The notes under the pieces: generated by a model
Database searches by the model: none
The model's input: the letters and a program-made list of their open reading frames with translations, nothing else
Told to the model about the DNA's origin: nothing
DNA from: Actinokineospora auranticolor
Lineage (GTDB): Bacteria > Actinomycetota > Actinomycetes > Mycobacteriales > Pseudonocardiaceae
Length of the DNA: 64,000 bases
Direction of reading: 5' to 3'
Assembly (NCBI RefSeq): GCF_002934265.1
Contig: NZ_PTIX01000006.1
Location: forward strand, 1-64,000
In this document: in pieces, positions 1-64,000 of the stretch
Position numbering within the stretch: the stretch's first letter is position 1
How the letters are laid out: the number at the start of each line of letters is the position of its first letter
Program-made: the position numbers and the translations under genes

Positions 1-497
1 TTTCGAGAACTAGGTGTGGTAACTGAATTCTCTCAAACGGGCCGCCACCTCTTACTTTGGGGTGATCATCGCCAGCCGTGAATAAGCCTCACAGGCTTGA
101 TCATCTTTGCCCGGAATTGTCGGTCCTCATCGCTAGAATGGATACCGGGGGCCGGGGGCACAATGCCACTAACTTACGGAGCATCGTTGCAGGTCAACGG
201 CATCTTGAGGGTGCCGTGCGAGAGGCAGGCGGCACGTGCGACGACGCCCTGCGGCACACCATAGTTCCATGGCCCGCATTGGGGCATCGAGCGAACACGC
301 AACCCACTGTCGCAAGTGGACTTGATCCGAGTGTTCCAGAGGTCGATCGCCAATCGCTTAGACCGATACTGGCCAGCGAAAACGCGCTAAGTTAGTGGCA
401 TTGGGCCGGGGGCATAAGTTGATCATCGGCGACTCGCGGCGGCGGGAGCGGGCGATGAGGGCGCTCCTGGGCACGCTCTTGAGTTGTCCACAGAGGA
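1..497. other. Non-coding stretch at window start
   Basis: No convincing gene is visible before the transposase at 498. The only sizeable open frame, 78 to 395 on the plus strand, runs through the inverted-repeat element at 161-403, lacks a ribosome binding site and has no recognisable motif, so it is treated as chance. Apart from the MITE-like element the DNA is less GC-biased than the neighbouring genes. This fits an accumulation zone for mobile DNA. Confidence 0.6.
161..403. mobile_element. MITE-like non-autonomous element with 11-bp target duplication
   Basis: The 243-bp segment begins with CAATGCCACTAACTTA (161-176) and ends with its exact reverse complement (388-403), giving perfect 16-bp terminal inverted repeats. 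It is flanked on both sides by the same 11 bases, GGCCGGGGGCA, at 150-160 and 404-414. That is the footprint of a transposition event. There is no transposase inside, so it must have been moved in trans. The 11-bp duplication and inverted repeats starting CAATGCC resemble IS4-type elements, but that assignment is an inference. Confidence 0.8.
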
Positions 498-1208
498 TTA
501 TTCAGCGGCGTAGAAGTACAGGCCGATGACCGCGGAGATGGTGTCGGTGAATGTGCCGACGGGGCGCCGGTAGTCGGTGTGGAGAATCCGCCAGGTTTTG
601 AGTTGGGCGATGGCGCGTTCGACCACGACGCGGATGGAGTTGCGGTGCCGGTTGAACTCCTTTTTCCGGTCGGGTTGTTCACGGTTTCTGGGTTTTCTGA
701 TCGGGGTGAGGATGTCGCTGCCGATGTAGCCTTTGTCGCCGAGCCGGATGCTGGGGTCTCGTCCGTCGAGAACCCGTGAGGCTTTCAGGCCGACGATGTC
801 GTTTCGAGATCCCGGCAACGGATCCGACACCCATCTCAAGCGTCCGTCCAGCGTGCGCACGACCTGGACCGTGAGCCCGGTTGTGCGGTGTTTCCCGGAG
901 AACGACTCCGGGCGGGAAGCCCACGACCAGCACGGCAGCAGTGTTCCATCCACGATGTGAGAGCTGCGGTCGTCGAGGTCGTCGGCCGTGGGAACGCACT
1001 GTTCGAGCACGCCGGCCAACAATGGTGTCACCGCCGCGGTCGCCCGGCTGATCGTCGACTGCGACACCTCGAACGCTTCCGCCAACTCCGCCTGAACCCG
1101 TCTCCGCCGCAAGTACGCCAACGTGACCACTACAGAGCCGTATAAACCCGGAACCGGCGGCCATCGACGAACCGACTCTCCGGTCGCTTCGCGGATCAGA
1201 GCGCACAA
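498..1208 (-). CDS. IS5-type DDE transposase (DDE_Tnp_4), probably N-terminally shortened
   Basis: The protein is about 236 residues. An N-terminal helix-turn-helix (QAELAEAFEVSQSTISRA, about residues 38-55) is followed by an RNase H-like DDE domain with the first Asp in HIVDGTLLPCW, the SGKHRTTG stretch, the second Asp in PGSRND or GDKGYIG, and the Glu in VVVERAIAQLKTW near the C terminus. These are hallmarks of the DDE_Tnp_4 group of IS5-like transposases, which cut and paste their own element. No Shine-Dalgarno precedes the start. The same frame continues upstream for only about a dozen codons before a stop, right where the hairpin at 1228-1343 begins. The normal N terminus may therefore be missing and the gene inactive. 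A second, decayed copy lies at 32558-33065. Confidence 0.8.
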   Translation of the reverse strand: MCALIREATGESVRRWPPVPGLYGSVVVTLAYLRRRRVQAELAEAFEVSQSTISRATAAVTPLLAGVLEQCVPTADDLDDRSSHIVDGTLLPCWSWASRPESFSGKHRTTGLTVQVVRTLDGRLRWVSDPLPGSRNDIVGLKASRVLDGRDPSIRLGDKGYIGSDILTPIRKPRNREQPDRKKEFNRHRNSIRVVVERAIAQLKTWRILHTDYRRPVGTFTDTISAVIGLYFYAAE

Positions 1209-1227
1209 TTCCTCGACACGGCCTCGA

Positions 1228-1343
1228 ACTTGCTTTGCGCGGGGCCCCTACGAGCCTGCGGTGGGGAAGAGCGGTGGGGATGGGCAAGCCCACCCCACCC
1301 GCAGGAGAGCTTGGCAGGCTCGTCCCCCCCACGCAAAGCAAGT
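1228..1343. repeat. Large imperfect hairpin next to the transposase
   Basis: ACTTGCTTTGCG at 1228 recurs inverted as CGCAAAGCAAGT ending at 1343, and ACGAGCCTGC near 1250 recurs inverted as GCAGGCTCGT near 1317. The centre (near 1285) is itself a palindrome, GGGCAAGCCCACCCC against GGTGGGGATGGGC. The whole 116-bp unit can fold into one long stem. It begins where the transposase reading frame loses homology, so it may be another inserted small element or a strong bidirectional stem-loop. Confidence 0.7.
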
Positions 1344-1370
1344 CCACCCAATCAAGGCGTATGACGGGGG

Positions 1371-1535
1371 CGCGTTGCGTTCTGTGGGGGCCGGGATCCT
1401 GCGGCGGTTTCGAGGCGAGTTCCGGCTTAGCCGCGTTGCGTTCTGTGCGGGTTGAGCTTCGGTAGCGGTTTCGAGGCGGGCCCGGCGTAGCCGCGTTGCG
1501 CTGGGTGGAGCTTGGATCCTGCGGCGCTTGGAGGG
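1371..1535. repeat. Tandem repeat, about 2.7 units of 60-61 bp
   Basis: Units start with CGCGTTGCG at 1371, 1432 and 1492. Shared blocks include GATCCTGCGGCG and GCGGTTTCGAGGCG. Unit length is 61, then 60, then a partial unit. No gene covers the array. It sits between the transposase scrap and the 3' end of the oxidoreductase gene. Confidence 0.7.
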
Positions 1536-1626
1536 TGGGTTGGGAGAGAAGAGTGTCGGGGCAGAGTAGGGCTTCAAGCGACCGTTGCTGGAGTGGCTGG
1601 GGAGAGAAGCGTGGCGGGTGGCACCC

Positions 1627-4600
1627 TCACACTCGCTGTGGCGCCTCTCGTAGCGATTCCAGCAAGGTCGCGAGTCGCTCGTGGTAGCGCTCTACTGAGG
1701 CGAGTTTGATTTCCTCGTAGCCCCGCACCGCATCCGGCAGTCCGGCGATCTCGACTGCCAGCTCGTACCGCTCCAGCCCCGCGACCAGCACCGGCACCAA
1801 CGCCTCGTACTCCGCCACCAACTCCCGCTCGACCTTGCGCAGGTGTGCTCTGCCGAACGGGTCGAACGCCGTGCCCCGCAAGCCTCGCATTGCTCGTAGT
1901 ACCGCGAAGGCCGGGCGGGCGGTTCGGCGGAGGGTGATCTTTCGGCGCATGCCCATCGCGCGCAGGATTGGGGGGTGGAGTTGGTAGCCGATTTTGGCGT
2001 CTGGGCCGTAGGTGGCCTCTACTTCGGCGCGGTTGGCCAGGTGTAGGCGGGCGACCTCGTATTCGTCCTTGTACGCCATCAGCTTGAACAGGTTCCGGGC
2101 CACGGCCTCGGTGAGGGTGCCCGGTAGGTTCGCCGCGCGCTCGGCGTCGTGCACTTGGCGGACCGCCGCGAGGTAGCGCTGGGCGTAGGCCTCGTTCTGG
2201 TAGGCCACCAGTTCCGGTAGGCGGATGTCCAGCAGTCGGCGGAGTTCGCCGGTGAAGTCGGTGGCCAGGGGGGACGGGGTGGCCTCGCGCGTGGTTTCGC
2301 CTGCCAGCCAGGACGGGTCGAGGATTGCGCGGCGGCCGGCGCGGAAGGCCTGGATCGTGGTGGTGACGCCGACGCCGTTGAGGGTGATGGCGTGTTCGAT
2401 GGCCTGGGCGGTCAGCGGGAGCAGGCCCAGTTGGTAGGCCGCGCCGAGGACCAGGAAGTTGGCTGCGGCGGTGCCGCCGAAGAGGCGTTCGGCCAGGTCG
2501 AGGGCGTCGAACGCGCGGACGTCCGCCGTGCGGGAGCCGATGCGGCGCAGCAGGTCGTCGGCGGCCGGGTAGGTCACCGACGGGTCGACGACCATGCGGC
2601 CCGTGGGGACCTCGGAGGTCGAGATGACCGCGACGGTGTCGGTACCGCAGCGGGACAGGTTGGTCTCGGCGCCCGCAGCCAGCGCGTCGAAGACCAGGTA
2701 GCCGGTCGCGGCGCCCGCCGGGACGAGGCCGGGAACCTCTTCGCGGGTCGGCGAGATCCGCAGGTGCGAGACGACCGCGCCCGCCTTCTGGCTCAGCCCG
2801 GTCTGGTCCATCGCCCGCGCGTCCAGGCCGCTGACCAGCGCGGCCGTCGCCAGGACCTGGTTGGCCGTGACCACGCCGGTGCCGCCGATACCGACCATCA
2901 CCAGCGCCGCCGACGTCGGCCGGGACGCGGGTTCGGGCAGGTCGGCGGGGATCTCCGCGCGATCGATCTGCTTGCGCGCGGCGCCCGGGACGACGGTCAC
3001 GAACGACGGGCAGTCGCCCAGCAGGCAGGAGTAGTCCTTGTTGCACGACGTCTGGTCGATCCGCGTCTTGCGGCCGAACTCGGTGTCCACGGGCTCGACG
3101 CTCAGGCAGTTCGACTTCTGCCCGCAGTCGCCGCAGCCCTCGCAGACCGACTCGGCGATGTGCACGCGGGTGGCCGGGTCGGGGGCCAGGCCGCGCTTGC
3201 GCTTGCGGCGCTTCTCCGCCGCGCACTCCTGGTCGTAGATGATCACCGTGACGCCCGGGGTCGCGCGCAGCTCCCGCTGCACCGCGTCGAGGTCGTCGCG
3301 GTGGCGCACCCGCACGCCCGGCGCCCACTTCGTGCCGCGCGGGTACTTCTTCGGCTCGTCGGTGACCACGACGGTCTTGGCGACACCCTCGGCGTGCAGC
3401 ATCCGGGTGACCGCGACCGGGTCGACCGCGCCGTCCGCGTGCTGGCCGCCGGTCATCGCCACGGCGGCGTTGTAGAGCAGCTTGAAGGTGATGTTGGTGC
3501 CCGCCGCCACGGCCTGGCGGACGGCGAGGCTGCCGGAGTGGAAGAACGTGCCGTCACCGAGGTTCTGGAACAGGTGCTCGGTGTCGGTGAACCGGGACGC
3601 GCCGACCCAGCTCACCCCTTCGCCGCCCATCTGGGTGAAACCGACGCTGCGGTCCATGAAGGTGGTGAGCGCGTGGCAGCCGATGCCCGCGCCCGCGATG
3701 GAGCCGTCGGGGACCTCGGTGGAGCGGTTGTGCGGGCAGCCGGAGCAGAAGAACGCGGTGCGGTTGACCAGCGGCAACGCGATCTTCGACCGGGTGTCGG
3801 GGCGGGGCAGGCGGACGTGCTCGCGACCCAGCCGCTCGGCGAGGAACGGGCCGAGGACCCGCACCAGGCGGTCCGCGTCGAGCGCGCCCGTCACCGGGAC
3901 GAGGGTCGCCCCATCGGGGCCGCGCTTGCCGAACACCCGCGGCCGCACGGCGCGGTCGAACAGCGCCTCCTTGACCTGGGTCTCGATGAACGCGCGCTTG
4001 TCCTCGACCACGACCACCTCGTCGAGGCCGTCGGCGAACCGCGCGACCAGGTCCGGGTCGACCGGGTGGACCATGCCCAGCCGCAGCAGTCGCACCCCGC
4101 GCCGCGCCAACTCCGACTCGGTGAGCCCCATCCGGGTGAGGGCGTCACGCAGGCCAGCGTACGTGTGACCGGAGGTGATCAGGCCGAGCCGCGCGTCGCG
4201 GACCGCGCCCTCGATCCGGTTGAGGCCGTTGGCGGCGGCGAAGGCGAGCGCGGCGGCGAACCGGCCCTCCAGCACCTCGCGCTCCATGGCCAGCGCTCGG
4301 GGGATGTCGACGCCCGGGTTGTGCGTCGGCGCCCACGGACGCCCGTCCCACTCGAACTCGGGGACCACGATCTCCGGGGTGGCGCCGAGGTCGACCACCT
4401 CGTAGGCGTCCCCCACAGCGGTGACGACGGTGAAGCCGGTCCACGACCCGGTGAACCGGGACAGCTCGAACCCGTACCGCCCCAGGCGCAGCACGTCGGC
4501 CACGTCGACCGGGGCCAGCACCGGCAGGTACGACTCGGCCAGCGCCATCGTGGAGTTCGACGGCAGCGACGACGACTTGCTCGCCGGGTCGTCACCGGCG

Positions 4601-5031
4601 ACCACCAGCACGCCACCCTTCCGGGTGGTCCCCATCCAGGTGCCGTGCTTGAACGCGTCCACCGACCGGTCGACGCCCGGGGCCTTGCCGTACCAGAGCC
4701 CGAAGACGCCGTCGAAGCGCGCGCCTGGCAGCTGCGTGACCAGCTGGGAGCCGTAGACGACGGTCGCGCCCAGCTCCTCGTTGACGCCGGGGATGAACTC
4801 GATGTCGTGCTCGGCGAGCAGGTCGGCGTTGCGCTCCAGGACCAGGTCGAGCCCGGCGAGCGGGGAGCCGCGGTAGCCGGAGACGAGACCGGCGGTGCGC
4901 CAGCCCCTGGCCTGGTCGGCGCGGTGCTGGTCGACCAGCAGCTTGCCCAGGGCCTGCACGCCGGTGAGCGCGCCGAGGCCGCGGTCGCGGCGGACCACGT
5001 CGGCCGGGCGGTAGTCGGCCAGCTCCGTCAT
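1627..5031 (-). CDS. Indolepyruvate ferredoxin oxidoreductase family protein (fused subunits)
   Basis: The product is about 1134 residues, the usual size of the single-chain actinobacterial and proteobacterial form. It decarboxylates aryl-pyruvates such as indolepyruvate with thiamine diphosphate and CoA, passing electrons to an iron-sulfur carrier. The N-terminal pyrimidine-binding part contains LVSGYRGSPLAG and GVNEELGATVVYGSQ. A central TPP-binding part contains FFCSGCPHNRS, GIGCHALTTFMDRS and GGEGVSWVGASRF. A cysteine cluster CEGCGDCGQKSNC plus SCNKDYSCLLGDCPSF should hold a [4Fe-4S] centre. The C-terminal gamma-like domain starts near GIGGTGVVTANQVLA. Starts are possible at GTG 5040, ATG 5037 or ATG 5031; GGGGAAGG lies just upstream and I chose 5031. 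It diverges from an Lrp-type regulator, which probably controls it. Confidence 0.92.
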   Translation of the reverse strand: MTELADYRPADVVRRDRGLGALTGVQALGKLLVDQHRADQARGWRTAGLVSGYRGSPLAGLDLVLERNADLLAEHDIEFIPGVNEELGATVVYGSQLVTQLPGARFDGVFGLWYGKAPGVDRSVDAFKHGTWMGTTRKGGVLVVAGDDPASKSSSLPSNSTMALAESYLPVLAPVDVADVLRLGRYGFELSRFTGSWTGFTVVTAVGDAYEVVDLGATPEIVVPEFEWDGRPWAPTHNPGVDIPRALAMEREVLEGRFAAALAFAAANGLNRIEGAVRDARLGLITSGHTYAGLRDALTRMGLTESELARRGVRLLRLGMVHPVDPDLVARFADGLDEVVVVEDKRAFIETQVKEALFDRAVRPRVFGKRGPDGATLVPVTGALDADRLVRVLGPFLAERLGREHVRLPRPDTRSKIALPLVNRTAFFCSGCPHNRSTEVPDGSIAGAGIGCHALTTFMDRSVGFTQMGGEGVSWVGASRFTDTEHLFQNLGDGTFFHSGSLAVRQAVAAGTNITFKLLYNAAVAMTGGQHADGAVDPVAVTRMLHAEGVAKTVVVTDEPKKYPRGTKWAPGVRVRHRDDLDAVQRELRATPGVTVIIYDQECAAEKRRKRKRGLAPDPATRVHIAESVCEGCGDCGQKSNCLSVEPVDTEFGRKTRIDQTSCNKDYSCLLGDCPSFVTVVPGAARKQIDRAEIPADLPEPASRPTSAALVMVGIGGTGVVTANQVLATAALVSGLDARAMDQTGLSQKAGAVVSHLRISPTREEVPGLVPAGAATGYLVFDALAAGAETNLSRCGTDTVAVISTSEVPTGRMVVDPSVTYPAADDLLRRIGSRTADVRAFDALDLAERLFGGTAAANFLVLGAAYQLGLLPLTAQAIEHAITLNGVGVTTTIQAFRAGRRAILDPSWLAGETTREATPSPLATDFTGELRRLLDIRLPELVAYQNEAYAQRYLAAVRQVHDAERAANLPGTLTEAVARNLFKLMAYKDEYEVARLHLANRAEVEATYGPDAKIGYQLHPPILRAMGMRRKITLRRTARPAFAVLRAMRGLRGTAFDPFGRAHLRKVERELVAEYEALVPVLVAGLERYELAVEIAGLPDAVRGYEEIKLASVERYHERLATLLESLREAPQRV

Positions 5032-5079
5032 GCCCATCACACCTTCCCCTGCGCTCTGCGCGCCACGGGCAAGCAGACG

Positions 5080-5134
5080 GTTTGACGTGAGCGCTGTGCA
5101 AGACTGTCACTTTGACGTTGAGCATATCGCTCAA
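5080..5134. promoter_or_regulatory. Putative Lrp/AsnC operator in the divergent promoter region
   Basis: TTGAGC ATATC GCTCAA at 5118-5134 is a perfect inverted repeat. A second, looser dyad (TTGACGTGAGCGCTGTGCAA, 5082-5101) is centred about 33 bp away, and TTTGACGT occurs as a direct repeat at 5081 and 5111, exactly 30 bp apart. Helically phased dyads between an Lrp gene and its divergent catabolic target are what Lrp-family octamers typically bind. Binding is inferred. Confidence 0.55.
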
Positions 5135-5168
5135 AATCGCGTCTCCGTTGCCGGGAGGGTTGCGCATC

Positions 5169-5648
5169 GTGGGCATGGTCAACCGCCTCGACCTGCGGGT
5201 GCTCCGCGAGCTCGTGGCCAGCCCCCGGATCGGCATCACCGAACTGGCCGAGCGGCTGGGCATCGCGCGCAACACCGCGCACGCGCGGGTCTCCCGGCTG
5301 GAGCGGCAGGGCGTCGTGGGGGCGCGGGGGCGGGCGGTGGACTACACCGCGCTGGGCGTGGAGGTGACCGCGTTCGTCACCGTGCAGGTGGCGCAGGGCA
5401 GGCTCGTCGCGGCCGTCGAGGACCTGGGCGCGGTGCCGTTCGTGCTGGAGGCGCACGGCATCGCGGGGGACGGCGACCTGCTGGTGCGGGTCGCGGCGCG
5501 CAACACCCGGCACCTGCACGAGGTGATCAACGCGGTGCTGTCCTGCCGGGGCGTCATCCGCAGCACGACCGCGGTCGCGATGACCGAGCAGATCCCGTTC
5601 CGGGTCGCGCCGATGCTGGACGCGGTGGAGCGCTCGATCGCGGAATGA
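5169..5648 (+). CDS. Lrp/AsnC family transcriptional regulator
   Basis: A 159-residue protein from GTG 5169, placed 10 bases after GGGAGG (5153-5158). An N-terminal winged helix-turn-helix (ITELAERLGIARNTAHARVSRLE, written in parts: ITELAERLG then IARNTAHARV) is followed by a RAM-type ligand and oligomerisation domain (VTAFVTVQVAQG to the C terminus). Lrp proteins sense amino acids or their keto acids. It is transcribed away from the indolepyruvate oxidoreductase gene, and the shared 130-bp gap contains dyad repeats. It therefore most likely represses or activates that gene and itself in response to aromatic or branched keto or amino acids. An upstream in-frame start at 5112 would overlap the operator and is less likely. 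Confidence 0.87.
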   Translation: MGMVNRLDLRVLRELVASPRIGITELAERLGIARNTAHARVSRLERQGVVGARGRAVDYTALGVEVTAFVTVQVAQGRLVAAVEDLGAVPFVLEAHGIAGDGDLLVRVAARNTRHLHEVINAVLSCRGVIRSTTAVAMTEQIPFRVAPMLDAVERSIAE

Positions 5649-5714
5649 GGTCCATAGTGGAGCACTTTCGTCGATCCGGTGAATTCGGCGGACCGGTCGG
5701 GTAGCTTCCGTGCG

Positions 5715-6260
5715 ATGGTGGAGCATGTCCTGGTCGCCACTTTCGGCTTTCCCGCAGTGGTTTTCACGTTCCTGCTCGTGGTGGTCGTCGGCTACTGGCT
5801 GCTAGTCGCCGTCGGACTGTCCTCTGTGGACGCCGTGGGCGCGGCCGACCCGGAGGCGTTCGGCCGGGTGCCGCTGAGCGTCAGCCTGACCGTGGCGACC
5901 GCGCTCTCCTGGTTGACCTGCCTCGCGGGCGACCTGCTGCTGTCCACCGGCCCCCTGCCCGCGCTGTCGGGTTTCGCGGTGCTGCTCGTCGCGCTGACCG
6001 TGGCCTTCGCGGGCACCCGGCTGGTGGCGCGGGTGCTGGCACCCCGGTTCCAGTCGGCGCCGGACGTCGTCGGCCGGACCTGCGTCATCCGAACGGGACG
6101 GGTGGACCGCACCTTCGGTGAAGCGGAAGTGACCATGGGCGACGGGACGTCGGTGGTCGTGCAGGTGCGGCAGCGGACCGGCCTGCCGCTGCGCGTCGGC
6201 GGGAGCGCGACCGTCGAGGAGCACGACCGGGCGGGCGGCTTCTTCTGGATAAGTGGTTGA
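5715..6260 (+). CDS. Membrane protein with C-terminal OB-fold (NfeD/YqiJ-like)
   Basis: About 181 residues. Three hydrophobic segments are visible (roughly residues 8-32, 56-80 and 88-112). They are followed by a soluble domain of about 65 residues (VVGRTCVIRTGRVDRTFGEA, then VQVRQRTGLPLRVGGSATVEE) with the look of the OB-fold found at the end of NfeD and YqiJ proteins. Such proteins usually partner SPFH/flotillin proteins in membrane microdomains, but no flotillin gene is adjacent. The start at ATG 5715 puts the first helix close to the N terminus; an in-frame GTG at 5679 is possible. The exact role is unknown. Confidence 0.65.
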   Translation: MVEHVLVATFGFPAVVFTFLLVVVVGYWLLVAVGLSSVDAVGAADPEAFGRVPLSVSLTVATALSWLTCLAGDLLLSTGPLPALSGFAVLLVALTVAFAGTRLVARVLAPRFQSAPDVVGRTCVIRTGRVDRTFGEAEVTMGDGTSVVVQVRQRTGLPLRVGGSATVEEHDRAGGFFWISG

Positions 6261-6293
6261 TGGATTGTAGGGGGTTCGTGGTTGAGTCCGAGC

Positions 6294-7034
6294 ATGCACA
6301 AAGCCGACTACCTCGAGCACCTGGCCGCCGACACCGCGCGGCTGCGGGAGGCCGCTGCGGGCACCCTCACCGAGACCGTGCCCACCTGCGCCCCGTGGAC
6401 GGGTGCCGACCTGCTCCTGCACGTCGCCGAGGTCTACCGGCACAAGGCCACCACCATGCGCCACAACGCCTGGCCGTCCCCGTGGCCCCCGGACTTCACC
6501 GGCGCCGACCCGGTCGCGGCCTATGACGACGCGTACGCCGAACTGCGCACCGAACTGTCCACTCGGGACGCCGAGGAGACCACCCTCACCTGGTACCCGC
6601 CGGAGCAGACCGTCGGCTTCTGGGCCCGCCGGATGGCCCACGAGGCCCTGATCCACCGCGTGGACGCGGAACTGACCGCGGGCCTGCCGATCACCCCCAT
6701 CCCCGCCGACCTGGCCGCGGACGGCGTGGACGAGGTCCTGACCTGTTTCCTCGCCTTCGCGACCGCCGAGTACCCGCAGGCCTTCGAAGGCGCACTCGAC
6801 GCGTTGGACGGCCGCACCGTCCGCGTCGACGCGGGCGACTCGTCGTGGTTCGTCACGCTGGCCCCGACCATCACCGTCGCCGCGGAGGGCACCGCGGACG
6901 CCACCGTCACCGGCGACCCGGACCAGGTGCTGCTCTGGCTCTGGCGCCGCGTCGAGGACCCGACCCTCAAGTTCGAGGGCGACCCGCTGCTCCCGGCCAC
7001 CCTCCACACCCTGCTCAAGGTCGCCACCCAGTGA
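6294..7034 (+). CDS. Maleylpyruvate isomerase family mycothiol-dependent protein (MDMPI/DinB fold)
   Basis: A 246-residue protein of the MDMPI family, whose N-terminal four-helix DinB-like bundle binds a metal and often uses mycothiol as cofactor. Family signatures are the opening DYLEHLAADTARL, the PTCAPWTGADLLLHVAEVYRHK segment (here PTCAPWTGADLLLH then VAEVYRHK) with the first metal His, and ARRMAHEALIHRVDAEL carrying two more likely metal ligands. The C-terminal part (about residues 150-246) resembles the SCP2-like accessory domain of the family. The start ATG 6294 matches the family N terminus; a TTG at 6282 has better spacing to GGGGG. Its substrate cannot be told from sequence. mshD in this window shows that mycothiol is made. 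Confidence 0.8.
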   Translation: MHKADYLEHLAADTARLREAAAGTLTETVPTCAPWTGADLLLHVAEVYRHKATTMRHNAWPSPWPPDFTGADPVAAYDDAYAELRTELSTRDAEETTLTWYPPEQTVGFWARRMAHEALIHRVDAELTAGLPITPIPADLAADGVDEVLTCFLAFATAEYPQAFEGALDALDGRTVRVDAGDSSWFVTLAPTITVAAEGTADATVTGDPDQVLLWLWRRVEDPTLKFEGDPLLPATLHTLLKVATQ

Positions 7035-7035
7035 G

Positions 7036-7923
7036 ATGATCACCGGCAACGCGCTGTGGGGGTCGGGGCGGTGGCGCGGGCGGGCGCTGCGGTGGGCCGC
7101 CGACCGGTTGGCCGCGAATGGCTGGGGGCCGGTTCGCGGCGTCGACGCGGTCCGGGTGCGGGTCTGGTCGGTCGTGTTCCGGTTGGAGACCGCGCGCGGG
7201 TTCGCCTGGTTCAAGGCCAACGGGGACGGCGCCCGGTTCGAGGCCGCGCTGTACGGGGTGCTCCGGTCGGTGGTGCCCGAGCGGGTGCTCGAACCGGTCG
7301 CGGTCGACGAGCGGCGCGGGTGGCTGCTGTTGCCCGACGGGGGTTCCGGCGCCGCCCCGCTGATCGACGCGCTCCCCGCCTACGCGCGGCTGCAGATCGA
7401 TCTCATGCCGCACGTCGACCGGCTGCTCGCCGCGGGCGTCGCCGACATGCGGCCCGCGGCGCTGCCCGGCAGGTTCGTCGAAGCGCTCGGTGTTGTTGGT
7501 GATGTTCCGGCGGAGGTGGCCGGGCTGGGTCCCCGGATCGCCGAGTGGGCCGGGGAACTGGGCGCCGCACCGGTTCCGGCAAGCGTCGACCACAACGACC
7601 TGCACGCCGGGAATGCATTACCGGACGGGCGTTTCCACGACTGGGGCGACAGTGTCGTGGCCCACCCGTTCGCCTCGATGCTGGTGCCGCTGACCCAGGC
7701 CGAACCGGCCGCGCGGACCCGCCTCGTCGACGCCTACCTCCACCCCTTCGGCGACTTCGGCACCCGGCCCGAGCTGCGACGGCAGCTGGACCTCGCCTGC
7801 CGGTTGGGCCGCGTTGCGCGGGCGCTGGTCTTCCACCGCGCGATCCGGGCGGCGCCGGGGGCGTACGCGGACGCGCCGCGGGGTCACCTGGTTGCCTTGG
7901 TCAAACCGTCCTTTTATGACTGA
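7036..7923 (+). CDS. Aminoglycoside phosphotransferase/kinase-fold protein
   Basis: A 295-residue protein. VDHNDLHAGNAL near residue 195 is the H-x-D-x4-N catalytic loop of the APH/choline kinase fold, and FHDWGDSVVAHPF shortly after supplies the metal-binding Asp (the DFG equivalent). The N-terminal lobe is less conserved, with FAWFKANG as a plausible Lys strand. It starts one base after the previous stop, so it is probably co-transcribed with the MDMPI-like gene. Substrate is unknown: such genes in actinomycetes include antibiotic kinases but most are uncharacterised small-molecule kinases. Confidence 0.8.
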   Translation: MITGNALWGSGRWRGRALRWAADRLAANGWGPVRGVDAVRVRVWSVVFRLETARGFAWFKANGDGARFEAALYGVLRSVVPERVLEPVAVDERRGWLLLPDGGSGAAPLIDALPAYARLQIDLMPHVDRLLAAGVADMRPAALPGRFVEALGVVGDVPAEVAGLGPRIAEWAGELGAAPVPASVDHNDLHAGNALPDGRFHDWGDSVVAHPFASMLVPLTQAEPAARTRLVDAYLHPFGDFGTRPELRRQLDLACRLGRVARALVFHRAIRAAPGAYADAPRGHLVALVKPSFYD

Positions 7924-8012
7924 TCCGACGACTAATCTGCGTCCGGCGCTGCGGAACCGGGTCGGGGGTACGCACGTCTACCCGACGACTTCGAACCAAG
8001 AGGGGGCCAACA

Positions 8013-8807
8013 ATGGCGGACATCGAGTACTCGTTCGGTACCGGTGAGGGCGCGCCGAACGTGCACCACGGTGCGGCCAACGCGGACGTCGACGGCGACG
8101 GGACCAACGACGCCATCGCGGTCGACTTCGACGGCGACGGCCGCTACGACGACCGGATGTGGGACTCCGACGGTGACGGCGTGGCCGACACCGCCCTGCT
8201 GGACTACAACGACGACGGCGTCGCGGAATCCGCCTACAGCGACCCGACCGGCCTCGGCACCTGGAACGAGAAGGGCATCGGCGGCGACCACACCGAGCCG
8301 ACCCCGACCGACCAGGCGCCCACCGACACGACGGGCACGGGCACCACCGACGACTCCGACGTCGCCGGTCCCAAGGAGTCGACCACCGACGACACCGGCG
8401 CGGTGACCGAGGACGGCAGCAGCGCCGACGACAACGTCGAGCCCACCGGCAACACCACGGACGACACCACCGACGACCAGTCCCAGGACGTCCCCTCCGA
8501 CGTCCCCGTGGACGACCTGCCCCCGGCCCACCCGACCACCGAGGACGACCCGTTCGGCGAGCACGCGGACGGCTCCGCCGACAGCGGCACCACGGACACG
8601 GCCGACACCACGGACACCTCCGCGGACCTGCCCGACGACACCATCGTCGACGACACCCAGGACGTCCCCGCCACCGACGACACCACCGACGACACCACCG
8701 GCGACGACCCCTACGCCGACGACTCGGCGATGGACGACTACTGCGGCCCCGCCGACGACAGCTCCTCCGCCGAGGGCCTGTCCGACTGGTACGCCGACCT
8801 CCAGTAG
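8013..8807 (+). CDS. Very acidic Asp/Thr-rich protein with DGDG calcium-loop-like repeats
   Basis: A 264-residue protein behind a strong site (AGAGGGGG, 8 bases before ATG). Residues about 25-75 hold four spaced motifs, DVDGDGTNDA, DFDGDGRYDD, DSDGDGVADT and DYNDDGVAES. These match the DxDxDG calcium loop of dockerin, thrombospondin-3 and EF-hand-like repeats. The rest is low complexity, full of TDDTTDD, with extreme negative charge and a C-terminal DDYCGPADDSSS. No signal peptide or membrane segment is visible, which is odd for a calcium-repeat protein. It may belong to a domain-of-unknown-function family common in Pseudonocardiales (possibly DUF6802; from memory). Function unknown. Confidence 0.75.
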   Translation: MADIEYSFGTGEGAPNVHHGAANADVDGDGTNDAIAVDFDGDGRYDDRMWDSDGDGVADTALLDYNDDGVAESAYSDPTGLGTWNEKGIGGDHTEPTPTDQAPTDTTGTGTTDDSDVAGPKESTTDDTGAVTEDGSSADDNVEPTGNTTDDTTDDQSQDVPSDVPVDDLPPAHPTTEDDPFGEHADGSADSGTTDTADTTDTSADLPDDTIVDDTQDVPATDDTTDDTTGDDPYADDSAMDDYCGPADDSSSAEGLSDWYADLQ

Positions 8808-8812
8808 GCACG

Positions 8813-8839
8813 GTGAGGCCCGCCACGCGCGGGCCTCAC
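8813..8839 (+). terminator. Stem-loop terminator after the acidic protein gene
   Basis: GTGAGGCCCGC (8813-8823) pairs perfectly with GCGGGCCTCAC (8829-8839) around a 5-base loop, 6 bases after the stop codon. There is no T-run, as usual in actinomycetes. Confidence 0.75.
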
Positions 8840-8870
8840 GGCACCGCACGCCCCGAAGCGCGCGGCCAGC

Positions 8871-8882
8871 TAGCCTGGTCGG
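8871..8882 (+). promoter_or_regulatory. Leaderless-type promoter of dusB
   Basis: TAGCCT (8871-8876) fits the TANNNT -10 consensus and lies 6 bases before the GTG start of dusB. There is no Shine-Dalgarno. The mRNA probably begins at the start codon. Confidence 0.5.
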
Positions 8883-10013
8883 GTGACCCCTCCGCTCAAG
8901 ATCGGGCAGTACGGGGTGGATCCCGCCGTCGTGCTCGCACCGATGGCGGGAATCACCAACGTCGCGTTCCGACAGCTCTGCCGGGAGTTCGGCAGCCCCA
9001 CCTCGCTCTACGTCTGCGAGATGGTCACCGCGCGCGCGATCGTCGAGCGCGACTCCAAGACGCTGGAGATGATGACCTTCGGGGAGCACGAGCACCCCCG
9101 CTCGTTGCAGCTCTACAGCGTCGACCCGCGCAACGTCACCGACGCCGTCACGATGATCGCCGCCGAGGGCATGGCCGACCACCTGGACATGAACTTCGGC
9201 TGCCCGGTGCCCAAGGTGACCCGCAAGGGCGGTGGCGCGGCCCTGCCCTACAAGCGCAGGCTCTTCGCCGAGATCGTGCGGGCCGCTGTGCGCGCCGCCG
9301 AGCCAGCGGGCATCCCGGTGACGGTCAAGTTCCGCGTCGGCATCGACGACGACCACCACACCTACCTCGACGCGGGGCGCATCGCCGAGGCCGAGGGGGC
9401 CGTCGCGGTCGCGCTGCACGCCCGCACCGCGGCCCAGCGCTACTCCGGCCAGGCCGACTGGTCGCACATCGCCCGCCTCAAGGAGGCCGTGACCACCGTC
9501 CCGGTACTGGGCAACGGCGACATCTTCTGCGCGGACGACGCGCTGCGCATGGTCGCCGAGACGGGCTGCGACGGCGTCGTGGTCGGACGCGGCTGCCTGG
9601 GCAGGCCCTGGCTGTTCCGCGAGCTGCACGCCGCCTTCACCGGCCAGCCGCTGCCCGAGGGCCCGTCGCTCGGCGAGGTCGGCGCGATCCTGCACCGGCA
9701 CGCCATCCTGCTGTCCGCGCACATCGGCGAGGAGAAGGGCGTGCGGGACCTGCGCAAGCACATGGCCTGGTACCTGCGCGGCTTCCCCATCGGCTCGGAC
9801 CTGCGCAAGTCGTTCGGGCTGGTGAGCACCCTGGCCGAGCTGGCCGACCTGATCGGCGCGCTCGACCACGCCGCCCCCTACCCGCCCGACGCCGAGGGGC
9901 CGCGCGGGCGGCAGGGCTCGCCGGGGCGGGTCGTGCTGCCGGAGGGCTGGCTGGACGACCCGGAGGACGCCGCCGTGCCCGACGGGGCCGAACTGATGCA
10001 CTCGGGGGGCTGA
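8883..10013 (+). CDS. dusB: tRNA-dihydrouridine synthase
   Basis: A 376-residue flavoenzyme that reduces uridine to dihydrouridine in tRNA D-loops using NADPH and FMN. The TIM barrel opens with VVLAPMAGITNVAFRQLC. The catalytic cysteine sits in DHLDMNFGCPVPKVTRKG (about residue 108). Phosphate- and FMN-binding segments are VTVKFRVGID, ALHARTAAQRYSG and VLGNGDIF followed by DGVVVGRGCLGRPW. The C-terminal helical tRNA-binding domain includes RKHMAWYLRGFP. Start is GTG 8883, apparently leaderless. It overlaps the lipoprotein gene downstream by TGATG. The order dusB then LCP protein then phoU matches mycobacteria (Rv0823c to Rv0821c). Confidence 0.95.
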   Translation: MTPPLKIGQYGVDPAVVLAPMAGITNVAFRQLCREFGSPTSLYVCEMVTARAIVERDSKTLEMMTFGEHEHPRSLQLYSVDPRNVTDAVTMIAAEGMADHLDMNFGCPVPKVTRKGGGAALPYKRRLFAEIVRAAVRAAEPAGIPVTVKFRVGIDDDHHTYLDAGRIAEAEGAVAVALHARTAAQRYSGQADWSHIARLKEAVTTVPVLGNGDIFCADDALRMVAETGCDGVVVGRGCLGRPWLFRELHAAFTGQPLPEGPSLGEVGAILHRHAILLSAHIGEEKGVRDLRKHMAWYLRGFPIGSDLRKSFGLVSTLAELADLIGALDHAAPYPPDAEGPRGRQGSPGRVVLPEGWLDDPEDAAVPDGAELMHSGG

Positions 10014-10480
10014 TGCGCTCGCTCGCCCGCGTGCGCGTTCTGGGCGCCTTGGTGCTCGCGCTGACCGTGGCGGGGTGCACGACGACCGTCGCCGGTAGCC
10101 CGGTGGCGTCCATCAGCTCGTCCCCGCAGGACCGCGACCTCATCACCCGCTACTTCACCGAGTTCAACGAGTCCGGCGACGAGGGCGTCAGCACCCAGCG
10201 GATGTTCCAGCGCGACACCGAGCACCCCGACTTCACCGCGGGCGGCTGCGACTTGGGGAACCTGGTGCTGCACATCGAGCCCGCGCTGTCCACGCTGCGC
10301 CTAGACCTGAAGTGGAAGCCGGATGGCGCCAAGAAGCGCCCCCGCGGGTCGGTCTACGTAGTAGGCGTTTCGGTGCGCATCCGCCAAGGCGGTGTCACCC
10401 TCGCGGAGCAGATCGGCTCGCAGCGGCTCGTCGTGCTGGACGGGAAGGTGTACGGCTTCACTCCGTGCCCGACCAGGTGA
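10013..10480 (+). CDS. Small secreted lipoprotein, unknown function
   Basis: 155 residues. A basic start (MRSLARVRV) and hydrophobic stretch end in the lipobox LTVAGC, so it should be lipid-anchored on the outer face of the membrane with Cys about residue 22. The mature part contains two further Cys (GGCDLGN and FTPCPTR), a likely disulfide pair, and no domain that I can name. Its ATG overlaps the dusB stop, so translation is coupled, although a lipoprotein has no obvious link to tRNA modification. Confidence 0.8.
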   Translation: MRSLARVRVLGALVLALTVAGCTTTVAGSPVASISSSPQDRDLITRYFTEFNESGDEGVSTQRMFQRDTEHPDFTAGGCDLGNLVLHIEPALSTLRLDLKWKPDGAKKRPRGSVYVVGVSVRIRQGGVTLAEQIGSQRLVVLDGKVYGFTPCPTR

Positions 10481-10654
10481 CTCCAAACGGGTGATGCGGG
10501 TTCGGTGCGGACCGCGACCAAGCTGCGGATTCGTCACTGGATCGGCGCAGCATGGGGTCCACCAGTAGGGGGAATTCCTGCGTCCATGCGTCCTGGTCGC
10601 TCAAGCGTGACCTCTTCTCTGACGACACATCACGTACGTAGGGAGGTGACCGCG

Positions 10655-11578
10655 GTGGCCGTTCTGGGACGAGGCGTCGCCAAACCGGGACCCGACCAGC
10701 GGGACAACCCCTGGCAGGACAACCGGACCAGCGAGCCGACCGTGCCGCTGCGCCACCCCGCGATCACCGAGCGCGCGGAGCACCCGGACGACCCGCCCGC
10801 CGACACCGCGAACCTGATCAGCCTGCACGAGGAGATCGCCGCGCTGCTGGCCTCGCGCGGGCAGTACCGGCAGGCCTACCAGCACCTGCGGTCCGCGCTC
10901 GACCTGATCACCGAGCTGGGCACCGCGCCGCAGATCCCGGAGCAGTTCCGCCGCGAGGTGGACCGGCTGCGCCGCGAGCACGCCGAGGCGCACGAGCAGA
11001 GCATCCGCGACAGCCTCACCGCCAGCTACAACCGCCGCTACCTCGACCAGCGGCTGGTCGACCTGGTGGCCGGTCAGGGCCTGGCCGACGGGCTCGCCGT
11101 GGCGCTGGTCGACCTGGACTGGTTCAAGCAGGTCAACGACACCTTCGGCCACCTCGTCGGCGACCGGGTGCTGCAGCGGGTGGTGGAACTGCTCCAGGAG
11201 GGCCTGCCCGACGGCGGGTTCTGCGCCCGCTACGGCGGCGAGGAGTTCGTGCTCGTGCTCCCGGGGGTCGACCGCCGGACGGCGGTGGACCTCGCCGAGG
11301 CGGCCCGCGCGCGGGTGGAGCACTTCCCGTGGTCGAGCCTCGTGCTGGGGCTGCGCGTCACGATCAGCATCGGATTGGCGCACCAACCGGCCATCCGAGT
11401 GGCGGACAACACACCGGCCGCTCCAGAGCGTCAGCTCCGGGAAGCGGACGCGCTGCTGTACACAGCCAAGCAGTCCGGCCGCAACGCGGTCGCATATCAG
11501 CTGGACGGCACGGCTCACCTGGCCGGAGCCGCCGCGGGCAGGCGGGCCGTGAGCGCCCACCGCGTGTCCGCGCGCTGA
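10655..11578 (+). CDS. Diguanylate cyclase (GGDEF domain)
   Basis: About 307 residues from GTG 10655, 8 bases after GGGAGG. A disordered N terminus is followed by a helical TPR-like segment (LHEEIAALLASRGQYRQAY) and a coiled coil (RREVDRLRREHAEAHEQS), then a GGDEF domain beginning DSLTASYNRRYLDQRL. The active-site motif is RYGGEEFVLVLPG near residue 194, with the metal Asp in VALVDLDWFKQVND. All catalytic positions are present, so it should make c-di-GMP from two GTP. No RxxD inhibitory site is seen five residues before GGEEF. The soluble, membrane-free design suggests a cytoplasmic cue sensed through the N-terminal part. Confidence 0.9.
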   Translation: MAVLGRGVAKPGPDQRDNPWQDNRTSEPTVPLRHPAITERAEHPDDPPADTANLISLHEEIAALLASRGQYRQAYQHLRSALDLITELGTAPQIPEQFRREVDRLRREHAEAHEQSIRDSLTASYNRRYLDQRLVDLVAGQGLADGLAVALVDLDWFKQVNDTFGHLVGDRVLQRVVELLQEGLPDGGFCARYGGEEFVLVLPGVDRRTAVDLAEAARARVEHFPWSSLVLGLRVTISIGLAHQPAIRVADNTPAAPERQLREADALLYTAKQSGRNAVAYQLDGTAHLAGAAAGRRAVSAHRVSAR

Positions 11579-11833
11579 CCGCACGACCGTGGAGGCATTA
11601 GTCCGATCGGGCTAGCTCAATCCGCGAATCTCCGTACTGATAGTGAACAAACCTCGGACTGCCGTCGTCACGAGCGACCTCCATCCGTACTATCGCTCCC
11701 GCGCCGCGTGACACGATCGGGTAAGCAACCGAACGCGACGCCGCAACAGGTTGATAACCAACTGACAACGCTTCGAGCAGGTACCCCGGTTGGGTGCGGG
11801 GTAGGCCCAGGTAGCTAGGCGAAGGGAGTACGG

Positions 11834-14800
11834 GTGCCGGACGACTACGACCGCGACCCGGGCTCATCGAACAACGACCGCGGCACGGGCGCGCCGAACG
11901 GTGCCCCGTCGTCCGGGGGCAGGCGCCGGGCCCCGGAGCCGACCGAGCAGCCGCGACGCAGGCGCCGGTCGATGGAGGGCGCGGGCGGGGTCAGCGTGTC
12001 CGATCTGGTCGAGCGGCACAGCGGCTCCCGGTCGAACCTGATGCCCGTCCCGGACGCCGATGAGGCCGACGAGGTACCGAGACGCCAGGCGCGGCGCCAG
12101 GACGCCCCCACGGGGCGCAGGGCCGCCCCCGAGCCCGAGTCCCGGCACTCGCAGCCCGCCGAGCCCACGGGCGGTGGCCGCAGGCGGCGCGCGGACGAAC
12201 CGGACGAGCCGCCGGTGCACCGCAACGAGATAGAGACCGGCGGCAGGCGGTTCCCGCCGCCGCCCCCCGAGGAGCCCGTCGAGCCGCCCCGCCCGGCCCC
12301 GGTGGCCGAGCGCCCCGAGCCCCCGCGCCCGGACCGGCGCACCCGGACCTCGACCCACGCGGTGCCCGCCGACGTGCTGGCCCAGTCGACCGGCCAGCGC
12401 CCGCCGGAGCGGCCCGCGGCCGAGCCCGAGCCGGACATGCCCCGGTCGGTCCTGGACCTGCTGGGCGGCGCGCCCGCGCCGGTCGGGAAACGGGCCAAGA
12501 AGGAGAACTTCGCCGAGTCGGCGAGCCGCGGCAGGCAGGACGCCCAGCGCGCGCTGCCCGGCAACCAGCCGCCGCCCCGGCACGGCGAGCCGGACGAGCC
12601 CCGGATCGGCAGGCGCTCGCTGGCCGAGCGGGCGAGCCGCCGCGGCCGGTCCGAGAACGGTCCGGCGCACCCGCCGGGCACCCCGGACTTCCCGCTGGAC
12701 GCGGAGCACCGCCCGCCCGCCGCGGGCGCCCAGCCGCGTCCGGAGGGCGCGCCGGGCCGCGCGCCGCGCGCAGGCCGCGCACCACGACCCGACGACCGCT
12801 CCGGCGAGTTCCCGACGCAGGTCGAGGGTCCCCTGCCCGACGACCGCTCGGGCCAGTTCCCGGCAGGCCGCGCCCCGCGCCCGAGCAGGCCCCCGCAGCC
12901 CACCGAGTTCCCGACCCAGGTCGACGGCCCCCGCCTCGACGACCGCTCGGGCGAGCTCCCGCGCGCACCGCGACCGGCCAAGGGCAACGGCCGGGGACCG
13001 CGCCCGTCCGGCGAGATCCAGGCCGACAACCCCCGTGCCCCACGCCCCGGCCAGCCGAACGGCCGCCCCCAGGCGGACCAGTTCGCGGCCAACGGGCAGG
13101 CGCACGACGACCGCGTGGCCGACGCCCCGCGCGCACCGCGCCCGGGCCGTCTCCAGCCGGACCAGTTCCCGGTCAACGGACACGCGCCGCACCCCGAGGA
13201 CCGCTCCGGCGAGTTCCCGGTGGACCCGTTGCGCGCGCCGCGCCGTCCCCAGGCGGACCAGTTCCCGCCCAACGGGCACGCGCACGACGACCGCGCAGGC
13301 GAGATCCCGGTGGACAACTCGCGCGCCCCGCGCCCCGGTCGCCCCCAGGCGGACCAGTTCGCGAACGGGCACGCGCCCCACCACGACGATCGGTCGGGCG
13401 AGATCCCGGTCGACCCGTCGCGGGCGCCGCGCCCCGGTCGTCCTCAGCCGGACCAGTTCGCCGCCAACGGCCGGGCACCGCATCCGAACGACCAGTCCGG
13501 CGAGATCCCGGTGGACAACGCGCGCGCACCGCGCCGGGGTCCGCACCCCGACGGCGAAATCCCCGTCGACGCGGCACGGGGAGCACGTCCGGGTCACGCA
13601 CCGCACCCGGACGACCGCTCCGGCGAGTTCCAGGCCGACCCCTCGCGCGCGCCGCGCCCCGGCCAGCCGAACGGCCGCCCCCAGCCGGACCAGTTCCCGG
13701 TCAACGGCCGCGCCCCGCACGCCGACGAGCGCTCCGGCGAGTTCCCGGTGGACCCGTCGCGCGGCCCGGCCAACGGCCGCCCCCGCCAGCCGCAGCCGGA
13801 CCGCTCGGGCGAGTTCCCGCCCCGGCTCGACGGGCCGCCCGCCGACGACCGCTCCGGCGAGTACCCCCGCCCCGCCAACGGCCGCCCCCGGCAGCCGCAG
13901 CCGGACCGCTCCGGCGAGTTCCCCACCCAGGTCGACGGCCCCCGCCAGGACCGCTCGGGGCAGTTCCCGACCCAGGGCGGGCCGAACCCGGCGCCGCGCC
14001 CCGATGACCGCTCCGGCCAGTTCCGCACCCCGCACCCCGACGACCGGTCCGGGCAGTTCCCCGCCAACGGCGACGGCAGGCCCCGGCCGCGCCCCGCGCC
14101 GCAGGGCGAGGGCCAGTTCCCGGGCGGTGGCCAGTTCCCGGGCGGTGGCCAGTTCCCGAACGACCGGCCCATCGGCGAGCAGCCGCAGTCCTCCGGCCAC
14201 ACCCCGCACCCCGGGCGTCCCGGACCGGTTCGCCCTGGTCCCGGGCCGAACCGGCGTCCCGGCGAGCAGTCCGGGCCGTTCCCGGTGAGCCAGGCGCCGC
14301 GCCCCGGTGAGGGGTCGGGCCAGTTCCCGATCAGCGAGCGCCCCCAGGGCTCGGGGCACATGCCGCACCCCGGCCGTCCCGACCAGCCGATCGCCGGGGC
14401 ACCGCAGTCCTCCGGGCACCTGCCGCACCCCGGCCGACCGGACCAGCCGATCGCCGGGGCACCGCAGCCGTCCGGCCACCTGCCACACCCGGGCCCCCGC
14501 GCCGACCAGCCGGGCGACCAGCCCCAGCCGTCGGGGACGTTCCCGGCGCCGGGCGGGCAGTCCGGGCAGTTCCCCGTCGCGGGTGACGGCGGCAAGCCGC
14601 ACATCCCGCGCCAGCAGCCGCCCGGGCAGTCGTCCATGCCCCCCAAGCCGGACGCGGACGCGGAGACCCCGGCCGAGGCGCCGGAGCGCGTCGGGCTGAC
14701 GCCGCCGCCGGGCACCACGCCGCAGGAGCTCGTCGGGCTGACCACCGAGATGGAGCCCATCGGCGAGGCCGTGCAGAAGCGGCGCCGGGTGGACCAGACG

Positions 14801-16489
14801 CTGGCCCGGTTCTCCAAGGTGCACGACGAGCTCAAGGCCGAGGAGAAGGCCCGCAAGTCCCGCAAGATGAAGCTGACCCCGTGGGCCAACGACGACGACG
14901 AGCTGGAGCAGAAGCTCGACGAGCTGTCCCAGCCCGAGCCGACCGAGGTCGTGCGACCGGTGTCGGTGGACGGCCCGGACGCCGAGGCGGCCGACGAGGA
15001 CGAGAAGCCCAAGCGCAGCCGCTGGTCGCGGATCACGAAGGTGTTCTCCGGGTCCACCGCGGTGCTGGTGTTCATCGGCACGGGTGTCGGCTGGGGCTTC
15101 AAGGAGTACGCGAACGGCAGCATCGAGCAGGTGCGCGCGCTGGTCGGCGACGAGTCCGTGCAGAACCCGCAGGCGCAGCTCGGCGACGAGAACTTCCTGC
15201 TGGTCGGCTCGGACACCCGCGAGGGCGCCGACGCCGAGGAGGGGGTCGGCGACACGCAGACGGTGCCGGGCGCGCGCTCGGACACCGTGATGGTGGCGCA
15301 CATCCCGGCCGACCGCAGCCGCGTGGTGATCGTCAACTTCCCGCGCGACCTGGAGATCAGCAGGCCTGCGTGCGAGCGCTTCGACTCGAAGGCCGTGCGC
15401 TACACCGGCGACCAGTCGCCCGCGGTGAAGATCGCCAAGATGAACACCGCCTACCAGGTGGGCGGCCCGCTGTGCGTGACCAAGGTCGTGCAGGAGCTGT
15501 CCGGCCTGCACATCACCCGGTTCCTCAGCATCGACTTCAACGGCTTCCGCGGCATGGTCGACGCGGTGGACGGCGTCAACGTCTGCGTCGAGCAGCCGAT
15601 GTTCGACACCATGCTGAACAAGTGGATCGTCCAGGAGCCGGGCAAGGAGGTGCTGCTGCACGGCGAGCAGGCGCTCGACTTCGTGCGCGCGCGGCACGTG
15701 CGCGGCGACAAGACCTCCGACTACGGCCGGATCAAGCGGCAGCAGCGGTTCCTGTCGTCCCTGCTGCGCAAGGCGATGTCCGGTCAACTGCTGTTCGACC
15801 CCGCGCGGCTGGCCCAGTTCACCGGCGCGGTCACCGCGTCGACGCTGGGTGACAACGTCAACGTCGACGCGCTGGCCAACCTCGGCGCGTCGCTGCAGAA
15901 CCTGGAGGCCGGGCGGGTCACCTTCGTGACCATCCCGACCGTGGGCCTGCCCAACGGGCGCGGCAACGAGGTCCTGCGCCGCGACGACGCGCACGCGCTA
16001 TTCCAGGCGATCATCGACGGCGAGCCGCTGCCCGGCGAGGCCGCCGCGCCGCCCGCCCCGGACAACGGCACCCAGCAGCAGGCCGCGCCGATCCGCGAGC
16101 AGGTGGACCCGAAGACGCTGAAGATCCAGGTGCTCAACGGCGGCAACGCCACCGGCGGCATCGCCAAGCGCACCGCGGAGCGGTTGGGGGAGTTCGGTTT
16201 CACCGTGGTGCAGACCGGTGTCGGCGCGAACGTGCCGAAGACCGTGGTGCGCTACGGCAAGGGCCACGAGGCCGCGGCGCAGACCCTGGCCTCGACCGTG
16301 CCCGGCGCGGTGATGCAGGAGGACCCGTCGATGTCCGGGGCGCTGGTGCTCGTGCTCGGCCCGGAGTTCGCCGGACAGGTGGCGGCCCCCGGTGGTCCCG
16401 GTGCCACGCCCACGACCCCCGCGGAGCCCAAGCCGGAGTTGCCGAAGAACCTGGCCACCATCAACGGCGGCGACCCGACCTGCGCCTAA
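11834..16489 (+). CDS. LytR-CpsA-Psr (LCP) family protein with a giant repetitive N-terminal tail
   Basis: 1551 residues from GTG 11834 (GAAGGGA just upstream). Residues 1 to about 1065 are a cytoplasmic, Pro/Arg/Asp/Gly-rich disordered tail built on dozens of degenerate units such as DDRSGEFPVDPSRAPRPG and variants RSGQFPANG. A single membrane helix lies at about 1072-1090 (STAVLVFIGTGVGWGF). The extracellular LCP catalytic domain spans about 1119-1325 (ENFLLVGSDTREG, RSDTVMVAHIP, VNFPRDLEI, ALDFVRARH with the Arg residues that bind polyprenyl pyrophosphate). A LytR_C domain follows at about 1429-1512 (KIQVLNGGNATGGIAKRTAE). LCP enzymes ligate arabinogalactan or teichoic-type polymers to peptidoglycan. 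It corresponds in position to mycobacterial Rv0822c, but the tail here is far longer than usual. Confidence 0.93.
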   Translation: MPDDYDRDPGSSNNDRGTGAPNGAPSSGGRRRAPEPTEQPRRRRRSMEGAGGVSVSDLVERHSGSRSNLMPVPDADEADEVPRRQARRQDAPTGRRAAPEPESRHSQPAEPTGGGRRRRADEPDEPPVHRNEIETGGRRFPPPPPEEPVEPPRPAPVAERPEPPRPDRRTRTSTHAVPADVLAQSTGQRPPERPAAEPEPDMPRSVLDLLGGAPAPVGKRAKKENFAESASRGRQDAQRALPGNQPPPRHGEPDEPRIGRRSLAERASRRGRSENGPAHPPGTPDFPLDAEHRPPAAGAQPRPEGAPGRAPRAGRAPRPDDRSGEFPTQVEGPLPDDRSGQFPAGRAPRPSRPPQPTEFPTQVDGPRLDDRSGELPRAPRPAKGNGRGPRPSGEIQADNPRAPRPGQPNGRPQADQFAANGQAHDDRVADAPRAPRPGRLQPDQFPVNGHAPHPEDRSGEFPVDPLRAPRRPQADQFPPNGHAHDDRAGEIPVDNSRAPRPGRPQADQFANGHAPHHDDRSGEIPVDPSRAPRPGRPQPDQFAANGRAPHPNDQSGEIPVDNARAPRRGPHPDGEIPVDAARGARPGHAPHPDDRSGEFQADPSRAPRPGQPNGRPQPDQFPVNGRAPHADERSGEFPVDPSRGPANGRPRQPQPDRSGEFPPRLDGPPADDRSGEYPRPANGRPRQPQPDRSGEFPTQVDGPRQDRSGQFPTQGGPNPAPRPDDRSGQFRTPHPDDRSGQFPANGDGRPRPRPAPQGEGQFPGGGQFPGGGQFPNDRPIGEQPQSSGHTPHPGRPGPVRPGPGPNRRPGEQSGPFPVSQAPRPGEGSGQFPISERPQGSGHMPHPGRPDQPIAGAPQSSGHLPHPGRPDQPIAGAPQPSGHLPHPGPRADQPGDQPQPSGTFPAPGGQSGQFPVAGDGGKPHIPRQQPPGQSSMPPKPDADAETPAEAPERVGLTPPPGTTPQELVGLTTEMEPIGEAVQKRRRVDQTLARFSKVHDELKAEEKARKSRKMKLTPWANDDDELEQKLDELSQPEPTEVVRPVSVDGPDAEAADEDEKPKRSRWSRITKVFSGSTAVLVFIGTGVGWGFKEYANGSIEQVRALVGDESVQNPQAQLGDENFLLVGSDTREGADAEEGVGDTQTVPGARSDTVMVAHIPADRSRVVIVNFPRDLEISRPACERFDSKAVRYTGDQSPAVKIAKMNTAYQVGGPLCVTKVVQELSGLHITRFLSIDFNGFRGMVDAVDGVNVCVEQPMFDTMLNKWIVQEPGKEVLLHGEQALDFVRARHVRGDKTSDYGRIKRQQRFLSSLLRKAMSGQLLFDPARLAQFTGAVTASTLGDNVNVDALANLGASLQNLEAGRVTFVTIPTVGLPNGRGNEVLRRDDAHALFQAIIDGEPLPGEAAAPPAPDNGTQQQAAPIREQVDPKTLKIQVLNGGNATGGIAKRTAERLGEFGFTVVQTGVGANVPKTVVRYGKGHEAAAQTLASTVPGAVMQEDPSMSGALVLVLGPEFAGQVAAPGGPGATPTTPAEPKPELPKNLATINGGDPTCA

Positions 16490-16509
16490 CCAGGCCTGGA
16501 GCACGTCCC

Positions 16510-16564
16510 GTTCATTTCGGGTTCATCTGGCGATGGCGCATCTCCGCGTACCGGCATCTAGGCT
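16510..16564 (+). promoter_or_regulatory. PHO box and leaderless promoter of phoU
   Basis: GTTCATTTCGG and GTTCATCTGGC (16510-16531) are two adjacent 11-base direct repeats matching the actinomycete PhoP box (GTTCACC-type units). TAGGCT at 16559-16564 is a -10 element, and ATG 16571 lies 6 bases beyond. This indicates phosphate-starvation control and a leaderless message. Confidence 0.75.
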
Positions 16565-16570
16565 GTGCGC

Positions 16571-17236
16571 ATGCGTGAGGCTTATCAATCCGAGCTCGGA
16601 CAGCTCGCTGACAAATTGGCGAGCATGTGCTCAATGGTCGCCGACGCTATGGAACTGGCCACCCGGGCGCTGCTGGAAGCCAACCTCGGCCTCGCCGAGC
16701 AGGTGATCACCGGCGACGAGCGGATCGACGACGCCAGGTCCGCGTGCGAGGAGCAGGCGTACGCGCTGCTCGCGCTGCAGGCCCCCGTCGCGACCGACCT
16801 GCGGACCGTGCTGGCCGCCATCCACGCCGCCGAGAGCCTGGAGCGGATGGGCGACCTGGCCCTGCACGTGGCCAAGGCGGCCCGGCGCAGGCACCCGGCC
16901 CCGGTGCTGCCGGAGCCGGTGAACCGCTACTTCGCCGAGATGGGCCGCGTCGCGGTGCAGCTCGCGCGCCGGGCGGAGGAGGTCATCCGCAGCCAGGACG
17001 TCGCCGCCGCCCGCGCCATCGAGGACGCCGACGACGAGATGGACGACCTGCACCGCCACCTGTTCACCCTGATCATGAACAAGGAGTGGGAACACGGCGT
17101 CGCCTCGGCGGTCGACGTGACCCTCCTGGGCCGCTTCTACGAGCGCTACGCCGACCACGCCGTCTCCGTGGCGAAGCGGGTCGTGTTCGTGGTCACCGGC
17201 CGCATGCCCGGCACCGTCAGCGACGACGACCTGTAA
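16571..17236 (+). CDS. phoU: Phosphate signalling complex protein PhoU
   Basis: 221 residues, two tandem three-helix PhoU domains. Each carries the metal-binding acidic motif: ITGDERIDDARSACEEQ with AAESLERMGDLALHVAK in the first, and IEDADDEMDDLHRHLF with GRFYERYADHAVSVAKR in the second. PhoU links the Pst transporter to the PhoR sensor kinase and damps Pho signalling when phosphate is plentiful. It is separated from pstSCAB by a type VII group but both have PHO boxes. It equals the mycobacterial phoY2 position. Confidence 0.95.
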   Translation: MREAYQSELGQLADKLASMCSMVADAMELATRALLEANLGLAEQVITGDERIDDARSACEEQAYALLALQAPVATDLRTVLAAIHAAESLERMGDLALHVAKAARRRHPAPVLPEPVNRYFAEMGRVAVQLARRAEEVIRSQDVAAARAIEDADDEMDDLHRHLFTLIMNKEWEHGVASAVDVTLLGRFYERYADHAVSVAKRVVFVVTGRMPGTVSDDDL

Positions 17237-17249
17237 GGACTTTCCCCAC

Positions 17250-17286
17250 GGGCGCGGCGCTCCACCACCCGGTGGGCGCCGCGCCC
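17250..17286. terminator. Strong terminator after phoU
   Basis: GGGCGCGGCG at 17250 pairs with CGCCGCGCCC ending at 17286, and CCACC pairs with GGTGG inside, around an ACCC loop. The near-perfect stem begins 14 bases after the phoU stop. Confidence 0.85.
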
Positions 17287-17578
17287 GTTGCTATGCGGTG
17301 CTGAGGCTCGCGACCAGGTCTCGCGCACCGGAGTGGCGGGGGTAGAGGCGCGCGCCCTGCGCGATCCAGGCCTGCCGGTCGGTCAGCAGGCCGGTGTTCA
17401 CTGCCTGCCTCCGGTGCTCCCTGATACCTCCCCCGACGTGGTAGCCGACCGGCGACACAGCGTGACCCATGTGGCGCAGGCGATACGCCAAGGCGATACC
17501 TCGCGTCCCCTGGACCGTCGCCTACTACCTCGCCCGCCAACTCCGCGACACCGCGGTCGAAGCGACCGGGTAGCCGCC
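17287..17578 (-). other. Intergenic stretch with a doubtful small ORF (17291-17491, minus)
   Basis: No confident gene. A 66-codon minus-strand frame has high GC at third positions and reads sensibly (RQAVNTGLLTDRQAWIAQG), so it may be a remnant of a once larger gene: the frame stays open a little upstream without a start or ribosome site. On the plus strand a 34-codon frame from ATG 17469 to 17573 ends in WTVAYYLARQLRDTAVEA. Both could be decayed coding DNA. Confidence 0.25.
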
Positions 17579-18343
17579 TCAGTCGCGGGGGAGGGCGGCG
17601 GTGATCAGGTCGTTGAGCTGGGCCGCGAAGCGGGTGGTGTCGGCCGGGCTGTAGGTGATCCTGGTGGCGCCGTCCGGTTGGGGGCGGCTCAGGGACAGGT
17701 AGCGGCCCGCGTCGGTGTCGATCCAGGTCAGGGCACCCGCGTCGAGTTCTCGACCGTGGCGGCCCCGGCCCGTCACGGAGAAGAAGCCGTAGCCGGTGCG
17801 GGGACGCTCCAGCATGGCGGCGGCCAGGCGGAGTTGGGTGTCCGAAGAGGACCGTGGGGCGCGGACCTGTTGCATGAAGCCGGGTTCCTGCCGCACCGGT
17901 GCCGCCTGGGTCACCATCACCGACTGCCCGGGGCCCGCCCCCATGCGCGGCAACAGGTCCGACAGCACCCTCGCCAACCCGGCCGCGCCGACGAGTTCGA
18001 ACCGGATCATCTGTCCTTCTTGGACAGCGAGCACGCCGGTGCCGCCCTGCACCGCGCCGCGGGCGAGGATCTGGCGGTCGGACTCCACCGTGCCCAGCAC
18101 GCCGACGCCGACCTGGTGGTCGGAGGTGATCCGCAGCGCGGCCTCCACGTCCGGGTCGATCTGGTTGTACCGGATCAGGCCGCGGCCCGCGAGGTCGGCG
18201 AACACCGCCTGACCGATGCGGGCGCGGTCCGCCATGTACTCGCCGAAGCTGGGGATCTTGAACGGGAACAGCCGCACGTTGAGCTCAAGCAGGTCCGTGA
18301 GGACGTCCAGGGCCGCCAACGACAGGGCGAACGAACGGGGCAT
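17579..18343 (-). CDS. ESX secretion-associated protein, EspG family (cluster 1)
   Basis: 254 residues. The pattern IPSFGEYMADRARIGQAVFA, GRGLIRYNQIDPDVEAALR, GTGVLAVQEGQMIRFELV and GAGPGQSVMVTQAA follows the EspG fold (PF14011) as seen in Pseudonocardiales. EspG proteins are cytosolic chaperones that hold one class of PPE proteins for export by type VII secretion. Its gene lies 6 bases after the PPE-like gene at 18350 on the same strand, so chaperone and client are expressed together. No EccB/C/D/E core gene is nearby; export must use machinery elsewhere. Confidence 0.85.
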   Translation of the reverse strand: MPRSFALSLAALDVLTDLLELNVRLFPFKIPSFGEYMADRARIGQAVFADLAGRGLIRYNQIDPDVEAALRITSDHQVGVGVLGTVESDRQILARGAVQGGTGVLAVQEGQMIRFELVGAAGLARVLSDLLPRMGAGPGQSVMVTQAAPVRQEPGFMQQVRAPRSSSDTQLRLAAAMLERPRTGYGFFSVTGRGRHGRELDAGALTWIDTDAGRYLSLSRPQPDGATRITYSPADTTRFAAQLNDLITAALPRD

Positions 18344-18349
18344 CGAGCG

Positions 18350-19855
18350 CTATCCGCCGATCACCGGTGGCGCGGTCATCTCGTCCGTGCCGAACACGTC
18401 GTCGGGGTCGGCCTCGATCAGGTACGACGGACGCTGGTGCTCCTCGTCCTCACCGCCCTGACCGCCGTGGCCACCGCCGCCACCCATACCGCCCATGCCC
18501 GAGCCACCACGACCCGCCGCACCCGCTCCGCCGACGCCGCCACGACCCATCGCGGCCTGCTCGGCAGCCAGGGCTCCGACGCCCGCACCAGCACCGAGGG
18601 CGCCCGGAGGACGAGAACCGAAGCCACCACCGGCTCCGGCGCCACTCGCGCCACCACCACCGCCGTAGCTACCACCACCGCCGCCACCACCGGGACCGCC
18701 GATACCGCGACCGCCGCCGAAGCCACTCCGCTCACGCAGCGTGTCGCCGCCGAAGGGGCCGCCACCGCCACCGAGAGGAGCGAGGCCGGGCAGGCCCGGG
18801 TTGCCGGGGCCGCCACCGCCGGGCGGCGGGGTGCCGGGCGGGTTGGGGTACGGGTTCTGGATGGGCGGCGTGGGGCCGGGTCCGGGCCAGTTGCCGGGGT
18901 TCGTGCCGTTGCCGCCGGGGATGTTCACGCCACCGCCCGGGTTGATGCCGCCCCCGTTGCCGGCGCCACCACCGCCGCCGCCACCACCGCCACCGCCGTC
19001 GTTGGGCCGGACCACGCCCCCGCCGCCGTTGTTGCCGCCGCCGCCGCGCGTGGGGTCGCCGCCACCGGTGTACTGGCCGCCGTCGCTGTTGCCGTTGACG
19101 GCGACCTCGCGCTTGGTCACCTTGGCGTCGCCGGTGTCGCCGTCATCCGGACCGTCCGGCGGGGTCTCACCGCTGCCCATCGTCGGCGGAGCCGCGAAGG
19201 CGGGCATCACGGCGGTGCCGCCCAGCTGGCTGTCGTACGTGCCCACCACCTGGACCGCCTCAGCGTGCGCGGCCTGGCTCTTCTCGTACTGCTCCTGGTA
19301 CTGGGCCTGCTTGAGGTACGCCGTCATCGGGTCCCACGTGTTCATCAGGTCCTTGTTGGCGGCCTCGAGGTCGAACTTCACCTCTTCGGGCATGTCGTTC
19401 TTGGCCTGGCTCAGCGCGGTCGACTGGAGCTTGGTCTGCGCGCCCGCCAGCGTCGCGCTGTCACCGGCCGCGCCCACCCAGTTGCCCACGCCCAGCATGA
19501 ACGTGCGGGCGTTCTCGCTGGCCTTGCCCTTCCAGTCGGCCTCGCTGTTGGTGACCGCCTTGGAGACCTCGTCGCGGAACTGGGACATGGCCGTGCCCGC
19601 GTCCGAGTAGAGCTGGCCCATCTCATCGATCTGGTCCGGATCGATGTCCTCGTTGACCATGCGCTTCAGCTCGTCGTGTTCGAATCGCGCGTAGTTGGTG
19701 CACTGCATCGGGGGCGAGTCGCGGGTGTCGACCTGCGGGGTCAACGCGTTCACCTGCACACCGAGCGCGGTGCGCTGCACGATGCGGTTGATGTTGCCGA
19801 ACCAGGTGTCGACCAGCCCACCGTAGTGCTCGTCCCCCTGCGCGGTGTCGACCAT
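18350..19855 (-). CDS. PPE-like type VII substrate with long glycine-rich region (cluster 1)
   Basis: 501 residues. The N-terminal 200 residues are helical and PPE/WXG-like (YSDAGTAMSQFRDEV, SEADWKGKASENARTFMLG with the W-x-G turn). Residues about 245-470 are Gly/Pro/Asn-rich (runs of GGGGG, PNPPGTPPPGG). The last 30 residues are acidic and distinctive: HQRPSYLIEADPDDVFGTDE. The same tail occurs in the cluster 2 protein at 47696. It is the likely client of the EspG encoded just downstream and is probably exported or cell-surface exposed. Start ATG 19855; nothing recognisable in the 139 bases up to the DUF3558 gene. Confidence 0.8.
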   Translation of the reverse strand: MVDTAQGDEHYGGLVDTWFGNINRIVQRTALGVQVNALTPQVDTRDSPPMQCTNYARFEHDELKRMVNEDIDPDQIDEMGQLYSDAGTAMSQFRDEVSKAVTNSEADWKGKASENARTFMLGVGNWVGAAGDSATLAGAQTKLQSTALSQAKNDMPEEVKFDLEAANKDLMNTWDPMTAYLKQAQYQEQYEKSQAAHAEAVQVVGTYDSQLGGTAVMPAFAAPPTMGSGETPPDGPDDGDTGDAKVTKREVAVNGNSDGGQYTGGGDPTRGGGGNNGGGGVVRPNDGGGGGGGGGGGAGNGGGINPGGGVNIPGGNGTNPGNWPGPGPTPPIQNPYPNPPGTPPPGGGGPGNPGLPGLAPLGGGGGPFGGDTLRERSGFGGGRGIGGPGGGGGGGSYGGGGGASGAGAGGGFGSRPPGALGAGAGVGALAAEQAAMGRGGVGGAGAAGRGGSGMGGMGGGGGHGGQGGEDEEHQRPSYLIEADPDDVFGTDEMTAPPVIGG

Positions 19856-19994
19856 GACTCACACCCTCCAGCGCCACCCTGGCGGTTACCCGACCTCGCC
19901 GCCGCACGCCGAACCGTACCAACCCGACGTGCGAACCGTCCCGACTACGACGCAACCGGACCGCGACGGTTCCCGTGAGCCGGTCACCGGGCGG

Positions 19995-20546
19995 TCAGGG
20001 GATGACCGGCTCCACCAGCTTCGCCGCGGCCAGCGCGGACTCGCACAGCTCCTCCGCGACCTTCTCGCCCGCCGCGCGCACGTCCACCCGGGTGTCGTCA
20101 CCGACCGCGAGGGCCACCGCGCAGCCCTTGCCGCCGCCCGCGATGAACTGGGCGGCCTCGTGCGCGCCGACCTTGAGGTACTCGACCGGCCGCTCGGTGG
20201 TGATCCGGTCCAGGCCGCGGTCGCGCCACACCTCGGCGGTGATCGTGTAGCTGTCGGCGACCGTGCCCTTGTCGACCTTCCACTCGCACGAGCGGCTGTC
20301 CGCGGTCCGCCCCGGCTTCCCGGCGGCGGCGATGCCCAGCGACTTCGACGCGGCGTCGGCGAGCAGGTCGCACGGTTGCAGCTGGCTCAGCTCGGGCGCC
20401 CCGCTCGACCCGGTCACCTCCGGCCCGGCGGGCGCCGGGTGCTCACCCGGGACCGCGACCGCCGTCCCCGCCGTCTGGTTCGCGCAGGCGGAACCGCCCA
20501 GCACGACCGCCGCCACCGCCGAGACCAGTCCCAGCGCGCGTCTCAC
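19995..20546 (-). CDS. DUF3558 family lipoprotein
   Basis: 183 residues from GTG 20546. The signal peptide ends in a Cys (VLGGSACANQ), a lipobox-like site. The mature protein has the DUF3558 pattern, LQPCDLLADAASKSLG then SRSCEWKVDKG and a C-terminal ELCESALAAAKLV, with cysteines likely to form disulfides. DUF3558 lipoproteins are frequent in type VII gene neighbourhoods of actinomycetes, but their role is unknown. It sits upstream of the PPE-like and espG genes on the same strand, so the three may form one unit. Confidence 0.82.
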   Translation of the reverse strand: MRRALGLVSAVAAVVLGGSACANQTAGTAVAVPGEHPAPAGPEVTGSSGAPELSQLQPCDLLADAASKSLGIAAAGKPGRTADSRSCEWKVDKGTVADSYTITAEVWRDRGLDRITTERPVEYLKVGAHEAAQFIAGGGKGCAVALAVGDDTRVDVRAAGEKVAEELCESALAAAKLVEPVIP

Positions 20547-20660
20547 GTCGCCAACTCCTCAGTGCCAACCCCGACCAGCCAGCCCCGACCACCCGGCACC
20601 GTACCAACGCGCGCCGGACGGGGTACGCGTTGTGGCGCAAGCGGAAGGTCCACAACGCGA

Positions 20661-20694
20661 AGGTCCCCCGTCCGGCGCACCGGACGGGGGACCT
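20661..20694. terminator. Terminator downstream of pstB
   Basis: AGGTCCCCCGTCCGG (20661-20675) pairs with CCGGACGGGGGACCT (20680-20694) around CGCA, a perfect 15-bp stem. It lies 13 bases past the pstB stop (minus strand) and ahead of the DUF3558 gene. Confidence 0.85.
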
Positions 20695-20707
20695 CAGCGT
20701 GGTTCGA

Positions 20708-21484
20708 TCAGCCGAAGCGGCCCGAGATGTAGTCCTCGGTGGCCTTCTGGCTGGGGTTGGAGAAGATCCGCTCGGTGTCGTCGAGCTCGATCAGCCGACC
20801 CGGCTGGCCGACGCCCGCCAGGTTGAAGAACGCCGTCTGGTCGCTGACCCGGGCGGCCTGCTGCATGTTGTGCGTCACGATGACGATCGTGTAGTCCTTC
20901 TTCAGCTCCTGGATCAGGTCCTCGATCGCCAGCGTGGAGATCGGGTCCAGGGCCGAGCAGGGCTCGTCCATCAGCAGCACGTCCGGCTGCACGGCGATGG
21001 CCCGGGCGATGCAGAGCCGCTGCTGCTGACCGCCGGAGAGCCCGCCGCCGGGCCGGTTGAGCCGGTCCTTGACCTCGGCCCACAGGTTCGCGCCGCGCAG
21101 CGCCCGCTCGGCGACCTCGTCGAGCTTCTTGCGGTCCCGCTCACCGGCCAGCTTCAGCCCCGCGACGACGTTGTCGCGGATGGACATGGTGGGGAACGGG
21201 TTGGGGCGCTGGAACACCATGCCGATGGTCCGCCGGACCGACACCGGGTCGACGGTGGTGGCGTAGATGTCCTCGCCGTCGAGCAGCACCTTGCCCTCGG
21301 CGCGGGCGCCGGGGATGACCTCGTGCATGCGGTTGAGCGAGCGCAGCACGGTCGACTTGCCGCAACCCGACGGGCCGATGAACGCGGTGACGTTGCGCGG
21401 CGGCACCGCCAGCGACACCCCGTCGACGGCGTGGAACTTGCCGTAGAAGAGGTTCAGGTCCTTGACATCAATGCGCTTGGCCAT
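20708..21484 (-). CDS. pstB: Phosphate ABC transporter ATP-binding protein PstB
   Basis: 258 residues. Walker [11 protein letters not shown]-loop VFQRPNPFP, signature [14 protein letters not shown], Walker [14 protein letters not shown] and the switch His in [11 protein letters not shown] are all intact. The size and [14 protein letters not shown] opening are typical of PstB, the ATPase that drives high-affinity phosphate import and interacts with PhoU. It is the last gene of pstSCAB, with 7 bases between the pstA stop and its start. Confidence 0.97.
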
Positions 21485-21491
21485 GGCTCGC

Positions 21492-22406
21492 CTACTTCGT
21501 CGTCTTCAGTGAGGTCAGCCGCGAGATCAGCGATCCCAGCAGGTTGAAGATGGTGATGATGATGATCAGCGTGACGGCCGCGCCCCAGACCCGGGCCTCG
21601 CCGACGTCGTTGGTGGTCAACCGCTCGGAGGTCATCAGCAGCGGCAACGAGGACATGTTGCCCGCGAACGGGTCGTAGTTGATGAAGGTCGTGTAGCCGA
21701 CCAGCACCAGTACGGGGGCCGTCTCACCCATGACGCGCGCGATGGCCAGCGAGATGCCGGTGATGATGCCGGACAGCGCGGTCGGGATGACGATCTTGAC
21801 GATGGTCTTCCACTTGGGGATGCCCAGCGCGTAGGCGGCCTCGCGCAGCTCGTCGGGGACGATCTTGAGCAGTTCCTCGGTGGTGCGCACGACCACGGGG
21901 ATCATCAGCAGCACCAGGGCCAGCGACACCGCGAAGGCGCTGCGCGGCAGGCCGAAGGTGGTCACCCACAGCGCGTAGATGAACAGCGCGGCGACGATCG
22001 ACGGGACACCCGAGAGGATGTCCACGGTGAACGTCACGGCCTTGGCCAGCCGGGAGCGCTTGCCGTACTCCACCAGGTACACCGCGACCAGGATCGCGAT
22101 CGGCACGGCGATGACCGCGCAGACCAGCCCCTGGTAGAGGGTGCCGATGATGGCGTGGTAGACGCCGCCGCCGTGCTGGCGCGAGGTCAGACCGGCCAGC
22201 GACTTCTGCCACCAGTCGGCCGAGATGACGTGCTCGAGGCCCCTCTCCAGGACCGTGATGAGCAGCCAGACCAGCGGCGCGAGCGCGAGCACGAACGTTC
22301 CGCCGACCAGGATGGTGGCGAACCGGTTCTTGAACCGGCGGTTGGCGCTGATCTCCTGGAAGGCGGGCGGCGATGCGGGCCGGTCCAGGTCGGTCGCCGT
22401 GCTCAT
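21492..22406 (-). CDS. pstA: Phosphate ABC transporter permease PstA
   Basis: 304 residues from ATG 22406, which overlaps the pstC stop (ATGA). Six membrane segments are apparent, with the ABC permease EAA loop at [21 protein letters not shown]. The N-terminal cytoplasmic stretch is about 35 residues. It forms the membrane channel with PstC. Confidence 0.96.
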
Positions 22407-23476
22407 TCGTACTCCTTGTGGCCGGCGATGATGGACCGGGCGAACGCGTTGACGATGAAGGTCAGCACGAACAGCACGAGACCCGCCGCGATGTAGGCAC
22501 CGGCGCCGCGCGGGTCGTTGAACTCCTGCGCCGCGCGGGCGATCTTCGAGGCGATGGTGTCGCCGCCGTCGAACAGCGTCCAGCCGAAGTGCGAGGTGGT
22601 GGAGCTCAGGATGATCATCACGGCGATGGTCTCGCCGAGCGCGCGGCCGAGGCCGAGCATGGAGGCGCTGATGTAGCCCGCGCGGCCGAAGGGCAGCACG
22701 GTGGTCCGCACGACCTCCCACTTGGTCGCGCCCAGCGCCAGCGCGCCCTCGATCTGCATCGGGGGCGTGCGGTCGAACACCTCGCGGCTGATCGCGGTGA
22801 TGATCGGCAGCAGCATGACCGCGAGCACGATGCCCGCGGTGAAGATCGTCTGACCGATGGCCAGGTCGGAGCTGCCCTTGGCGAACAGCGGGATCCAGCC
22901 CAGCGTGTCGTTGAGCCACTCGCTGATCGGCGACAGCGCCGGGGCCAGCACGTAGGCGCCCCAGAGGCCGTAGATGATCGAGGGGACCGCGGCGAGCAGG
23001 TCGACCAGGTAGGCGAACGGCTTGGCCAGCCTGCGCGGGGCGTACTGGGTGAGGAACAGCGCGATGCCCAGCGAGATCGGCATCGCGATGATCAGCGCGA
23101 ACACCGAGCTGAAGATGGTGACCAGGAGCAGGTCGAGCACACCGAAGGCGAGGGCGCCGGGTTCGGCGTTCCAGTCCCGGCTGAACAGGAAGCTGGCCTG
23201 GTTGTCGGCCAGCGAGGGGATCGCCTGGATCAGCAGGAAGATGCCGATCAGGGCGATCATGACGACCACGAAGCCGCCGGAACCGACGGTCAGCGCCTTG
23301 AAGATCTTGTCACCTGGTCGGGTGACAACCTTGGCGGGTGCGGTGGGGTCCCCACCCGTCCGCTGGGGAGTGGAAGAAATCGGGGCCTCCGGTGCGGTGT
23401 CGGTCGCCGCGCCGTTCCGCGGGCCCCTGGCTAAGCCAGGGGCCGCGGAACGTCCGACCGAGTCGGAATCGCTCAT
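22403..23476 (-). CDS. pstC: Phosphate ABC transporter permease PstC
   Basis: 357 residues with a 65-residue Pro/Ala-rich cytoplasmic N terminus, then six membrane segments. The EAA loop appears as [21 protein letters not shown]. Channel partner of PstA. The start ATG 23476 has only a weak site (GAGCGAG). A large stem-loop (23413-23452) lies within its first 22 codons, 30 bases plus about 25 after the pstS stop; see the separate entry. The N-terminal extension is longer than in enteric PstC. Confidence 0.95.
23413..23452 (-). repeat. Strong stem-loop at the start of pstC, between pstS and the membrane genes
   Basis: CGTTCCGCGG followed by GCCCCTGGC pairs with its inverse across a 3-base loop: 18 base pairs with a single bulged G. 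It begins about 24 bases into pstC. Stems like this after a binding-protein gene often protect upstream mRNA and lower expression of the permease genes. That role is inferred. Confidence 0.65.
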
Positions 23477-23506
23477 CTCGCTCGGGCTCGCAGTCTGCCG
23501 GATCGG

Positions 23507-24640
23507 TTAGGAGATCGCCTTGACGGCGGTGAGCAGCTTCTCCTGGAACTCGTTCGGCAGCGGGACGTAGCCCGCGTCCGACAGCGTCTGCTGGCCGTCG
23601 GTGGCGGCCACGGTCAGGAACGCCTTGACCGCCTTGGCGGTGTCGGCGTCGTAGCCCTTCGAGCAGACGATCTCGTAGGTGGCCAGGACCAGCGGGTAGG
23701 CGCCCGCGGTGTTGCTGGCGTAGAGCGCGTCGAGGTCGAGCACCAGGTCGTTGCCGGTGCCCTTGACCTTGGCCGACTTGATCGCGGCGGCCGCGGAGTC
23801 GGCGGAGAGCTCGACGGCGCCCGAGCCGCTGTCCAGCTTGGCCGCGCTCAGCTTCTTGTCCTGGATGTAGGACCACTCGATGTAGCCGATGGTGCCGTCA
23901 CCGGCGTTGATCGCGTCCGCGACACCGGCCGAGCCCTGCGCACCCTGGCCGACGCCACCGTTGAACTTCTTGCCCGCGTCCTTGGTCCACGCGCCCTTGC
24001 CCGCGGCCTTCAGGAACTTCTGGAAGTTGTCGGTGGTGCCCGACTCGTCGCCGCGGTAGATGACCGTGATGGCCTTGTCCGGCAGCGTCGCGTCCTTGTT
24101 GACCTCGGCGATGGCCGGGTCGTTCCACTTGGTGATCGCGCCGCTGAAGATCTTGGCGGCCAGCTCGCCGGTGACGGTGAGGTCCTTGACGTCGCCGACC
24201 TTGTACGCGACGCCGACCGGGCCGAAGACCAGCGGCAGGTTCCACGCCGGGTTCCCCTTGCAGCGCTCGGCGGCCTTGTCGACCTCGCCCTTGTCCTTGT
24301 TCAGCGCGGAGTCGGAACCGCCGATGTCGACGATGCCCGCGGTGAACTGCTTCACGCCCGCGCCGGAGCCCGAGGCGGTGTAGGCGAGCTGGGCGCCCTG
24401 GCACTTCTGGCCGTAGGCGGCGACGAACGCCTCGATGGCACCCTTCTGGGCGCTCGAGCCCTCGGCCACCAGGCTCTTCTTGCCGCCGCAGTCGACCTGA
24501 GCCGAGCCGGTGGGCGCGGGAGCCCCGGTGTTGGTGTTGCCCCCGCTGGCAGGCGCGTTGTTGTCGCTCCCGCACGCGGTGAGCGCGAGGGCGCCCGCGG
24601 CGATGATGCCGAGCACGGACGCCGGCCGCTTGCTGATCAC
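23507..24640 (-). CDS. pstS: Phosphate-binding lipoprotein PstS
   Basis: 377 residues from GTG 24640, 7-8 bases after GGAGG. The lipobox LALTACGS anchors it outside the membrane. Phosphate-binding motifs of the family are present: VAEGSSAQKGAIE, YTASGSGAGVKQF, DIGGSDSAL and IYRGDESGTTDNFQKFL. PstS captures phosphate for the PstCAB transporter. A PHO box upstream (24740-24761) indicates induction on phosphate starvation. Confidence 0.97.
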   Translation of the reverse strand: MISKRPASVLGIIAAGALALTACGSDNNAPASGGNTNTGAPAPTGSAQVDCGGKKSLVAEGSSAQKGAIEAFVAAYGQKCQGAQLAYTASGSGAGVKQFTAGIVDIGGSDSALNKDKGEVDKAAERCKGNPAWNLPLVFGPVGVAYKVGDVKDLTVTGELAAKIFSGAITKWNDPAIAEVNKDATLPDKAITVIYRGDESGTTDNFQKFLKAAGKGAWTKDAGKKFNGGVGQGAQGSAGVADAINAGDGTIGYIEWSYIQDKKLSAAKLDSGSGAVELSADSAAAAIKSAKVKGTGNDLVLDLDALYASNTAGAYPLVLATYEIVCSKGYDADTAKAVKAFLTVAATDGQQTLSDAGYVPLPNEFQEKLLTAVKAIS

Positions 24641-24739
24641 AGTGATTCCTCCAGGCAGGAGTCTGCTGAGTTCGCGACGTACCCTACGTCCGCCGCCTCG
24701 CCCGGCACGCTAGGCAGCACTGATGGACGGATGCCCTTA

Positions 24740-24761
24740 TAGGGGTTAACGCAGGGTGAAC
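24740..24761 (-). promoter_or_regulatory. PHO box upstream of pstS
   Basis: Read on the minus strand, GTTCACCCTGC is followed directly by GTTAACCCCTA, two 11-base direct repeats of the PhoP binding unit, about 100 bases before the pstS start. TATAAG overlaps its 3' end. Gives phosphate-regulated expression of pstSCAB. Confidence 0.82.
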
Positions 24762-24845
24762 ACGGCCGTTTTTGTGTCGGTTGCGATCCCGCCGACTCCT
24801 GCTCGTGGCCTTGCCGTGACCTGTGTGTTTGCCGTCCGTAACGGA

Positions 24846-25751
24846 TCAGCTGCCGTGCGCGTCTGCACGTGCATACTGGATGTCGGCGTCCGAACGGGTG
24901 AAACCCATTCGGCCGTATACCGCAACAGCGGGTGCGTTGTCGGACTCCACGTAAAGGATGACGGTCAAGAGCCCGAGTGACCTCAAATGGGTTAGTCCGA
25001 CCAGCGTCAGGGCCTTGCCCAGACCGCCGCCCTGCGCGCGCGGGTCGACGCCGACGACGTACACCTCGCCCACCGCATCGGGCCCCCGACCGTGGACCTT
25101 GGTCCAGTGGAAGCCGAGGACCTCGTCCCGCTCGTCGACTGCCAGGAACAACCCGGCCGGGTCGAACCACGGCTCCGCCTCGGTCGCCTCGACGTCGGCC
25201 ACGGTCAGCGCGCCCTGCTCGGGGTGCCAGTCGAAGGCCCGCCGGTTGACCTCGACCAGGGCGGCCTCGTCGCGCCCCGGCTCGAAGGCGCGCACCCGCA
25301 CACCCGCGGGCCAGGTTGGCTCCGGGAGGGTGGCGACGGCCAGGTCCAGGCGCATGGTCAGCAGCTCGCGGACGCGGCCCAGCCCGTGCCGGGCCGCGAT
25401 GCGCGCGGCCCCCGCGTGGTCGCCGTGCGCCCAGAAGCGGACACCGGCCGCGGCCCGCGCCAGCACCGCCTCGACCAGCCGCCCGCCGACACCGCGGCGG
25501 CGGGCGTCCGGGCGGACCAGGACCTCGGCGACCTGGCGGCCGAAGGCGTCGCCGTCGGTGTCCAGGTGCGCGTACCCGACGAGTTCGACGCCGTCGGTGG
25601 CCAGCAGGTGCTCACCACCGCGGAACTCGCGGGCCAGCGGGCCGTCGGCGGGTACCTCGGGGCGGCCGTCGACCTCGGCGACGGCGCGCAGCAGCGGACG
25701 GATCTCGGTGACGGCGCCCGGGCTGTCGGGTCGCCAGGTCAGGTCGGTCAC
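24846..25751 (-). CDS. mshD: Mycothiol synthase
   Basis: 301 residues, two GNAT acetyltransferase domains. It acetylates Cys-GlcN-Ins with acetyl-CoA, the last step of mycothiol synthesis. The C-terminal catalytic domain has VYVVGVDPRAQGGGLGKALT (acetyl-CoA P-loop) and LYVESDNAPAVAVYGRMGF; the N-terminal degenerate domain keeps VLVRPDARRRGVGGRLVEA. Start GTG 25751 fits the 300-residue family length. It follows the GlnR-like gene by 14 bases on the same strand, as mshD follows glnR in mycobacteria. Confidence 0.95.
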   Translation of the reverse strand: MTDLTWRPDSPGAVTEIRPLLRAVAEVDGRPEVPADGPLAREFRGGEHLLATDGVELVGYAHLDTDGDAFGRQVAEVLVRPDARRRGVGGRLVEAVLARAAAGVRFWAHGDHAGAARIAARHGLGRVRELLTMRLDLAVATLPEPTWPAGVRVRAFEPGRDEAALVEVNRRAFDWHPEQGALTVADVEATEAEPWFDPAGLFLAVDERDEVLGFHWTKVHGRGPDAVGEVYVVGVDPRAQGGGLGKALTLVGLTHLRSLGLLTVILYVESDNAPAVAVYGRMGFTRSDADIQYARADAHGS

Positions 25752-25765
25752 CTGACCGAACCTAC

Positions 25766-26491
25766 CTACCGCGCGTCGACCGGGTGAGTGGTGTCCACAT
25801 CCGCGTCGCGGCGGGTCCCGGACTTGGGCGGCTGGACGAACTTGTAGCCGACGTTGCGCACGGTGCCGATCAGCTGCTCGTGCTCGGCGCCGAGCTTGGC
25901 CCGCAGGCGCCGGACGTGCACGTCCACGGTCCGGGTGCCGCCGAAGAAGTCGTAGCCCCAGACCTCCTGCAGCAGCTGCGCCCGGGTGAACACCCGGCCC
26001 GCGTGCTGGGCGAGGTACTTGAGCAGCTCGAACTCCTTGTAGGTGAGGTCGAGCGGGCGCCCGCGCAGCCGGGCCATGTAGGTGGCTTCGTCGACGACCA
26101 GCTCGCCGAGCCGCAGCGCGCCGTCGGCGGCGACACCGGCCGGGCCGCGCGAGGTGAGCAGCCGCAGCCGGGCGTCGACCTCGGCCGGGCCCGCGGTGGG
26201 CAGCAGGATCTCGTCGATGCGCCAGTCGCTGGTGATCGCCACCAGGCCGCCCTCGTTGACCACGGCGACCACGGGGGCGCTGTCCCCGCCGGTGGTCAGC
26301 AGCCTGCACAGGCCCTTGGCCGCGGCCAGGTCGGTGCGCGCGTCCACGACGACCGCGTCCCGCGCGCCCGCCTCCAGCAGCGCGGTGACCTCGGGGGCCT
26401 GGACGCGTACGGTGTGCGGTAGCAGCATCAGCGACGGGACCACGGCGGACGGGTCCGGGTCGGCGGTCAGCAGCAGCAGGTCGAGGCTCAT
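25766..26491 (-). CDS. glnR: GlnR-like winged-helix response regulator
   Basis: 241 residues. An atypical N-terminal receiver domain has Asp50 in VVVDARTD but lacks the usual acidic cluster near the N terminus, as in actinobacterial GlnR, which works without a classic kinase. The C-terminal OmpR-type DNA-binding domain contains [18 protein letters not shown] and [18 protein letters not shown]. GlnR controls nitrogen assimilation genes. Assignment rests on sequence character and the mycobacterial gene order glnR-mshD. AGAGAGG lies about 10 bases before ATG. It is probably the first gene of a two-gene unit with mshD. Confidence 0.85.
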
Positions 26492-26882
26492 CGTGAGTCC
26501 GCCTCTCTCGTGCGTGTCCGCGCCGCGGCGTTGGGGTGCGGCCCCCGGTTCGGGGGTGGCGATTTCGGCTGGTCGAAACCCTAGCCCGCGGGTCGGGGGA
26601 ATGTCGCCGCCGTGACGTCGGCGTCACAGCCTCTGCGGCCGCCCTCGGGTGTTCCCCCGCAGCTCAGCAGGGGTGCGTTACGTCCCGGTTAATCCCGTGT
26701 CCACCTGCCGGTTGGGCCGCTGGACGCAACTGCGCCACCCGTTCGGACGTCCTGGTGCCGGGGGTTGAGATCATCGACCCGCGTGCCTCCGGTGCGCAGG
26801 GGGTAGGTACTTGGGTGCCGACCGGCGCCACCGCGCCGGGGGGCGCCAGACTGCACAGGGTTGACACAAGACGGGTGGCGGG
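26492..26882. other. Divergent promoter region between glnR and the LmeA-like gene
   Basis: No gene. At 26688-26709, GTTAATCCCGT and GTCCACCTGCC form 11-base units resembling a weak PHO box. No clear GlnR box (GTnAC-n6-GAAAC) was found. The rest is featureless apart from high GC. Confidence 0.35.
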
Positions 26883-27776
26883 ATGACGACCATGACGAAC
26901 TCCGGGACGAACTCGGGCGGGCCGTCCGCAGCGCCCCGCCGCCGGTCGAAGGCCGTGCGCAGGCTGGTCATCAGCCTGGTGGTGCTGCTGGCGCTGCTGG
27001 TCGCCGCGGACTTCGGCGCGGCCGCCGTGTTCGAGCACGAGGTGTCCAAGCGGGCGCAGCAGCAGTTCGACCTGCGCGACCACCCGTCGGTCAAGGTCGG
27101 CGGCTTCTCGTTCCTGCTGCAGGCCGTCTCCGGCGAGTACGACCTGGTGACCATCGACGCCAAGGGCGTGCCGGTGAAGGACACCCTGCGCGACCTCGAC
27201 GTGCACGCCGAGCTGCGCGGCGTGCAGGCGCCGCTGGGCGACCTGGTCGGCGGCTCGCTGTCGTCGGTCCCGGTGCGCGAGGTGGAGGGCCAGGTCCGGA
27301 TCAAGGCCGCGGACGTCAACCGGGCCATCCAGGAGAACTCCAACGACGTGGTCAAGTCCATCACCAACCTGACCATCGACCCGGTGAAGAAGTCCTCGGT
27401 GAACACCGCGCCCGCCCCGGGCGAGGAGACCGAGGAGGACGCCAGCGAGATCGCCGACCAGGAGGGCACCACCGCGGGCGTCAAGCTGTGCGGCACGGTC
27501 GCCATCGCGGGCCAGGACGTGCAGCTGTGCGTGTTCTCCATCGTCTCGCTGGTCGACGGCAGCGTGGACATCGCGCCGAAGCGGCTGGAGGTGCGCTCCG
27601 GCGGCGCCGACCAGAAGCTGCCCAAGATCATCCAGGACCAGGTGCTCAAGCTCTTCGCCCGCCGCCTGGACCCGGGCAACCTGCCGTTCAAGGTCACCCC
27701 GACCGCGATCACCGTGGAGCCGGGCGAGCTCGCGGTGAAGGGCAAGGCCGAGAACGTCGTGCTGGGCCGGAGCTGA
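26883..27776 (+). CDS. LmeA-like DUF2993 protein
   Basis: 297 residues with one membrane anchor or uncleaved signal at about 27-48 (RLVISLVVLLALLVAADFG) and a periplasmic-side DUF2993 domain containing HPSVKVGGFSFLLQAVSGEY. In mycobacteria the member at this genome position (Rv0817c, LmeA) is needed to mature mannan chains of lipomannan. Whether this organism makes lipomannan cannot be seen here, so the role is by homology. An acidic insert (EETEEDASEIADQEG) interrupts the domain. It starts a run of plus-strand genes with the thioredoxin 4 bases downstream. Confidence 0.82.
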   Translation: MTTMTNSGTNSGGPSAAPRRRSKAVRRLVISLVVLLALLVAADFGAAAVFEHEVSKRAQQQFDLRDHPSVKVGGFSFLLQAVSGEYDLVTIDAKGVPVKDTLRDLDVHAELRGVQAPLGDLVGGSLSSVPVREVEGQVRIKAADVNRAIQENSNDVVKSITNLTIDPVKKSSVNTAPAPGEETEEDASEIADQEGTTAGVKLCGTVAIAGQDVQLCVFSIVSLVDGSVDIAPKRLEVRSGGADQKLPKIIQDQVLKLFARRLDPGNLPFKVTPTAITVEPGELAVKGKAENVVLGRS

Positions 27777-27780
27777 CCCC

Positions 27781-28194
27781 GTGACCGGCCTCTACGTCGC
27801 GCTCGGCACGCTGCTGGTGGCCGCGGTGGTCGGCAGGCTGGTGCGGCTGCGCGACGGCCGGAACCGCCGGGCGCGCGCCGCCGCGCTCCCCGAGGACGTC
27901 CGCCGGGTGCTCGACCCGGCGGACGGGGTGACCCTGGTGCAGCTGTCGTCCCAGTTCTGCGGCACCTGCCACCAGGCCAAGGCCCTGCTGACCGACCTGG
28001 CCGCGGGCACCGCCGGGCTGGGCTACGCCGACATCGACCTCACCGACCGGCCCGAGCTGGCCAAGGAACTCGCCGTGCTGCGCACCCCGACCACGCTGGC
28101 CGTCGCGGCCGACGGGATGGAGCTGCTGCGCGTCGGCGGCGTCCCGAAACGTGAAGACCTGCTCACCGCGCTGCGCCCGCACCTGAGCGCTTGA
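27781..28194 (+). CDS. Membrane-anchored thioredoxin (ThiX-like)
   Basis: 137 residues from GTG 27781. One N-terminal membrane helix (VALGTLLVAAVVGRLV) is followed by a thioredoxin fold with the redox motif QFCGTCHQAK and the cis-Pro in LRTPTTLAV. It should act as a thiol-disulfide exchanger at the membrane. It sits directly after the LmeA-like gene and before the sulfur operon, in the place of mycobacterial thiX next to cysA2-sseC2. Confidence 0.87.
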   Translation: MTGLYVALGTLLVAAVVGRLVRLRDGRNRRARAAALPEDVRRVLDPADGVTLVQLSSQFCGTCHQAKALLTDLAAGTAGLGYADIDLTDRPELAKELAVLRTPTTLAVAADGMELLRVGGVPKREDLLTALRPHLSA

Positions 28195-28287
28195 TCGGGG
28201 TGTGACCTGCGCCAACGCGGCGCGCAAGTGGCGGTGTCGGCGTCCCACCAAATGGGCACGCCCTCTCAGCGCCGCCGTCGCGGCGGG

Positions 28288-28293
28288 TACGCT
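28288..28293 (+). promoter_or_regulatory. -10 element of the sulfur operon leader
   Basis: TACGCT lies 7 bases before the GTG at 28301. The transcript would begin at or next to that start codon, giving a leaderless small ORF. Confidence 0.6.
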
Positions 28294-28300
28294 CGCGCCC

Positions 28301-28375
28301 GTGTCCAGCTTCCTGACCAGGCGCCGCGCGGTGGACTTCTGCCGCGTGCGCAGCAGCCTGTGTCGGGGCACCTGA
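28301..28375 (+). CDS. Leaderless cysteine leader peptide (24 aa)
   Basis: GTG start, 24 codons, no Shine-Dalgarno, 7 bases after a -10 element. The peptide contains RRRAVDFCRVRSSLCRG, which fits the R-x-x-V-D-x-x-R-V-x-S-x-L-C pattern of small leader peptides found upstream of sulfur and cysteine genes in Streptomyces and relatives. Cys codons are at positions 14 and 21. In mycobacteria, leaderless cysteine-rich ORFs before the equivalent cysA2 operon act as cysteine-responsive attenuators. Codons 4-7 (28311-28321) are perfectly complementary to the Shine-Dalgarno region of the next gene, so translation of this ORF should control access to it. Confidence 0.8.
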   Translation: MSSFLTRRRAVDFCRVRSSLCRGT

Positions 28376-28437
28376 CCGGGCGGCCCGCTTCGGCCCGTCG
28401 CCCGACCGGACCCCACGCCCGTGTCCTGGTCAGGAGG
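28311..28437 (+). promoter_or_regulatory. Candidate cysteine attenuator: two anti-Shine-Dalgarno segments
   Basis: TCCTGACCAGG (28311-28321, inside the leader ORF) is the exact complement of CCTGGTCAGGA (28425-28435), which overlaps the AGGAGG ribosome site (28432-28437) of the DUF4395 gene. A second segment, CCTGACC at 28371-28377, covering the leader stop codon, pairs with the same GGTCAGG. Ribosome position on the leader would decide which pairing forms. The mechanism is inferred from these complementarities. Confidence 0.65.
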
Positions 28438-28446
28438 CCACCCCAG

Positions 28447-28911
28447 TTGTCCACCACCCCACCGGTGCCCCCGCGCGCGAGCGTGGACCCCCGGGGCCCC
28501 CGTTTCGCCGCCTGGGTGACCAGCGCCGTGCTGGTCGCGGTGCTGGCCACCGGCTGGTGGCCGCTGCTCGCGGCGCAGGCCCTGGTGTTCGCCGTCGGCG
28601 CGTTCGCCGGGCTCCGGTACGCCCCGTACGCGGCGCTGTTCCGGGTTCTGGTCGCGCCCCGGCTCGCCCCCACCGACGAGCGCGAGGACGCCGCCCCGGT
28701 GCGCTTCGCCCAGGGCGTCGGGTTCGGGTTCGCCGTGGTCGGCGCGCTCGGCTACGCCTTCGACGTGCCCGCGCTCGGCCTCGTGGCCACCGCGTTCGCC
28801 CTCGCCGCCGCGTTCCTCAACGCCGCCTTCGGCTTCTGCCTCGGCTGCGAGACCTATGTGCTGCTCAACCGTTTGTCCATCATCAAACCGAAAGTGGGAA
28901 CCGCCCGATGA
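28447..28911 (+). CDS. DUF4395 membrane protein
   Basis: 154 residues from TTG 28447, 9 bases after a perfect AGGAGG. Hydrophobic segments lie at about 17-36, 38-58 and 90-130. A conserved pair of cysteines, NAAFGFCLGCETYVLL, near the C-terminal membrane segment suggests thiol or persulfide chemistry. DUF4395 proteins regularly neighbour thioredoxins and sulfurtransferases. Its stop overlaps the sulfurtransferase ATG (ATGA), so the two are translationally coupled. A longer frame reaching back to 28228 would run through the leader peptide and promoter and is rejected. Confidence 0.85.
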   Translation: MSTTPPVPPRASVDPRGPRFAAWVTSAVLVAVLATGWWPLLAAQALVFAVGAFAGLRYAPYAALFRVLVAPRLAPTDEREDAAPVRFAQGVGFGFAVVGALGYAFDVPALGLVATAFALAAAFLNAAFGFCLGCETYVLLNRLSIIKPKVGTAR

Positions 28912-29747
28912 GCCGTGAAGACGTGCTGGTTTCGGCCGCGTGGGCCGAGGAGAACCTCAACGCCGACGGGGTGGTGTTCGTCGAGGTCGACGAGGACACC
29001 AGCGCCTACGACACCGGTCACATCCCGGGCGCCATCAAGGTCGACTGGCGGCAGGACCTGCAGGACCCGGTGCGCCGCGACTTCGTCGACCGCGCGGGCT
29101 TCGAGAAGCTGCTCTCCGCGCGCGGCATCGGCAACGACGACCTCGTGGTCCTCTACGGCGGCAACAACAACTGGTTCGCCGCGTACGCGTACTGGTACTT
29201 CAAGCTCTACGGCCACCAGTCGGTCAAGCTGCTCGACGGCGGCCGCAAGAAGTGGGAGCTCGACGGCCGCCCGCTGAGCGCCGACGCGGTCGAGCGCGCC
29301 ACCACCAGCTACACCGCCCAGGAGCAGGACCTGTCGCTGCGCGCGTTCCGCGACGACGCGGTGGCCGCGATCAACACCAAGAACCTGGTCGACGTGCGCT
29401 CCCCCGACGAGTTCTCCGGCAAGCTCGCCGCCCCGGCGCACCTGCCGCAGGAGCAGGCGCAGGTCAAGGGCCACATCCCGACCGCGATCAACGTGCCGTG
29501 GAGCAAGGCGGCCAACGAGGACGGCACCTTCAAGTCCAACGACGAGCTGCGCGAGCTGTACCAGGAGGCGGGCCTCGACGAGGGCAAGGCGACCATCGCC
29601 TACTGCCGCATCGGCGAGCGCTCCTCGCACACCTGGTTCGCCCTGCACGAGCTGCTCGGCTACAGCGACGTGAAGAACTACGACGGCTCGTGGACCGAGT
29701 ACGGCTCCCTGGTCGGCGTCCCCGTCGAGGTCGGCGCCCAGAACTGA
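28908..29747 (+). CDS. Thiosulfate/3-mercaptopyruvate sulfurtransferase (CysA2/SseA type)
   Basis: 279 residues, two rhodanese domains. The N-terminal domain is inactive. The C-terminal domain has the active-site loop YCRIGERSSHTWF with catalytic Cys at about residue 233, the CRxGxR form of actinobacterial thiosulfate sulfurtransferases. It moves sulfane sulfur from thiosulfate or mercaptopyruvate to a thiol acceptor. The preceding thioredoxin and DUF4395 are likely partners, and DUF1416 follows, as in mycobacterial cysA2-sseC2. Confidence 0.94.
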   Translation: MSREDVLVSAAWAEENLNADGVVFVEVDEDTSAYDTGHIPGAIKVDWRQDLQDPVRRDFVDRAGFEKLLSARGIGNDDLVVLYGGNNNWFAAYAYWYFKLYGHQSVKLLDGGRKKWELDGRPLSADAVERATTSYTAQEQDLSLRAFRDDAVAAINTKNLVDVRSPDEFSGKLAAPAHLPQEQAQVKGHIPTAINVPWSKAANEDGTFKSNDELRELYQEAGLDEGKATIAYCRIGERSSHTWFALHELLGYSDVKNYDGSWTEYGSLVGVPVEVGAQN

Positions 29748-29785
29748 GTCCGGTCCGCCCCAGCAACCACACGAAGGGAATCACC

Positions 29786-30091
29786 ATGAGCTCCTGTGGA
29801 GCCCCCGAGCAGGGAACCGCGCTGCCCGCCACCGTGGACGCGGGCAAGGAGACCGTCCTCAACGGCAAGGTCACCCGCGCAGGCGAGCCGGTCGGCGGTG
29901 CGTTCGTGCGGCTGCTGGACGGCACCGGCGAGTTCACCGCCGAGGTCGTGTCCTCCGCCGAGGGCGACTTCCGGTTCTTCGCCGCCCCGGGTGACTGGAC
30001 GGTCCGGGCGCTGCACCGCGACGGCAACGGCGAGACCAAGGTCAGCGCGAGCGGCCCCGGTCTGCACGAGGTCGCCGTCTCGGTCGGCTGA
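29786..30091 (+). CDS. DUF1416 protein (SseC family)
   Basis: 101 residues, with GAAGGGA before ATG 29786. Cys4 near the N terminus (MSSCGAPEQG) is conserved in the family and could carry persulfide. The rest, from VLNGKVTRAGEPVGGAFVRL on, is a small beta-sandwich of carboxypeptidase-regulatory or transthyretin type. It always follows the sulfurtransferase in mycobacteria (sseC2). Its biochemical role is not established; a sulfur-carrier or partner role is inferred from linkage. Confidence 0.9.
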   Translation: MSSCGAPEQGTALPATVDAGKETVLNGKVTRAGEPVGGAFVRLLDGTGEFTAEVVSSAEGDFRFFAAPGDWTVRALHRDGNGETKVSASGPGLHEVAVSVG

Positions 30092-30103
30092 CGATCGGTA
30101 CGT

Positions 30104-30138
30104 GAAGAGGCCCCGGGATCCGTCCCCGGGGCCTCTTC
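30104..30138 (+). terminator. Terminator of the sulfur operon
   Basis: GAAGAGGCCCCGGG (30104-30117) and CCCGGGGCCTCTTC (ending 30138) form a 14-bp perfect stem; outer GGTAC/GTACC bases extend it. It begins 12 bases after the DUF1416 stop. Confidence 0.88.
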
Positions 30139-30188
30139 GCGTACCGGGGTGGGAGCAGCGTCATGCGTTGCCGCGCGCGCCCCCGCGT

Positions 30189-30200
30189 TATCCTCTGCGG
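30189..30200 (+). promoter_or_regulatory. Leaderless promoter of the small membrane protein
   Basis: TATCCT at 30189-30194 followed after 6 bases by GTG 30201. TTGCCG at 30168-30173 could be a -35 with a short 15-bp spacer. Confidence 0.5.
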
Positions 30201-30299
30201 GTGGAAATCTTCTTCACCTCGCTCCTGGTGCTCATGGGTCTGTTGACCACCTGGTTCGCCGGGTACGTCCTGTACCGCCTCTACGCTGACCAGCGGTAA
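30201..30299 (+). CDS. 32-residue single-pass membrane protein
   Basis: GTG start, apparently leaderless. Almost the entire peptide is one membrane helix (FFTSLLVLMGLLTTWFAGYV) with a charged C-terminal tail, YRLYADQR. Its TAA stop overlaps the ATG of the nitrobindin-like gene (TAATG), so the two are coupled. The intact promoter, frame and overlap argue that this is a real small protein. No function is known; it might regulate or anchor a membrane partner. Confidence 0.65.
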   Translation: MEIFFTSLLVLMGLLTTWFAGYVLYRLYADQR

Positions 30300-30931
30300 T
30301 GGCCGAGAGCCCCGTACCCGGCAGCGGCGACGCGGCCATCCAGGCCGCGGAGAAGCGAGCTGAGGCCACCCGGCACCGCAACGTGCCGCAGTTCGACGAC
30401 CTGCCCATCCCGGCCGACACCGCGAACCTGCGCGAGGGCCCGAACCTCAACGACGCCTGCCTGGCACTCCTGCCGCTGGTAGGCGTCTGGCGCGGTGAGG
30501 GCGAGGTGGTCTACCCGACCATCGACGGCCCGGTGAAGTTCGGCCAGCAGCTCACCTTCGCCCACGACGGCCGCCCGTTCCTCGCCTACGAGTCGCGCGC
30601 CTGGCTGCTCGACGACGAAGGCAAGGTCATCCGCCCGGCCGCCCGCGAGGTGGGCTGGTGGCGACCGCAGGAGGACGACACCATCGAGGTCCTGCTGGTG
30701 CACGCCACCGGCATCTCGGAGATCTTCTACGGCGCCCCGCGCAACTCGACGTCGTGGGAACTGGACACCGACGTGGTCACCCGCACGGGCTCGGCGAAGG
30801 AGGTCAACGCCGCCAAGCGCCTCTACGGCCTGGTCAACAACGGCGACCTGGCCTACGTCGAGGAGCGGGCGATGGTCGGCCAGGAACTCCAGCCCCACAC
30901 CTCGGCGTACCTGCGCCGCGTGGTCGGCTGA
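30299..30931 (+). CDS. Nitrobindin-like heme-binding beta-barrel protein
   Basis: 210 residues. A disordered 50-residue lead is followed by a fatty-acid-binding-protein-like ten-stranded barrel. The nitrobindin signature GVWRGEGEV is present, as is the C-terminal ELQPHTSAYLRRV with the likely proximal heme-ligand His. Nitrobindins bind ferric heme and nitric oxide or break down peroxynitrite. It corresponds to mycobacterial Rv0813c by position. It is coupled to the small membrane protein upstream. Confidence 0.87.
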   Translation: MAESPVPGSGDAAIQAAEKRAEATRHRNVPQFDDLPIPADTANLREGPNLNDACLALLPLVGVWRGEGEVVYPTIDGPVKFGQQLTFAHDGRPFLAYESRAWLLDDEGKVIRPAAREVGWWRPQEDDTIEVLLVHATGISEIFYGAPRNSTSWELDTDVVTRTGSAKEVNAAKRLYGLVNNGDLAYVEERAMVGQELQPHTSAYLRRVVG

Positions 30932-30946
30932 GCCGAGCCCGCGCGG

Positions 30947-31567
30947 ATGCGACTGCGGCGGTGCGGGCCGGACGCGGTGCTGGTGGAGCTGGAGTCGCTG
31001 GCCGAGGTAGCCGCCGCGCGCACCGCACTGGCCGCGGCGAACCTCCCCGGCCTGGTCGACCTGGTCCCGGCGGCCCGCACGGTCCTGGCTTCCTTCACCC
31101 CCGGCTCCCCCGGCCCGCGCCTGGTGCCGGGGGTGTTGGAGAGGGCCGACCTGACCGCTCCGCCTGAGGTCACCGCCGGTGAGGTCGTGCTCCCCGTGGT
31201 CTACGGCGGCCCGGACCTGGACCTGGTCGCGTCGACCGCGGGCCTGTCGGTCGAGGACACCATCGCCCTGCACGCGGGCGCGACCTACACCGTCGCGTTC
31301 TGCGGCTTCGCCCCCGGCTTCGCCTACCTGACCGGCCTACCCGACCCCCTCTGCCAACCCCGCCTGGACACCCCCCGAACCCGAGTACCGGCAGGCTCGG
31401 TAGGCGTCGCGGGCGAGTTCACCGGCATCTACCCCCGATCCTCCCCCGGCGGCTGGCGCCTCCTGGCTCGCCTCGCGGACGACGTGGACCCCCTGTTCGA
31501 CGCCACCCGCAACCCGGCCGCACTGCTGTCCCCAGGCGACCGCGTGCGCTTCGAGGCGAGGCCGTGA
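30947..31567 (+). CDS. pxpB: 5-oxoprolinase subunit PxpB
   Basis: 206 residues of the carboxyltransferase subdomain A/B family (allophanate hydrolase subunit 1, KipI-like). Signatures are VVYGGPDLDLVASTAGLS, HAGATYTVAFCGFAPGFAYL and VPAGSVGVAGEFTGIYP. With PxpC and PxpA it cleaves 5-oxoproline to glutamate using ATP. Its stop overlaps the pxpC start by four bases. No pxpA (LamB/YcsF) gene is in the window. Confidence 0.92.
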   Translation: MRLRRCGPDAVLVELESLAEVAAARTALAAANLPGLVDLVPAARTVLASFTPGSPGPRLVPGVLERADLTAPPEVTAGEVVLPVVYGGPDLDLVASTAGLSVEDTIALHAGATYTVAFCGFAPGFAYLTGLPDPLCQPRLDTPRTRVPAGSVGVAGEFTGIYPRSSPGGWRLLARLADDVDPLFDATRNPAALLSPGDRVRFEARP

Positions 31568-32430
31568 CCCGCGCGCTGACCGTGCTGGCCACGGGGCCGT
31601 TGGCCCTTGTCCAGGACCTCGGCCGTCCCGGCAACGCCCACCTGGGCGTCCCCCCTTCGGGCGCACTGGACGAACCATCCCTGCGACTCGCGAACCGGTT
31701 GGTCGGGAACCCGGAGGACGCGGCCGGGATCGAGACCGTGCTGGGTGGGCTGCGAGTACGCGCCTCCGCGCCCTGCACGGTGGCGGTGACTGGCCCCAGC
31801 GTGTCGGTCCGTCTGGACGGGCTCCTGGTGGACTCCCACTCGCCGCTGTTCCTGGGGGCGGGGGCGGAGTTGGAGATCGGCTCGCCGTGGCGTGGTCTGC
31901 GCTGCTACCTCGCGGTGTCGGGGGGTGTGGCGGTGGACCGGCAGTTGGGGTCGCGGTCGACGGACATCCTGTCCGGCATCGGCCCGGCGCCGCTGAGGGT
32001 CGGGGATGTGCTGCCACTGGGGGCGGTGGTCGAGGTACCGGTCGGGGCGGATGTGGTGTGCGCGGTTCGGGCGCCGGAAGAACTGGTGGTCCCGCTGCTG
32101 CTGGGTCCGCGTGAGGACTGGTTCGCGGACGTGACCGCGCGGTTGGCGGGAGCGGTGTGGTCGGTGTCGCCGGAGAGCAACCGAGTGGGGCTGCGGTTGC
32201 TGGGTGAGCCGTTGCGGCGGACGTCGGAGTTCGACGGGCGGGAGTTGGTGAGCGAGGGGCTGGTCACGGGGGCGGTACAGGTGCCCGCGAGCGGCTTACC
32301 GGTGATCTTCCTGTCCGACCACCCAACAACCGGCGGCTACCCAGTAGTCGGCGTCGTGCCCGCCGCACACCTGGCAGCCCTGGCCCAGGCACGCCCCGGC
32401 ACGAGAGTGCGCCTACGACCGAGCACCTGA
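31564..32430 (+). CDS. pxpC: 5-oxoprolinase subunit PxpC
   Basis: 288 residues of the biotin-dependent-carboxyltransferase-like family (allophanate hydrolase subunit 2, KipA-like). Visible signatures are LVQDLGRPGNAHLGVPPSGALD and, at the C terminus, IFLSDHPTTGGYPVVGVV (each quoted in part). Forms the PxpBC complex that phosphorylates 5-oxoproline. GTG 31564 overlaps the pxpB stop. Confidence 0.92.
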   Translation: MTRALTVLATGPLALVQDLGRPGNAHLGVPPSGALDEPSLRLANRLVGNPEDAAGIETVLGGLRVRASAPCTVAVTGPSVSVRLDGLLVDSHSPLFLGAGAELEIGSPWRGLRCYLAVSGGVAVDRQLGSRSTDILSGIGPAPLRVGDVLPLGAVVEVPVGADVVCAVRAPEELVVPLLLGPREDWFADVTARLAGAVWSVSPESNRVGLRLLGEPLRRTSEFDGRELVSEGLVTGAVQVPASGLPVIFLSDHPTTGGYPVVGVVPAAHLAALAQARPGTRVRLRPST

Positions 32431-32485
32431 GCCCACTAGCAGGAATCAACGACCAAACTATTCAACCGCCCCCGAGGGCCCAAGC

Positions 32486-32562
32486 ACAGCCCCCGCCCTT
32501 CCTCTGGGGGACAGCCCTGCTCCAGTTTATCGGCGGAGCAGGGCAGCGAAGGGGGTGGCGAA
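32486..32562. repeat. Dispersed 77-bp repeat, copy A
   Basis: Matches copy B at 42710-42786 over its full length with scattered changes; the common core is CTGCTCCAGTTTATCGGCG. CCCTGCTCC (32515-32523) and GGAGCAGGG (32535-32543) form a perfect 9-bp hairpin here, which is degraded in copy B. It ends at GTGGCGAA, where the transposase remnant begins. Confidence 0.75.
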
Positions 32563-33065
32563 CAGTGCGTTCCGACGGCCGATGATCTCGATGACCGCAA
32601 TTCCCATATCGCGGATGGCGCGCTGCTGCCGTGCTGGTCATGGCCTTCCGCCCGGAGTTGTTCTCCGGGAAGCACCGCACGACCGGACACACCGTCCAGG
32701 TCGGGTGCACGCCGGACGGACGCTTGAGATGGGTATCGGATCCGATACCGGGATCCCGGAACGACATCGTCGGCTTGAAAGCCTCACACATTCTCGACGG
32801 ACGAGACCCCGGCACCTGGCCCGGCGACAAGGGCTACATCGGCAGCGGCATCCTCACCCTGATCAGAAAACCCCGAAACCGCGAACAACCCGACTGGGAA
32901 ATAGATTTCAACCGACAGCACAACTCAATCCGTGTCGTGGTCGAACGCGCCATCGCCCAATTCAAGACCTGGCGCGTTCTCCACACCGACTACCGGCGAC
33001 CCATCAACACCTTCACCGACACCATCTCGGCTGTTATCGGCCTCTATTTCTACACCACTGAATAA
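32558..33065 (+). pseudogene. Decayed IS5-type transposase, second copy
   Basis: Homologous to the transposase at 498-1208 but lacking its first third. Homology begins at GAACAGTGCGTTCC near 32558. The frame reads to CWSW, then a one-base loss near 32641 shifts it, and the rest (SGKHRTTG, PGSRNDIVGLK, GDKGYIGSG, VVVERAIAQFKTW) continues to a stop at 33065. The first catalytic Asp lies before the frameshift. This copy cannot make a working enzyme. Both copies share GAATAA(T/C)CCTCTGTGGAC just after the gene, presumably the IS end. Confidence 0.85.
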
Positions 33066-33142
33066 CCCTCTGTGGACGAGTTCGACGCATGTGGACAACT
33101 CGCGATCAAAGGAAATTGAGCGGGCGGTGGCCGCCGGTGCCG

Positions 33143-33997
33143 CTAGTACTCCGACTCGTACAGCGCGTTCAGTTCGGTGCAGAGGTCGGTGGCGTCGGGG
33201 AGGGCCACGCCGTCGAGTGCCCGGATTCGGCTGATCTTGCGGATGCTGGAAACCACGAACAGGCCGTCAGCCGCAGTCAGCTCCGCGCGGTCCACTGGTT
33301 CGACCTTGGTCGTCCAGCCCGCCCGCTCAGCAGCCCGGAACAACGCGGCTTGGGTGGTGCCAAGCAGCACGCCGCTGGTCGGCGGCGGCGTGCGCAATGT
33401 GCGGTCGGTGACCAGCACGACCGTCGACGTCGGTCCCTCGAGGACCGTGTTGTCCGCCGCGATGAAGATGACCTCGTCCGCGCCCACCGACTCCGCGTAG
33501 CGGTTGGCGGCCATGTTGACCGCGTAGGACAGGGTCTTCGCGCCCAGCAGGAGCCAGGGGGCGCGTTCCACGATGGCCGGGTCGAAGCCGCGTTCCAGGG
33601 TCACGGCGGTCACGCCCGCCGTCCGGTTGCGCCGCGACTTGGCGGGGACCTCGAACCCGAGCGCGAACGCCGTCGGGCCGCCGTCGCCGTATTCGGGGCC
33701 TCGGGTGCAGACCAGCTTGACCGCCATCTCACCCGCTAACGGCCACGCCGCCAGCACCGTGCGGACCGCCGCCGCCCAGGCCGACCGGTCGGGTACCGGT
33801 AGCTCGAGCATCGCGGCGGAGCGGGCCAAGCGGTCCAGGTGGGCGTCGAGTTCGCGGGGCGCGCCGTCCACGACGAGCACGCTCTCGAACACGCCGTCGC
33901 CCCGGGTCACGCCCAGGTCGTCGACGCGCACGTGGGTGGCGTCGGGGTCGGCGAGGGTGCCACCGGGGGTTCCGTCCAACATCACCAGCACGCGCAT
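33143..33997 (-). CDS. Class IV aminotransferase, aminodeoxychorismate lyase-like
   Basis: 284 residues from ATG 33997, a PLP enzyme of fold type IV. THVRVDDLGVTRGDGVFES is the N-terminal family signature. The PLP Lys is probably in LLLGAKTLSYAVNMAA, and ADEVIFIAADNTVLEGPTST is the C-terminal signature. Mycobacterial Rv0812 in the same place makes p-aminobenzoate from aminodeoxychorismate; a D-amino-acid or branched-chain aminotransferase role cannot be excluded. It lies 37 bases from the divergently transcribed fur-like gene. Confidence 0.87.
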   Translation of the reverse strand: MRVLVMLDGTPGGTLADPDATHVRVDDLGVTRGDGVFESVLVVDGAPRELDAHLDRLARSAAMLELPVPDRSAWAAAVRTVLAAWPLAGEMAVKLVCTRGPEYGDGGPTAFALGFEVPAKSRRNRTAGVTAVTLERGFDPAIVERAPWLLLGAKTLSYAVNMAANRYAESVGADEVIFIAADNTVLEGPTSTVVLVTDRTLRTPPPTSGVLLGTTQAALFRAAERAGWTTKVEPVDRAELTAADGLFVVSSIRKISRIRALDGVALPDATDLCTELNALYESEY

Positions 33998-34020
33998 GGG
34001 CCAGACCCTACGCCGGGGCC

Positions 34021-34033
34021 TACCATCGGGAGG
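34021..34033 (+). promoter_or_regulatory. Leaderless promoter of the fur-like gene
   Basis: TACCAT at 34021-34026, 7 bases before GTG 34034. It sits in the short divergent gap with the aminotransferase gene. Confidence 0.5.
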
Positions 34034-34477
34034 GTGGAGACCCAGCCGCTGGAGACCCGCCGCGCGCAGCTGCGGGAGACCCTGCACGAGCGCGGGATGC
34101 GGATGACGCCCCAGCGCCAGCTCGTGCTCGACGCGCTGCTGGAGCTGGAGCACGCGACCCCGGAGCAGGTCTGCCAGCGGGTCCAGCGCACCACGCCCAC
34201 GGTCAACATCACCACCATCTACCGCACGCTGGAACTGCTCGAAGGCCTCAGCCTGGTCCGCCACACCCACCTGGGTCACGGCGCGCCGACCTACTCGGTC
34301 CACGAGCACCAGCACGTCCACCTGGTCTGCCACCGCTGCGGCCACGTCGACGAGTCGCCGCGCGCGGTGATGGACGAGCTGTGCGGAACACTGCGGGCGC
34401 GGCACGGGTTCGTGCTGGACGCCAGCCACCTGGCGCTGTCCGGCACGTGCCAAAGCTGCTCCCAGGAGAACAAGTGA
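34034..34477 (+). CDS. Fur family metalloregulator
   Basis: 147 residues from GTG 34034. The winged-helix part has MRMTPQRQLVLDALLE and TVNITTIYRTLELLEGL. The metal-sensing part has HEHQHVHLVCHRCGHVDE, and CQSC in the last ten residues gives a structural zinc site (CHRC plus CQSC). The metal sensed (iron, zinc, manganese or peroxide via iron) cannot be fixed by eye. Its stop overlaps the GTG of ygfZ (GTGA), so iron-sulfur repair and metal sensing are coupled. Confidence 0.92.
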   Translation: METQPLETRRAQLRETLHERGMRMTPQRQLVLDALLELEHATPEQVCQRVQRTTPTVNITTIYRTLELLEGLSLVRHTHLGHGAPTYSVHEHQHVHLVCHRCGHVDESPRAVMDELCGTLRARHGFVLDASHLALSGTCQSCSQENK

Positions 34478-35589
34478 CCGACCACTCCCCCCTGCGCACC
34501 GCCCCGGGTGCCGTCCCCGCGCCGGACGGGGCGCTCGACCACGAGGTCCCCTGGCACTTCGGCGACCCGTTCGCCGAGCAGCGCGCCGCGTCCCGGAAGG
34601 TCGCGGTGGTGGACCGCTCCCACCGCGAGGTGATCGCGGTCCCCGGCGACGAGCGGTTGTCTTGGCTGCACCTGGTGATCTCCCAGCACGTCACCGAGCT
34701 GGCCGACGGCGCGGGCACCGAGGCCTTGGTGCTCGACAGCCAGGGCCGCGTCGACGCGCACATGCTGCTGGCCCACGTGGACGGCACCGTCTGGCTGGAC
34801 ACCGAGCGGGGCGCCGTCGCGACCGGCGCGCGCGGCGGCCGGGTGCCGCTGCTGGAGTACTTCGAGCAGATGGTCTTCTGGTCCAAAGTGGAGCCGAGGG
34901 ACGCGACGGCGGAGCGGGCCGTGCTGTCGCTCGTCGGCCCGGAAACCCCGGACCTCCTGGCGAAGCTGGGACTCCCGGTCCCGACGGGCCCGTACGCGGT
35001 CGCCCAGGGCGGCAGCGTGGTCGTGCGCCGGATGCCGTGGCCCGGCCACGACGCGGCGGACCTGTTGGTACCACGGGAAGAGCTGCGCGAGTGGTGGGAC
35101 CGGATCACCGACGCGGGCGCCCGTCCCATGGGGTCACTGGGCTTCGAGGCGCTGCGGGTGGAGTCGCTGCGGCCCCGGCTCGGTGTGGACACCGACGAGA
35201 AGTCGATCCCGCACGAGGTGAACTGGGTCCACGTCGCCGCGCACGTGGCGAAGGGCTGCTACCGCGGCCAGGAGACGGTGTCCAAGGTCCACAATGTCGG
35301 CCGCCCCCCGCGCCGGATGCTGCTGCTGCACCTCGACGGCGCGGCGGACGTGCTGCCGGAGACCGGTGCGCCGGTCAAGGCGGGCGAGCGGGTCGTCGGC
35401 CGGGTGGGGTCGGCGGTGCAGCACCACGAACTCGGCCCGATCGCGCTGGCCCTGGTGAAGCGGTCCGTCGAGCCCGGCACGGCGCTGGCGGTCGGCGCGG
35501 AGGCCACCCAGGCCTCGATCGACCCGGACTCGGTGCCCGAGGACACCCCGGCGCTCGGCCGCGCGGCGGCGCAGGGCCTGCGCGGATAG
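34474..35589 (+). CDS. ygfZ: Folate-binding protein YgfZ
   Basis: 371 residues of the GcvT-like fold. The defining motif KGCYRGQETVSKVHNVGRP is present (consensus K-G-C-Y-x-G-Q-E). YgfZ uses tetrahydrofolate to support repair or assembly of certain iron-sulfur enzymes. AGGAG is placed just before the GTG start, which overlaps fur. Position matches mycobacterial Rv0811c. Confidence 0.93.
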   Translation: MTDHSPLRTAPGAVPAPDGALDHEVPWHFGDPFAEQRAASRKVAVVDRSHREVIAVPGDERLSWLHLVISQHVTELADGAGTEALVLDSQGRVDAHMLLAHVDGTVWLDTERGAVATGARGGRVPLLEYFEQMVFWSKVEPRDATAERAVLSLVGPETPDLLAKLGLPVPTGPYAVAQGGSVVVRRMPWPGHDAADLLVPREELREWWDRITDAGARPMGSLGFEALRVESLRPRLGVDTDEKSIPHEVNWVHVAAHVAKGCYRGQETVSKVHNVGRPPRRMLLLHLDGAADVLPETGAPVKAGERVVGRVGSAVQHHELGPIALALVKRSVEPGTALAVGAEATQASIDPDSVPEDTPALGRAAAQGLRG

Positions 35590-35636
35590 TCCGCCTGCCG
35601 TCGGTGGCAACCCGTGCCCTGTGCCAGGATCGCGGT

Positions 35637-36482
35637 ATGTCGGCGACTTCTCGGCCCGGTGCGCAGGGCACGCTCATCACCGTCGCGCCAACCGGGGCCG
35701 AGCACCGCAAGGAAGACGTGCCGAACCTCCCCGTAACCCTTGGGGAGTTGGTGAAAACCGCGCAGGACTGCGAGCGCGTCGGCGCGTCGATGATCCACAT
35801 TCACATCCGCGACGACGACGCCCGGCCCACGCTCGACCTCGCGCGGCTGCGGGAGACGGTCGCCGCGGTGCGCGAGCACACCCGGCTCGTCGTCCAGCTC
35901 TCCACCGGTGGGGCGGTCACCGACTCCGAGGAGGACCGGTTGGCGGTTCTCGACGCCCTCCCGGATTCCGCCTCCTGCACCATGGGGACGGTCAACTTCG
36001 GCACCGACGTCTTCCTCAACCGGTGGGAGTTCATCGTCGAACTCCACACCCGGATGCAGGACCGCGGGATCGTGCCCGAGTACGAGATCTTCGACCTCGG
36101 CCAGCTGACCAGCCTGCACCGCCTGCTCGACCGGCACGGCCCGCCCGCGGGTGGGCGTGTCCACGTCGACCTGGTCATGGGTGTCCCCGGCGGGATGGCG
36201 GGCGACCTCGAGACCTTCGCCGCCGCGCTGCGGTTGATCCCCGAAGGGGCGACGTTCTCCGCGACCGGGGTCGGCCGGGCGAGCATCCCGGTGCTGCTGG
36301 CGTCGCTCTCCGCCGGTGGACACGTCCGGGTGGGGATGGAGGACACCACCACCTACGCCAAGGGGGAGCGCGTGAAGGACAACGCGCAGCTCGTGGCCCG
36401 GGCGTCCGGTTTGGCGAGGATCGCTCAGCGCCCGCCGATTGGTCCGGAAGAGTCGAGGGTACTTCTGGGGGTGGCGAGCTGA
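35637..36482 (+). CDS. BKACE family protein (DUF849), beta-keto acid cleavage enzyme
   Basis: 281 residues, TIM barrel. The zinc-binding MIHIHIRDDD strand, SCTMGTVNFGTDVF, YEIFDLGQL and HVRVGMEDTTTY with the catalytic Glu match the BKACE family. Members condense a beta-keto acid with acetyl-CoA and cleave it. The first characterised one acts on 3-keto-5-aminohexanoate in lysine fermentation; others act on carnitine or many other substrates. The substrate here is unknown. No lysine-fermentation genes flank it. CAGGAT 7 bases before ATG could be a -10 element of a leaderless message. Confidence 0.88.
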   Translation: MSATSRPGAQGTLITVAPTGAEHRKEDVPNLPVTLGELVKTAQDCERVGASMIHIHIRDDDARPTLDLARLRETVAAVREHTRLVVQLSTGGAVTDSEEDRLAVLDALPDSASCTMGTVNFGTDVFLNRWEFIVELHTRMQDRGIVPEYEIFDLGQLTSLHRLLDRHGPPAGGRVHVDLVMGVPGGMAGDLETFAAALRLIPEGATFSATGVGRASIPVLLASLSAGGHVRVGMEDTTTYAKGERVKDNAQLVARASGLARIAQRPPIGPEESRVLLGVAS

Positions 36483-36537
36483 ACGCCGTTGTCGTCAAGA
36501 TATGGCGATCGAGCACCGAGTGGCGGAGGATGTGCCC

Positions 36538-37116
36538 GTGATCGAAGTCCGCCCGGGAGGGCGCAGGCGCATCGATAGGGTCCTGTCGCCCGAGTACGTC
36601 GAGGGCCTGGCCGGACTGGGCCTGGCCGAGGTCCGGGTGCGCCGCGACGACGCGGCGCAGGAGGAGACGGACCTGTCCTACCTGCGCAGGCTGCTGCACG
36701 GCCGGATCGACATCGTGCGCGCCGAGCAGCGCAGGCGGGCCAGCGGCGAGTCCACCTCGGTGGTGGACCAGCTCGCCGTGATCCTGGCGGACAACGCCGT
36801 CGGCCCGGCCACCGGCTCCGGCCGCTACCAGACCATGGAACCGTCCCGGGCCGAGGCGCACCGCAGGCACGTGGAGGCGCTGGTGTCCGACGCCGACCTC
36901 TCCGACGTCGGCGCGCTCCCCGACGACCGGCTGGCCCTGGCGCTGCGCACCTACCAGGCCGAGGAGGCCTCGGTCTCCCAGCGCAGGCGCGAGGTGCAGC
37001 GGGTCATGGACCTGCTCAACGACGAGATCGGCGGCCGCTACCGGGCGGGCAGCGCCTCCGTCGACGATCTGCTGGCCGCCGAGCGCGGCGAGCGGCCAGG
37101 AGGCGAGTCCCGCTGA
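36538..37116 (+). CDS. rsiG: RsiG-like c-di-GMP-binding anti-sigma factor
   Basis: 192 residues from GTG 36538, 8 bases after GGAGG. Two long helices carry the RsiG c-di-GMP signature E-x3-S-x2-R-x3-Q-x3-D. The second copy, EASVSQRRREVQRVMD, matches exactly. The first, ETDLSYLRRLLHGRID, matches except that His replaces Gln. In Streptomyces, RsiG with c-di-GMP holds the sporulation sigma factor WhiG inactive. No sigma partner is adjacent; the nearest is an unrelated SigE-type factor at 42017. Diguanylate cyclases are encoded at 10655 and 52356. AGGAGG near its 3' end serves the overlapping asparaginase gene. Confidence 0.82.
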   Translation: MIEVRPGGRRRIDRVLSPEYVEGLAGLGLAEVRVRRDDAAQEETDLSYLRRLLHGRIDIVRAEQRRRASGESTSVVDQLAVILADNAVGPATGSGRYQTMEPSRAEAHRRHVEALVSDADLSDVGALPDDRLALALRTYQAEEASVSQRRREVQRVMDLLNDEIGGRYRAGSASVDDLLAAERGERPGGESR

Positions 37117-38078
37117 ACAACCCCGTCTTAGTCGAGGTGCTGCGGTCCGGTTTCGTCGAGTCGATCCACCGCGGGTCGGTCGTCGTGCTCGCCCCGGACG
37201 GCCGGGTCCGGCTCGCCCTCGGCGAGGTGCACGAGCCGGTCTTCACCCGGTCGAGCAACAAGCCGCTACAGGCCCTCGGGCTGCTGCGCGCGGGCCTCGA
37301 CCTGCCCGACGACGCCGACCTCGCCGTGGGGTGCGCCTCGCACAGCGGCGAGTCCGAGCACGTGGAGCAGGTGCTGGGCATCCTCGCCAAGAACGGCCTG
37401 TCGGAGACCGACCTGGGCTGCCCGCCCGACTGGCCGCTGAACCAGGCCGCGCGCAACCGGGTGATCGCCGGGGGCGGCGGCAAGCGGGCGGCGGCGATGA
37501 ACTGCTCCGGCAAGCACGCCGCGATGCTGGCGGTCAGCGCCCAGCAGGGTTGGGACACCCGCGGCTACCTCGACCCGGAGCACCCCGCGCAGGCGGCCAT
37601 CGCCGACGCCGTGGAGGACATGACCGGCGAGCCGATCGCCACGATCGGCGTCGACGGCTGCGGTGCCCCGCTGTTCGCCCTGACCCTGGCGGGCCTGGCC
37701 ACCGGCTACACCCGGCTGGTCCTGGCCGCGCCGGGCACCCGGCGCAGGCGGGTGGCCGACGCGATGCGCGCGCACCCGTTCCTGGTCGGCGGCACCGACC
37801 GCGACGACTCCGAGCTGATGGAGGCCATCCCCGGCCTGCTGGTCAAGGGTGGCGCGGAGGGTGTGCACGCGATGGTGCTGCCGGACGGCACCGCGATGGC
37901 CATGAAGATCGACGACGGCGCCCCGCGCCCCCGCACCCCGATCCTGGTCGGCGTGCTGCGCGCGCTCGGCTACGACGCCCCCGAGCTGGCGGAGAAGGCG
38001 GAGCACGACGTGCTCGGCGGCGGCGTCCCGGTCGGCGCGGCCCGCCTGACCGACGGCCTGCTCGACAAGCTGGACTGA
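37113..38078 (+). CDS. Asparaginase (asparaginase II family, PF06089), probable CTG start
   Basis: 321 residues if started at CTG 37113, which is 9 bases after a perfect AGGAGG and overlaps the rsiG stop. That start restores the family N terminus NNPVLVEVLRSGFVES; GTG 37137 would cut it off and has no site. Family motifs are FTRSSNKPLQALGLL, GCASHSGE, MNCSGKHAAML and IGVDGCGAPLFAL. It hydrolyses asparagine to aspartate and ammonia. Codon 6 is TTA, the rare leucine codon that in Streptomyces depends on the bldA tRNA. Confidence 0.88.
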   Translation: MNNPVLVEVLRSGFVESIHRGSVVVLAPDGRVRLALGEVHEPVFTRSSNKPLQALGLLRAGLDLPDDADLAVGCASHSGESEHVEQVLGILAKNGLSETDLGCPPDWPLNQAARNRVIAGGGGKRAAAMNCSGKHAAMLAVSAQQGWDTRGYLDPEHPAQAAIADAVEDMTGEPIATIGVDGCGAPLFALTLAGLATGYTRLVLAAPGTRRRRVADAMRAHPFLVGGTDRDDSELMEAIPGLLVKGGAEGVHAMVLPDGTAMAMKIDDGAPRPRTPILVGVLRALGYDAPELAEKAEHDVLGGGVPVGAARLTDGLLDKLD

Positions 38079-38185
38079 GCCGACTCCCGCTCAGCCGTCA
38101 CCTCGACGAGCTGGACTGGTCCCGCCGCCCCGATGCCCGGCAGCGTTCACCCGCCGGGTCCGGAGCGGTGGCGGGTGGACATGTC

Positions 38186-39064
38186 TCAGTTCAGCTGCTC
38201 GCGAGCCGCTAGGTCGCCCCAGAAGTCCCGGAGGCGCTCGAAGCGCTCGCCGACCTCACCGGGGTCCGAGCGCTCGATGGCGTCGAGGATGGCGTGCACG
38301 TCCTCGGCGGACGAGTCCTCGGTCAGCTCCTCGTCGGTGAGCAGCTGCACCAGGCCGCCGTAGTCGAGTTCGACCGCGGAGCCCTCGGCGAAGTTGCCCA
38401 GCCACTGCGCGGTGTCGGCCAGGACCTTGGTCGGGCCGGTCTCGCCGAAGGTGCGCTTGGTGAGCGTGTGCGCCCGCTCCACGCGGGCCAGGGCGTCGGC
38501 CAGGGTGGCGCGCCAGAACACCTCGCGCCGCGGGTCCTCGCGCGGGGCCAGCACCACGTGCCGGGCGTCCGGGTCGACCAGGGAGAACCAGGGCAGCGGC
38601 ACGGTCCAGGTGGTGGACACGACGTGCACCGCCCCGCTGGGCAGCTCCCCGAGCACGCTGGTGGCCTTGCGGCGGATCGCGTCCGGCGGGGAGCCGAGCA
38701 CGGCGTCGCGCAGCACCGACCCGGAGGTGGCCAGGAACCCGACCATCGCCGCGGCCGAGCGGGCCCGCAGGTCCAGCGGGCACACCAGCGGCCCCGACCC
38801 GGCCGCGCTGCCCGGCACCTCGGCCGGGTCGATGACCAGCAGGTCGCGGATGGAGCTGGGGGTCGGCCTGCCGTCGGGCAACTCGCCCGGGAGCACCGAA
38901 CCCGCCAGCTGTGACTTGAGCCATACCTCGCGCTCGCGGGCGGCGGCGTCGGCCCGGTCGAGGCCGCCCACCTCGACGGCGCCGCGCAGCAGGCCTGCCA
39001 GGGGCTCGGCGAAGGTGGACAACGGTTCGTACACCCGCAGATAGGCGACGAACGGTCGAGGCAC
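38186..39064 (-). CDS. Conserved hypothetical protein
   Basis: 292 residues from GTG 39064. The opening RPFVAYLRVYEPLSTF is of a conserved look. No signal peptide, membrane segment or known motif is visible; the protein is a globular alpha/beta type with two acidic stretches near the C terminus (DEELTEDSSAEDVHAILDA). It stands alone between the convergent asparaginase gene and the divergent DUF3073 gene. I do not recognise the family. Confidence 0.7.
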   Translation of the reverse strand: MPRPFVAYLRVYEPLSTFAEPLAGLLRGAVEVGGLDRADAAAREREVWLKSQLAGSVLPGELPDGRPTPSSIRDLLVIDPAEVPGSAAGSGPLVCPLDLRARSAAAMVGFLATSGSVLRDAVLGSPPDAIRRKATSVLGELPSGAVHVVSTTWTVPLPWFSLVDPDARHVVLAPREDPRREVFWRATLADALARVERAHTLTKRTFGETGPTKVLADTAQWLGNFAEGSAVELDYGGLVQLLTDEELTEDSSAEDVHAILDAIERSDPGEVGERFERLRDFWGDLAAREQLN

Positions 39065-39291
39065 CCCTCCATGCTTCCACGAACCCGGGGCGCGGTGGCG
39101 CCGGGGCGAGGGATTCGCGAGGTTCGCCGGACCGGCCGAGCGCAGTTCTCGGTGATGTCAGGTTCTGCACACCGTGCCGCGTCGCATCGAACCCCTTCGG
39201 CACGGTACGGTAGCTGGCAGGAATCAACTGTCGACATCTACGGGGCCGCCGTTCCCCCGGCCGCCCCGTCACTGTGCGAGGGGGTCGAGCC

Positions 39292-39477
39292 ATGGGGCGC
39301 GGCCGAGCTAAGGCCAAGCAAACGAAGGTGGCCCGGGAGCTCAAGTACAGCTCACAACCAACGGACTTCGACGCCTTGCAGCGCGAGCTGTCGGGTGGCG
39401 GGTCCGACGACGGTCACGATCAGGGTGACCGATTCGACGACTCGTCCGAGGACGAGTACGACGACTACCGGCGATGA
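39292..39477 (+). CDS. DUF3073 small protein
   Basis: 61 residues. A strongly basic start, MGRGRAKAKQTKVARELKYS, is followed by a very acidic end, DDSSEDEYDDYRR. This is the DUF3073 family, nearly universal in actinobacteria and next to purM in mycobacteria (Rv0810c). The charge split suggests nucleic-acid or ribosome association, but function is unknown. CGAGGGGG precedes ATG 39292. TACGGT about 80 bases upstream is a possible -10 element. Confidence 0.9.
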   Translation: MGRGRAKAKQTKVARELKYSSQPTDFDALQRELSGGGSDDGHDQGDRFDDSSEDEYDDYRR

Positions 39478-39534
39478 ATCCCGGGTCCAGTGCTCCCGGG
39501 TGCTGGGCCCCACGCCGCTGAACCCCCTCACGTA

Positions 39535-39577
39535 AACCGTGCAGGCCGTCCCGGACACCGGGACGGCCTGCACGGTT
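39535..39577. terminator. Perfect 20-bp bidirectional terminator
   Basis: AACCGTGCAGGCCGTCCCGG (39535-39554), a 3-base loop ACA, and the exact complement to 39577. It stands between the DUF3073 gene (plus) and the convergent OYE gene ending at 39582 (minus), serving both. Confidence 0.9.
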
Positions 39578-39581
39578 CGGC

Positions 39582-40646
39582 TCAGAGCGCCCGCGCGTAC
39601 TGGACCGGTGGGGTGGCCCCCACACCGAGCGCCGCTGCGGCGCGATGCGGCCAGTACGGGTCGCGCAGCAGCTCGCGACCCAGCAGCACCAGGTCTGCCG
39701 ACCCGTCCGCGAGGACCCGTTCGGCCTGGTGCGCTTCGGTGATCTCGCCGACCGCCGCGGTGGCCACCTCGGCCTTGCGCCGGATCGCGTCGGCGAAGGG
39801 CACCTGGTAGCCGGGCCCGGTGGTGATCCGCGCGTCCGCGACGTTGCCGCCGGAGGACACGTCGACCAGGTCGGCGCCCGCCGCGGCCAGCGCGCGGGAG
39901 ATCTCCACGGAATCGTCGACGGTGAGCCCGCCGTCGGTCCAGTCGGTGGCCGAGATCCGCACGAAGACCGGCAGGTCGGGACCCACGGCCGCGCGTACGG
40001 CCCGGACGACCGCCAGCGGGAACGCGAGCCTGCGGGCCGCGTCGCCGCCGTACGCGTCGGTGCGGGTGTTGGTCAGGGGCGACAGGAACTCGTGCAGCAG
40101 GTAGCCGTGCGCGGCGTGCACCTCGACGACCTCGAAACCCGCCTCGACGGCGAACCTGGCGGCCTGCGCCCAGGTGTCGACCAGGGCCTCGATCTCCGCG
40201 GCCGAAAGCGCTTGCGGCACCCGGTACTCGGGGGTGAACGGCTCGTCGGTCGGCCCGACCGGGGTCCAGCCGCCGTCCTCGTCGGCCACCCCGCCGCTCC
40301 GCTCGACCCAGGGGCTGTAGGTGGAGCCCTTGCGGCCCGCGTGCGCGAGCTGGATGCCGGGCACCGATCCCTGGGACCGGATGAATTCGGTGATCGGCCG
40401 CCAGGCCTGCACGTGCCGGGCCGACCAGATGCCGGTGTCCTGCGGCGCGATGCGGCCGATCGGCTCGACCGCGGTGGCCTCGGCGATCACCAGCCCGGCG
40501 CCGCCGACCGCGCGCGAGCCCAGGTGCACCAGGTGCCAGTTGTCCGGCAGCCCGTCGGTGGCCGAGTACTGGCACATGGGGCTGACCGCGATCCGGTTCG
40601 GCAGCGTGGTCGACCGCAGGGTCAACGGGCTGAACAGCAGGCTCAC
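39582..40646 (-). CDS. Old yellow enzyme family oxidoreductase (YqjM-like)
   Basis: 354 residues, FMN TIM barrel. The YqjM-type signatures are VSPMCQYSATDGLPDNWHLV, with the cysteine that tunes the flavin, and AVGGAGLVIAEATAVEPIGRI. IQLAHAGRKGST supplies the substrate-binding His. It reduces activated C=C bonds with NAD(P)H; physiological substrates are usually unknown electrophiles such as enals or quinones. It stands alone with a terminator at its 3' end. Confidence 0.92.
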   Translation of the reverse strand: MSLLFSPLTLRSTTLPNRIAVSPMCQYSATDGLPDNWHLVHLGSRAVGGAGLVIAEATAVEPIGRIAPQDTGIWSARHVQAWRPITEFIRSQGSVPGIQLAHAGRKGSTYSPWVERSGGVADEDGGWTPVGPTDEPFTPEYRVPQALSAAEIEALVDTWAQAARFAVEAGFEVVEVHAAHGYLLHEFLSPLTNTRTDAYGGDAARRLAFPLAVVRAVRAAVGPDLPVFVRISATDWTDGGLTVDDSVEISRALAAAGADLVDVSSGGNVADARITTGPGYQVPFADAIRRKAEVATAAVGEITEAHQAERVLADGSADLVLLGRELLRDPYWPHRAAAALGVGATPPVQYARAL

Positions 40647-40768
40647 TCGGGGTCCCCTCCCGTGGCGTTGGCCCCAGGTTCGAGGATCGCCGAACCTGGG
40701 TCGTCGACACGCACAGCGCCGGGGGACGGGTGGGATGTTCCCGATCAGGTGAGGGTCACACGGGGGTG

Positions 40769-41206
40769 CTACTCGTCCCGCGTCACTCGCCGCGACTGCT
40801 TGGTGAGCGACCGCTGGCGCTTCGCGGTGAGCCTGCGCTCGCGGGCGCCCCGGCTGGGCTTGGTGTCGCGCCGCTTGGGCGGCGGCGGCGCGGCGGCCTG
40901 GCGCAGCAGCGCGGCTAAGCGCTCGCGGGCGGCGGCGCGGTTGGCCAACTGGGCGCGGTACTCGCTGGCGGCGATCGTGAGCACGCCGTCGACCAGCCGG
41001 TTCGCCAGCCGGGCCACCATCCGCTCGCGCAGGTGCTCGGGGACCGACGGGGAGCGGACGACGTCGAAGCTCAACTCGACCCGGCTGTCGGCGGTGTTGA
41101 CGCCCTGACCACCGGGGCCGGAGGAGCGGGAGAACCGCTCGCGCAACTCGGCCGCCGGGATCACCAGCGCGGAGGACACCACCAACTCGGACACGTCGTC
41201 CAGCAT
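40769..41206 (-). CDS. arfB: Alternative ribosome-rescue factor ArfB (peptidyl-tRNA hydrolase)
   Basis: 145 residues. The GGQ catalytic motif is in FSRSSGPGGQGVNTADSRVE, and the C terminus is a basic tail (RERRLTAKRQRSLTKQSRR) that enters the empty mRNA channel of stalled ribosomes. The short single-domain form without a codon-recognition domain distinguishes it from release factors 1 and 2. It releases peptides from ribosomes stuck at the end of broken messages. Confidence 0.92.
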   Translation of the reverse strand: MLDDVSELVVSSALVIPAAELRERFSRSSGPGGQGVNTADSRVELSFDVVRSPSVPEHLRERMVARLANRLVDGVLTIAASEYRAQLANRAAARERLAALLRQAAAPPPPKRRDTKPSRGARERRLTAKRQRSLTKQSRRVTRDE

Positions 41207-41225
41207 GCCGGACGGGGCAAGCGGG

Positions 41226-42020
41226 TTATCCGCGCGGACCGGCGCCGACGGCGATGGAGATCAGGAGGTCGTCCCCCAGGACCTGGTCGAAGCGCCAGCC
41301 GCTGCCCTCGCCGATGGTCTCGGTGACCTCGACGGTGCGCCCGTCCGGCCGGTCCGCGACGACCTGGACGATGGTGGGCCGCTCCTCGGTGCGGGTGACC
41401 CGCAGGGGAGTCCGGTCCTGGACCCTGGTGTAGCAGGACGGCTGCTGCTGGCAGGCCGTGCTGTGGCTGAACTCGCCGGTGTAGTACATCCGCACGGTCA
41501 GCAGCCGGTTGCCGAGCTTGGTGTGCAGGGTCGCCTTCATCCAGCCGTCGGGGCCCTTGGTGTTCCACTCGTACGCGCCCTCGTACGAGGTCTTCGTGAA
41601 TATCTCGGCGGGCCACTTCTTGGCCATCTCCCGCATGGACGTCGCGAAGGTGGAGTAGTCGGGGTACTCCATCTCGGGTGCCCGCGTGCCGGGTGACGTC
41701 GAGGGCGCCACGGGGCTCTGGGTGACCGTGCTCACGGGTGCCGGGGCCGCCGCGGGCGCGCCCGGGTCGACCGACGACGAGGTCGACGGCGGCGGTGCCG
41801 CGGGCCCGACCTGCTCGGGGCGCAGACCGAACGCCCCACCGGAGATGGCCGCCGCGCCGAAGACCGCGAACGCCACCGCCAGCGTCACCCCACCGACCGC
41901 CGCCTGCCGTCGCCTGCGCAGCCTGCGCTTGCCGTCGGCGATGACCCCCGCCCGGTCCAGCCCCATCGGCGGCTCACCGCGCAGTGCGACCTCGAGGAGT
42001 TCGCGCACGTCGTCGGTCAC
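41226..42020 (-). CDS. Membrane protein, probable anti-sigma or sigma-linked partner
   Basis: 264 residues. A short cytoplasmic N terminus (VRELLEVALRGEPPMGLDRAG) precedes an Arg-rich stop and one membrane helix (AAVGGVTLAVAFAVFGAAA). A Pro/Ser/Thr-rich linker and an extracellular domain with a Cys pair (STACQQQPSCYT) follow. ATG 42020 overlaps the stop of the sigma factor gene at 42017, so the two are coupled; a regulatory partner role for the sigma factor is inferred. There is no zinc-binding anti-sigma (ZAS) HxxxCxxC motif. Confidence 0.75.
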   Translation of the reverse strand: MTDDVRELLEVALRGEPPMGLDRAGVIADGKRRLRRRRQAAVGGVTLAVAFAVFGAAAISGGAFGLRPEQVGPAAPPPSTSSSVDPGAPAAAPAPVSTVTQSPVAPSTSPGTRAPEMEYPDYSTFATSMREMAKKWPAEIFTKTSYEGAYEWNTKGPDGWMKATLHTKLGNRLLTVRMYYTGEFSHSTACQQQPSCYTRVQDRTPLRVTRTEERPTIVQVVADRPDGRTVEVTETIGEGSGWRFDQVLGDDLLISIAVGAGPRG

Positions 42021-42526
42021 AGTTGGCCCTCCACCAGCACCCGGCCCCCAGCCAGCAACCTCCGCAGCGTGGCCAGGCCCTTGGCGGCCTGGCTCTTGAT
42101 CGTGCCCTCGCTCTTGCCCAGCACCTGGGCGGTCTCGGACACCGACAGGTCCTCCCAGTAGCGCAGGACGACCACGGCCCGCTGCCCGGCGGGGAGCTGG
42201 GCGAGCGCCCGCCGCACGTCCACGGCGTCGTCGACCCCGGCGGGATCGACCCCGACCTCGGGTAACTCGTCAACGACGTTCTCACGTCTGCGGAACGCCC
42301 GCCGGGACTCGTCGATGGCGGTGCGGACCATGACCTTGCGGGAGTAGGCGTCGACACCCCCCTCGCGGTTGAGCCGCGGCCAGGCCACGTAGATCTTGGC
42401 GAGCGTGGTCTGCACCAAGTCCTCGGCGCGGTGCCAGTCGCCACCGCTGAGCAGGAACGCGGTCCGGCGCATGACTCCTGCCCGGCTGTCCAGGAACTCC
42501 CCGAACTCCGCATCCCGGTCCGGCAC
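42017..42526 (-). CDS. SigE-family ECF-type RNA polymerase sigma factor
   Basis: 169 residues from GTG 42526. Region 2 contains LLSGGDWHRAEDLVQTTLAK and YVAWPRL. Region 4 contains LPAGQRAVVVLRYWEDLSV and TAQVLGKSEGTIKSQAAKGLA. This is the actinobacterial SigE-family subgroup (named by database annotation, not the enteric heat-shock SigE). Regulon unknown. The overlapping downstream membrane protein is its likely partner. Confidence 0.9.
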   Translation of the reverse strand: MPDRDAEFGEFLDSRAGVMRRTAFLLSGGDWHRAEDLVQTTLAKIYVAWPRLNREGGVDAYSRKVMVRTAIDESRRAFRRRENVVDELPEVGVDPAGVDDAVDVRRALAQLPAGQRAVVVLRYWEDLSVSETAQVLGKSEGTIKSQAAKGLATLRRLLAGGRVLVEGQL

Positions 42527-42889
42527 GGTGGGTACCTCCCTCGGTCAGCCTGTAGTACGGGGGCGTACCGGACGAGGTTGCCTGAGGGGTGTCGTGATTT
42601 CGCGGATCAGAGAGCGGGGTCACTTCGGCCGCGGCGAGAGTGCCCGACTGCGGGCTCGGCAGGCCATCACCTGGCCGACAACTGTTTCACCACCCCGCCC
42701 GGACCCAGGACAGCCCCCGCCCTCCTCTGGGGGGACAGCCCTGCTCCAGTCTATCGGCGCACGGGCAGCGGGGAAGGCGTGGCGAAAGCCTGTGGATGCG
42801 CGCCGCCCATGTGGACAACCCGCCGGCGGCGGGTCGAGGCGCGGGCAAGATCATCTCGAGGTGGGGTGAGGCTGGGTCGCGGCAAAGAC
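42527..42889. other. Intergenic region upstream of the sigma factor, carrying repeat copy B
   Basis: No gene is supported. Frames in either direction lack ribosome sites and motifs. The stretch contains the dispersed repeat (42710-42786), and the sigma-factor promoter must lie near 42530-42600; I see no clear -35/-10 pair. Confidence 0.5.
42710..42786. repeat. Dispersed 77-bp repeat, copy B
   Basis: Aligns with copy A at 32486-32562 from ACAGCCCCCGCC to GTGGCGAA; the core is CTGCTCCAGTCTATCGGCG. The inverted repeat of copy A is broken here. Just after it the DNA reads AGCCTGTGGATGCG. Confidence 0.75.
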
Positions 42890-42923
42890 GACTGCCCCGA
42901 CCTTCGGCCAGGTCGGGGCAGTC
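42890..42923. terminator. Terminator after purM
   Basis: GACTGCCCCGACC (42890-42902) pairs with GGTCGGGGCAGTC (42911-42923) around TTCGGCCA. It lies 15 bases past the purM stop on the minus strand. Confidence 0.85.
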
Positions 42924-42938
42924 GGTGGTCTACTGGGG

Positions 42939-44027
42939 TCAGAAGCGCGGGTGTTCGCCGTGGAGTTCGGCGCGGGGGGCGTTCGCGTCCTCGGCGGGGC
43001 GGACCTCACCCAGGATCCACGACGGCACGTGCCGGGCCGTGAGGATGGCGAGGGCCCGGTCGACGTCCTCCGGCGCCACCACGGCCACCATGCCGACGCC
43101 CATGTTGAAGGTGCGCTCCATCTCCTCGCGGGCCACGCGGCCCCGCTGGGCGATCATGGAGAAGATCGGCTGCGGGGACCAGGTGCCCCGGTCCAGGCCC
43201 GCGCGCAGGCCGTTGGGGATGACCCGGGCCAGGTTGGCGGCCAGGCCGCCGCCGGTGATGTGGGCGAAGGTGCGCACCTCGGCCTCCGCCACCAGGGCCA
43301 GGCAGTCCTTGGCGTAGATGCGGGTCGGCTCCAGCATCTCCTCGCCCAGGGTGCGGCCGAACTCCTCGACGTGGCCGGACAGCGGGATCCGCCCGATCTG
43401 CAGCAGCACGTGCCGGGCCAGCGAGTAGCCGTTGGAGTGCAGGCCGGAGGAGCCCATGCCGATGAGCACGTCCCCCGGGCGCACCCGGTCCGGGCCGAGC
43501 ACCTGGTCGGCCTCGACCACGCCGACGCCGGTGGCCGACAGGTCGTACGCGCCGTCCGACATCAGGCCGGGGTGTTCGGCGGTCTCCCCGCCCAGCAGCG
43601 CGCAGCCCGCCTGCACGCAGCCCTCGCTGATGCCCTTGACCAGCGCCGCGATCCGGTCCGGCAGGACCTTGCCAACCGCGATGTAGTCCTGCAGGAACAG
43701 CGGCTCGGCACCGCACACCACCAGGTCGTCGACGACCATCGCGACCAGGTCGATGCCCACCGTGTCGTGCACGTCCAGCGCCTGCGCCACGGCGATCTTG
43801 GTGCCGACGCCGTCGGTGGACGAGGCCAGGACCGGTTCGCGCCAGCGGTCGAGCTTCAACCGGAACAGACCGGCGAACCCGCCGATGCCGCCCAGCACCT
43901 CCGGCCGGGTCGCCTTGTCCGCCCACGGCCTGAGCTTCTCGACGGCCTCGTCGCCTGCCTCGATGCTCACCCCGGCCGCGGCGTAGGTGGCGTTGACGGT
44001 GGACTCGGGTGAACTGTTGTCAGTCAT
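42939..44027 (-). CDS. purM: Phosphoribosylformylglycinamidine cyclo-ligase
   Basis: 362 residues. It converts FGAM to AIR with ATP in purine synthesis. The family opening YAAAGVSIEAGDEAVEKL is present, as are the ATP-binding GGIGGFAGLF, DGVGTKIAVAQ, the ALLGGETAEHPG loop and AHITGGGLAANLARV. It lies 31 bases after purF on the same strand, so they form one operon ended by the hairpin at 42890. Confidence 0.97.
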   Translation of the reverse strand: MTDNSSPESTVNATYAAAGVSIEAGDEAVEKLRPWADKATRPEVLGGIGGFAGLFRLKLDRWREPVLASSTDGVGTKIAVAQALDVHDTVGIDLVAMVVDDLVVCGAEPLFLQDYIAVGKVLPDRIAALVKGISEGCVQAGCALLGGETAEHPGLMSDGAYDLSATGVGVVEADQVLGPDRVRPGDVLIGMGSSGLHSNGYSLARHVLLQIGRIPLSGHVEEFGRTLGEEMLEPTRIYAKDCLALVAEAEVRTFAHITGGGLAANLARVIPNGLRAGLDRGTWSPQPIFSMIAQRGRVAREEMERTFNMGVGMVAVVAPEDVDRALAILTARHVPSWILGEVRPAEDANAPRAELHGEHPRF

Positions 44028-44058
44028 GGCGCAATCGGTGTCGGTGGATTAAGGGGGG

Positions 44059-45591
44059 TCACGGACGCCGAAGCGCGTCTTCGGCACCGTACCCGGCTGG
44101 GGCCAGCGGCGCGGCGGCGCCCGCCACGCCCTTCTCGATGCCCTCCAGCAGGTGCTTCCCGATCAGCGCGTCCTCGGGCAGCTCGATCGGGTACTCGCCG
44201 GTGAAGCAGGCCGAGCACAGCCGGGTCTTGGGCTGCTCGCTGGCCGCGATCAGCGACTCCAGGGTCGCGTAGCCCAGCGAGTCCGCCCCGATGGAGCGGC
44301 GGATGCCGTCCAGGTCGAGGCCGTTGGCGATCAGCTCCGCGCGGGACGCGAAGTCGATGCCGTAGAAGCACGGCCAGCGGATCGGCGGCGCCGCGATGCG
44401 CACGTGCACCTCGAGGGCCCCGGCCTCGCGCAGCATCCGCACCAGCGCGCGCTGGGTGTTGCCGCGCACGATGGTGTCGTCGACGACGACGAGCCGCTTA
44501 CCGCGGATGACATCGCGCAGGGGGTTGAGCTTGAGCCGGATGCCCAGCTGCCGGATGGTCTGCGACGGCTGGATGAAGGTGCGGCCGACGTAGGCGTTCT
44601 TCACCAGCGCCGTGCCGTACGGGATGCCGCTGGCCTGCGCGTACCCGATGGCCGCGGGCACGCCGGACTCCGGCACCGGCACCACCAGGTCGGCCTCGAC
44701 CGGCTGCTCGGCGGCGAGCTTGCGGCCGATCTCCACCCGGGTCGCGTGCACCGAGCGGCCCGCGATCGTGGTGTCCGGCCGGGCCAGGTAGATGTACTCG
44801 AACAGGCAGCCCTTGGGGTCCGGCGTGGCGAAGCGCGACGAGCGCAGCCCGGCCGCGTCGATCGCGATCAGCTCGCCCGGCTCGACCTCCCGGACGAACG
44901 ACGCGCCGACGATGTCCAGCGCGGCGGTCTCGCTCGCGACCACCCAGCCCCGCTCCAGCCGCCCCAGGACCAGCGGGCGCACGCCGTGCGGGTCGCGGGC
45001 GGCGTAGAGGGTGGACTCGTCGGAGAAGACCAGGCAGTAGGCGCCGCGCACGGTCGGCAGCAGCTCCACCGCGGCCTGCTCCAGCCCCTTGTCCGCCGCG
45101 CCCGCGGCCAGCAGGCCGGTCAGCAGGTCGGAGTCGGTGGTGGCGCCGTTGCGGCTCAGCAGGCCCTGTTCGACGGCCCGCTCGCGCAGCTCCGCGGTGT
45201 TGACCAGGTTGCCGTTGTGCCCGAGGGACAGACCGCTGCCGATCGCCGTGGTGCGGAACGTCGGTTGGGCGTTCTCCCAGGTGGTGGAGCCGGTGGTGGA
45301 GTACCGGCAGTGCCCGACGGCGACGTGGCCGCGCAGCGACGAGAGGACCTGCTCGTCGAAGACCTGGCTCACGAGGCCGAGGTCCTTGAAGACGACTATC
45401 TGGCTGCCGTCGGCGACCGAGATGCCCGCCGCTTCCTGCCCTCGGTGCTGGAGTGCGTACAGGCCGTAGTAGGTGAGCTTCGCCACCTCCTCGCCTGGCG
45501 CCCAGACGCCGAACACGCCGCATTCTTCGCGGGGCTCGACTTCCGGCTGGTCGGAGACGGGCATTGGGCCAGTGCGGAACTGGTCGGCCAC
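44059..45591 (-). CDS. purF: Amidophosphoribosyltransferase
   Basis: 510 residues. First committed step of purine synthesis: glutamine plus PRPP to phosphoribosylamine. The N-terminal nucleophile Cys24 lies in REECGVFGVW, so a 23-residue propeptide must be removed. The PRPP-binding motif is RLVVVDDTIVRGNT. Cysteines for an iron-sulfur cluster are present (PKGCLFEYIY, IRWPCFYGI, LCSACFTGEYP), as in the Bacillus-type enzyme. TACACT at 45633-45638 (read on the minus strand) is a candidate -10 about 45 bases before the start. ATG 45591 or 45564 could start. Confidence 0.97.
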   Translation of the reverse strand: MADQFRTGPMPVSDQPEVEPREECGVFGVWAPGEEVAKLTYYGLYALQHRGQEAAGISVADGSQIVVFKDLGLVSQVFDEQVLSSLRGHVAVGHCRYSTTGSTTWENAQPTFRTTAIGSGLSLGHNGNLVNTAELRERAVEQGLLSRNGATTDSDLLTGLLAAGAADKGLEQAAVELLPTVRGAYCLVFSDESTLYAARDPHGVRPLVLGRLERGWVVASETAALDIVGASFVREVEPGELIAIDAAGLRSSRFATPDPKGCLFEYIYLARPDTTIAGRSVHATRVEIGRKLAAEQPVEADLVVPVPESGVPAAIGYAQASGIPYGTALVKNAYVGRTFIQPSQTIRQLGIRLKLNPLRDVIRGKRLVVVDDTIVRGNTQRALVRMLREAGALEVHVRIAAPPIRWPCFYGIDFASRAELIANGLDLDGIRRSIGADSLGYATLESLIAASEQPKTRLCSACFTGEYPIELPEDALIGKHLLEGIEKGVAGAAAPLAPAGYGAEDALRRP

Positions 45592-45698
45592 CGAAGCGCT
45601 CCCTGTGGACGGAGTGAGGCTGCACCCCAGTGTAAGCGCTGCTTCGGGGTGCGTTCACCACCGGAAGGTGGGCCCGGTCACCGACCCGCCCTTGCCAT

Positions 45699-45710
45699 TA
45701 CCGTGTGGGG
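45699..45710 (+). promoter_or_regulatory. Leaderless promoter of the TVP38-family gene
   Basis: TACCGT at 45699-45704 followed after 6 bases by GTG 45711; no Shine-Dalgarno. Confidence 0.45.
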
Positions 45711-46382
45711 GTGTCCGCACGCGCCACCTTGATCATCCTGTTGGGAGCCGTCGCCCTGGTGGTGGCGGGCTCGCTGGTGCCGATCCCCAGCCCGGTCGAG
45801 GTCCGCACCTGGGCGCAGGACGCGGGGTGGGCCACGCCGGTGCTGTTCCTGCTGGCGTACTCGCTGCTCACCGTGGCCCCCATCCCGCGCACGGTGTTCA
45901 ACCTGACGGCGGGTCTGCTGCTCGGCGGACCGGCGGGTGTGGCGGTGTCGATGGTGGCGACCATGCTGGCCTCGGTGCTGGCGTTCGGCCTGGCCAGGGG
46001 TCTCGGCAGGAGGCTGGTCGAGCCCCACCTCGAACGCGGCGCGGTCCGCGCGGTCAACGCCCGGCTCTCCGGTGGCGGCCTGGGCGCGGTGACGTCGCTG
46101 CGGTTGGTCCCGATGGTCCCGTTCTCGGCGATGAACTACTGCTGCGGCCTCTCGACCATCCCGATGCGACCGTTCCTGATCGGCACGTTCCTCGGCAGCC
46201 TCCCCGGCACCGCCGCCGCCGTGGTCCTGGGCGACGCCCTCACCGGGACGACCCCGCCCGCCCTGCTCGCGATCTACGCCGTGTTGGCCGTGGTCGGCGG
46301 GGTCGGTCTGTACGTCGTGCTCCGTCGCAGCGGGACCCCGGTCGGCGAGCTGACCGACGAGGAGGAACGGCTCGCGGCCTGA
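45711..46382 (+). CDS. TVP38/TMEM64 family (DedA-like) membrane protein
   Basis: About 223 residues with five to six membrane segments. The core VAPIPRTVFNLTAGLLLGG, the re-entrant-type segment VTSLRLVPMVPFSAMNYCCG and FLIGTFLGSLPG match the SNARE-associated/VTT domain. Such proteins are thought to move or flip lipids or to act with small ions. The start GTG 45711 sits 6 bases after a -10 element; GTG 45705 would be inside the transcription start. It diverges from purF across 119 bases. Confidence 0.87.
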   Translation: MSARATLIILLGAVALVVAGSLVPIPSPVEVRTWAQDAGWATPVLFLLAYSLLTVAPIPRTVFNLTAGLLLGGPAGVAVSMVATMLASVLAFGLARGLGRRLVEPHLERGAVRAVNARLSGGGLGAVTSLRLVPMVPFSAMNYCCGLSTIPMRPFLIGTFLGSLPGTAAAVVLGDALTGTTPPALLAIYAVLAVVGGVGLYVVLRRSGTPVGELTDEEERLAA

Positions 46383-46413
46383 ACCCCTTGGCCCACCGGG
46401 AAATCTCGACCGC

Positions 46414-46788
46414 CTAGAAGCGCAGCAGAGGAAGCAGTCCGGAAAGGTCGGCCCGACTGCCCGAAGCGGACACCCGACCGTCCGCCACCGCCTCGCCCCA
46501 GCCGACGCGCCCGGTCGCCAACTCCAGCCACGTCTTCGGATCCGTCTCGATGACGTTCGGCGGTGTACCACGGGTGTGCCGTGGACCCTCGATGCACTGG
46601 ATGGCCGCGAAAGGCGGCACGCGCACCTCGACGGTATGCCCCGGGGCGTCCTGTTCCAGCGTGCGCAGGCTCAACCGCACCGCAGCGGCCAACGGGGTCC
46701 GTTCGGGCTTGTCGCCGCCGTCCAGCCAGGGCAGGACGACGGCGACAGCCGCACGCATCTCGGTCGGGTCGACACTTTTCCTCGGCAC
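46414..46788 (-). CDS. Sterol carrier (SCP2-like) family protein
   Basis: 124 residues from GTG 46788. VDPTEMRAAVAVVLPWLDGG, VEVRVPPFAAIQCIEGPRHT, NVIETDPKTWLELATGR and VSASGSRADLSGLLPLL fit the small SCP2-like domain family of actinobacteria, placed at the position of mycobacterial Rv0807 next to purF. SCP2-like domains bind lipids or act as accessory domains; the function of this stand-alone form is unknown. Confidence 0.83.
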   Translation of the reverse strand: MPRKSVDPTEMRAAVAVVLPWLDGGDKPERTPLAAAVRLSLRTLEQDAPGHTVEVRVPPFAAIQCIEGPRHTRGTPPNVIETDPKTWLELATGRVGWGEAVADGRVSASGSRADLSGLLPLLRF

Positions 46789-46874
46789 AGACCCAGTGTC
46801 ACCTACGTCTTCCGGGACTTGTCGACGGTCGGCCGCCAAGCCGGGAACGATGCCGGGCGGCGGGCGGAATCAGC

Positions 46875-47699
46875 TCAGTTTTCCGCGTCCCGGACTACTT
46901 CGCCCAGCACCTCTTCGATGTGGTGGACCATCCTGCGGTTGTCCGCGGGCGAGATGGTCGTCCACAGCGTGCGGTCCGGCGACGCGCGGCGGATCTGCAC
47001 GTAGCGGCCGTTGTCCGTGTCGAAGAACGACACCACCCGCTCCGCCCGCAGCCGCCTGCCGAGGCGGTCCCGGGCGGCGGCTCCGAAGTTCCCGGTGCCG
47101 CGGACGTCGCCGATCATCTCCGTCAGCGCCGTCGCGTCCGCGCCCCGGACGCCCTGGGACAGCAGGGCGTTCTCGAACGCCTTCGGGGTGCGCTCGGTGG
47201 CCTTCGCGGCGTACTCGAAGTCCACCGTGCGCACCGTGACCGACTGGCCGGGTCCGGCGGCCACCGGGGGCAGGACGCCCACGGCGGCCGACGGCAGGCT
47301 GATCGGCGAGGTGCGGCTCAGCGTGACGGTGTCGTCGCTGAGCACCGCCAGCACGCCGTCGCGACCGGCGGCGCAGGCGAGCAGCCGCACACCGCGGCCG
47401 ACCCACGTGCGCCCGTCCACCTCGTGCTCGGGCCGGGCGAGCACGCCGAACAGGTGCTCGATCTCGGGGTCCAGGTCGACCTTGCGGCCGATGCCCCGCG
47501 CTTCGAGCCCCGCCCAGGCGCGCTCTTCCAGCTCCGCGCGCTCCTCGTACGTCTTCCCCGGTGATGGCACCTTGACCACCAGCGGCATGGTCCCCGGCGA
47601 GAGGTGCTCCCAGAGCACGTCGAACTCCAGGGCGGACAGCGATACCGGCGAGCTCTCCACCTGCGTGTCTCCGAAAGCGATGTCGGTGAAGAGGGTCAC
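46875..47699 (-). CDS. ESX secretion-associated protein, EspG family (cluster 2)
   Basis: 274 residues. LSALEFDVLWEHLSPGTMP, VPSPGKTYEERAELEERAW, DPEIEHLFGVLARPE and AAGPGQSVTVRTVDF follow the EspG pattern more closely than cluster 1 does. A chaperone for the PPE-like protein encoded immediately upstream: its start overlaps that gene's stop by four bases. Confidence 0.88.
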   Translation of the reverse strand: MTLFTDIAFGDTQVESSPVSLSALEFDVLWEHLSPGTMPLVVKVPSPGKTYEERAELEERAWAGLEARGIGRKVDLDPEIEHLFGVLARPEHEVDGRTWVGRGVRLLACAAGRDGVLAVLSDDTVTLSRTSPISLPSAAVGVLPPVAAGPGQSVTVRTVDFEYAAKATERTPKAFENALLSQGVRGADATALTEMIGDVRGTGNFGAAARDRLGRRLRAERVVSFFDTDNGRYVQIRRASPDRTLWTTISPADNRRMVHHIEEVLGEVVRDAEN

Positions 47700-49027
47700 T
47701 CGTCGGCGCCGAGCACGGCCTGCGAGACGCGGCGCTCGTCGCCGAAGACGTCGTCCGTCTCGACCAGGTAGGTGGCCGACTCGAACTCTTCCTCGTCGTT
47801 CTCGCCGTTCTGCTGGCCGTTCGAACCCATCGGGCCGCCGAGGCCACCACGACCGGCACCGGCCGCCGCGCCGCCACGGGTGCCCATGACGTTCTCGCCC
47901 GCGCCCATCCCGCCCGCACCGGACATGCCGCCGCGGCCGAGCTGGCCCTTGGCCGCCTCGTTGCCCGCGGTGGCACCGGTGCCGCCGAGGCCGTTCGCGC
48001 CGCCGCCGGACCCACCGCCGCCGGGACCACCCAGCACACGTCCGCCTTCGGCCCCGGACACCGGGACACCGAGCTGGCCCTGGAACTGGCCCGCGCTCGG
48101 CGACTGGTTGAAGTTCGGGCTGCCGGGGTTGTTGGTGAACTGGTTGTTGAAGTTGTGCAGGTTCGGGTCGAGGTGCGCCGACTGCACGGGGGTGAAGCTC
48201 GACGGCGTGGTGCCGCCGCCGGTCACCGGGTTGAACGTGCCCGGCTTGACCTGGCCGTTGCCCTGGTCCCAGGAGACCTGGTGGCCGCCCTGGAAGTCGG
48301 TGCCGCCGGGGTGGAACTGCGCGGGCTTGCCGCCGACGCCGACGTTGCCGACCGAGTGGTCGGTCGTGGTGTAGGTCGGGGTGTGGCCGGTGCCGCCGAA
48401 GCCGGAGCTGAACGAGCTGGCGGCGTAGTTGGTGCCGCCGGAGGGCTCCGGGGTGGAGATGACCACGTCCGGCGGGGGCACGAACTCACCGAGCGTCGCG
48501 GTGTTGAAGCTGCTGCTGGACTGGTAGCTGTCCATGGTGTCCACGGCCTTCTGCGAGGCGGCGGACTGCGCCTGCTCCTGGGCCTCGTGGTCGGCGGCCT
48601 GCAACGCGACGTCCATCGCCGGGCCGGGCAGGCCGACGGCCATGCCGAGGCCCGCGCCCGCGACGTCCCACGCCGAGGGGGCCGGGGTGGTGACCTCGAC
48701 CGGCTCCGGCATCTCCGCGCGGGCCCGGGCGATCATGTCGGCCTGGTACTCGGTGGAGGCGCGCATGCCGGTGGCGCCGGACTGCGCGTCCGTGGCCCAC
48801 TGCTGCAGCGGCGTCAGGCCCGCGTGCGCCTGCTCACCGGCGCTGCCCTCCCAGGCGGCCTGCAGGGTGCCGAGCTTGGCGTTGAGGTCGGCGTCGATCT
48901 GGGCGAGCTCGGAGTTGAGGTTGTCCCAGTACTCCGTCTGCGGGGTCGACGCGGACGGGCCGGGCCCGCCGTTGATCATGTCGTGCAGTTGCTTGTGGTC
49001 GTACCCCTGCCACCTGTGCATAACCAT
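47696..49027 (-). CDS. PPE-like type VII substrate (cluster 2)
   Basis: 443 residues. The N-terminal 180 residues are PPE-like and helical: HRWQGYDHKQLHDMINGG and LQAAWEGSAGEQAHAGL with the W-x-G turn. The middle is Gly/Ser/Thr/Asn-rich. The end is acidic, NDEEEFESATYLVETDDVFG, matching the tail of the cluster 1 protein. Start ATG 49027 or 49021. The likely client of the overlapping EspG. Confidence 0.82.
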   Translation of the reverse strand: MVMHRWQGYDHKQLHDMINGGPGPSASTPQTEYWDNLNSELAQIDADLNAKLGTLQAAWEGSAGEQAHAGLTPLQQWATDAQSGATGMRASTEYQADMIARARAEMPEPVEVTTPAPSAWDVAGAGLGMAVGLPGPAMDVALQAADHEAQEQAQSAASQKAVDTMDSYQSSSSFNTATLGEFVPPPDVVISTPEPSGGTNYAASSFSSGFGGTGHTPTYTTTDHSVGNVGVGGKPAQFHPGGTDFQGGHQVSWDQGNGQVKPGTFNPVTGGGTTPSSFTPVQSAHLDPNLHNFNNQFTNNPGSPNFNQSPSAGQFQGQLGVPVSGAEGGRVLGGPGGGGSGGGANGLGGTGATAGNEAAKGQLGRGGMSGAGGMGAGENVMGTRGGAAAGAGRGGLGGPMGSNGQQNGENDEEEFESATYLVETDDVFGDERRVSQAVLGADE

Positions 49028-49080
49028 CTTCGGATCACCCTCGGTCTAGAACGTGCGAAAGGTCGGGGACGGGGCTCGGG

Positions 49081-49464
49081 TCACGAGTGGTGGTGCTTGC
49101 CCCACATCGCGGAGTTCGTGCCCTCGGTGGCCGTGTAGCCCTGCTCGGCCTTCTCCAGCGCGGTGATCGCGTTCTGCAGCTGGGTCTCGTAACCACGCAG
49201 GCACGCGATCGCCGAGTCCACGCCGCCACCGTTGGTGCGCTCGGTGAACTGGGTCGCCGTCTCGCCGCTGACCGGGTCGTTCGCCCAGCGCGGCACCTGC
49301 AACCCGTCGAGCGCCGCGACCTTCTTGGCGACCCGGTCGTGCGCCTCGCGGAAGGCCGCGAGCGCACCCGGGATCGCGGACGGTTCGATGCGGAGGGTCT
49401 GTGTTCCGGCGTAGGCGGGTCCCGCAGGAGCGGAACTCCCCCCGCCGCCATCGGCTAGAAACAC
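49081..49464 (-). CDS. Small PE/WXG-like helical protein (cluster 2)
   Basis: 127 residues from GTG 49464, with GGGAG 8 bases upstream. A predicted helix pair surrounds GLQVPRWANDPVSGETATQF. The composition and place before a PPE-like gene suggest the PE-like partner of that protein (PE and PPE proteins are exported as pairs). Ends in the histidine run GKHHHS. Inference from context; the family is not formally recognisable by eye. Confidence 0.7.
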   Translation of the reverse strand: MFLADGGGGSSAPAGPAYAGTQTLRIEPSAIPGALAAFREAHDRVAKKVAALDGLQVPRWANDPVSGETATQFTERTNGGGVDSAIACLRGYETQLQNAITALEKAEQGYTATEGTNSAMWGKHHHS

Positions 49465-49657
49465 CGTGTTGACTCCCTGGTCCTGAGGTTTGTCGCGACT
49501 CTATCTCTGATGGTCGCGCTGGTGGAGGGGTTCCCGCGTTATTGGTCGAACCGGTGGGGAGATTTCCGCGCGCGCTGCGCTCGGGAGCGCTCCGGTCACG
49601 CCACGTGAGCATCCCGCCTAGGATGTGCCGGACCCGCACCGCGCCCGGGAGGCGACG

Positions 49658-50197
49658 ATGGACCGACCCGAGATCACGCTCGAGATGCGCGCCAGCGCGC
49701 GCTCCAACCCCAACAGCTGGCTGTACGTGATCGACCCGGAGTTCGGCCAGCACGAGGACGTGCCGTCCTGGGGCATCGTCGGCGCCTACCCGGTGGACGC
49801 GCGCGGCGAGATCGGCGACGGGTTCCGCCCCAACCGCGGCTACCGCCCGTCACCGACCGCGCTGCGGATGCCGGTCGCGGCCAACAGGCTGGAAAAGGTG
49901 CTCCAGCTCATCCACACCCGCCACCGCGCGCACACCGACCTGCTGCCCGCGCTGCGGGACGCGACGGTCCTGGTGTTCGCCCGGTCGTCGGCCGACCGGG
50001 CGCTCACCGGCTTCCCCAACCACGACGGCACGGTGATGGTGCCGGTGTGCACCTCGGCGGCGCACGTGCCGGGGAGCTGGCCGGGCTGGCGCGCGATGCG
50101 CGGCCGTGACGTGGCCGCGCACCTGCGCGGCCACCCCCTGGTGGTGAACCCGCAGGGACCGATCACCGCCGTGGTGCCCGCCGCCCACCTGCGCTGA
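49658..50197 (+). CDS. Type VII secretion system-associated protein
   Basis: 179 residues from ATG 49658, with GGGAGG upstream. SWLYVIDPEFGQHEDVPSWG, IVGAYPVDARGEIGD and NRGYRPSPTALRM match the small family annotated as type VII secretion system-associated, with unknown role. TAGGAT at 49619-49624 is a plausible -10 element. It is transcribed away from cluster 2 and probably belongs to it. Confidence 0.78.
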   Translation: MDRPEITLEMRASARSNPNSWLYVIDPEFGQHEDVPSWGIVGAYPVDARGEIGDGFRPNRGYRPSPTALRMPVAANRLEKVLQLIHTRHRAHTDLLPALRDATVLVFARSSADRALTGFPNHDGTVMVPVCTSAAHVPGSWPGWRAMRGRDVAAHLRGHPLVVNPQGPITAVVPAAHLR

Positions 50198-50201
50198 GCG
50201 C

Positions 50202-51155
50202 TCACCCCGCGCCGGGCACCTCGCCGCCCGGCTCCTCGACCGGCAATCCCCTGTCCGTCAAGGGATTCCCCTGCTCCAGCCCGCCGACCTCGGCCAGGCT
50301 GAGACCACCGCCGTAGGCGGCGACCGCGATGTCGGCGATCAGCACCCGGGACTCGTCCGGCTCCAGCGCGACCCGGTCGAGCGCGTCGACGACCGCGCGG
50401 TACGCGGTGACCTCGCCGGGCCGGTCCAGGAACTGCCAGGACAGTTCGTGCGCCAGGTGCACGACCGGCTTGAAGTCGAGGAACTCCAGCAGCCGGAACC
50501 CGCCGCCCAAGCCCGCGTGCGCACCGGCGGCGGCGGGCACCACGCGCACGGTGATGTGGTCGCGCACCGACATCCGCAGCAGGTCGTGGAGCTGGTCGGA
50601 CATCACCTCGCCGTCGCCGACGGGCAGCCGCAGCGCGAACTCGTGCAGGTAGAAGACGGTGTTGAGGGAGCTGTCGGTCTTGAGCCGCTGCCTGCGCGCG
50701 CTGCGGGCGACCAGCCGTTCCTCGGCCTCCTCCGGTTCGACGGTCACCTTGGCGGCGATCAGGGCGCGGGCGTAGTCGTCGGTGCGCAGCAGGGCGGGCA
50801 GGGCGTTCAGGCTGAACTCGGTGATGGTCGAGGCCTGGAGCTCGTGGTCGATGACGGTGCGCAGGCGCGCGGGCAGCCGGGCCTCGTGCACCCGGAACCA
50901 GCCGGGGACGCGCATCTCCGCGCACAGCTTGAACATCCGGTCGCGCTCGTCCTCGGTGACCGCGCAGACCTCGAAGAACGCGGCCAGGTCGCCGGGCGAG
51001 ACGCCCCGGGTGCCCAGCAGCATGCGGGACAGCTTGCTCTTGGACCAGCCCAGCCGCTGGGCGGTTCGCACGCCGTTGAGCCGGGCCCGGTCCATCGCGG
51101 CACGCATTCCGTCGCCGAGCTCGCGACTGCGGATGGTCGGTTCACGCTTTTCCAT
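50202..51155 (-). CDS. XRE family regulator with DUF5753/Scr1 C-terminal domain
   Basis: 317 residues. A helix-turn-helix (TAQRLGWSKSKLSRMLLGTR, about residues 31-50) is followed by the DUF5753 sensor-like domain (VRVVPAAAGAHAGLGGGFRLLE). This family includes Streptomyces WhiJ-type developmental repressors, normally paired with DUF397 proteins. None is adjacent here, unlike the locus at 60.8-62.1 kb. Convergent with the type VII-associated gene, separated by 4 bases. Confidence 0.87.
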   Translation of the reverse strand: MEKREPTIRSRELGDGMRAAMDRARLNGVRTAQRLGWSKSKLSRMLLGTRGVSPGDLAAFFEVCAVTEDERDRMFKLCAEMRVPGWFRVHEARLPARLRTVIDHELQASTITEFSLNALPALLRTDDYARALIAAKVTVEPEEAEERLVARSARRQRLKTDSSLNTVFYLHEFALRLPVGDGEVMSDQLHDLLRMSVRDHITVRVVPAAAGAHAGLGGGFRLLEFLDFKPVVHLAHELSWQFLDRPGEVTAYRAVVDALDRVALEPDESRVLIADIAVAAYGGGLSLAEVGGLEQGNPLTDRGLPVEEPGGEVPGAG

Positions 51156-51215
51156 GGCGTACCAATAATCAGTTTCCCGCCGGTAAAGGAAAGCGGTTGA
51201 CGCCCCCGCATCGGC

Positions 51216-51806
51216 TTACCCGGGAATCGAAGCTCCAGCCCGGTAATTGCCCACTTTGTGGCGGTTGCCGCACCGCTGCATCGAGCACCACCGCCGCGTC
51301 CCGGGCCGAGAGGTGTCGAGGAACAGCAGCGTGCAGTCATCGGCAGCACACTCCCGCACCCGCTCCCGACGGTCGGTGGTCAGCAGGTCGATGGCGTCAC
51401 GGGCAGCCGCGCCGAGGATTTCCGCCCCGGTGACCGGCCCCACCCAACGCCGTTCTCCGGTTACCGGATTCACTGCCGGACGCGGCACCTGCGCCGCCGA
51501 GTCGTTGATAACGGCCAGCTGCGCGGGTTCCAGCCGTTGCGCTCTTGTCATCGCGGGCACAACCAGCCACAAGATGTCACGGAGGTGCTTGATCCTGGCG
51601 AGTTCGGGCTGCCGGATCCGCAGGTCCACCAGCGGGGCGAGATCGGCGAGCATCGAGTCGGCCAACCAGTCGACCAGGTCCTCGGGCCTGTGCAGCACCT
51701 CGTAGTGGTCGTAGGGCGCCGGACCGCCGGTGAGCAGCAGTTCCAGACTGAAGGCGCCGGGCTCGAACTTGTAGCGCACGCCGGAGGGTGTGGTCAGGAC
51801 CCGCAT
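51216..51806 (-). CDS. CGNR zinc-finger (ABATE domain) regulator
   Basis: 196 residues, ATG 51806. The C-terminal zinc finger CAADDCTLLFLDTSRPGTRR, then WCSMQRCGNRHKV, contains the defining CGNR. The N-terminal 140 residues form the putative stress-induced ABATE ligand domain. Such proteins are probable transcription factors. A leaderless start is likely: TATAGT (51813-51818, minus) is 6 bases before ATG. It is divergent from an SRPBCC gene with a dyad between them, so it probably controls that gene. Confidence 0.88.
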   Translation of the reverse strand: MRVLTTPSGVRYKFEPGAFSLELLLTGGPAPYDHYEVLHRPEDLVDWLADSMLADLAPLVDLRIRQPELARIKHLRDILWLVVPAMTRAQRLEPAQLAVINDSAAQVPRPAVNPVTGERRWVGPVTGAEILGAAARDAIDLLTTDRRERVRECAADDCTLLFLDTSRPGTRRWCSMQRCGNRHKVGNYRAGASIPG

Positions 51807-51812
51807 GTAACC

Positions 51813-51850
51813 ACTATAGTCGGTGTCGTGAACCGCTTAAACCGGTTACA
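51813..51850. promoter_or_regulatory. Divergent promoter and operator dyad between CGNR regulator and SRPBCC gene
   Basis: AACCG (51831-51835) and CGGTT (51843-51847) form an inverted repeat extended by GTG and CAC outside. It lies in the -35 zone of the minus-strand promoter whose -10 is TATAGT at 51818-51813. An autoregulated operator is likely. Confidence 0.5.
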
Positions 51851-51877
51851 CGAGTCCCCGCCCCGAGGAGCACCACC

Positions 51878-52330
51878 ATGACCAAGCCGGTCTCGTTCAC
51901 CCGCACCGACGCCGTCCTCAACTCCGACGTCGGCCGCACCCGCGACGCGGGCTGGCAGGTCGGCGTGTCGAAGACCGTGCCGAGGACGAAGGAGTCGGTC
52001 TGGGCGTTCCTGACCAGCCGCGACGGGGTGGCGATCTGGCTCGGAGCGGGCGCGGTGGTGGATCGGACCACGGGTGCGCGGTACACGACGAGCGCGGGTA
52101 CCACGGGTGAGACGCGCAGCTACCGGGATTGTGACCGGATTCGGCTGACTTGGCAGCCGAGGGGCTGGGACCACGTCACGACGGTGCAGGTGGCGATCAG
52201 CGAGAAGGAGGGGAAGACGACCATCCGGTTCCACCAGGAGTGGCTGGCGAACGCGGTCGAGCGGGCACAACAGCGGGTGCACTGGCAGGGCGTGATGGAG
52301 GCTTTCACCACGGCCCTCGCTCAGCGCTGA
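51878..52330 (+). CDS. SRPBCC (AHSA1/START-like) protein
   Basis: 150 residues from ATG 51878, with GAGGAG upstream. VGVSKTVPRTKESVWAFLTS and IRLTWQPRGWDHVTTVQVAI fit the helix-grip fold. Such proteins bind small hydrophobic ligands or act in aromatic chemistry. It is divergent from the CGNR regulator, the usual arrangement of a regulator and its target. Confidence 0.85.
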   Translation: MTKPVSFTRTDAVLNSDVGRTRDAGWQVGVSKTVPRTKESVWAFLTSRDGVAIWLGAGAVVDRTTGARYTTSAGTTGETRSYRDCDRIRLTWQPRGWDHVTTVQVAISEKEGKTTIRFHQEWLANAVERAQQRVHWQGVMEAFTTALAQR

Positions 52331-52355
52331 TCAAGCATTTACCGGTGTGGTGGAA

Positions 52356-54446
52356 CTACTTCTCCAACCACCGCTCGATTTCCTCCGGACGACCGGGTTT
52401 CGCGAAGAGCCAGCCCTGGGCGTTGTCGCAGCCGAACTCCCGCAAGCGATCCGCCTGCTCCGGGTCCTCCACCCCTTCCGCGATCACCACGTGCCCCAGC
52501 GCGTGCGACAACGTGACCAGCGTGGTGACGATCTGCGCGTCCGCCGGGTCCGCCGTCGGTGAGTCCCGCAGCCCCTCCATGAACGACCCCGCCAGCTTGA
52601 TCGCGTGCACCGGCAGGTGCCGCAGGTACGCCAGGTTCGAGTACCCCGTCCCGAAGTCGTCGATCGCGATCCGGATCCCCATGTCCGCCAGCTCCCGCAG
52701 GGTGCGCAGCGGCCCCCCGGTGGTGTTCATGATGGCGCTCTCGGTCAGCTCCAGCTGGATCGACGACGGCGGCAGGTTCGCCGCGCGGATGATCGTGGCC
52801 ACGTCCGCGACCAGGGTCGGTTCCTCGGTCTGCCGGGCCGCCAGGTTGACGCTCACGACCGGGGCCCGGTCCCCGTATGTGTCGTGCCAGCGGCGGGCTT
52901 GGCGGGTGGCTTCGCGCAGCACCCACCGGCCGAGGGGGACGATCAGGCCGGTTTCCTCGGCCAAGCCGATGAACTGGTCGGGCCCGAGCCGCCCGAACTC
53001 GGGGTGCGCCCAGCGGACCAGGGCCTCCACACCGACCAGTTCCCCGTCGCTCAGCCGGACGATCGGCTGGTAGTCGACGTAGAACTCCTCGCTCTCCACC
53101 GCGGCGGGCATCCGCGCGGAGAGGGTGAAGCGGGCGACCTCGCGGGCGTTGCGGTCGGGGTCGTAGCCCGCCCAGCGGTTCTTGCCGTCGGCCTTGGCCC
53201 AGTACAGGGTGACGTCGGCGTCGCGCATGGTCTCGGCGGGCGTCGCGCCGACCACCGAGCGCTCGACCAGGCCGATGCTGGCGGACACGGCGAGCCGGTG
53301 GCCGCCGATCGGCACCGGTTCGGCCAGCGCGGACAGGATCCGCTCGGCGAGGGCGACCAGTTCGGCGCGGCCGGAGTTGTCCTCGACCAGCACCACGAAC
53401 TCGTCGCCGCCCATCCGCGCGACCATCCGGCCGGTGCCGGTGACCAGCGCGTCGAGTCGGGCGGCGACGGCGACCAGCAGGTCGTCGCCGATGTCGTGGC
53501 CGAGGCTGTCGTTGATGACCTTGAAGCCGTCGAGGTCGAGGTAGCAGAGGCCGACCCGGTGCCTGCCGCCCCTGGCGAAGGCGGCGGTCAGCCGTTCGGT
53601 GAACAGCGCCCGGTTGCCCAGCCCGGTCAGCGGGTCGTGGTTGGCCTGGTGGCGCAGCCGCTCCTCCAGCATGTGCCGGTCGGTGATGTCCTCCAGCATG
53701 CCGACCAGGTACTGCGGCGCCCCGGTCGCGTCGCGCACCAGCGACACCGTCAGGTCGGTCCACAGCGGGGTGCCGTCGGAGCGGCGCAGCAGCCGCTCCA
53801 TCCGGTAGTGGTCGCGGGCGCCGGTGCTGATCTCCTCCAGCGGGCGGCGCATGGCGGCGGGCTCGTCGGGGAAGCGCAGCCGGGTGACGTTCATCCCGCG
53901 CAGCTGGTCGACCCGGTAGCCGAGCATCTCCGACAGCGCCCGGTTGACCTCCAGCAGCGTGCCGTCCGGGTCGGCGATGGCGATGCCGATGGCGGCCTGG
54001 TTGAACATCGCGCGGAACCGGGCCTCGCTGGCCATCAGCGCGGACTCGGCGCCGCGGCGGGCCTCCAGCGCGGCGCGGCGGATGGACTCCTGGTCGCGGA
54101 AGACCTTCTCGCGCATCGCGGTGGCGAACCCGGCGGCGAACGCGCCTTGGACGGCGGGCAGCAGTTCGGGGCGCAGGTCGTCGCCCCCCACGACGCGCAG
54201 CAGGTCGGCGCCGATGAGTTGCAGCGACGCGCCGAGGGTCTGGGCGCCCGCCAGGCGCAGCGCGACCATGCCCGCGCCGATCCGCTCGACCGGCTCCGGG
54301 TTGAACCGGTCCGCGCGCAGGCCCGCCAGCAGCACCTCGGTGTACTCGCGGACCTGGTCGACGAGACGGCGGTGGTCCATGGCCACGTAACCGGTCTCGG
54401 TGAGCACGGTCGCCCACATGCGCGCGAACGCGTCGGGTCCGCCCAC
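52356..54446 (-). CDS. PAS-GGDEF-EAL protein (c-di-GMP cyclase/phosphodiesterase)
   Basis: 696 residues from GTG 54446, with GAAGGGAG upstream. N-terminal helical domain about 1-135; PAS about 140-265 (ARFRAMFNQAAIGIAIADPDG, quoted in part); GGDEF about 270-430 with RMGGDEFVVLVED near 345; EAL from about 455 with GVEALVRWAHPE near 473 and ELTESAIMNTT, AIDDFGTGYSNLAYL further on. Both catalytic motifs look intact, so it could make or break c-di-GMP depending on the PAS signal. No membrane segment. With the cyclase at 10655 and rsiG at 36538 it suggests active c-di-GMP control of development. Confidence 0.92.
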   Translation of the reverse strand: MGGPDAFARMWATVLTETGYVAMDHRRLVDQVREYTEVLLAGLRADRFNPEPVERIGAGMVALRLAGAQTLGASLQLIGADLLRVVGGDDLRPELLPAVQGAFAAGFATAMREKVFRDQESIRRAALEARRGAESALMASEARFRAMFNQAAIGIAIADPDGTLLEVNRALSEMLGYRVDQLRGMNVTRLRFPDEPAAMRRPLEEISTGARDHYRMERLLRRSDGTPLWTDLTVSLVRDATGAPQYLVGMLEDITDRHMLEERLRHQANHDPLTGLGNRALFTERLTAAFARGGRHRVGLCYLDLDGFKVINDSLGHDIGDDLLVAVAARLDALVTGTGRMVARMGGDEFVVLVEDNSGRAELVALAERILSALAEPVPIGGHRLAVSASIGLVERSVVGATPAETMRDADVTLYWAKADGKNRWAGYDPDRNAREVARFTLSARMPAAVESEEFYVDYQPIVRLSDGELVGVEALVRWAHPEFGRLGPDQFIGLAEETGLIVPLGRWVLREATRQARRWHDTYGDRAPVVSVNLAARQTEEPTLVADVATIIRAANLPPSSIQLELTESAIMNTTGGPLRTLRELADMGIRIAIDDFGTGYSNLAYLRHLPVHAIKLAGSFMEGLRDSPTADPADAQIVTTLVTLSHALGHVVIAEGVEDPEQADRLREFGCDNAQGWLFAKPGRPEEIERWLEK

Positions 54447-54773
54447 CGTTCTCCCTTCCCGCGAGCACCGGTCGATCTCCACGCAAAGTCTCGCCCGTTC
54501 AACGCCAGGTAGCCAGCCCGGATGCGAGTTTTGCGGCCGGGAAGTTTCGGGTTGACCTAGCGCACCCACGTGACTACCCAATGCGCTCGCCGTGCGCGGG
54601 GCGTGAGGAACTTTTCCACCATGCCAGAGCCCGCTCACCCCTGGTCACCCCCGAAGTAGTCAATTCTCCACACGTCGACATGACAATCGGATAGTTATCC
54701 GATCACAATCGACGCACGGGTGGTCACGATCAGTGTCCCGGAGTTGGTTCGACGTCCGCGAAAGGTGGTTGGA
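54447..54773. other. Divergent intergenic region ahead of the GH25 gene
   Basis: 327 bases with no gene. It holds the perfect palindrome at 54686-54703 and the ribosome site for 54774 (GAAAGGTGG). GTG and TTG frames here belong to neither neighbour. Confidence 0.5.
54686..54703. promoter_or_regulatory. Perfect palindrome upstream of the lysozyme gene
   Basis: ATCGGATA, GT, TATCCGAT: 8-bp arms and a 2-base centre, 70 bases before the GH25 start, in otherwise AT-richer DNA. Probably a repressor or activator site. The protein that binds is not known. Confidence 0.6.
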
Positions 54774-55571
54774 ATGGCAACTGTTCACCACAGGAGACCG
54801 GTTCTCGCCGCGGTGCTCGGCGCGGTGGTCGCGACGGTGCTCGCGACCACCCCGGCCGCGGCGGGTTCGACGGCACCGCAGGTCACCAATCATGAGATGG
54901 GTTCGCAAATCCGGCTGCGCGAAGGCGTCTCCCGGGGCGCGGCGCGCGCGACCGGGGCGACCGTCTCGGGCATCGATGTCTCCAGCCATCAGGGCGAGGT
55001 CGACTGGTCATCCTGGTGGAACCAGGGCAAGCGCTTCGCCTACGTGAAGGCTACCGAGGGGACGAGCTACCGGAACCCGTTCTTCGCCCAGCAGTACAAC
55101 GGTTCTTACCGGGTGGGCATGATCCGCGGCGCCTACCACTTCGCCCTCCCGGATGTGGCAGGCGGTGCGGTGCAGGCGAAGTTCTTCACCACCAGCGGCG
55201 GCGCCTGGTCCCGTGACGGCAAAACCCTGCCCGGCGTGGTCGACCTGGAGTACAACCCGTACGGCGAGCCCTGCTACGGCCTGTCCCAGGCGGCCATGGG
55301 CACATGGATCCGCGACTTCACCACGACGTACAAGTCCCGCACCGGCCGCGACGCCGTGATCTACACGAGCACCACCTGGTGGGCCAGGTGCGTTGGCGCG
55401 CGGTCGTTCTCGGGCACGAACCCGCTCTGGGTGGCCCGCTACGCGAGCGCGGTCGGCACGCTCCCCTACGACTGGGCGGTCTGGACGTTCTGGCAGTACA
55501 CGTCGTCCCCGATCGATCAGGACTACTTCAACGGCACCATCGACCGCCTGCGGGTGCTGGCCACCGGGTAG
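54774..55571 (+). CDS. Secreted GH25 lysozyme (muramidase)
   Basis: 265 residues. A signal peptide (HHRRPVLAAVLGAVVATVLA then TTPAAAG) is followed by a GH25 domain: GIDVSSHQGEVDWSSWW, FAYVKATEGT, RGAYHFALPD, GVVDLEYNPYGEPC (catalytic Asp/Glu) and WTFWQYTSSP. It cleaves the beta-1,4 bond between MurNAc and GlcNAc. Start ATG 54774 gives a normal signal peptide. It could remodel its own wall or attack competitors. The stop TAG overlaps the -10 element of the next gene. Confidence 0.93.
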   Translation: MATVHHRRPVLAAVLGAVVATVLATTPAAAGSTAPQVTNHEMGSQIRLREGVSRGAARATGATVSGIDVSSHQGEVDWSSWWNQGKRFAYVKATEGTSYRNPFFAQQYNGSYRVGMIRGAYHFALPDVAGGAVQAKFFTTSGGAWSRDGKTLPGVVDLEYNPYGEPCYGLSQAAMGTWIRDFTTTYKSRTGRDAVIYTSTTWWARCVGARSFSGTNPLWVARYASAVGTLPYDWAVWTFWQYTSSPIDQDYFNGTIDRLRVLATG

Positions 55572-55581
55572 TTTCCGGCCC

Positions 55582-56502
55582 GTGCAATGGGCTTTCCTCA
55601 TCCCCGGTCTGGTGTCGCTCGGCGCGGGCGCGGTCATCGGCACGCTCTCGTTATGGCGCAAACGCCACTACGCGCGCATCGAGCTCGAGTACCTGCTGGC
55701 CACGGTCCTGGTGTCGGTGGGTTTGTTCGCCGTGGTGTCCAGTTGGCTGCTGTCCGAGCCGAACGCCAACCGTGGCGAGGCGCTCAAGACCGCCGGTCTG
55801 GCAGGTGGTGCCGTGGTCGCGATGTACGCGTTGTGGCTCAACGACCGCAGACGCCGGGTCGAGGAACGCAGGCACGAGCTGGAGAGCCAACGCACCGAGT
55901 TCGACCGCGAACGCGTCGCCGACGAGCGGTTCGCCAAGGCCGTGGAACTCCTCGGGAACAGCGCCGACCAGGTCCGCGTCGGCGCGCTGCACGTGCTGGC
56001 GGGCCTGGCGCGGTCCCGACCCGCCTACACCCAGACCGTGGTCGACGTCTTCTGCTCCTACCTGCGCCAACCGTTCCCGCGCGACCCCGACGGCACGCCG
56101 ACCGACCCGGGCGAGGGCCAGGTCCGCAAGACCGCGCAGCGCCTGATCGCGGGCCTGCTGCCCCCGGCCGACCACCCCGGCCCGCACCTCGACCTCGACC
56201 TCACCGGCGCCGACCTGGAGTACTTCGACATCACCGGCCGCGCGGTCGGCGAGATCCTGTTGCGCCGTGCGCAACTGCACCAGTCGAACGCGTTGAAGGG
56301 CTGCGTGTTCCACGAAGACTCGTACTTCACCGCCATGGTCAACCACGGCATGCTGCACCTCAACGACACCACCTTCCACGGCCGCGCCTGGTTCGCGGGC
56401 TTCACCGCGCACGGCCCGGTGCGGTTCCACCGCGGACGGTTCCTCGGGTTGACCAAGTTCGACGGTGCCCGCTTCCACGACGTCCTCGAACTGCGGGACT
56501 GA
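55582..56502 (+). CDS. Membrane-anchored pentapeptide-repeat protein
   Basis: 306 residues from GTG 55582. Two or three N-terminal membrane helices (FLIPGLVSLGAGAVIGTLSL, LLATVLVSVGLFAVVSSWLL, GLAGGAVVAMYALWL) are followed by a charged coiled coil (RRRRVEERRHELESQRTEF) and a HEAT-like ERFAKAVELLGNSADQVRVG block. The C-terminal part has loose pentapeptide-type repeats (TTFHGRAWFAGF, ARFHDVLEL). TAGTTT 7 bases before GTG suggests a leaderless start. A homologue with the same design is at 62803. Function unknown. Confidence 0.82.
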   Translation: MQWAFLIPGLVSLGAGAVIGTLSLWRKRHYARIELEYLLATVLVSVGLFAVVSSWLLSEPNANRGEALKTAGLAGGAVVAMYALWLNDRRRRVEERRHELESQRTEFDRERVADERFAKAVELLGNSADQVRVGALHVLAGLARSRPAYTQTVVDVFCSYLRQPFPRDPDGTPTDPGEGQVRKTAQRLIAGLLPPADHPGPHLDLDLTGADLEYFDITGRAVGEILLRRAQLHQSNALKGCVFHEDSYFTAMVNHGMLHLNDTTFHGRAWFAGFTAHGPVRFHRGRFLGLTKFDGARFHDVLELRD

Positions 56503-56577
56503 GGAAAACCCGGAACCGGAAGCCGCCGAGTCGCGTCGAACGGTCCCGTAGGGCTGGCCCGCGGCTGGGAGTTGGAC

Positions 56578-57096
56578 ATGGCGTTCTACGGCGACCCCGA
56601 CGAGCTCGACCGGTTGGCCGGTCAGATCGAGCAGCGCGCGGAGGAGGTCCGCAGGCACGGATCCGACATGGACCGGCAGGCGGGCGCGATGCGGTGGAAG
56701 TCCATCGCCGCCGACCGCTGCCGGGAGACGGTCGCGGGCGACCGCAAGGCCCTCGACGGCACTGCGGACCGGCTCGACGAGGCCGCCGCGATCCTGCGCG
56801 GCCACGCCCAGCAGGTGCGCGAGCTGATCGCCGCGATCAAGCGCATCGCCGAGTCGGTGGTGTCCTGGTTCACCAGCGCGATCGACCGGTTCAACCAGGC
56901 CGTGGACGCGTTCAACAAGGCCGTGTCGGACATGGTGGACACCGTCGGCAGCGCGCTCGGCTTCGGCGGCGACGCCCCGCAGGCGCCCCGACCGCCGTGG
57001 GAGGGCTGGAAGTACCAGCCGGACAACCTGCCGCCCGCCGGGGACAAGCAGTGGTTAGAGGTCGGTCAGTACATGCAAGCGCGAGGTGTCGCGTAG
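56578..57096 (+). CDS. WXG100-like type VII protein (cluster 3)
   Basis: 172 residues from ATG 56578, GGGAG upstream. N-terminal helical hairpin with the turn AGAMRWKSIAADRCRETV resembles the WXG100 W-x-[GS] motif, and helices (DELDRLAGQIEQRAEEVRRH, LDGTADRLDEAAAILRGH) flank it. The C terminus is Pro-rich. Directly adjoining the EspG-like gene. Predicted type VII substrate; its size, nearly twice a canonical WXG100 protein, is unusual. Confidence 0.75.
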   Translation: MAFYGDPDELDRLAGQIEQRAEEVRRHGSDMDRQAGAMRWKSIAADRCRETVAGDRKALDGTADRLDEAAAILRGHAQQVRELIAAIKRIAESVVSWFTSAIDRFNQAVDAFNKAVSDMVDTVGSALGFGGDAPQAPRPPWEGWKYQPDNLPPAGDKQWLEVGQYMQARGVA

Positions 57097-57888
57097 ATGA
57101 CGGCCCCACACCGGTTGACCCTCACCGCGGCGGAATACGCGTACCTGGTCGGCGAGCTCGGCCTGAGCATGCCGCCCGACTGGGCCCCCGCCCCCGACAT
57201 CGCCGACGCCGGTGACCTCATCGCGAAGGGCGTCCTGCGCGGCTCGGACGACGCGGAGATCCACCCGTCGGTCGCGGCGAACCTGCGGGTGGTCGCCGCG
57301 CCGCAGATCATGCTCGACACCACCGCCACCGCCGGGTCGCGGGGTTCCCGCAGCGTGCACGTGGTGGCGGGCCAGGTGGGCGCGTCGCTGTTCCTGCTGC
57401 CCGACGCGGGTGTGGAGCTGTCCATGTTCGCCGCGGTCGACCTGGGCCGCGAGCTGGTGCGCGCGGTGCCCGCCGAGGAGGCGCCCGGCATCGGGGCCGC
57501 GCTCGACGGCGACGAGCCGCGCGAGCCGCTCACCGGTGTGGTGCCGCTGGCCGCGCTGCACGAGCTGGGCGTGGCGGAGCTGCTGCGCGACACCGACCCG
57601 GACGCGCCGGGGTACGTGTTGGCCGAGCTGAAGCTGCCCAAGGCGGAGGCCGAGTTCGCGCTGGAGGTCGTGCGGCGCACCGACGGCGTCCTGCGCTGCC
57701 TGGTGACGGCGAAGGTCGGCGAGTCGGTGCGCAGCGCGCAGGTCGACTGGCTGCACAGCGACGCCGGGTGGGTCGGCATGCAACCCGCCGCGCACGGCGC
57801 GGGTCGCCGGTTGGTGGAGCTGGCCCCGGTCGACCGGGAAGACCTCGGGATCTGGGTGACCCCTTGCGTGGCGGAGGCGTTGGCATGA
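57097..57888 (+). CDS. EspG-family chaperone-like protein (cluster 3)
   Basis: 263 residues. LTLTAAEYAYLVGELGLSMP opens like EspG, and the order of short motifs (IHPSVAANLRVVAAPQI, VHVVAGQVGASLFLLPDAG, RCLVTAKVGESVRSAQVDWL) follows that fold. Its start directly follows the WXG-like stop and its stop overlaps the hydrolase start, so the three are one operon. It probably chaperones the lipase-like protein or the WXG-like protein. Confidence 0.75.
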   Translation: MTAPHRLTLTAAEYAYLVGELGLSMPPDWAPAPDIADAGDLIAKGVLRGSDDAEIHPSVAANLRVVAAPQIMLDTTATAGSRGSRSVHVVAGQVGASLFLLPDAGVELSMFAAVDLGRELVRAVPAEEAPGIGAALDGDEPREPLTGVVPLAALHELGVAELLRDTDPDAPGYVLAELKLPKAEAEFALEVVRRTDGVLRCLVTAKVGESVRSAQVDWLHSDAGWVGMQPAAHGAGRRLVELAPVDREDLGIWVTPCVAEALA

Positions 57889-59207
57889 CCGTGCCGTTGG
57901 GTGAGATGACCGTCAGCGGCGGCGCGGGCGGCAGCGAGGCGTTCTACGAGGACCTCGCCGCGATGGGCTCGCTCACCGACGACGTGGCGGGCGAGACGCT
58001 GTCGATCTCCCTGGCCGGGCACAAGTACCTGGTCAACCCCGACCTGCTGGCCTCGGCGGTGCTCAACCCCGGCGGCGCGGCCCGGTTCGAGGGCGCGATG
58101 CTCGGCGCGCTGGACGGCCCGAGCGGCCTGTCGGCGACCTCGGCGGCGATCGGCCTGCGCGGCGCGGCCCTGCGCGCGACCAACCAGGCGTACCACTTCG
58201 TCGACGACCTCAACGCCAAGGCCCTGGAGGCGTCCCGCTGGTTGTCGGGCGTGTCGGTCGTAGTGGCCCCCGAGCTGGCGGTGGTCGGTGGCGTCGCCAT
58301 CGCCACGGACATCATGGTCAACTACCACGGCGACTGGCAGCGGTGGCTGGTCGAGCACCCGGGGATGATCGACCAGGTGCTGGGCATGAGCCCGGGCGTG
58401 CTGAGCGCGCTCGGCTTCCCCACGGACCTGGCGACCCTGACCGACCTCGCCGCGGCGGCCTACCCCGACGGCGATCCGAAGGTGTCGGACATGGGCCTCG
58501 ACACCGACCCCATCGCCGTGGACCCGCCGGACAACCTCGGTGAGCTGTTCAACGGCCTCGACCACCGCAACGGCACCGACGCCAACGTCGACATCCGCAA
58601 GGTCACGCAGCCCGACGGGACGGTCGCCTACATCGTCGACATCCCCGGCACCCGGGTCTGGAACCTGCCCGGCGGCGACGAGGGCAGCGCGAACGACTTC
58701 GGCACCAACGTCGACGCCATCGCGGGCAACCCGACGGTGTTGCAGGAGGGCATCCAGCAGGCGCTGCGGGACGCGGGCGTCCCCAAGGACGCGCCGTTGA
58801 TGCTGGTCGGCCACAGCCAGGGCGGCATCGTCGCCGCCCGCTCGGTGGACCCGCTGCTGGCCGACGGCTACAACATCACCCACGTGGTCACGGCCGGTTC
58901 GCCGGTCGGCGGCATCCCGATCGACGAGCGGGTGCAGGTGCTGTCGCTGGAGAACAACGGCGACATCGTCCCCCACCTCGACGCGGCGGAGAACCCGGCC
59001 AGCGACAACCGGACGACGGTGAAGTTCGAGCACCAGACCGGCACCTTCGGCGGCAACCACGCCATCAACGGCAACTACACCGAGGCCGCCAAGCAGCTCG
59101 ACACCAGCACGGACCCGTCCGTGCGGCAGTTCCGCGACAGCGCGGGTGCGTTCCTCGGCGGCACGTCGGTCGAAACCCGCCAGTACAAGGTGGAGAGACA
59201 GCCTTGA
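57885..59207 (+). CDS. Lipase-like alpha/beta hydrolase of a type VII-type operon
   Basis: 440 residues. The first 200 residues are helical and Ala-rich with no domain I can name (AAIGLRGAALRATNQAYHFV). The C-terminal half is an alpha/beta hydrolase: VDIPGTRVWNLPGG, nucleophile elbow LMLVGHSQGGIVAARS, THVVTAGSPVGG and a His in GGNHAINGNY. There is no Sec signal peptide, so export may rely on the N-terminal domain and the EspG partner. Substrate unknown. Confidence 0.8.
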   Translation: MTVPLGEMTVSGGAGGSEAFYEDLAAMGSLTDDVAGETLSISLAGHKYLVNPDLLASAVLNPGGAARFEGAMLGALDGPSGLSATSAAIGLRGAALRATNQAYHFVDDLNAKALEASRWLSGVSVVVAPELAVVGGVAIATDIMVNYHGDWQRWLVEHPGMIDQVLGMSPGVLSALGFPTDLATLTDLAAAAYPDGDPKVSDMGLDTDPIAVDPPDNLGELFNGLDHRNGTDANVDIRKVTQPDGTVAYIVDIPGTRVWNLPGGDEGSANDFGTNVDAIAGNPTVLQEGIQQALRDAGVPKDAPLMLVGHSQGGIVAARSVDPLLADGYNITHVVTAGSPVGGIPIDERVQVLSLENNGDIVPHLDAAENPASDNRTTVKFEHQTGTFGGNHAINGNYTEAAKQLDTSTDPSVRQFRDSAGAFLGGTSVETRQYKVERQP

Positions 59208-60019
59208 GACTGGTTGCTCTGGTCGCGTTGTCCGCGCTGGTGCTGGCGGCTTGCGGTTCTCCGGCAGCGCAACGCGCGCCCGGGCCCGCGTCGGTGCCCC
59301 ACACGTTCACGTTGGCGGTCGACGAGCTGCTGGACAAGGTAAGCAGCCGGGAGAAACCGGTCTACCAGGCCGAGACCTGCGGCCCGTCGAGCTCCGGCCG
59401 GATCTACGCGTGGACCGAGATCGCCGCCACCGGGGTGGACGCGCACCGGATCCGCACGCAGGGCGCTGAACTGGGCTGGCAGCTCCAGGACGCGCGCGGG
59501 TTCGAAGTGTTCCTGCTCGGTCCCGACGACATCCGCTTCGCGATGCGGGGTGACCGCATCCGCGCCGAGTTCGCGGAGTGTCCGAACGGCGATCGGCAGC
59601 AGCTCGCAGGCCAGTTCACCCCCATCCTGACCATCCAGCAGACCAACTCGATGGGCCCGGCCTTCACCGCGACCGCCGCGGCGGCCCAGTCGCTGTTCGC
59701 CTCGGCCGACCCCCCACTGGACTTCATGGTCTTTCCCCCCACCGGCGACTTCTTCGACGCCGTCCACCTGCCGCTGGTCAACTGCGGTCGCGAAGCGGCG
59801 GGCGCGCAGTGGTCGACCGAGTCGAGAGCACACCTGCGCAACGGCCTCGAATCGAGCGCGGTCGCCCGGTTGCTGACGGACGACTGGCTGATCAACGGGC
59901 CGAAGGGGGCTCTGGAAGCCACCCACCGCTACGGCGCGAAAGTGAAGGTCACCGTTGGCGAGGAGGCGGTCCTGACCACGAAGGGACCGTGTCTCGACCC
60001 GAGAGGGCAGCAGAAGTGA
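59204..60019 (+). CDS. Lipoprotein, tandem copy 1
   Basis: 271 residues from TTG 59204, overlapping the hydrolase stop (TTGA). Lipobox LVLAACGS. The mature protein contains YQAETCGPSSSGR, LGWQLQDARGFEVFLLGPDD and a C-terminal TKGPCLD. It is a paralogue of the next gene: both share YQAETCG, LGWQ, FDVFLLGP or FEVFLLGP, and ASADPPLD or GQADPPVD. Likely surface-anchored; no known domain. Confidence 0.8.
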   Translation: MRLVALVALSALVLAACGSPAAQRAPGPASVPHTFTLAVDELLDKVSSREKPVYQAETCGPSSSGRIYAWTEIAATGVDAHRIRTQGAELGWQLQDARGFEVFLLGPDDIRFAMRGDRIRAEFAECPNGDRQQLAGQFTPILTIQQTNSMGPAFTATAAAAQSLFASADPPLDFMVFPPTGDFFDAVHLPLVNCGREAAGAQWSTESRAHLRNGLESSAVARLLTDDWLINGPKGALEATHRYGAKVKVTVGEEAVLTTKGPCLDPRGQQK

Positions 60020-60843
60020 GAAGAGCCGCCGCACTGCTCGGCTTGTCGGCGCTGGTCCTGGCGGGCTGCGCCAAGACCGAACCCGCGGCGGTCCCACCCG
60101 CCCTGCCCGGCACGGCGGACCCCCTGCTGGCGGCGGTGGGGGTCAAGGCGGCGTACCAGGCGGAGACCTGCGGGAGCGTCTTCGACGACCCGAACTCCAG
60201 CCAGGTCGTGGCCTGGGCAGATGTCCCGGCGGGCGGCGTGACGGGCGAGGACCTGCGCAAGGCGGGGATCAGGCTGGGCTGGCAACCGCAGGCGGCGGCC
60301 ACCGGCTTCGACGTGTTCCTGCTGGGGCCGGGGGACGTGAAGGTGGCGCTGCGCAGCGGCAAGATCCGGGTGGAGCGGGCCCGGTGCTCGATCGCGGGCA
60401 AGGGGCAGGAGTTGGACGTCCCCGGCCTCCGCCCGGAGTTGACCGACAAGCAGCGCGAGGAGCTGGACAGCTCCGACTTCCGCGCGACGGTGGCGGCGGC
60501 CCGGGGCCTGTTCGGCCAGGCGGACCCGCCGGTGGACGAGGAGGTCTTCCCCCGGTCGGCCAAGCTGGAAGACGCCCCCCGGCTGGCGCTGGAGACCTGC
60601 GGGGACAAGGTGCGCGGCGCCCGCTGGGTGAACACGACGAAGGGCCGGTTGCGGGACTTCCCGGACCCGGTGGACGCGAAGCGGGCGGCGGTGGAGTTCT
60701 TGAAGATCGACTGGGAGGTCGACGAGCGACCCGCCCAGCCGGACTTCCTCAAGGCGGAGCACGAGGGTGGGACGGAGGTGTCGGTGACGTTCAAGCAGGA
60801 GACGACGTTCACCGCCACCGGCCCGTGCGTCCTGGTGAACTAG
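60016..60843 (+). CDS. Lipoprotein, tandem copy 2
   Basis: 275 residues from GTG 60016, overlapping the stop of copy 1 (GTGA). Lipobox LVLAGCAK. It has the same fold pattern as copy 1 and similar length, so arose by duplication. Its stop codon overlaps the DUF397 stop on the other strand (CTAG shared, 60840-60843). It may be co-exported with or act beside the lipase-like protein. Confidence 0.8.
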   Translation: MRRAAALLGLSALVLAGCAKTEPAAVPPALPGTADPLLAAVGVKAAYQAETCGSVFDDPNSSQVVAWADVPAGGVTGEDLRKAGIRLGWQPQAAATGFDVFLLGPGDVKVALRSGKIRVERARCSIAGKGQELDVPGLRPELTDKQREELDSSDFRATVAAARGLFGQADPPVDEEVFPRSAKLEDAPRLALETCGDKVRGARWVNTTKGRLRDFPDPVDAKRAAVEFLKIDWEVDERPAQPDFLKAEHEGGTEVSVTFKQETTFTATGPCVLVN

Positions 60844-61025
60844 CCGCGCAGCTCGCTCACGAAGCGGGTCCACGCGGTGGTGGGCAGCTCGAGGAGCCCG
60901 GCCTCGGGCTTCTTCGAGTCCCGCACACCAACCAGCCCTGGCAGCGCACCCACCTCGACACAGTCGCCACCGTTAACGTCGCTACGGCTGGACTTGCGGA
61001 ACGAGACATGCGCCCACATGGACAT
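60840..61025 (-). CDS. DUF397 small protein, copy 1
   Basis: 61 residues from ATG 61025. VSFRKSSRSDVNGGDCVEVG, VGVRDSKKPEAGLLELP and TTAWTRFVSELRG are the DUF397 signature. These small proteins accompany XRE/DUF5753 regulators in actinomycetes and probably modulate them or act as their regulated partners. GGGG lies about 7 bases before the start. Confidence 0.9.
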   Translation of the reverse strand: MSMWAHVSFRKSSRSDVNGGDCVEVGALPGLVGVRDSKKPEAGLLELPTTAWTRFVSELRG

Positions 61026-61026
61026 G

Positions 61027-61221
61027 TCACAGCCCCCCAACGAACCGAGCCCACGCGATAGCTGGAACCTCTACCAGCCCAGCCTCAGGGTTCTTCGAGT
61101 CGCGCACGGCGACCACGCCCGGCAGCTTGCCCACCTCAACGCATTCCCCGCCGTTTGTGCTGCTGCGGCTGGACTTGCGGAACGGGATCGAGGCCCACTC
61201 CTCCGCCCTGGATGCGGTCAT
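61027..61221 (-). CDS. DUF397 small protein, copy 2
   Basis: 64 residues from ATG 61221, 9 bases after AAGGAG. IPFRKSSRSSTNGGECVEVG and AVRDSKNPEAGLVEVP closely match copy 1, so it is a tandem duplicate. It lies between the XRE gene (upstream) and copy 1 on the same strand, with tight spacing. Confidence 0.9.
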   Translation of the reverse strand: MTASRAEEWASIPFRKSSRSSTNGGECVEVGKLPGVVAVRDSKNPEAGLVEVPAIAWARFVGGL

Positions 61222-61226
61222 GATCG

Positions 61227-62120
61227 TCATCTCCTTGTGCCTACCGCCGCGACATACTCCTGGGCCACGGACTCCACCAAGTGTCTCGACTCCACCGGAC
61301 CGAGCGCTACCCCTTGAGCGCGGCTGAACAACTCAGCGTAGCTGCGCACCGTCTCCGGCGGCTTGTCGAGGTAGGCGGCGTCGGAATATAGCTCGAGGTA
61401 GACGATATCGTTGATCATCTCGTGGCCGAACCGGAACAGCGTGAAGTCAGTGCTCAAGTGCACATAGGACCGGCTGTTGAACGGGATGATCTGAAGCATG
61501 ACATTGGGCAATTTGGCGACCTCGGCGAGGTGTTGAAGTTGCTCTGCCATCACCTCAGGCCCGCCAACCTGGCGGCGCAACGCCGACTCACTGAGCACGA
61601 ACTCGAACCGAGTCGGGTTGGGCCTCGTGACCAACGCGCGGCGGGCAGCCCGCACACGCAAGGTGTCATCCACGATGCGATCCGTAGGATCCACACCCTG
61701 CGCATCGAACATGGCGCGGATGTACACCTCTTTCTGTAGCAGCCCGGGAATCACTTCGGTGGCCACCCGCTTGATCTCGCTGGCATCCGTCTCGAGATCA
61801 CGGTAGGCACGAAACCAGTGCGGTCCCAAGTAGAGCGTCGTCTCCCCGGTCGGCCTGCCGCGCTTGGGTTTGGAGAGCCGCGACAGCTCCCGACACCACA
61901 GCGCATCCTTCTCCGTCGCCTGGTACAGCTCCAGCAGAACATCCAGATCAGTCTTGTCGATCCCGATCTTCCCGGACTCCACCCGACTGATCTTGTTCGC
62001 CGCCTTCCCCAGGTGCTCGGCAGCCTCCTCCTGCGTCAACCCCGCCAACTCACGCAGCCGGAACAGCTCCGCGCCAAGCAACCGACGCTGCATGCTGATC
62101 GACCTCGATGGGCTCGTCAT
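61227..62120 (-). CDS. XRE family regulator with DUF5753 (Scr1/WhiJ-like)
   Basis: 297 residues from ATG 62120. ELAGLTQEEAAEHLGKAANK and ISRVESGKIGIDKTD give a typical helix-turn-helix; the C-terminal DUF5753 includes EVIPGLLQKEVYIRAMFD and MLQIIPFNSRSYVHLS. In Streptomyces such proteins, with DUF397 partners, control differentiation. The stop lies 6 bases before the DUF397 copy 2 start, so the three form an operon. The divergent 62274 gene is a likely target. Confidence 0.9.
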   Translation of the reverse strand: MTSPSRSISMQRRLLGAELFRLRELAGLTQEEAAEHLGKAANKISRVESGKIGIDKTDLDVLLELYQATEKDALWCRELSRLSKPKRGRPTGETTLYLGPHWFRAYRDLETDASEIKRVATEVIPGLLQKEVYIRAMFDAQGVDPTDRIVDDTLRVRAARRALVTRPNPTRFEFVLSESALRRQVGGPEVMAEQLQHLAEVAKLPNVMLQIIPFNSRSYVHLSTDFTLFRFGHEMINDIVYLELYSDAAYLDKPPETVRSYAELFSRAQGVALGPVESRHLVESVAQEYVAAVGTRR

Positions 62121-62273
62121 GGCGCAGATCCTCGCACAACCGATCACCGTCGGTAGCCGCTGTTGAGTTCACCCCATCGGGTGACTGTACACGCTGGATG
62201 TACCCAATAAGCTCGTCAACAGCAAAGCGCTCCGTCCGCTTGAGAATCCCGAACGTCCATCCACGGAGGAACC

Positions 62274-62564
62274 ATGACCTGCGCACCCGCCTGCGACGAA
62301 CCCGAGTTCACCGCCATCATGACCGGCGCCGTCGCCGACGAGGCCCCCCGAGTCTTCGCCGTCGTCGAGGAGATCGGCGACCGCGTAGACGCCCGAATCG
62401 CCGCCTGGGGCATGGCCTTCCCCGACCACGCCGAGATCGTCGCCACCCACCGCTCCCTGCGCATGAGCCTCGCCGCCCCGGAAAACGCCCTCCCCCTCTT
62501 CACCAAGCCCAACTACACAAAAGCCCACATCGTGTGGGCAGACCCCACCCTCGCCACCACCTGA
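62274..62564 (+). CDS. Small conserved protein divergent from the XRE regulator
   Basis: 96 residues behind GGAGG just before ATG 62274. Cys-rich start (MTCAPACDEPEF) then an alpha-helical body with no known domain (VADEAPRVFAVVEEIGDRVD, WGMAFPDHAEIVATHRSLRM). Position opposite an XRE/DUF397 operon, sharing a 150-bp regulatory gap with TGTAC direct repeats (62177 and 62195), suggests it is under that regulator. Function unknown. Confidence 0.72.
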   Translation: MTCAPACDEPEFTAIMTGAVADEAPRVFAVVEEIGDRVDARIAAWGMAFPDHAEIVATHRSLRMSLAAPENALPLFTKPNYTKAHIVWADPTLATT

Positions 62565-62587
62565 CCACCCACCCCGCTCCCCCAAAC

Positions 62588-62628
62588 GTGGCTCTGCCCC
62601 GGTTTCCGGTCCCCCGGGGCAGAGCCAC
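62588..62628. terminator. Terminator after the small protein gene
   Basis: GTGGCTCTGCCCCGG (62588-62602) pairs with CCGGGGCAGAGCCAC (62614-62628), a 15-bp perfect stem with an 11-base loop, 24 bases past the stop at 62564. Confidence 0.87.
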
Positions 62629-62802
62629 ACCCACCCCGCCCCGCCCCCGGGGCACGGCGCTGCCGCACGCATCCCCACCAGCAAGTGACCAATGCCTTCC
62701 CACCGGCAGCAGCCCCCACTGCCGCCCCCCAGACCCACCACACCAGCCGCCAGCTCATCAACACTGGCCTAGGCCCCCGACAGTTCCAGACGGCTCCCCC
62801 CG

Positions 62803-64000
62803 TCACCCATCCTCCGACGGCGCCACAAAACGAGCCAACTCCGGCGGCACACCTTGCTCGAACCGCGCGCCCTCGAAATCGGCCCAGGGATCTGGCGTAT
62901 ACAGGCCGTAGCGGGTGTCCGGTAACGCCGCACCCCTGAAGATGGCGACAGCAGCGAACCCCGCCGACTGGAAGTCAACGGAGCCCGCGAACCTCGCCGC
63001 CCCGAAGTCGGCGGTGCCGTCAAACTTCGTTACGCCGAAGTCGGCGGCACTGCCAAACGTCGCCATCGCAAAGTGGGCGCCGCCGCCAAACGTCGCCTCC
63101 CTGAAGTAGGCCCTGCCGGTGAACATCGCCAGCCCGAAGACGGCGCCATCGCTAAACGTCGCCTCCCTGAAGACGGCGCCACCGCTAAACGTCGCCTCCC
63201 CGAAATCGGCACCAACGGTGAACCTCACCGCCATGAAGACGGCGTCGTCACCGAACGACGCCCTCCTGAAGTTGGCGCCACCACCAAACATCGCCTCCCC
63301 GAAATCGGCACCACCATCGAAAGTCGCCGCCCTGAAGCCAGCGATGCCGATGAAGGTGGACCGGAGGAAGCTGGCGGTGCGGACACAGCAGCCAGCGAGG
63401 TCGAGGTCGGTGAGGGTGGCGGCGGTGAGGTCGAGGTCGATGTCGCGCCAGAAGGTGACGTCGGGGTTGTCGGGGTCGGGGCCAGGGCGGAGGTGGGTGG
63501 CGAGGATGCGTTGTGCGGTGACGCGCACTTCGCGTTCCTGGACGGCCTCGCGGTACTCGTCGAGCAGTTGCTTGCGGACCGCGGAGTCGAGACCGTCGGT
63601 GTCCGGCGGCGCGTCGCCGGGTGGGGTGTAGGGCATCCGCAGGTAGGCGCACAGGACGTTCACGACGGTCTGCCGCTGGTCGTCGTGATCCTGGGCGAGG
63701 CGTTCGAGGGCGTAGAGCCCGGCCAGCCGGACGGGAGCCTTGTCGGAGCCGAGCTGGTCGGCGGCTTTGGTGTAGAGATCAGTGATGCGGCGAGCCTCGG
63801 CGTCGCGCTGGGTGGCCTCGAAGTTCCCGCGTTGCAGCTCGTAGGCCCGCGCGACATCAGCCTGGTCGCGTTCCTTCTGCGCCAACCCGATCTCCGCAGA
63901 GCGTTGCCGCCGCCATGCCAGGTACAGCCCGAACAGCCCGCCGGTGCCCAGCAGCACCGTCATCCCGATCCGCGCCAACTCCAACTGCGCGCTCGCCTGC
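62803..64000 (-). CDS. Pentapeptide-repeat membrane protein, 5' end outside the window
   Basis: At least 398 residues; the frame is still open at 64000, so the start lies beyond the window (an internal TTG at 63984 is not convincing). A membrane helix (MTVLLGTGGLFGLYLAWR) is followed by a coiled coil and an ITDLYTKAADQLGSDKAPVR block, then about 25 pentapeptide units of A(D/N)FxxA type (GGAVFREATF, GAYFREATFGG-like). It shares design with the protein at 55582. Pentapeptide stacks form right-handed beta-helices; some mimic DNA, but membrane-anchored forms are uncharacterised. Confidence 0.82.
   Translation of the reverse strand, partial: QASAQLELARIGMTVLLGTGGLFGLYLAWRRQRSAEIGLAQKERDQADVARAYELQRGNFEATQRDAEARRITDLYTKAADQLGSDKAPVRLAGLYALERLAQDHDDQRQTVVNVLCAYLRMPYTPPGDAPPDTDGLDSAVRKQLLDEYREAVQEREVRVTAQRILATHLRPGPDPDNPDVTFWRDIDLDLTAATLTDLDLAGCCVRTASFLRSTFIGIAGFRAATFDGGADFGEAMFGGGANFRRASFGDDAVFMAVRFTVGADFGEATFSGGAVFREATFSDGAVFGLAMFTGRAYFREATFGGGAHFAMATFGSAADFGVTKFDGTADFGAARFAGSVDFQSAGFAAVAIFRGAALPDTRYGLYTPDPWADFEGARFEQGVPPELARFVAPSEDG

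Follow-up and report, generated by a model that had tools for sequence, protein, structure and literature searches.

Introduction

Classical ribosome-mediated attenuators of the trp type and translational attenuators of the erm type read the site of a stalled ribosome through mutually exclusive RNA helices. In mycobacteria, the Ms5788A leader of a cysA2-type sulfurtransferase operon was reportedly described by Canestrari et al. in 2020 as a leaderless poly-Cys attenuator. The conclusion on this mycobacterial leader is relayed in passages of papers that cite the work (PMC13236596, PMC9031893, PMC9094748), and an excerpt of another report places a small ORF with clustered Cys codons ahead of cysA2 (PMC4633059). 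In passages of a further paper, Cys leaders without terminators are described, as is a LEU element before actinobacterial leuA whose leader codons were proposed to pair with the downstream Shine-Dalgarno sequence (SD), and which involves Leu codons and a pseudoknot (PMC1262725).

Here we describe a leader found in a 64,000-nucleotide stretch of DNA (the window) from Actinokineospora auranticolor, whose genome measures 8.43 Mb. This leader resembles Ms5788A in its motif (LT[RKQ]RRAVDxCRV), its probable leaderless start, its likely SD-sequestration logic and the type of operon that it precedes; in mycobacterial loci, a DUF4395-like gene likewise follows the leader. Mycobacterial leaders carry a poly-Cys tract, which is the best complement to the SD in 11 of 18 loci, whereas the two Cys codons of the window leader are spaced by 7 codons, the second alone seems to act as a sensor, the predicted anti-SD lies on the stop codon, and the spacer holds an extra pair of segments (2 and 3). 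As in erm-type systems, the output would fall on the ribosome-binding site. Unlike the trp and erm types, however, the window leader involves neither an antibiotic nor a terminator, and its stop codon itself would be part of the sequestering helix. The LEU element is similar in setting leader codons against a downstream SD, and different in its Leu codons, its pseudoknot and its unproven mechanism (PMC1262725). We regard the window leader as related to an already known family of attenuators, with its predicted anti-SD placed differently. Among the papers listed by searches of open-access literature, none dealt with the stop-codon element or with a UGU sensor codon.

Results

A cysteine leader precedes a sulfur operon

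All features given below lie on the forward strand. The leader is an ORF of 24 codons (GTG to TGA, 28301..28375) that starts 7 nt after a probable -10 box, TACGCT (28288..28293), and encodes the peptide MSSFLTRRRAVDFCRVRSSLCRGT. Its two Cys codons are codon 14 (TGC, 28340-28342) and codon 21 (TGT, 28361-28363), and its stop codon TGA occupies positions 28373-28375. Letter-by-letter reading agreed exactly with an earlier note on this DNA regarding the ORF, the box and both Cys codons. No run of adjacent Cys codons is present in the window leader, which has Cys at codons 14 and 21 only.

When compared with profiles of known leaders, the peptide scored 34.9 bits (E 8.8e-9) against the equivalog NF042933 (leader_Ms5788A), under its 45-bit cut-off, and 24.3 bits against the domain model NF042934 (cis_reg_atten), under its 27-bit cut-off; in the genome scan the latter score was 22.2 bits. 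Judged from these scores, the leader is a clear homologue, rather than a formal member, of both groups. It shares the R-x-V-D-x-x-R-V core of the NF042934 leaders of Actinomycetota and differs from them in its operon, its SD context and its score below the cut-off. Three other leaders in the same genome exceed the NF042934 cut-off (L002, C5:394176; L003, C4:418440, minus strand; L004, C3:382443, minus strand), and the genes after them encode an NMT1/phosphonate-type ABC substrate-binding protein, a nitrite/sulfite reductase and a sodium:dicarboxylate symporter, respectively. Leaders scoring below the cut-off also occur in this genome before a relative of cysteine dioxygenase type I (L005, C20:63160) and before a luciferase-like monooxygenase (L007, C23:48085). 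A Cys leader on a cysteine-degrading enzyme would be odd if induction came at shortage.

Profile searches of the downstream genes revealed that the leader adjoins a cysteine/sulfur operon. The SD, AGGAGG (28432..28437), which was found by direct reading and by SD search, precedes a gene for a DUF4395 membrane protein (28447..28911; PF14340, E 1.3e-44) with a TTG start assigned by SD search. This gene is followed by one for a two-domain rhodanese of the thiosulfate/mercaptopyruvate sulfurtransferase type (28908..29747; PF00581, with NF008557 below its cut-off) and by a DUF1416 gene (29786..30091; PF07210, E 1.7e-44). Immediately upstream of the leader, on the same strand, lies a thioredoxin-like gene (27781-28194; PF00085, E 8e-7).

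In 120 of 125 family leaders, a TANNNT box lies 6-7 nt ahead of a start codon in frame, compared to 3.8 expected from shuffles. The retention of this box supports leaderless transcription, with the start codon at the probable 5' end of the transcript. A consensus scan detected no sigma-70-type promoter at the leader. Nor did the scan find an intrinsic terminator, with a hairpin and U run before the first gene, in the region 28150-28480. The Rfam search returned two matches only, both to microRNA models and both sub-threshold, far below the gathering scores.

The leader is common in the family and the class

DUF4395 was found in 182 of 200 genomes of the family, representing all 46 genera, and upstream DNA was taken for 130 of these 182 genomes, among the matches listed. 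A regex search identified the leader in 126 of the 130 upstream regions (40 genera), with the motif LT[RKQ]RRAVDxCRVxSSLC or a close variant; the four regions without a leader by this search were L046, L087, L111 and L118. In about one-quarter of the family leaders, the tail is longer or the layout differs. Five loci were left out of the tests that involve the SD, either because no usable SD was available (L023, L066, L134) or because the SD was wrongly called (L040, L041). Across the class, NF042933 matches were obtained in 296 of the 394 genomes sampled (95 of 137 genera), and these were above the cut-off in 48.

In nine relatives (L034, L036, L038, L044, L045, L049, L054, L074, L083), the leader stop falls 1 nt before the DUF4395 start. 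The SD of these coupled layouts, which make up 9 of 123 relatives, is inside the leader, often together with CACCTCC in the leader.

Of the 126 family leaders, 119 encode Cys at codon 14 and 125 do so at codon 21. Having two separated Cys codons is the rule in the family and does not set this species apart. Codon 14 is TGC in 113 family leaders, and codon 21 is TGT in 125 of 126. The single exception (L134) has CGT at codon 21, so that Cys is lost, and its SD was not found; it may represent decay or a sequence error. TGT is scarce elsewhere, accounting for 1 of 33 Cys codons in the 5' parts of DUF4395 genes and for 11 of 126 in 54 crudely called genes of the window. For the class, 60 regions were fetched, of which 22 had no leader by regex, and 67 class leaders were examined, 9 of them without an SD. 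Among the class loci that have both leader and SD, TGT occupies the last conserved Cys position in all 42 non-mycobacterial and all 16 mycobacterial-type cases. We also considered that UGU might result from pairing with the LT codons, but this explanation is not favoured because TGT persists where the LT codons read CTCACC. Serine codons 18 and 19 (28352-28357) read AGC AGC. Where relatives have Ser at these codons, AGC is retained by 101 of 120 leaders at the first and by 102 of 112 at the second, against an expected fraction of 0.23.

The leader stop codon and the spacer covary with the SD

The sequence CCTGACC (28371-28377) contains the leader stop codon and is an exact 7-base complement, as the earlier note had stated; its partner is 28428-28434. 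A 7-base run of this kind is present in 2.3% of 5000 random 18-nt segments, and for this reason the stop-codon complement is less striking in the window alone than the one in codons 4-7 (see below). Across relatives, however, the order of the two complements is reversed: the stop-codon element covaries with the SD, and codons 4-7 do not.

To assess covariation, we computed how strongly a leader segment pairs with the SD segment of its own locus and compared this energy with those obtained for SD segments of other genera. For the stop-codon region, this swap of SDs between genera yielded z -3.8, with 0 of 5000 permutations reaching the observed value (39 genera, 121 sequences, at most 4 per genus). 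When 12-nt windows were used (110 sequences, at most 3 per genus, after 11 with an SD less than 28 nt from the stop were dropped), a sharp peak was evident for starts 8 to 4 nt ahead of the stop (p 0.0005-0.001). Eight pairings within the leader and spacer were then compared in 88 sequences from 31 genera (at most 3 per genus; 33 sequences were dropped by a 60-150 nt spacing filter). Three were significant: the stop-codon element with the SD (p 0.0002, the floor of the test), segments 2 and 3 with each other (p 0.0002), and the SD with segment 3 (p 0.0028). The other five pairings were not significant in this set.

In the window, segment 2 is GGGCGGC (28378..28384), which in the model with a ribosome stalled at Cys21 pairs with 28397-28403. 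These positions form the first part of segment 3 (28397..28411), the remainder of which (28404-28411) is predicted to pair with 28423-28431, just upstream of AGGAGG. In these comparisons, the putative anti-SD that includes the leader's own stop changes along with the SD across genera, and the two partners of each spacer helix change along with each other.

A compensatory change occurs within the genus, where 15 of 16 Actinokineospora genomes have the DUF4395 gene. The sequence cgg[TGA]CCTG, with the stop codon bracketed, is found with CAGGTCA (L010, L014), whereas cgg[TGA]TCTG is found with CAGATCA (L016). The helix of L016 is restored because its stop-codon element has changed from TGACCTG to TGATCTG alongside the change in SD context. 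In four congeners (L018, L024, L139, L140), the LT element scores better than the stop-codon element, by 6 to 10 kcal/mol. Outside the family, covariation of the stop-codon element with the SD was not significant among 42 loci (p 0.16-0.19).

RNAalifold gave no consensus structure among the leaders. A hairpin over codons 9-16 was rejected as a candidate: its pairs are often retained, but broken pairs occur without compensation and RNAalifold gave it no consensus.

The complement in codons 3 to 7 is striking in the window

The other complement corresponds to codons 3-7 (28308..28321), which can form 14 bp, including one G-U, with 28425-28438. Within it, TCCTGACCAGG (28311-28321) equals the reverse complement of 28425-28435 at every base, which confirms the 11-base match claimed previously. 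When codons 1-12 were compared with the SD, none of up to 3000 random 36-nt segments from the window reached a run of 11. Among 5000 synonymous recodings of the leader, 2.8% matched the run and 0.26% matched its energy.

No family-wide covariation of the LT-codon region with the SD was detected, either by the SD swap in 39 genera (p 0.17) or in the 31-genera set (p 0.42), and the proposal that codons 4-7 are the main anti-SD is thus not supported. Among 39 windows, those starting 3 and 6 nt past the LT start gave p 0.0045 and 0.001. In 7 genera, including that of the window, the LT-codon complement is better than swapped SDs by more than 3 kcal/mol. Synonymous recoding around LT gave values below 0.1 in 2 of 39 genera, and two other regions each yielded 1 of 39. 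These comparisons suggest that the codon 4-7 segment is under little RNA-level selection across the family. The leader-SD comparison of relatives that the earlier note had proposed bore out the stop-codon complement and not codons 4-7.

Within Actinokineospora, CTGACCAGG is kept in 14 of 15 genomes, and the SD context is GGTCAGG in 14 of 15. The exact 11-mer of the window depends on T28427, where the other 14 congeners have A or C. In L016, the codon 5-6 element is unchanged and is mismatched to the altered SD context GATCAGG. In L010, the LT element is lost, the stop-codon element is kept and the SD context is unchanged. Moreover, a stalled ribosome would not mask codons 4-7, because either Cys codon lies downstream of them. 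The codon 3-7 helix is possibly an extra lock at the level of the species or genus.

Folding models of the downstream RNA place SD exposure at codon 21

Ribosome positions were modeled by folding only the RNA ahead of the ribosome, ending at SD+2; the spacing filter described above was applied and leaders with long tails were also dropped. In 80 sequences, the fraction of SD unpaired was 0.46 with the A site on Cys21, 0.30 on the stop, 0.26 on Cys14 and 0.29 for free RNA. Exposure was greater at Cys21 than at the stop in 21 of 29 genera and smaller in 4 (Wilcoxon p 1e-4). A codon-by-codon scan (59 sequences, at most 3 per genus) produced a single peak at offset 0 from Cys21 (0.47, compared to 0.26-0.31 further off), and shuffling of the spacer in these 59 sequences abolished the difference between Cys21 and stop, which fell from 0.174 to 0.023 (p 0.0002). 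The window itself gave 0.68 at Cys21 and about 0.33 elsewhere.

The same scan of 20 mycobacterial loci peaked at the first poly-Cys codons (0.65-0.75, compared to 0.27-0.30 upstream). The peak in these loci is thus shifted upstream, to where the poly-Cys tract begins, as the published mechanism would demand. In 49 loci from other families, the peak is near codon 21 (0.42), with that of the Actinomadura group two codons earlier. The comparison loci included 21 of 80 named loci, 2 of which had no leader.

The SD-exposure peak at Cys21 depends on the extent of RNA that is folded. In these further models (at most 2 sequences per genus), the profile was flat (0.27) when 30 nt of coding RNA was added, the peak shrank (0.31) when upstream RNA was free, and it was modest and shifted by one codon with one trailing ribosome. 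Masked folding of the whole transcript in 111 sequences left the SD open at 0.21 for free RNA, 0.25 at Cys21 and 0.27 at the stop. For the window, folding of the upstream RNA reduced SD exposure to 0.0 at every position, and with one trailing ribosome the SD was closed from Cys21 onward. The peak vanishes in this case because the 14-bp codon 3-7 helix, which dominates the minimum-energy fold, keeps the SD shut. From these models, either this helix would be kept off by loading ribosomes, or the switch of the window would be weaker than those of its relatives, or the helix would be a true second lock.

Discussion

We consider it probable, at roughly two chances in three, that the leader belongs with Ms5788A as a cysteine-responsive translational attenuator with a leaderless start, in which a stall at codon 21 exposes the SD. 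The sensing, the direction and the mechanism of the switch are what we infer from the comparisons above. When cysteine is plentiful, ribosomes would complete the leader and leave, and the stop-codon element would pair with GGTCAGG and, together with the spacer hairpins, close the SD. When Cys-tRNA is short, a ribosome would pause once codon 21 occupies the A site, and its leading edge would mask the stop-codon element and not segment 2. The uncovered segment 2 would then hold segment 3, leaving the SD free so that DUF4395, the sulfurtransferase and DUF1416 would be made. A ribosome on the stop codon would mask segment 2 as well, and the SD would reclose. In the window species, codons 3-7 could also pair with the SD, and this extra lock would open only with further ribosomes at the 5' end. 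Of the wiring proposed in the earlier note, a Cys leader on the homologous sulfur operon and SD sequestration as the likely output are retained. Its use of codons 4-7 as the lock is replaced, given that the stop-codon element covaries and that Cys21, not Cys14, exposes the SD in the models.

Part of the case for the codon 3-7 segment (28308-28321) as the principal anti-SD, with leader stalling and queued ribosomes freeing the SD, is its strength in the window, where the 14-bp helix is stronger than 99.7% of synonymous recodings and governs the minimum-energy fold. The margin of more than 3 kcal/mol in 7 genera, the two post-LT windows (p 0.0045 and 0.001) and retention in 14 of 15 congeners point the same way. 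That family-wide covariation is absent (p 0.17 and 0.42), that just 2 of 39 genera gave a value below 0.1 in the synonymous test, and that L016 and L010 break the pairing without compensation while the 11-base exactness rests on T28427, all make this arrangement unlikely, as does the position of the segment, which a ribosome stalled at either Cys codon would already have passed. Rho-dependent transcription attenuation, by which the translating ribosome would govern access of Rho to the leader RNA and SD pairing would be secondary, was proposed for mycobacterial cys leaders since no terminators were found, according to passages of one paper (PMC1262725), and the scan of the window locus likewise found no intrinsic terminator. 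Such a mechanism predicts neither the covariation of the stop codon and spacer with the SD nor SD exposure that is greatest with the ribosome at codon 21, and we regard it as improbable here. The coupled arrangement in 9 of 123 relatives, with the stop 1 nt before the DUF4395 start, would suit a translated leader that senses nothing and only passes ribosomes on to DUF4395, through coupling or re-initiation. This leaves Cys21, the invariant TGT and the conserved helices unexplained and seems very improbable to us.

An elaboration of the attenuator reading, which we offer as a speculative and rather doubtful possibility, is a double-locked gauge. Here, a stop-codon lock would be opened at UGU codon 21 and a codon 3-7 lock would be opened by loading leaderless ribosomes, such that the operon would be on only if translation is active and Cys-tRNA is short. 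The class-wide UGU, read by wobble, would be kept as a tuned hungry codon, and the anti-SD would have moved from the Cys tract in mycobacteria to the stop codon in Pseudonocardiaceae, with SD exposure still tied to the sensing codon.

As the two complements illustrate, a modest match that covaries in relatives can tell more than a striking exact one from a single genome (codons 4-7). The attenuator reading with the stop-codon lock provides a codon-resolved, testable model for a leader matched in 296 of 394 sampled class genomes, beyond the poly-Cys cases of mycobacteria. Our findings suggest that the lock can include the stop codon of the leader, that a single UGU in the right place can stand in for a poly-Cys run, and that the anti-SD can shift its position within the leader without altering where the sensing codon lies with respect to it.
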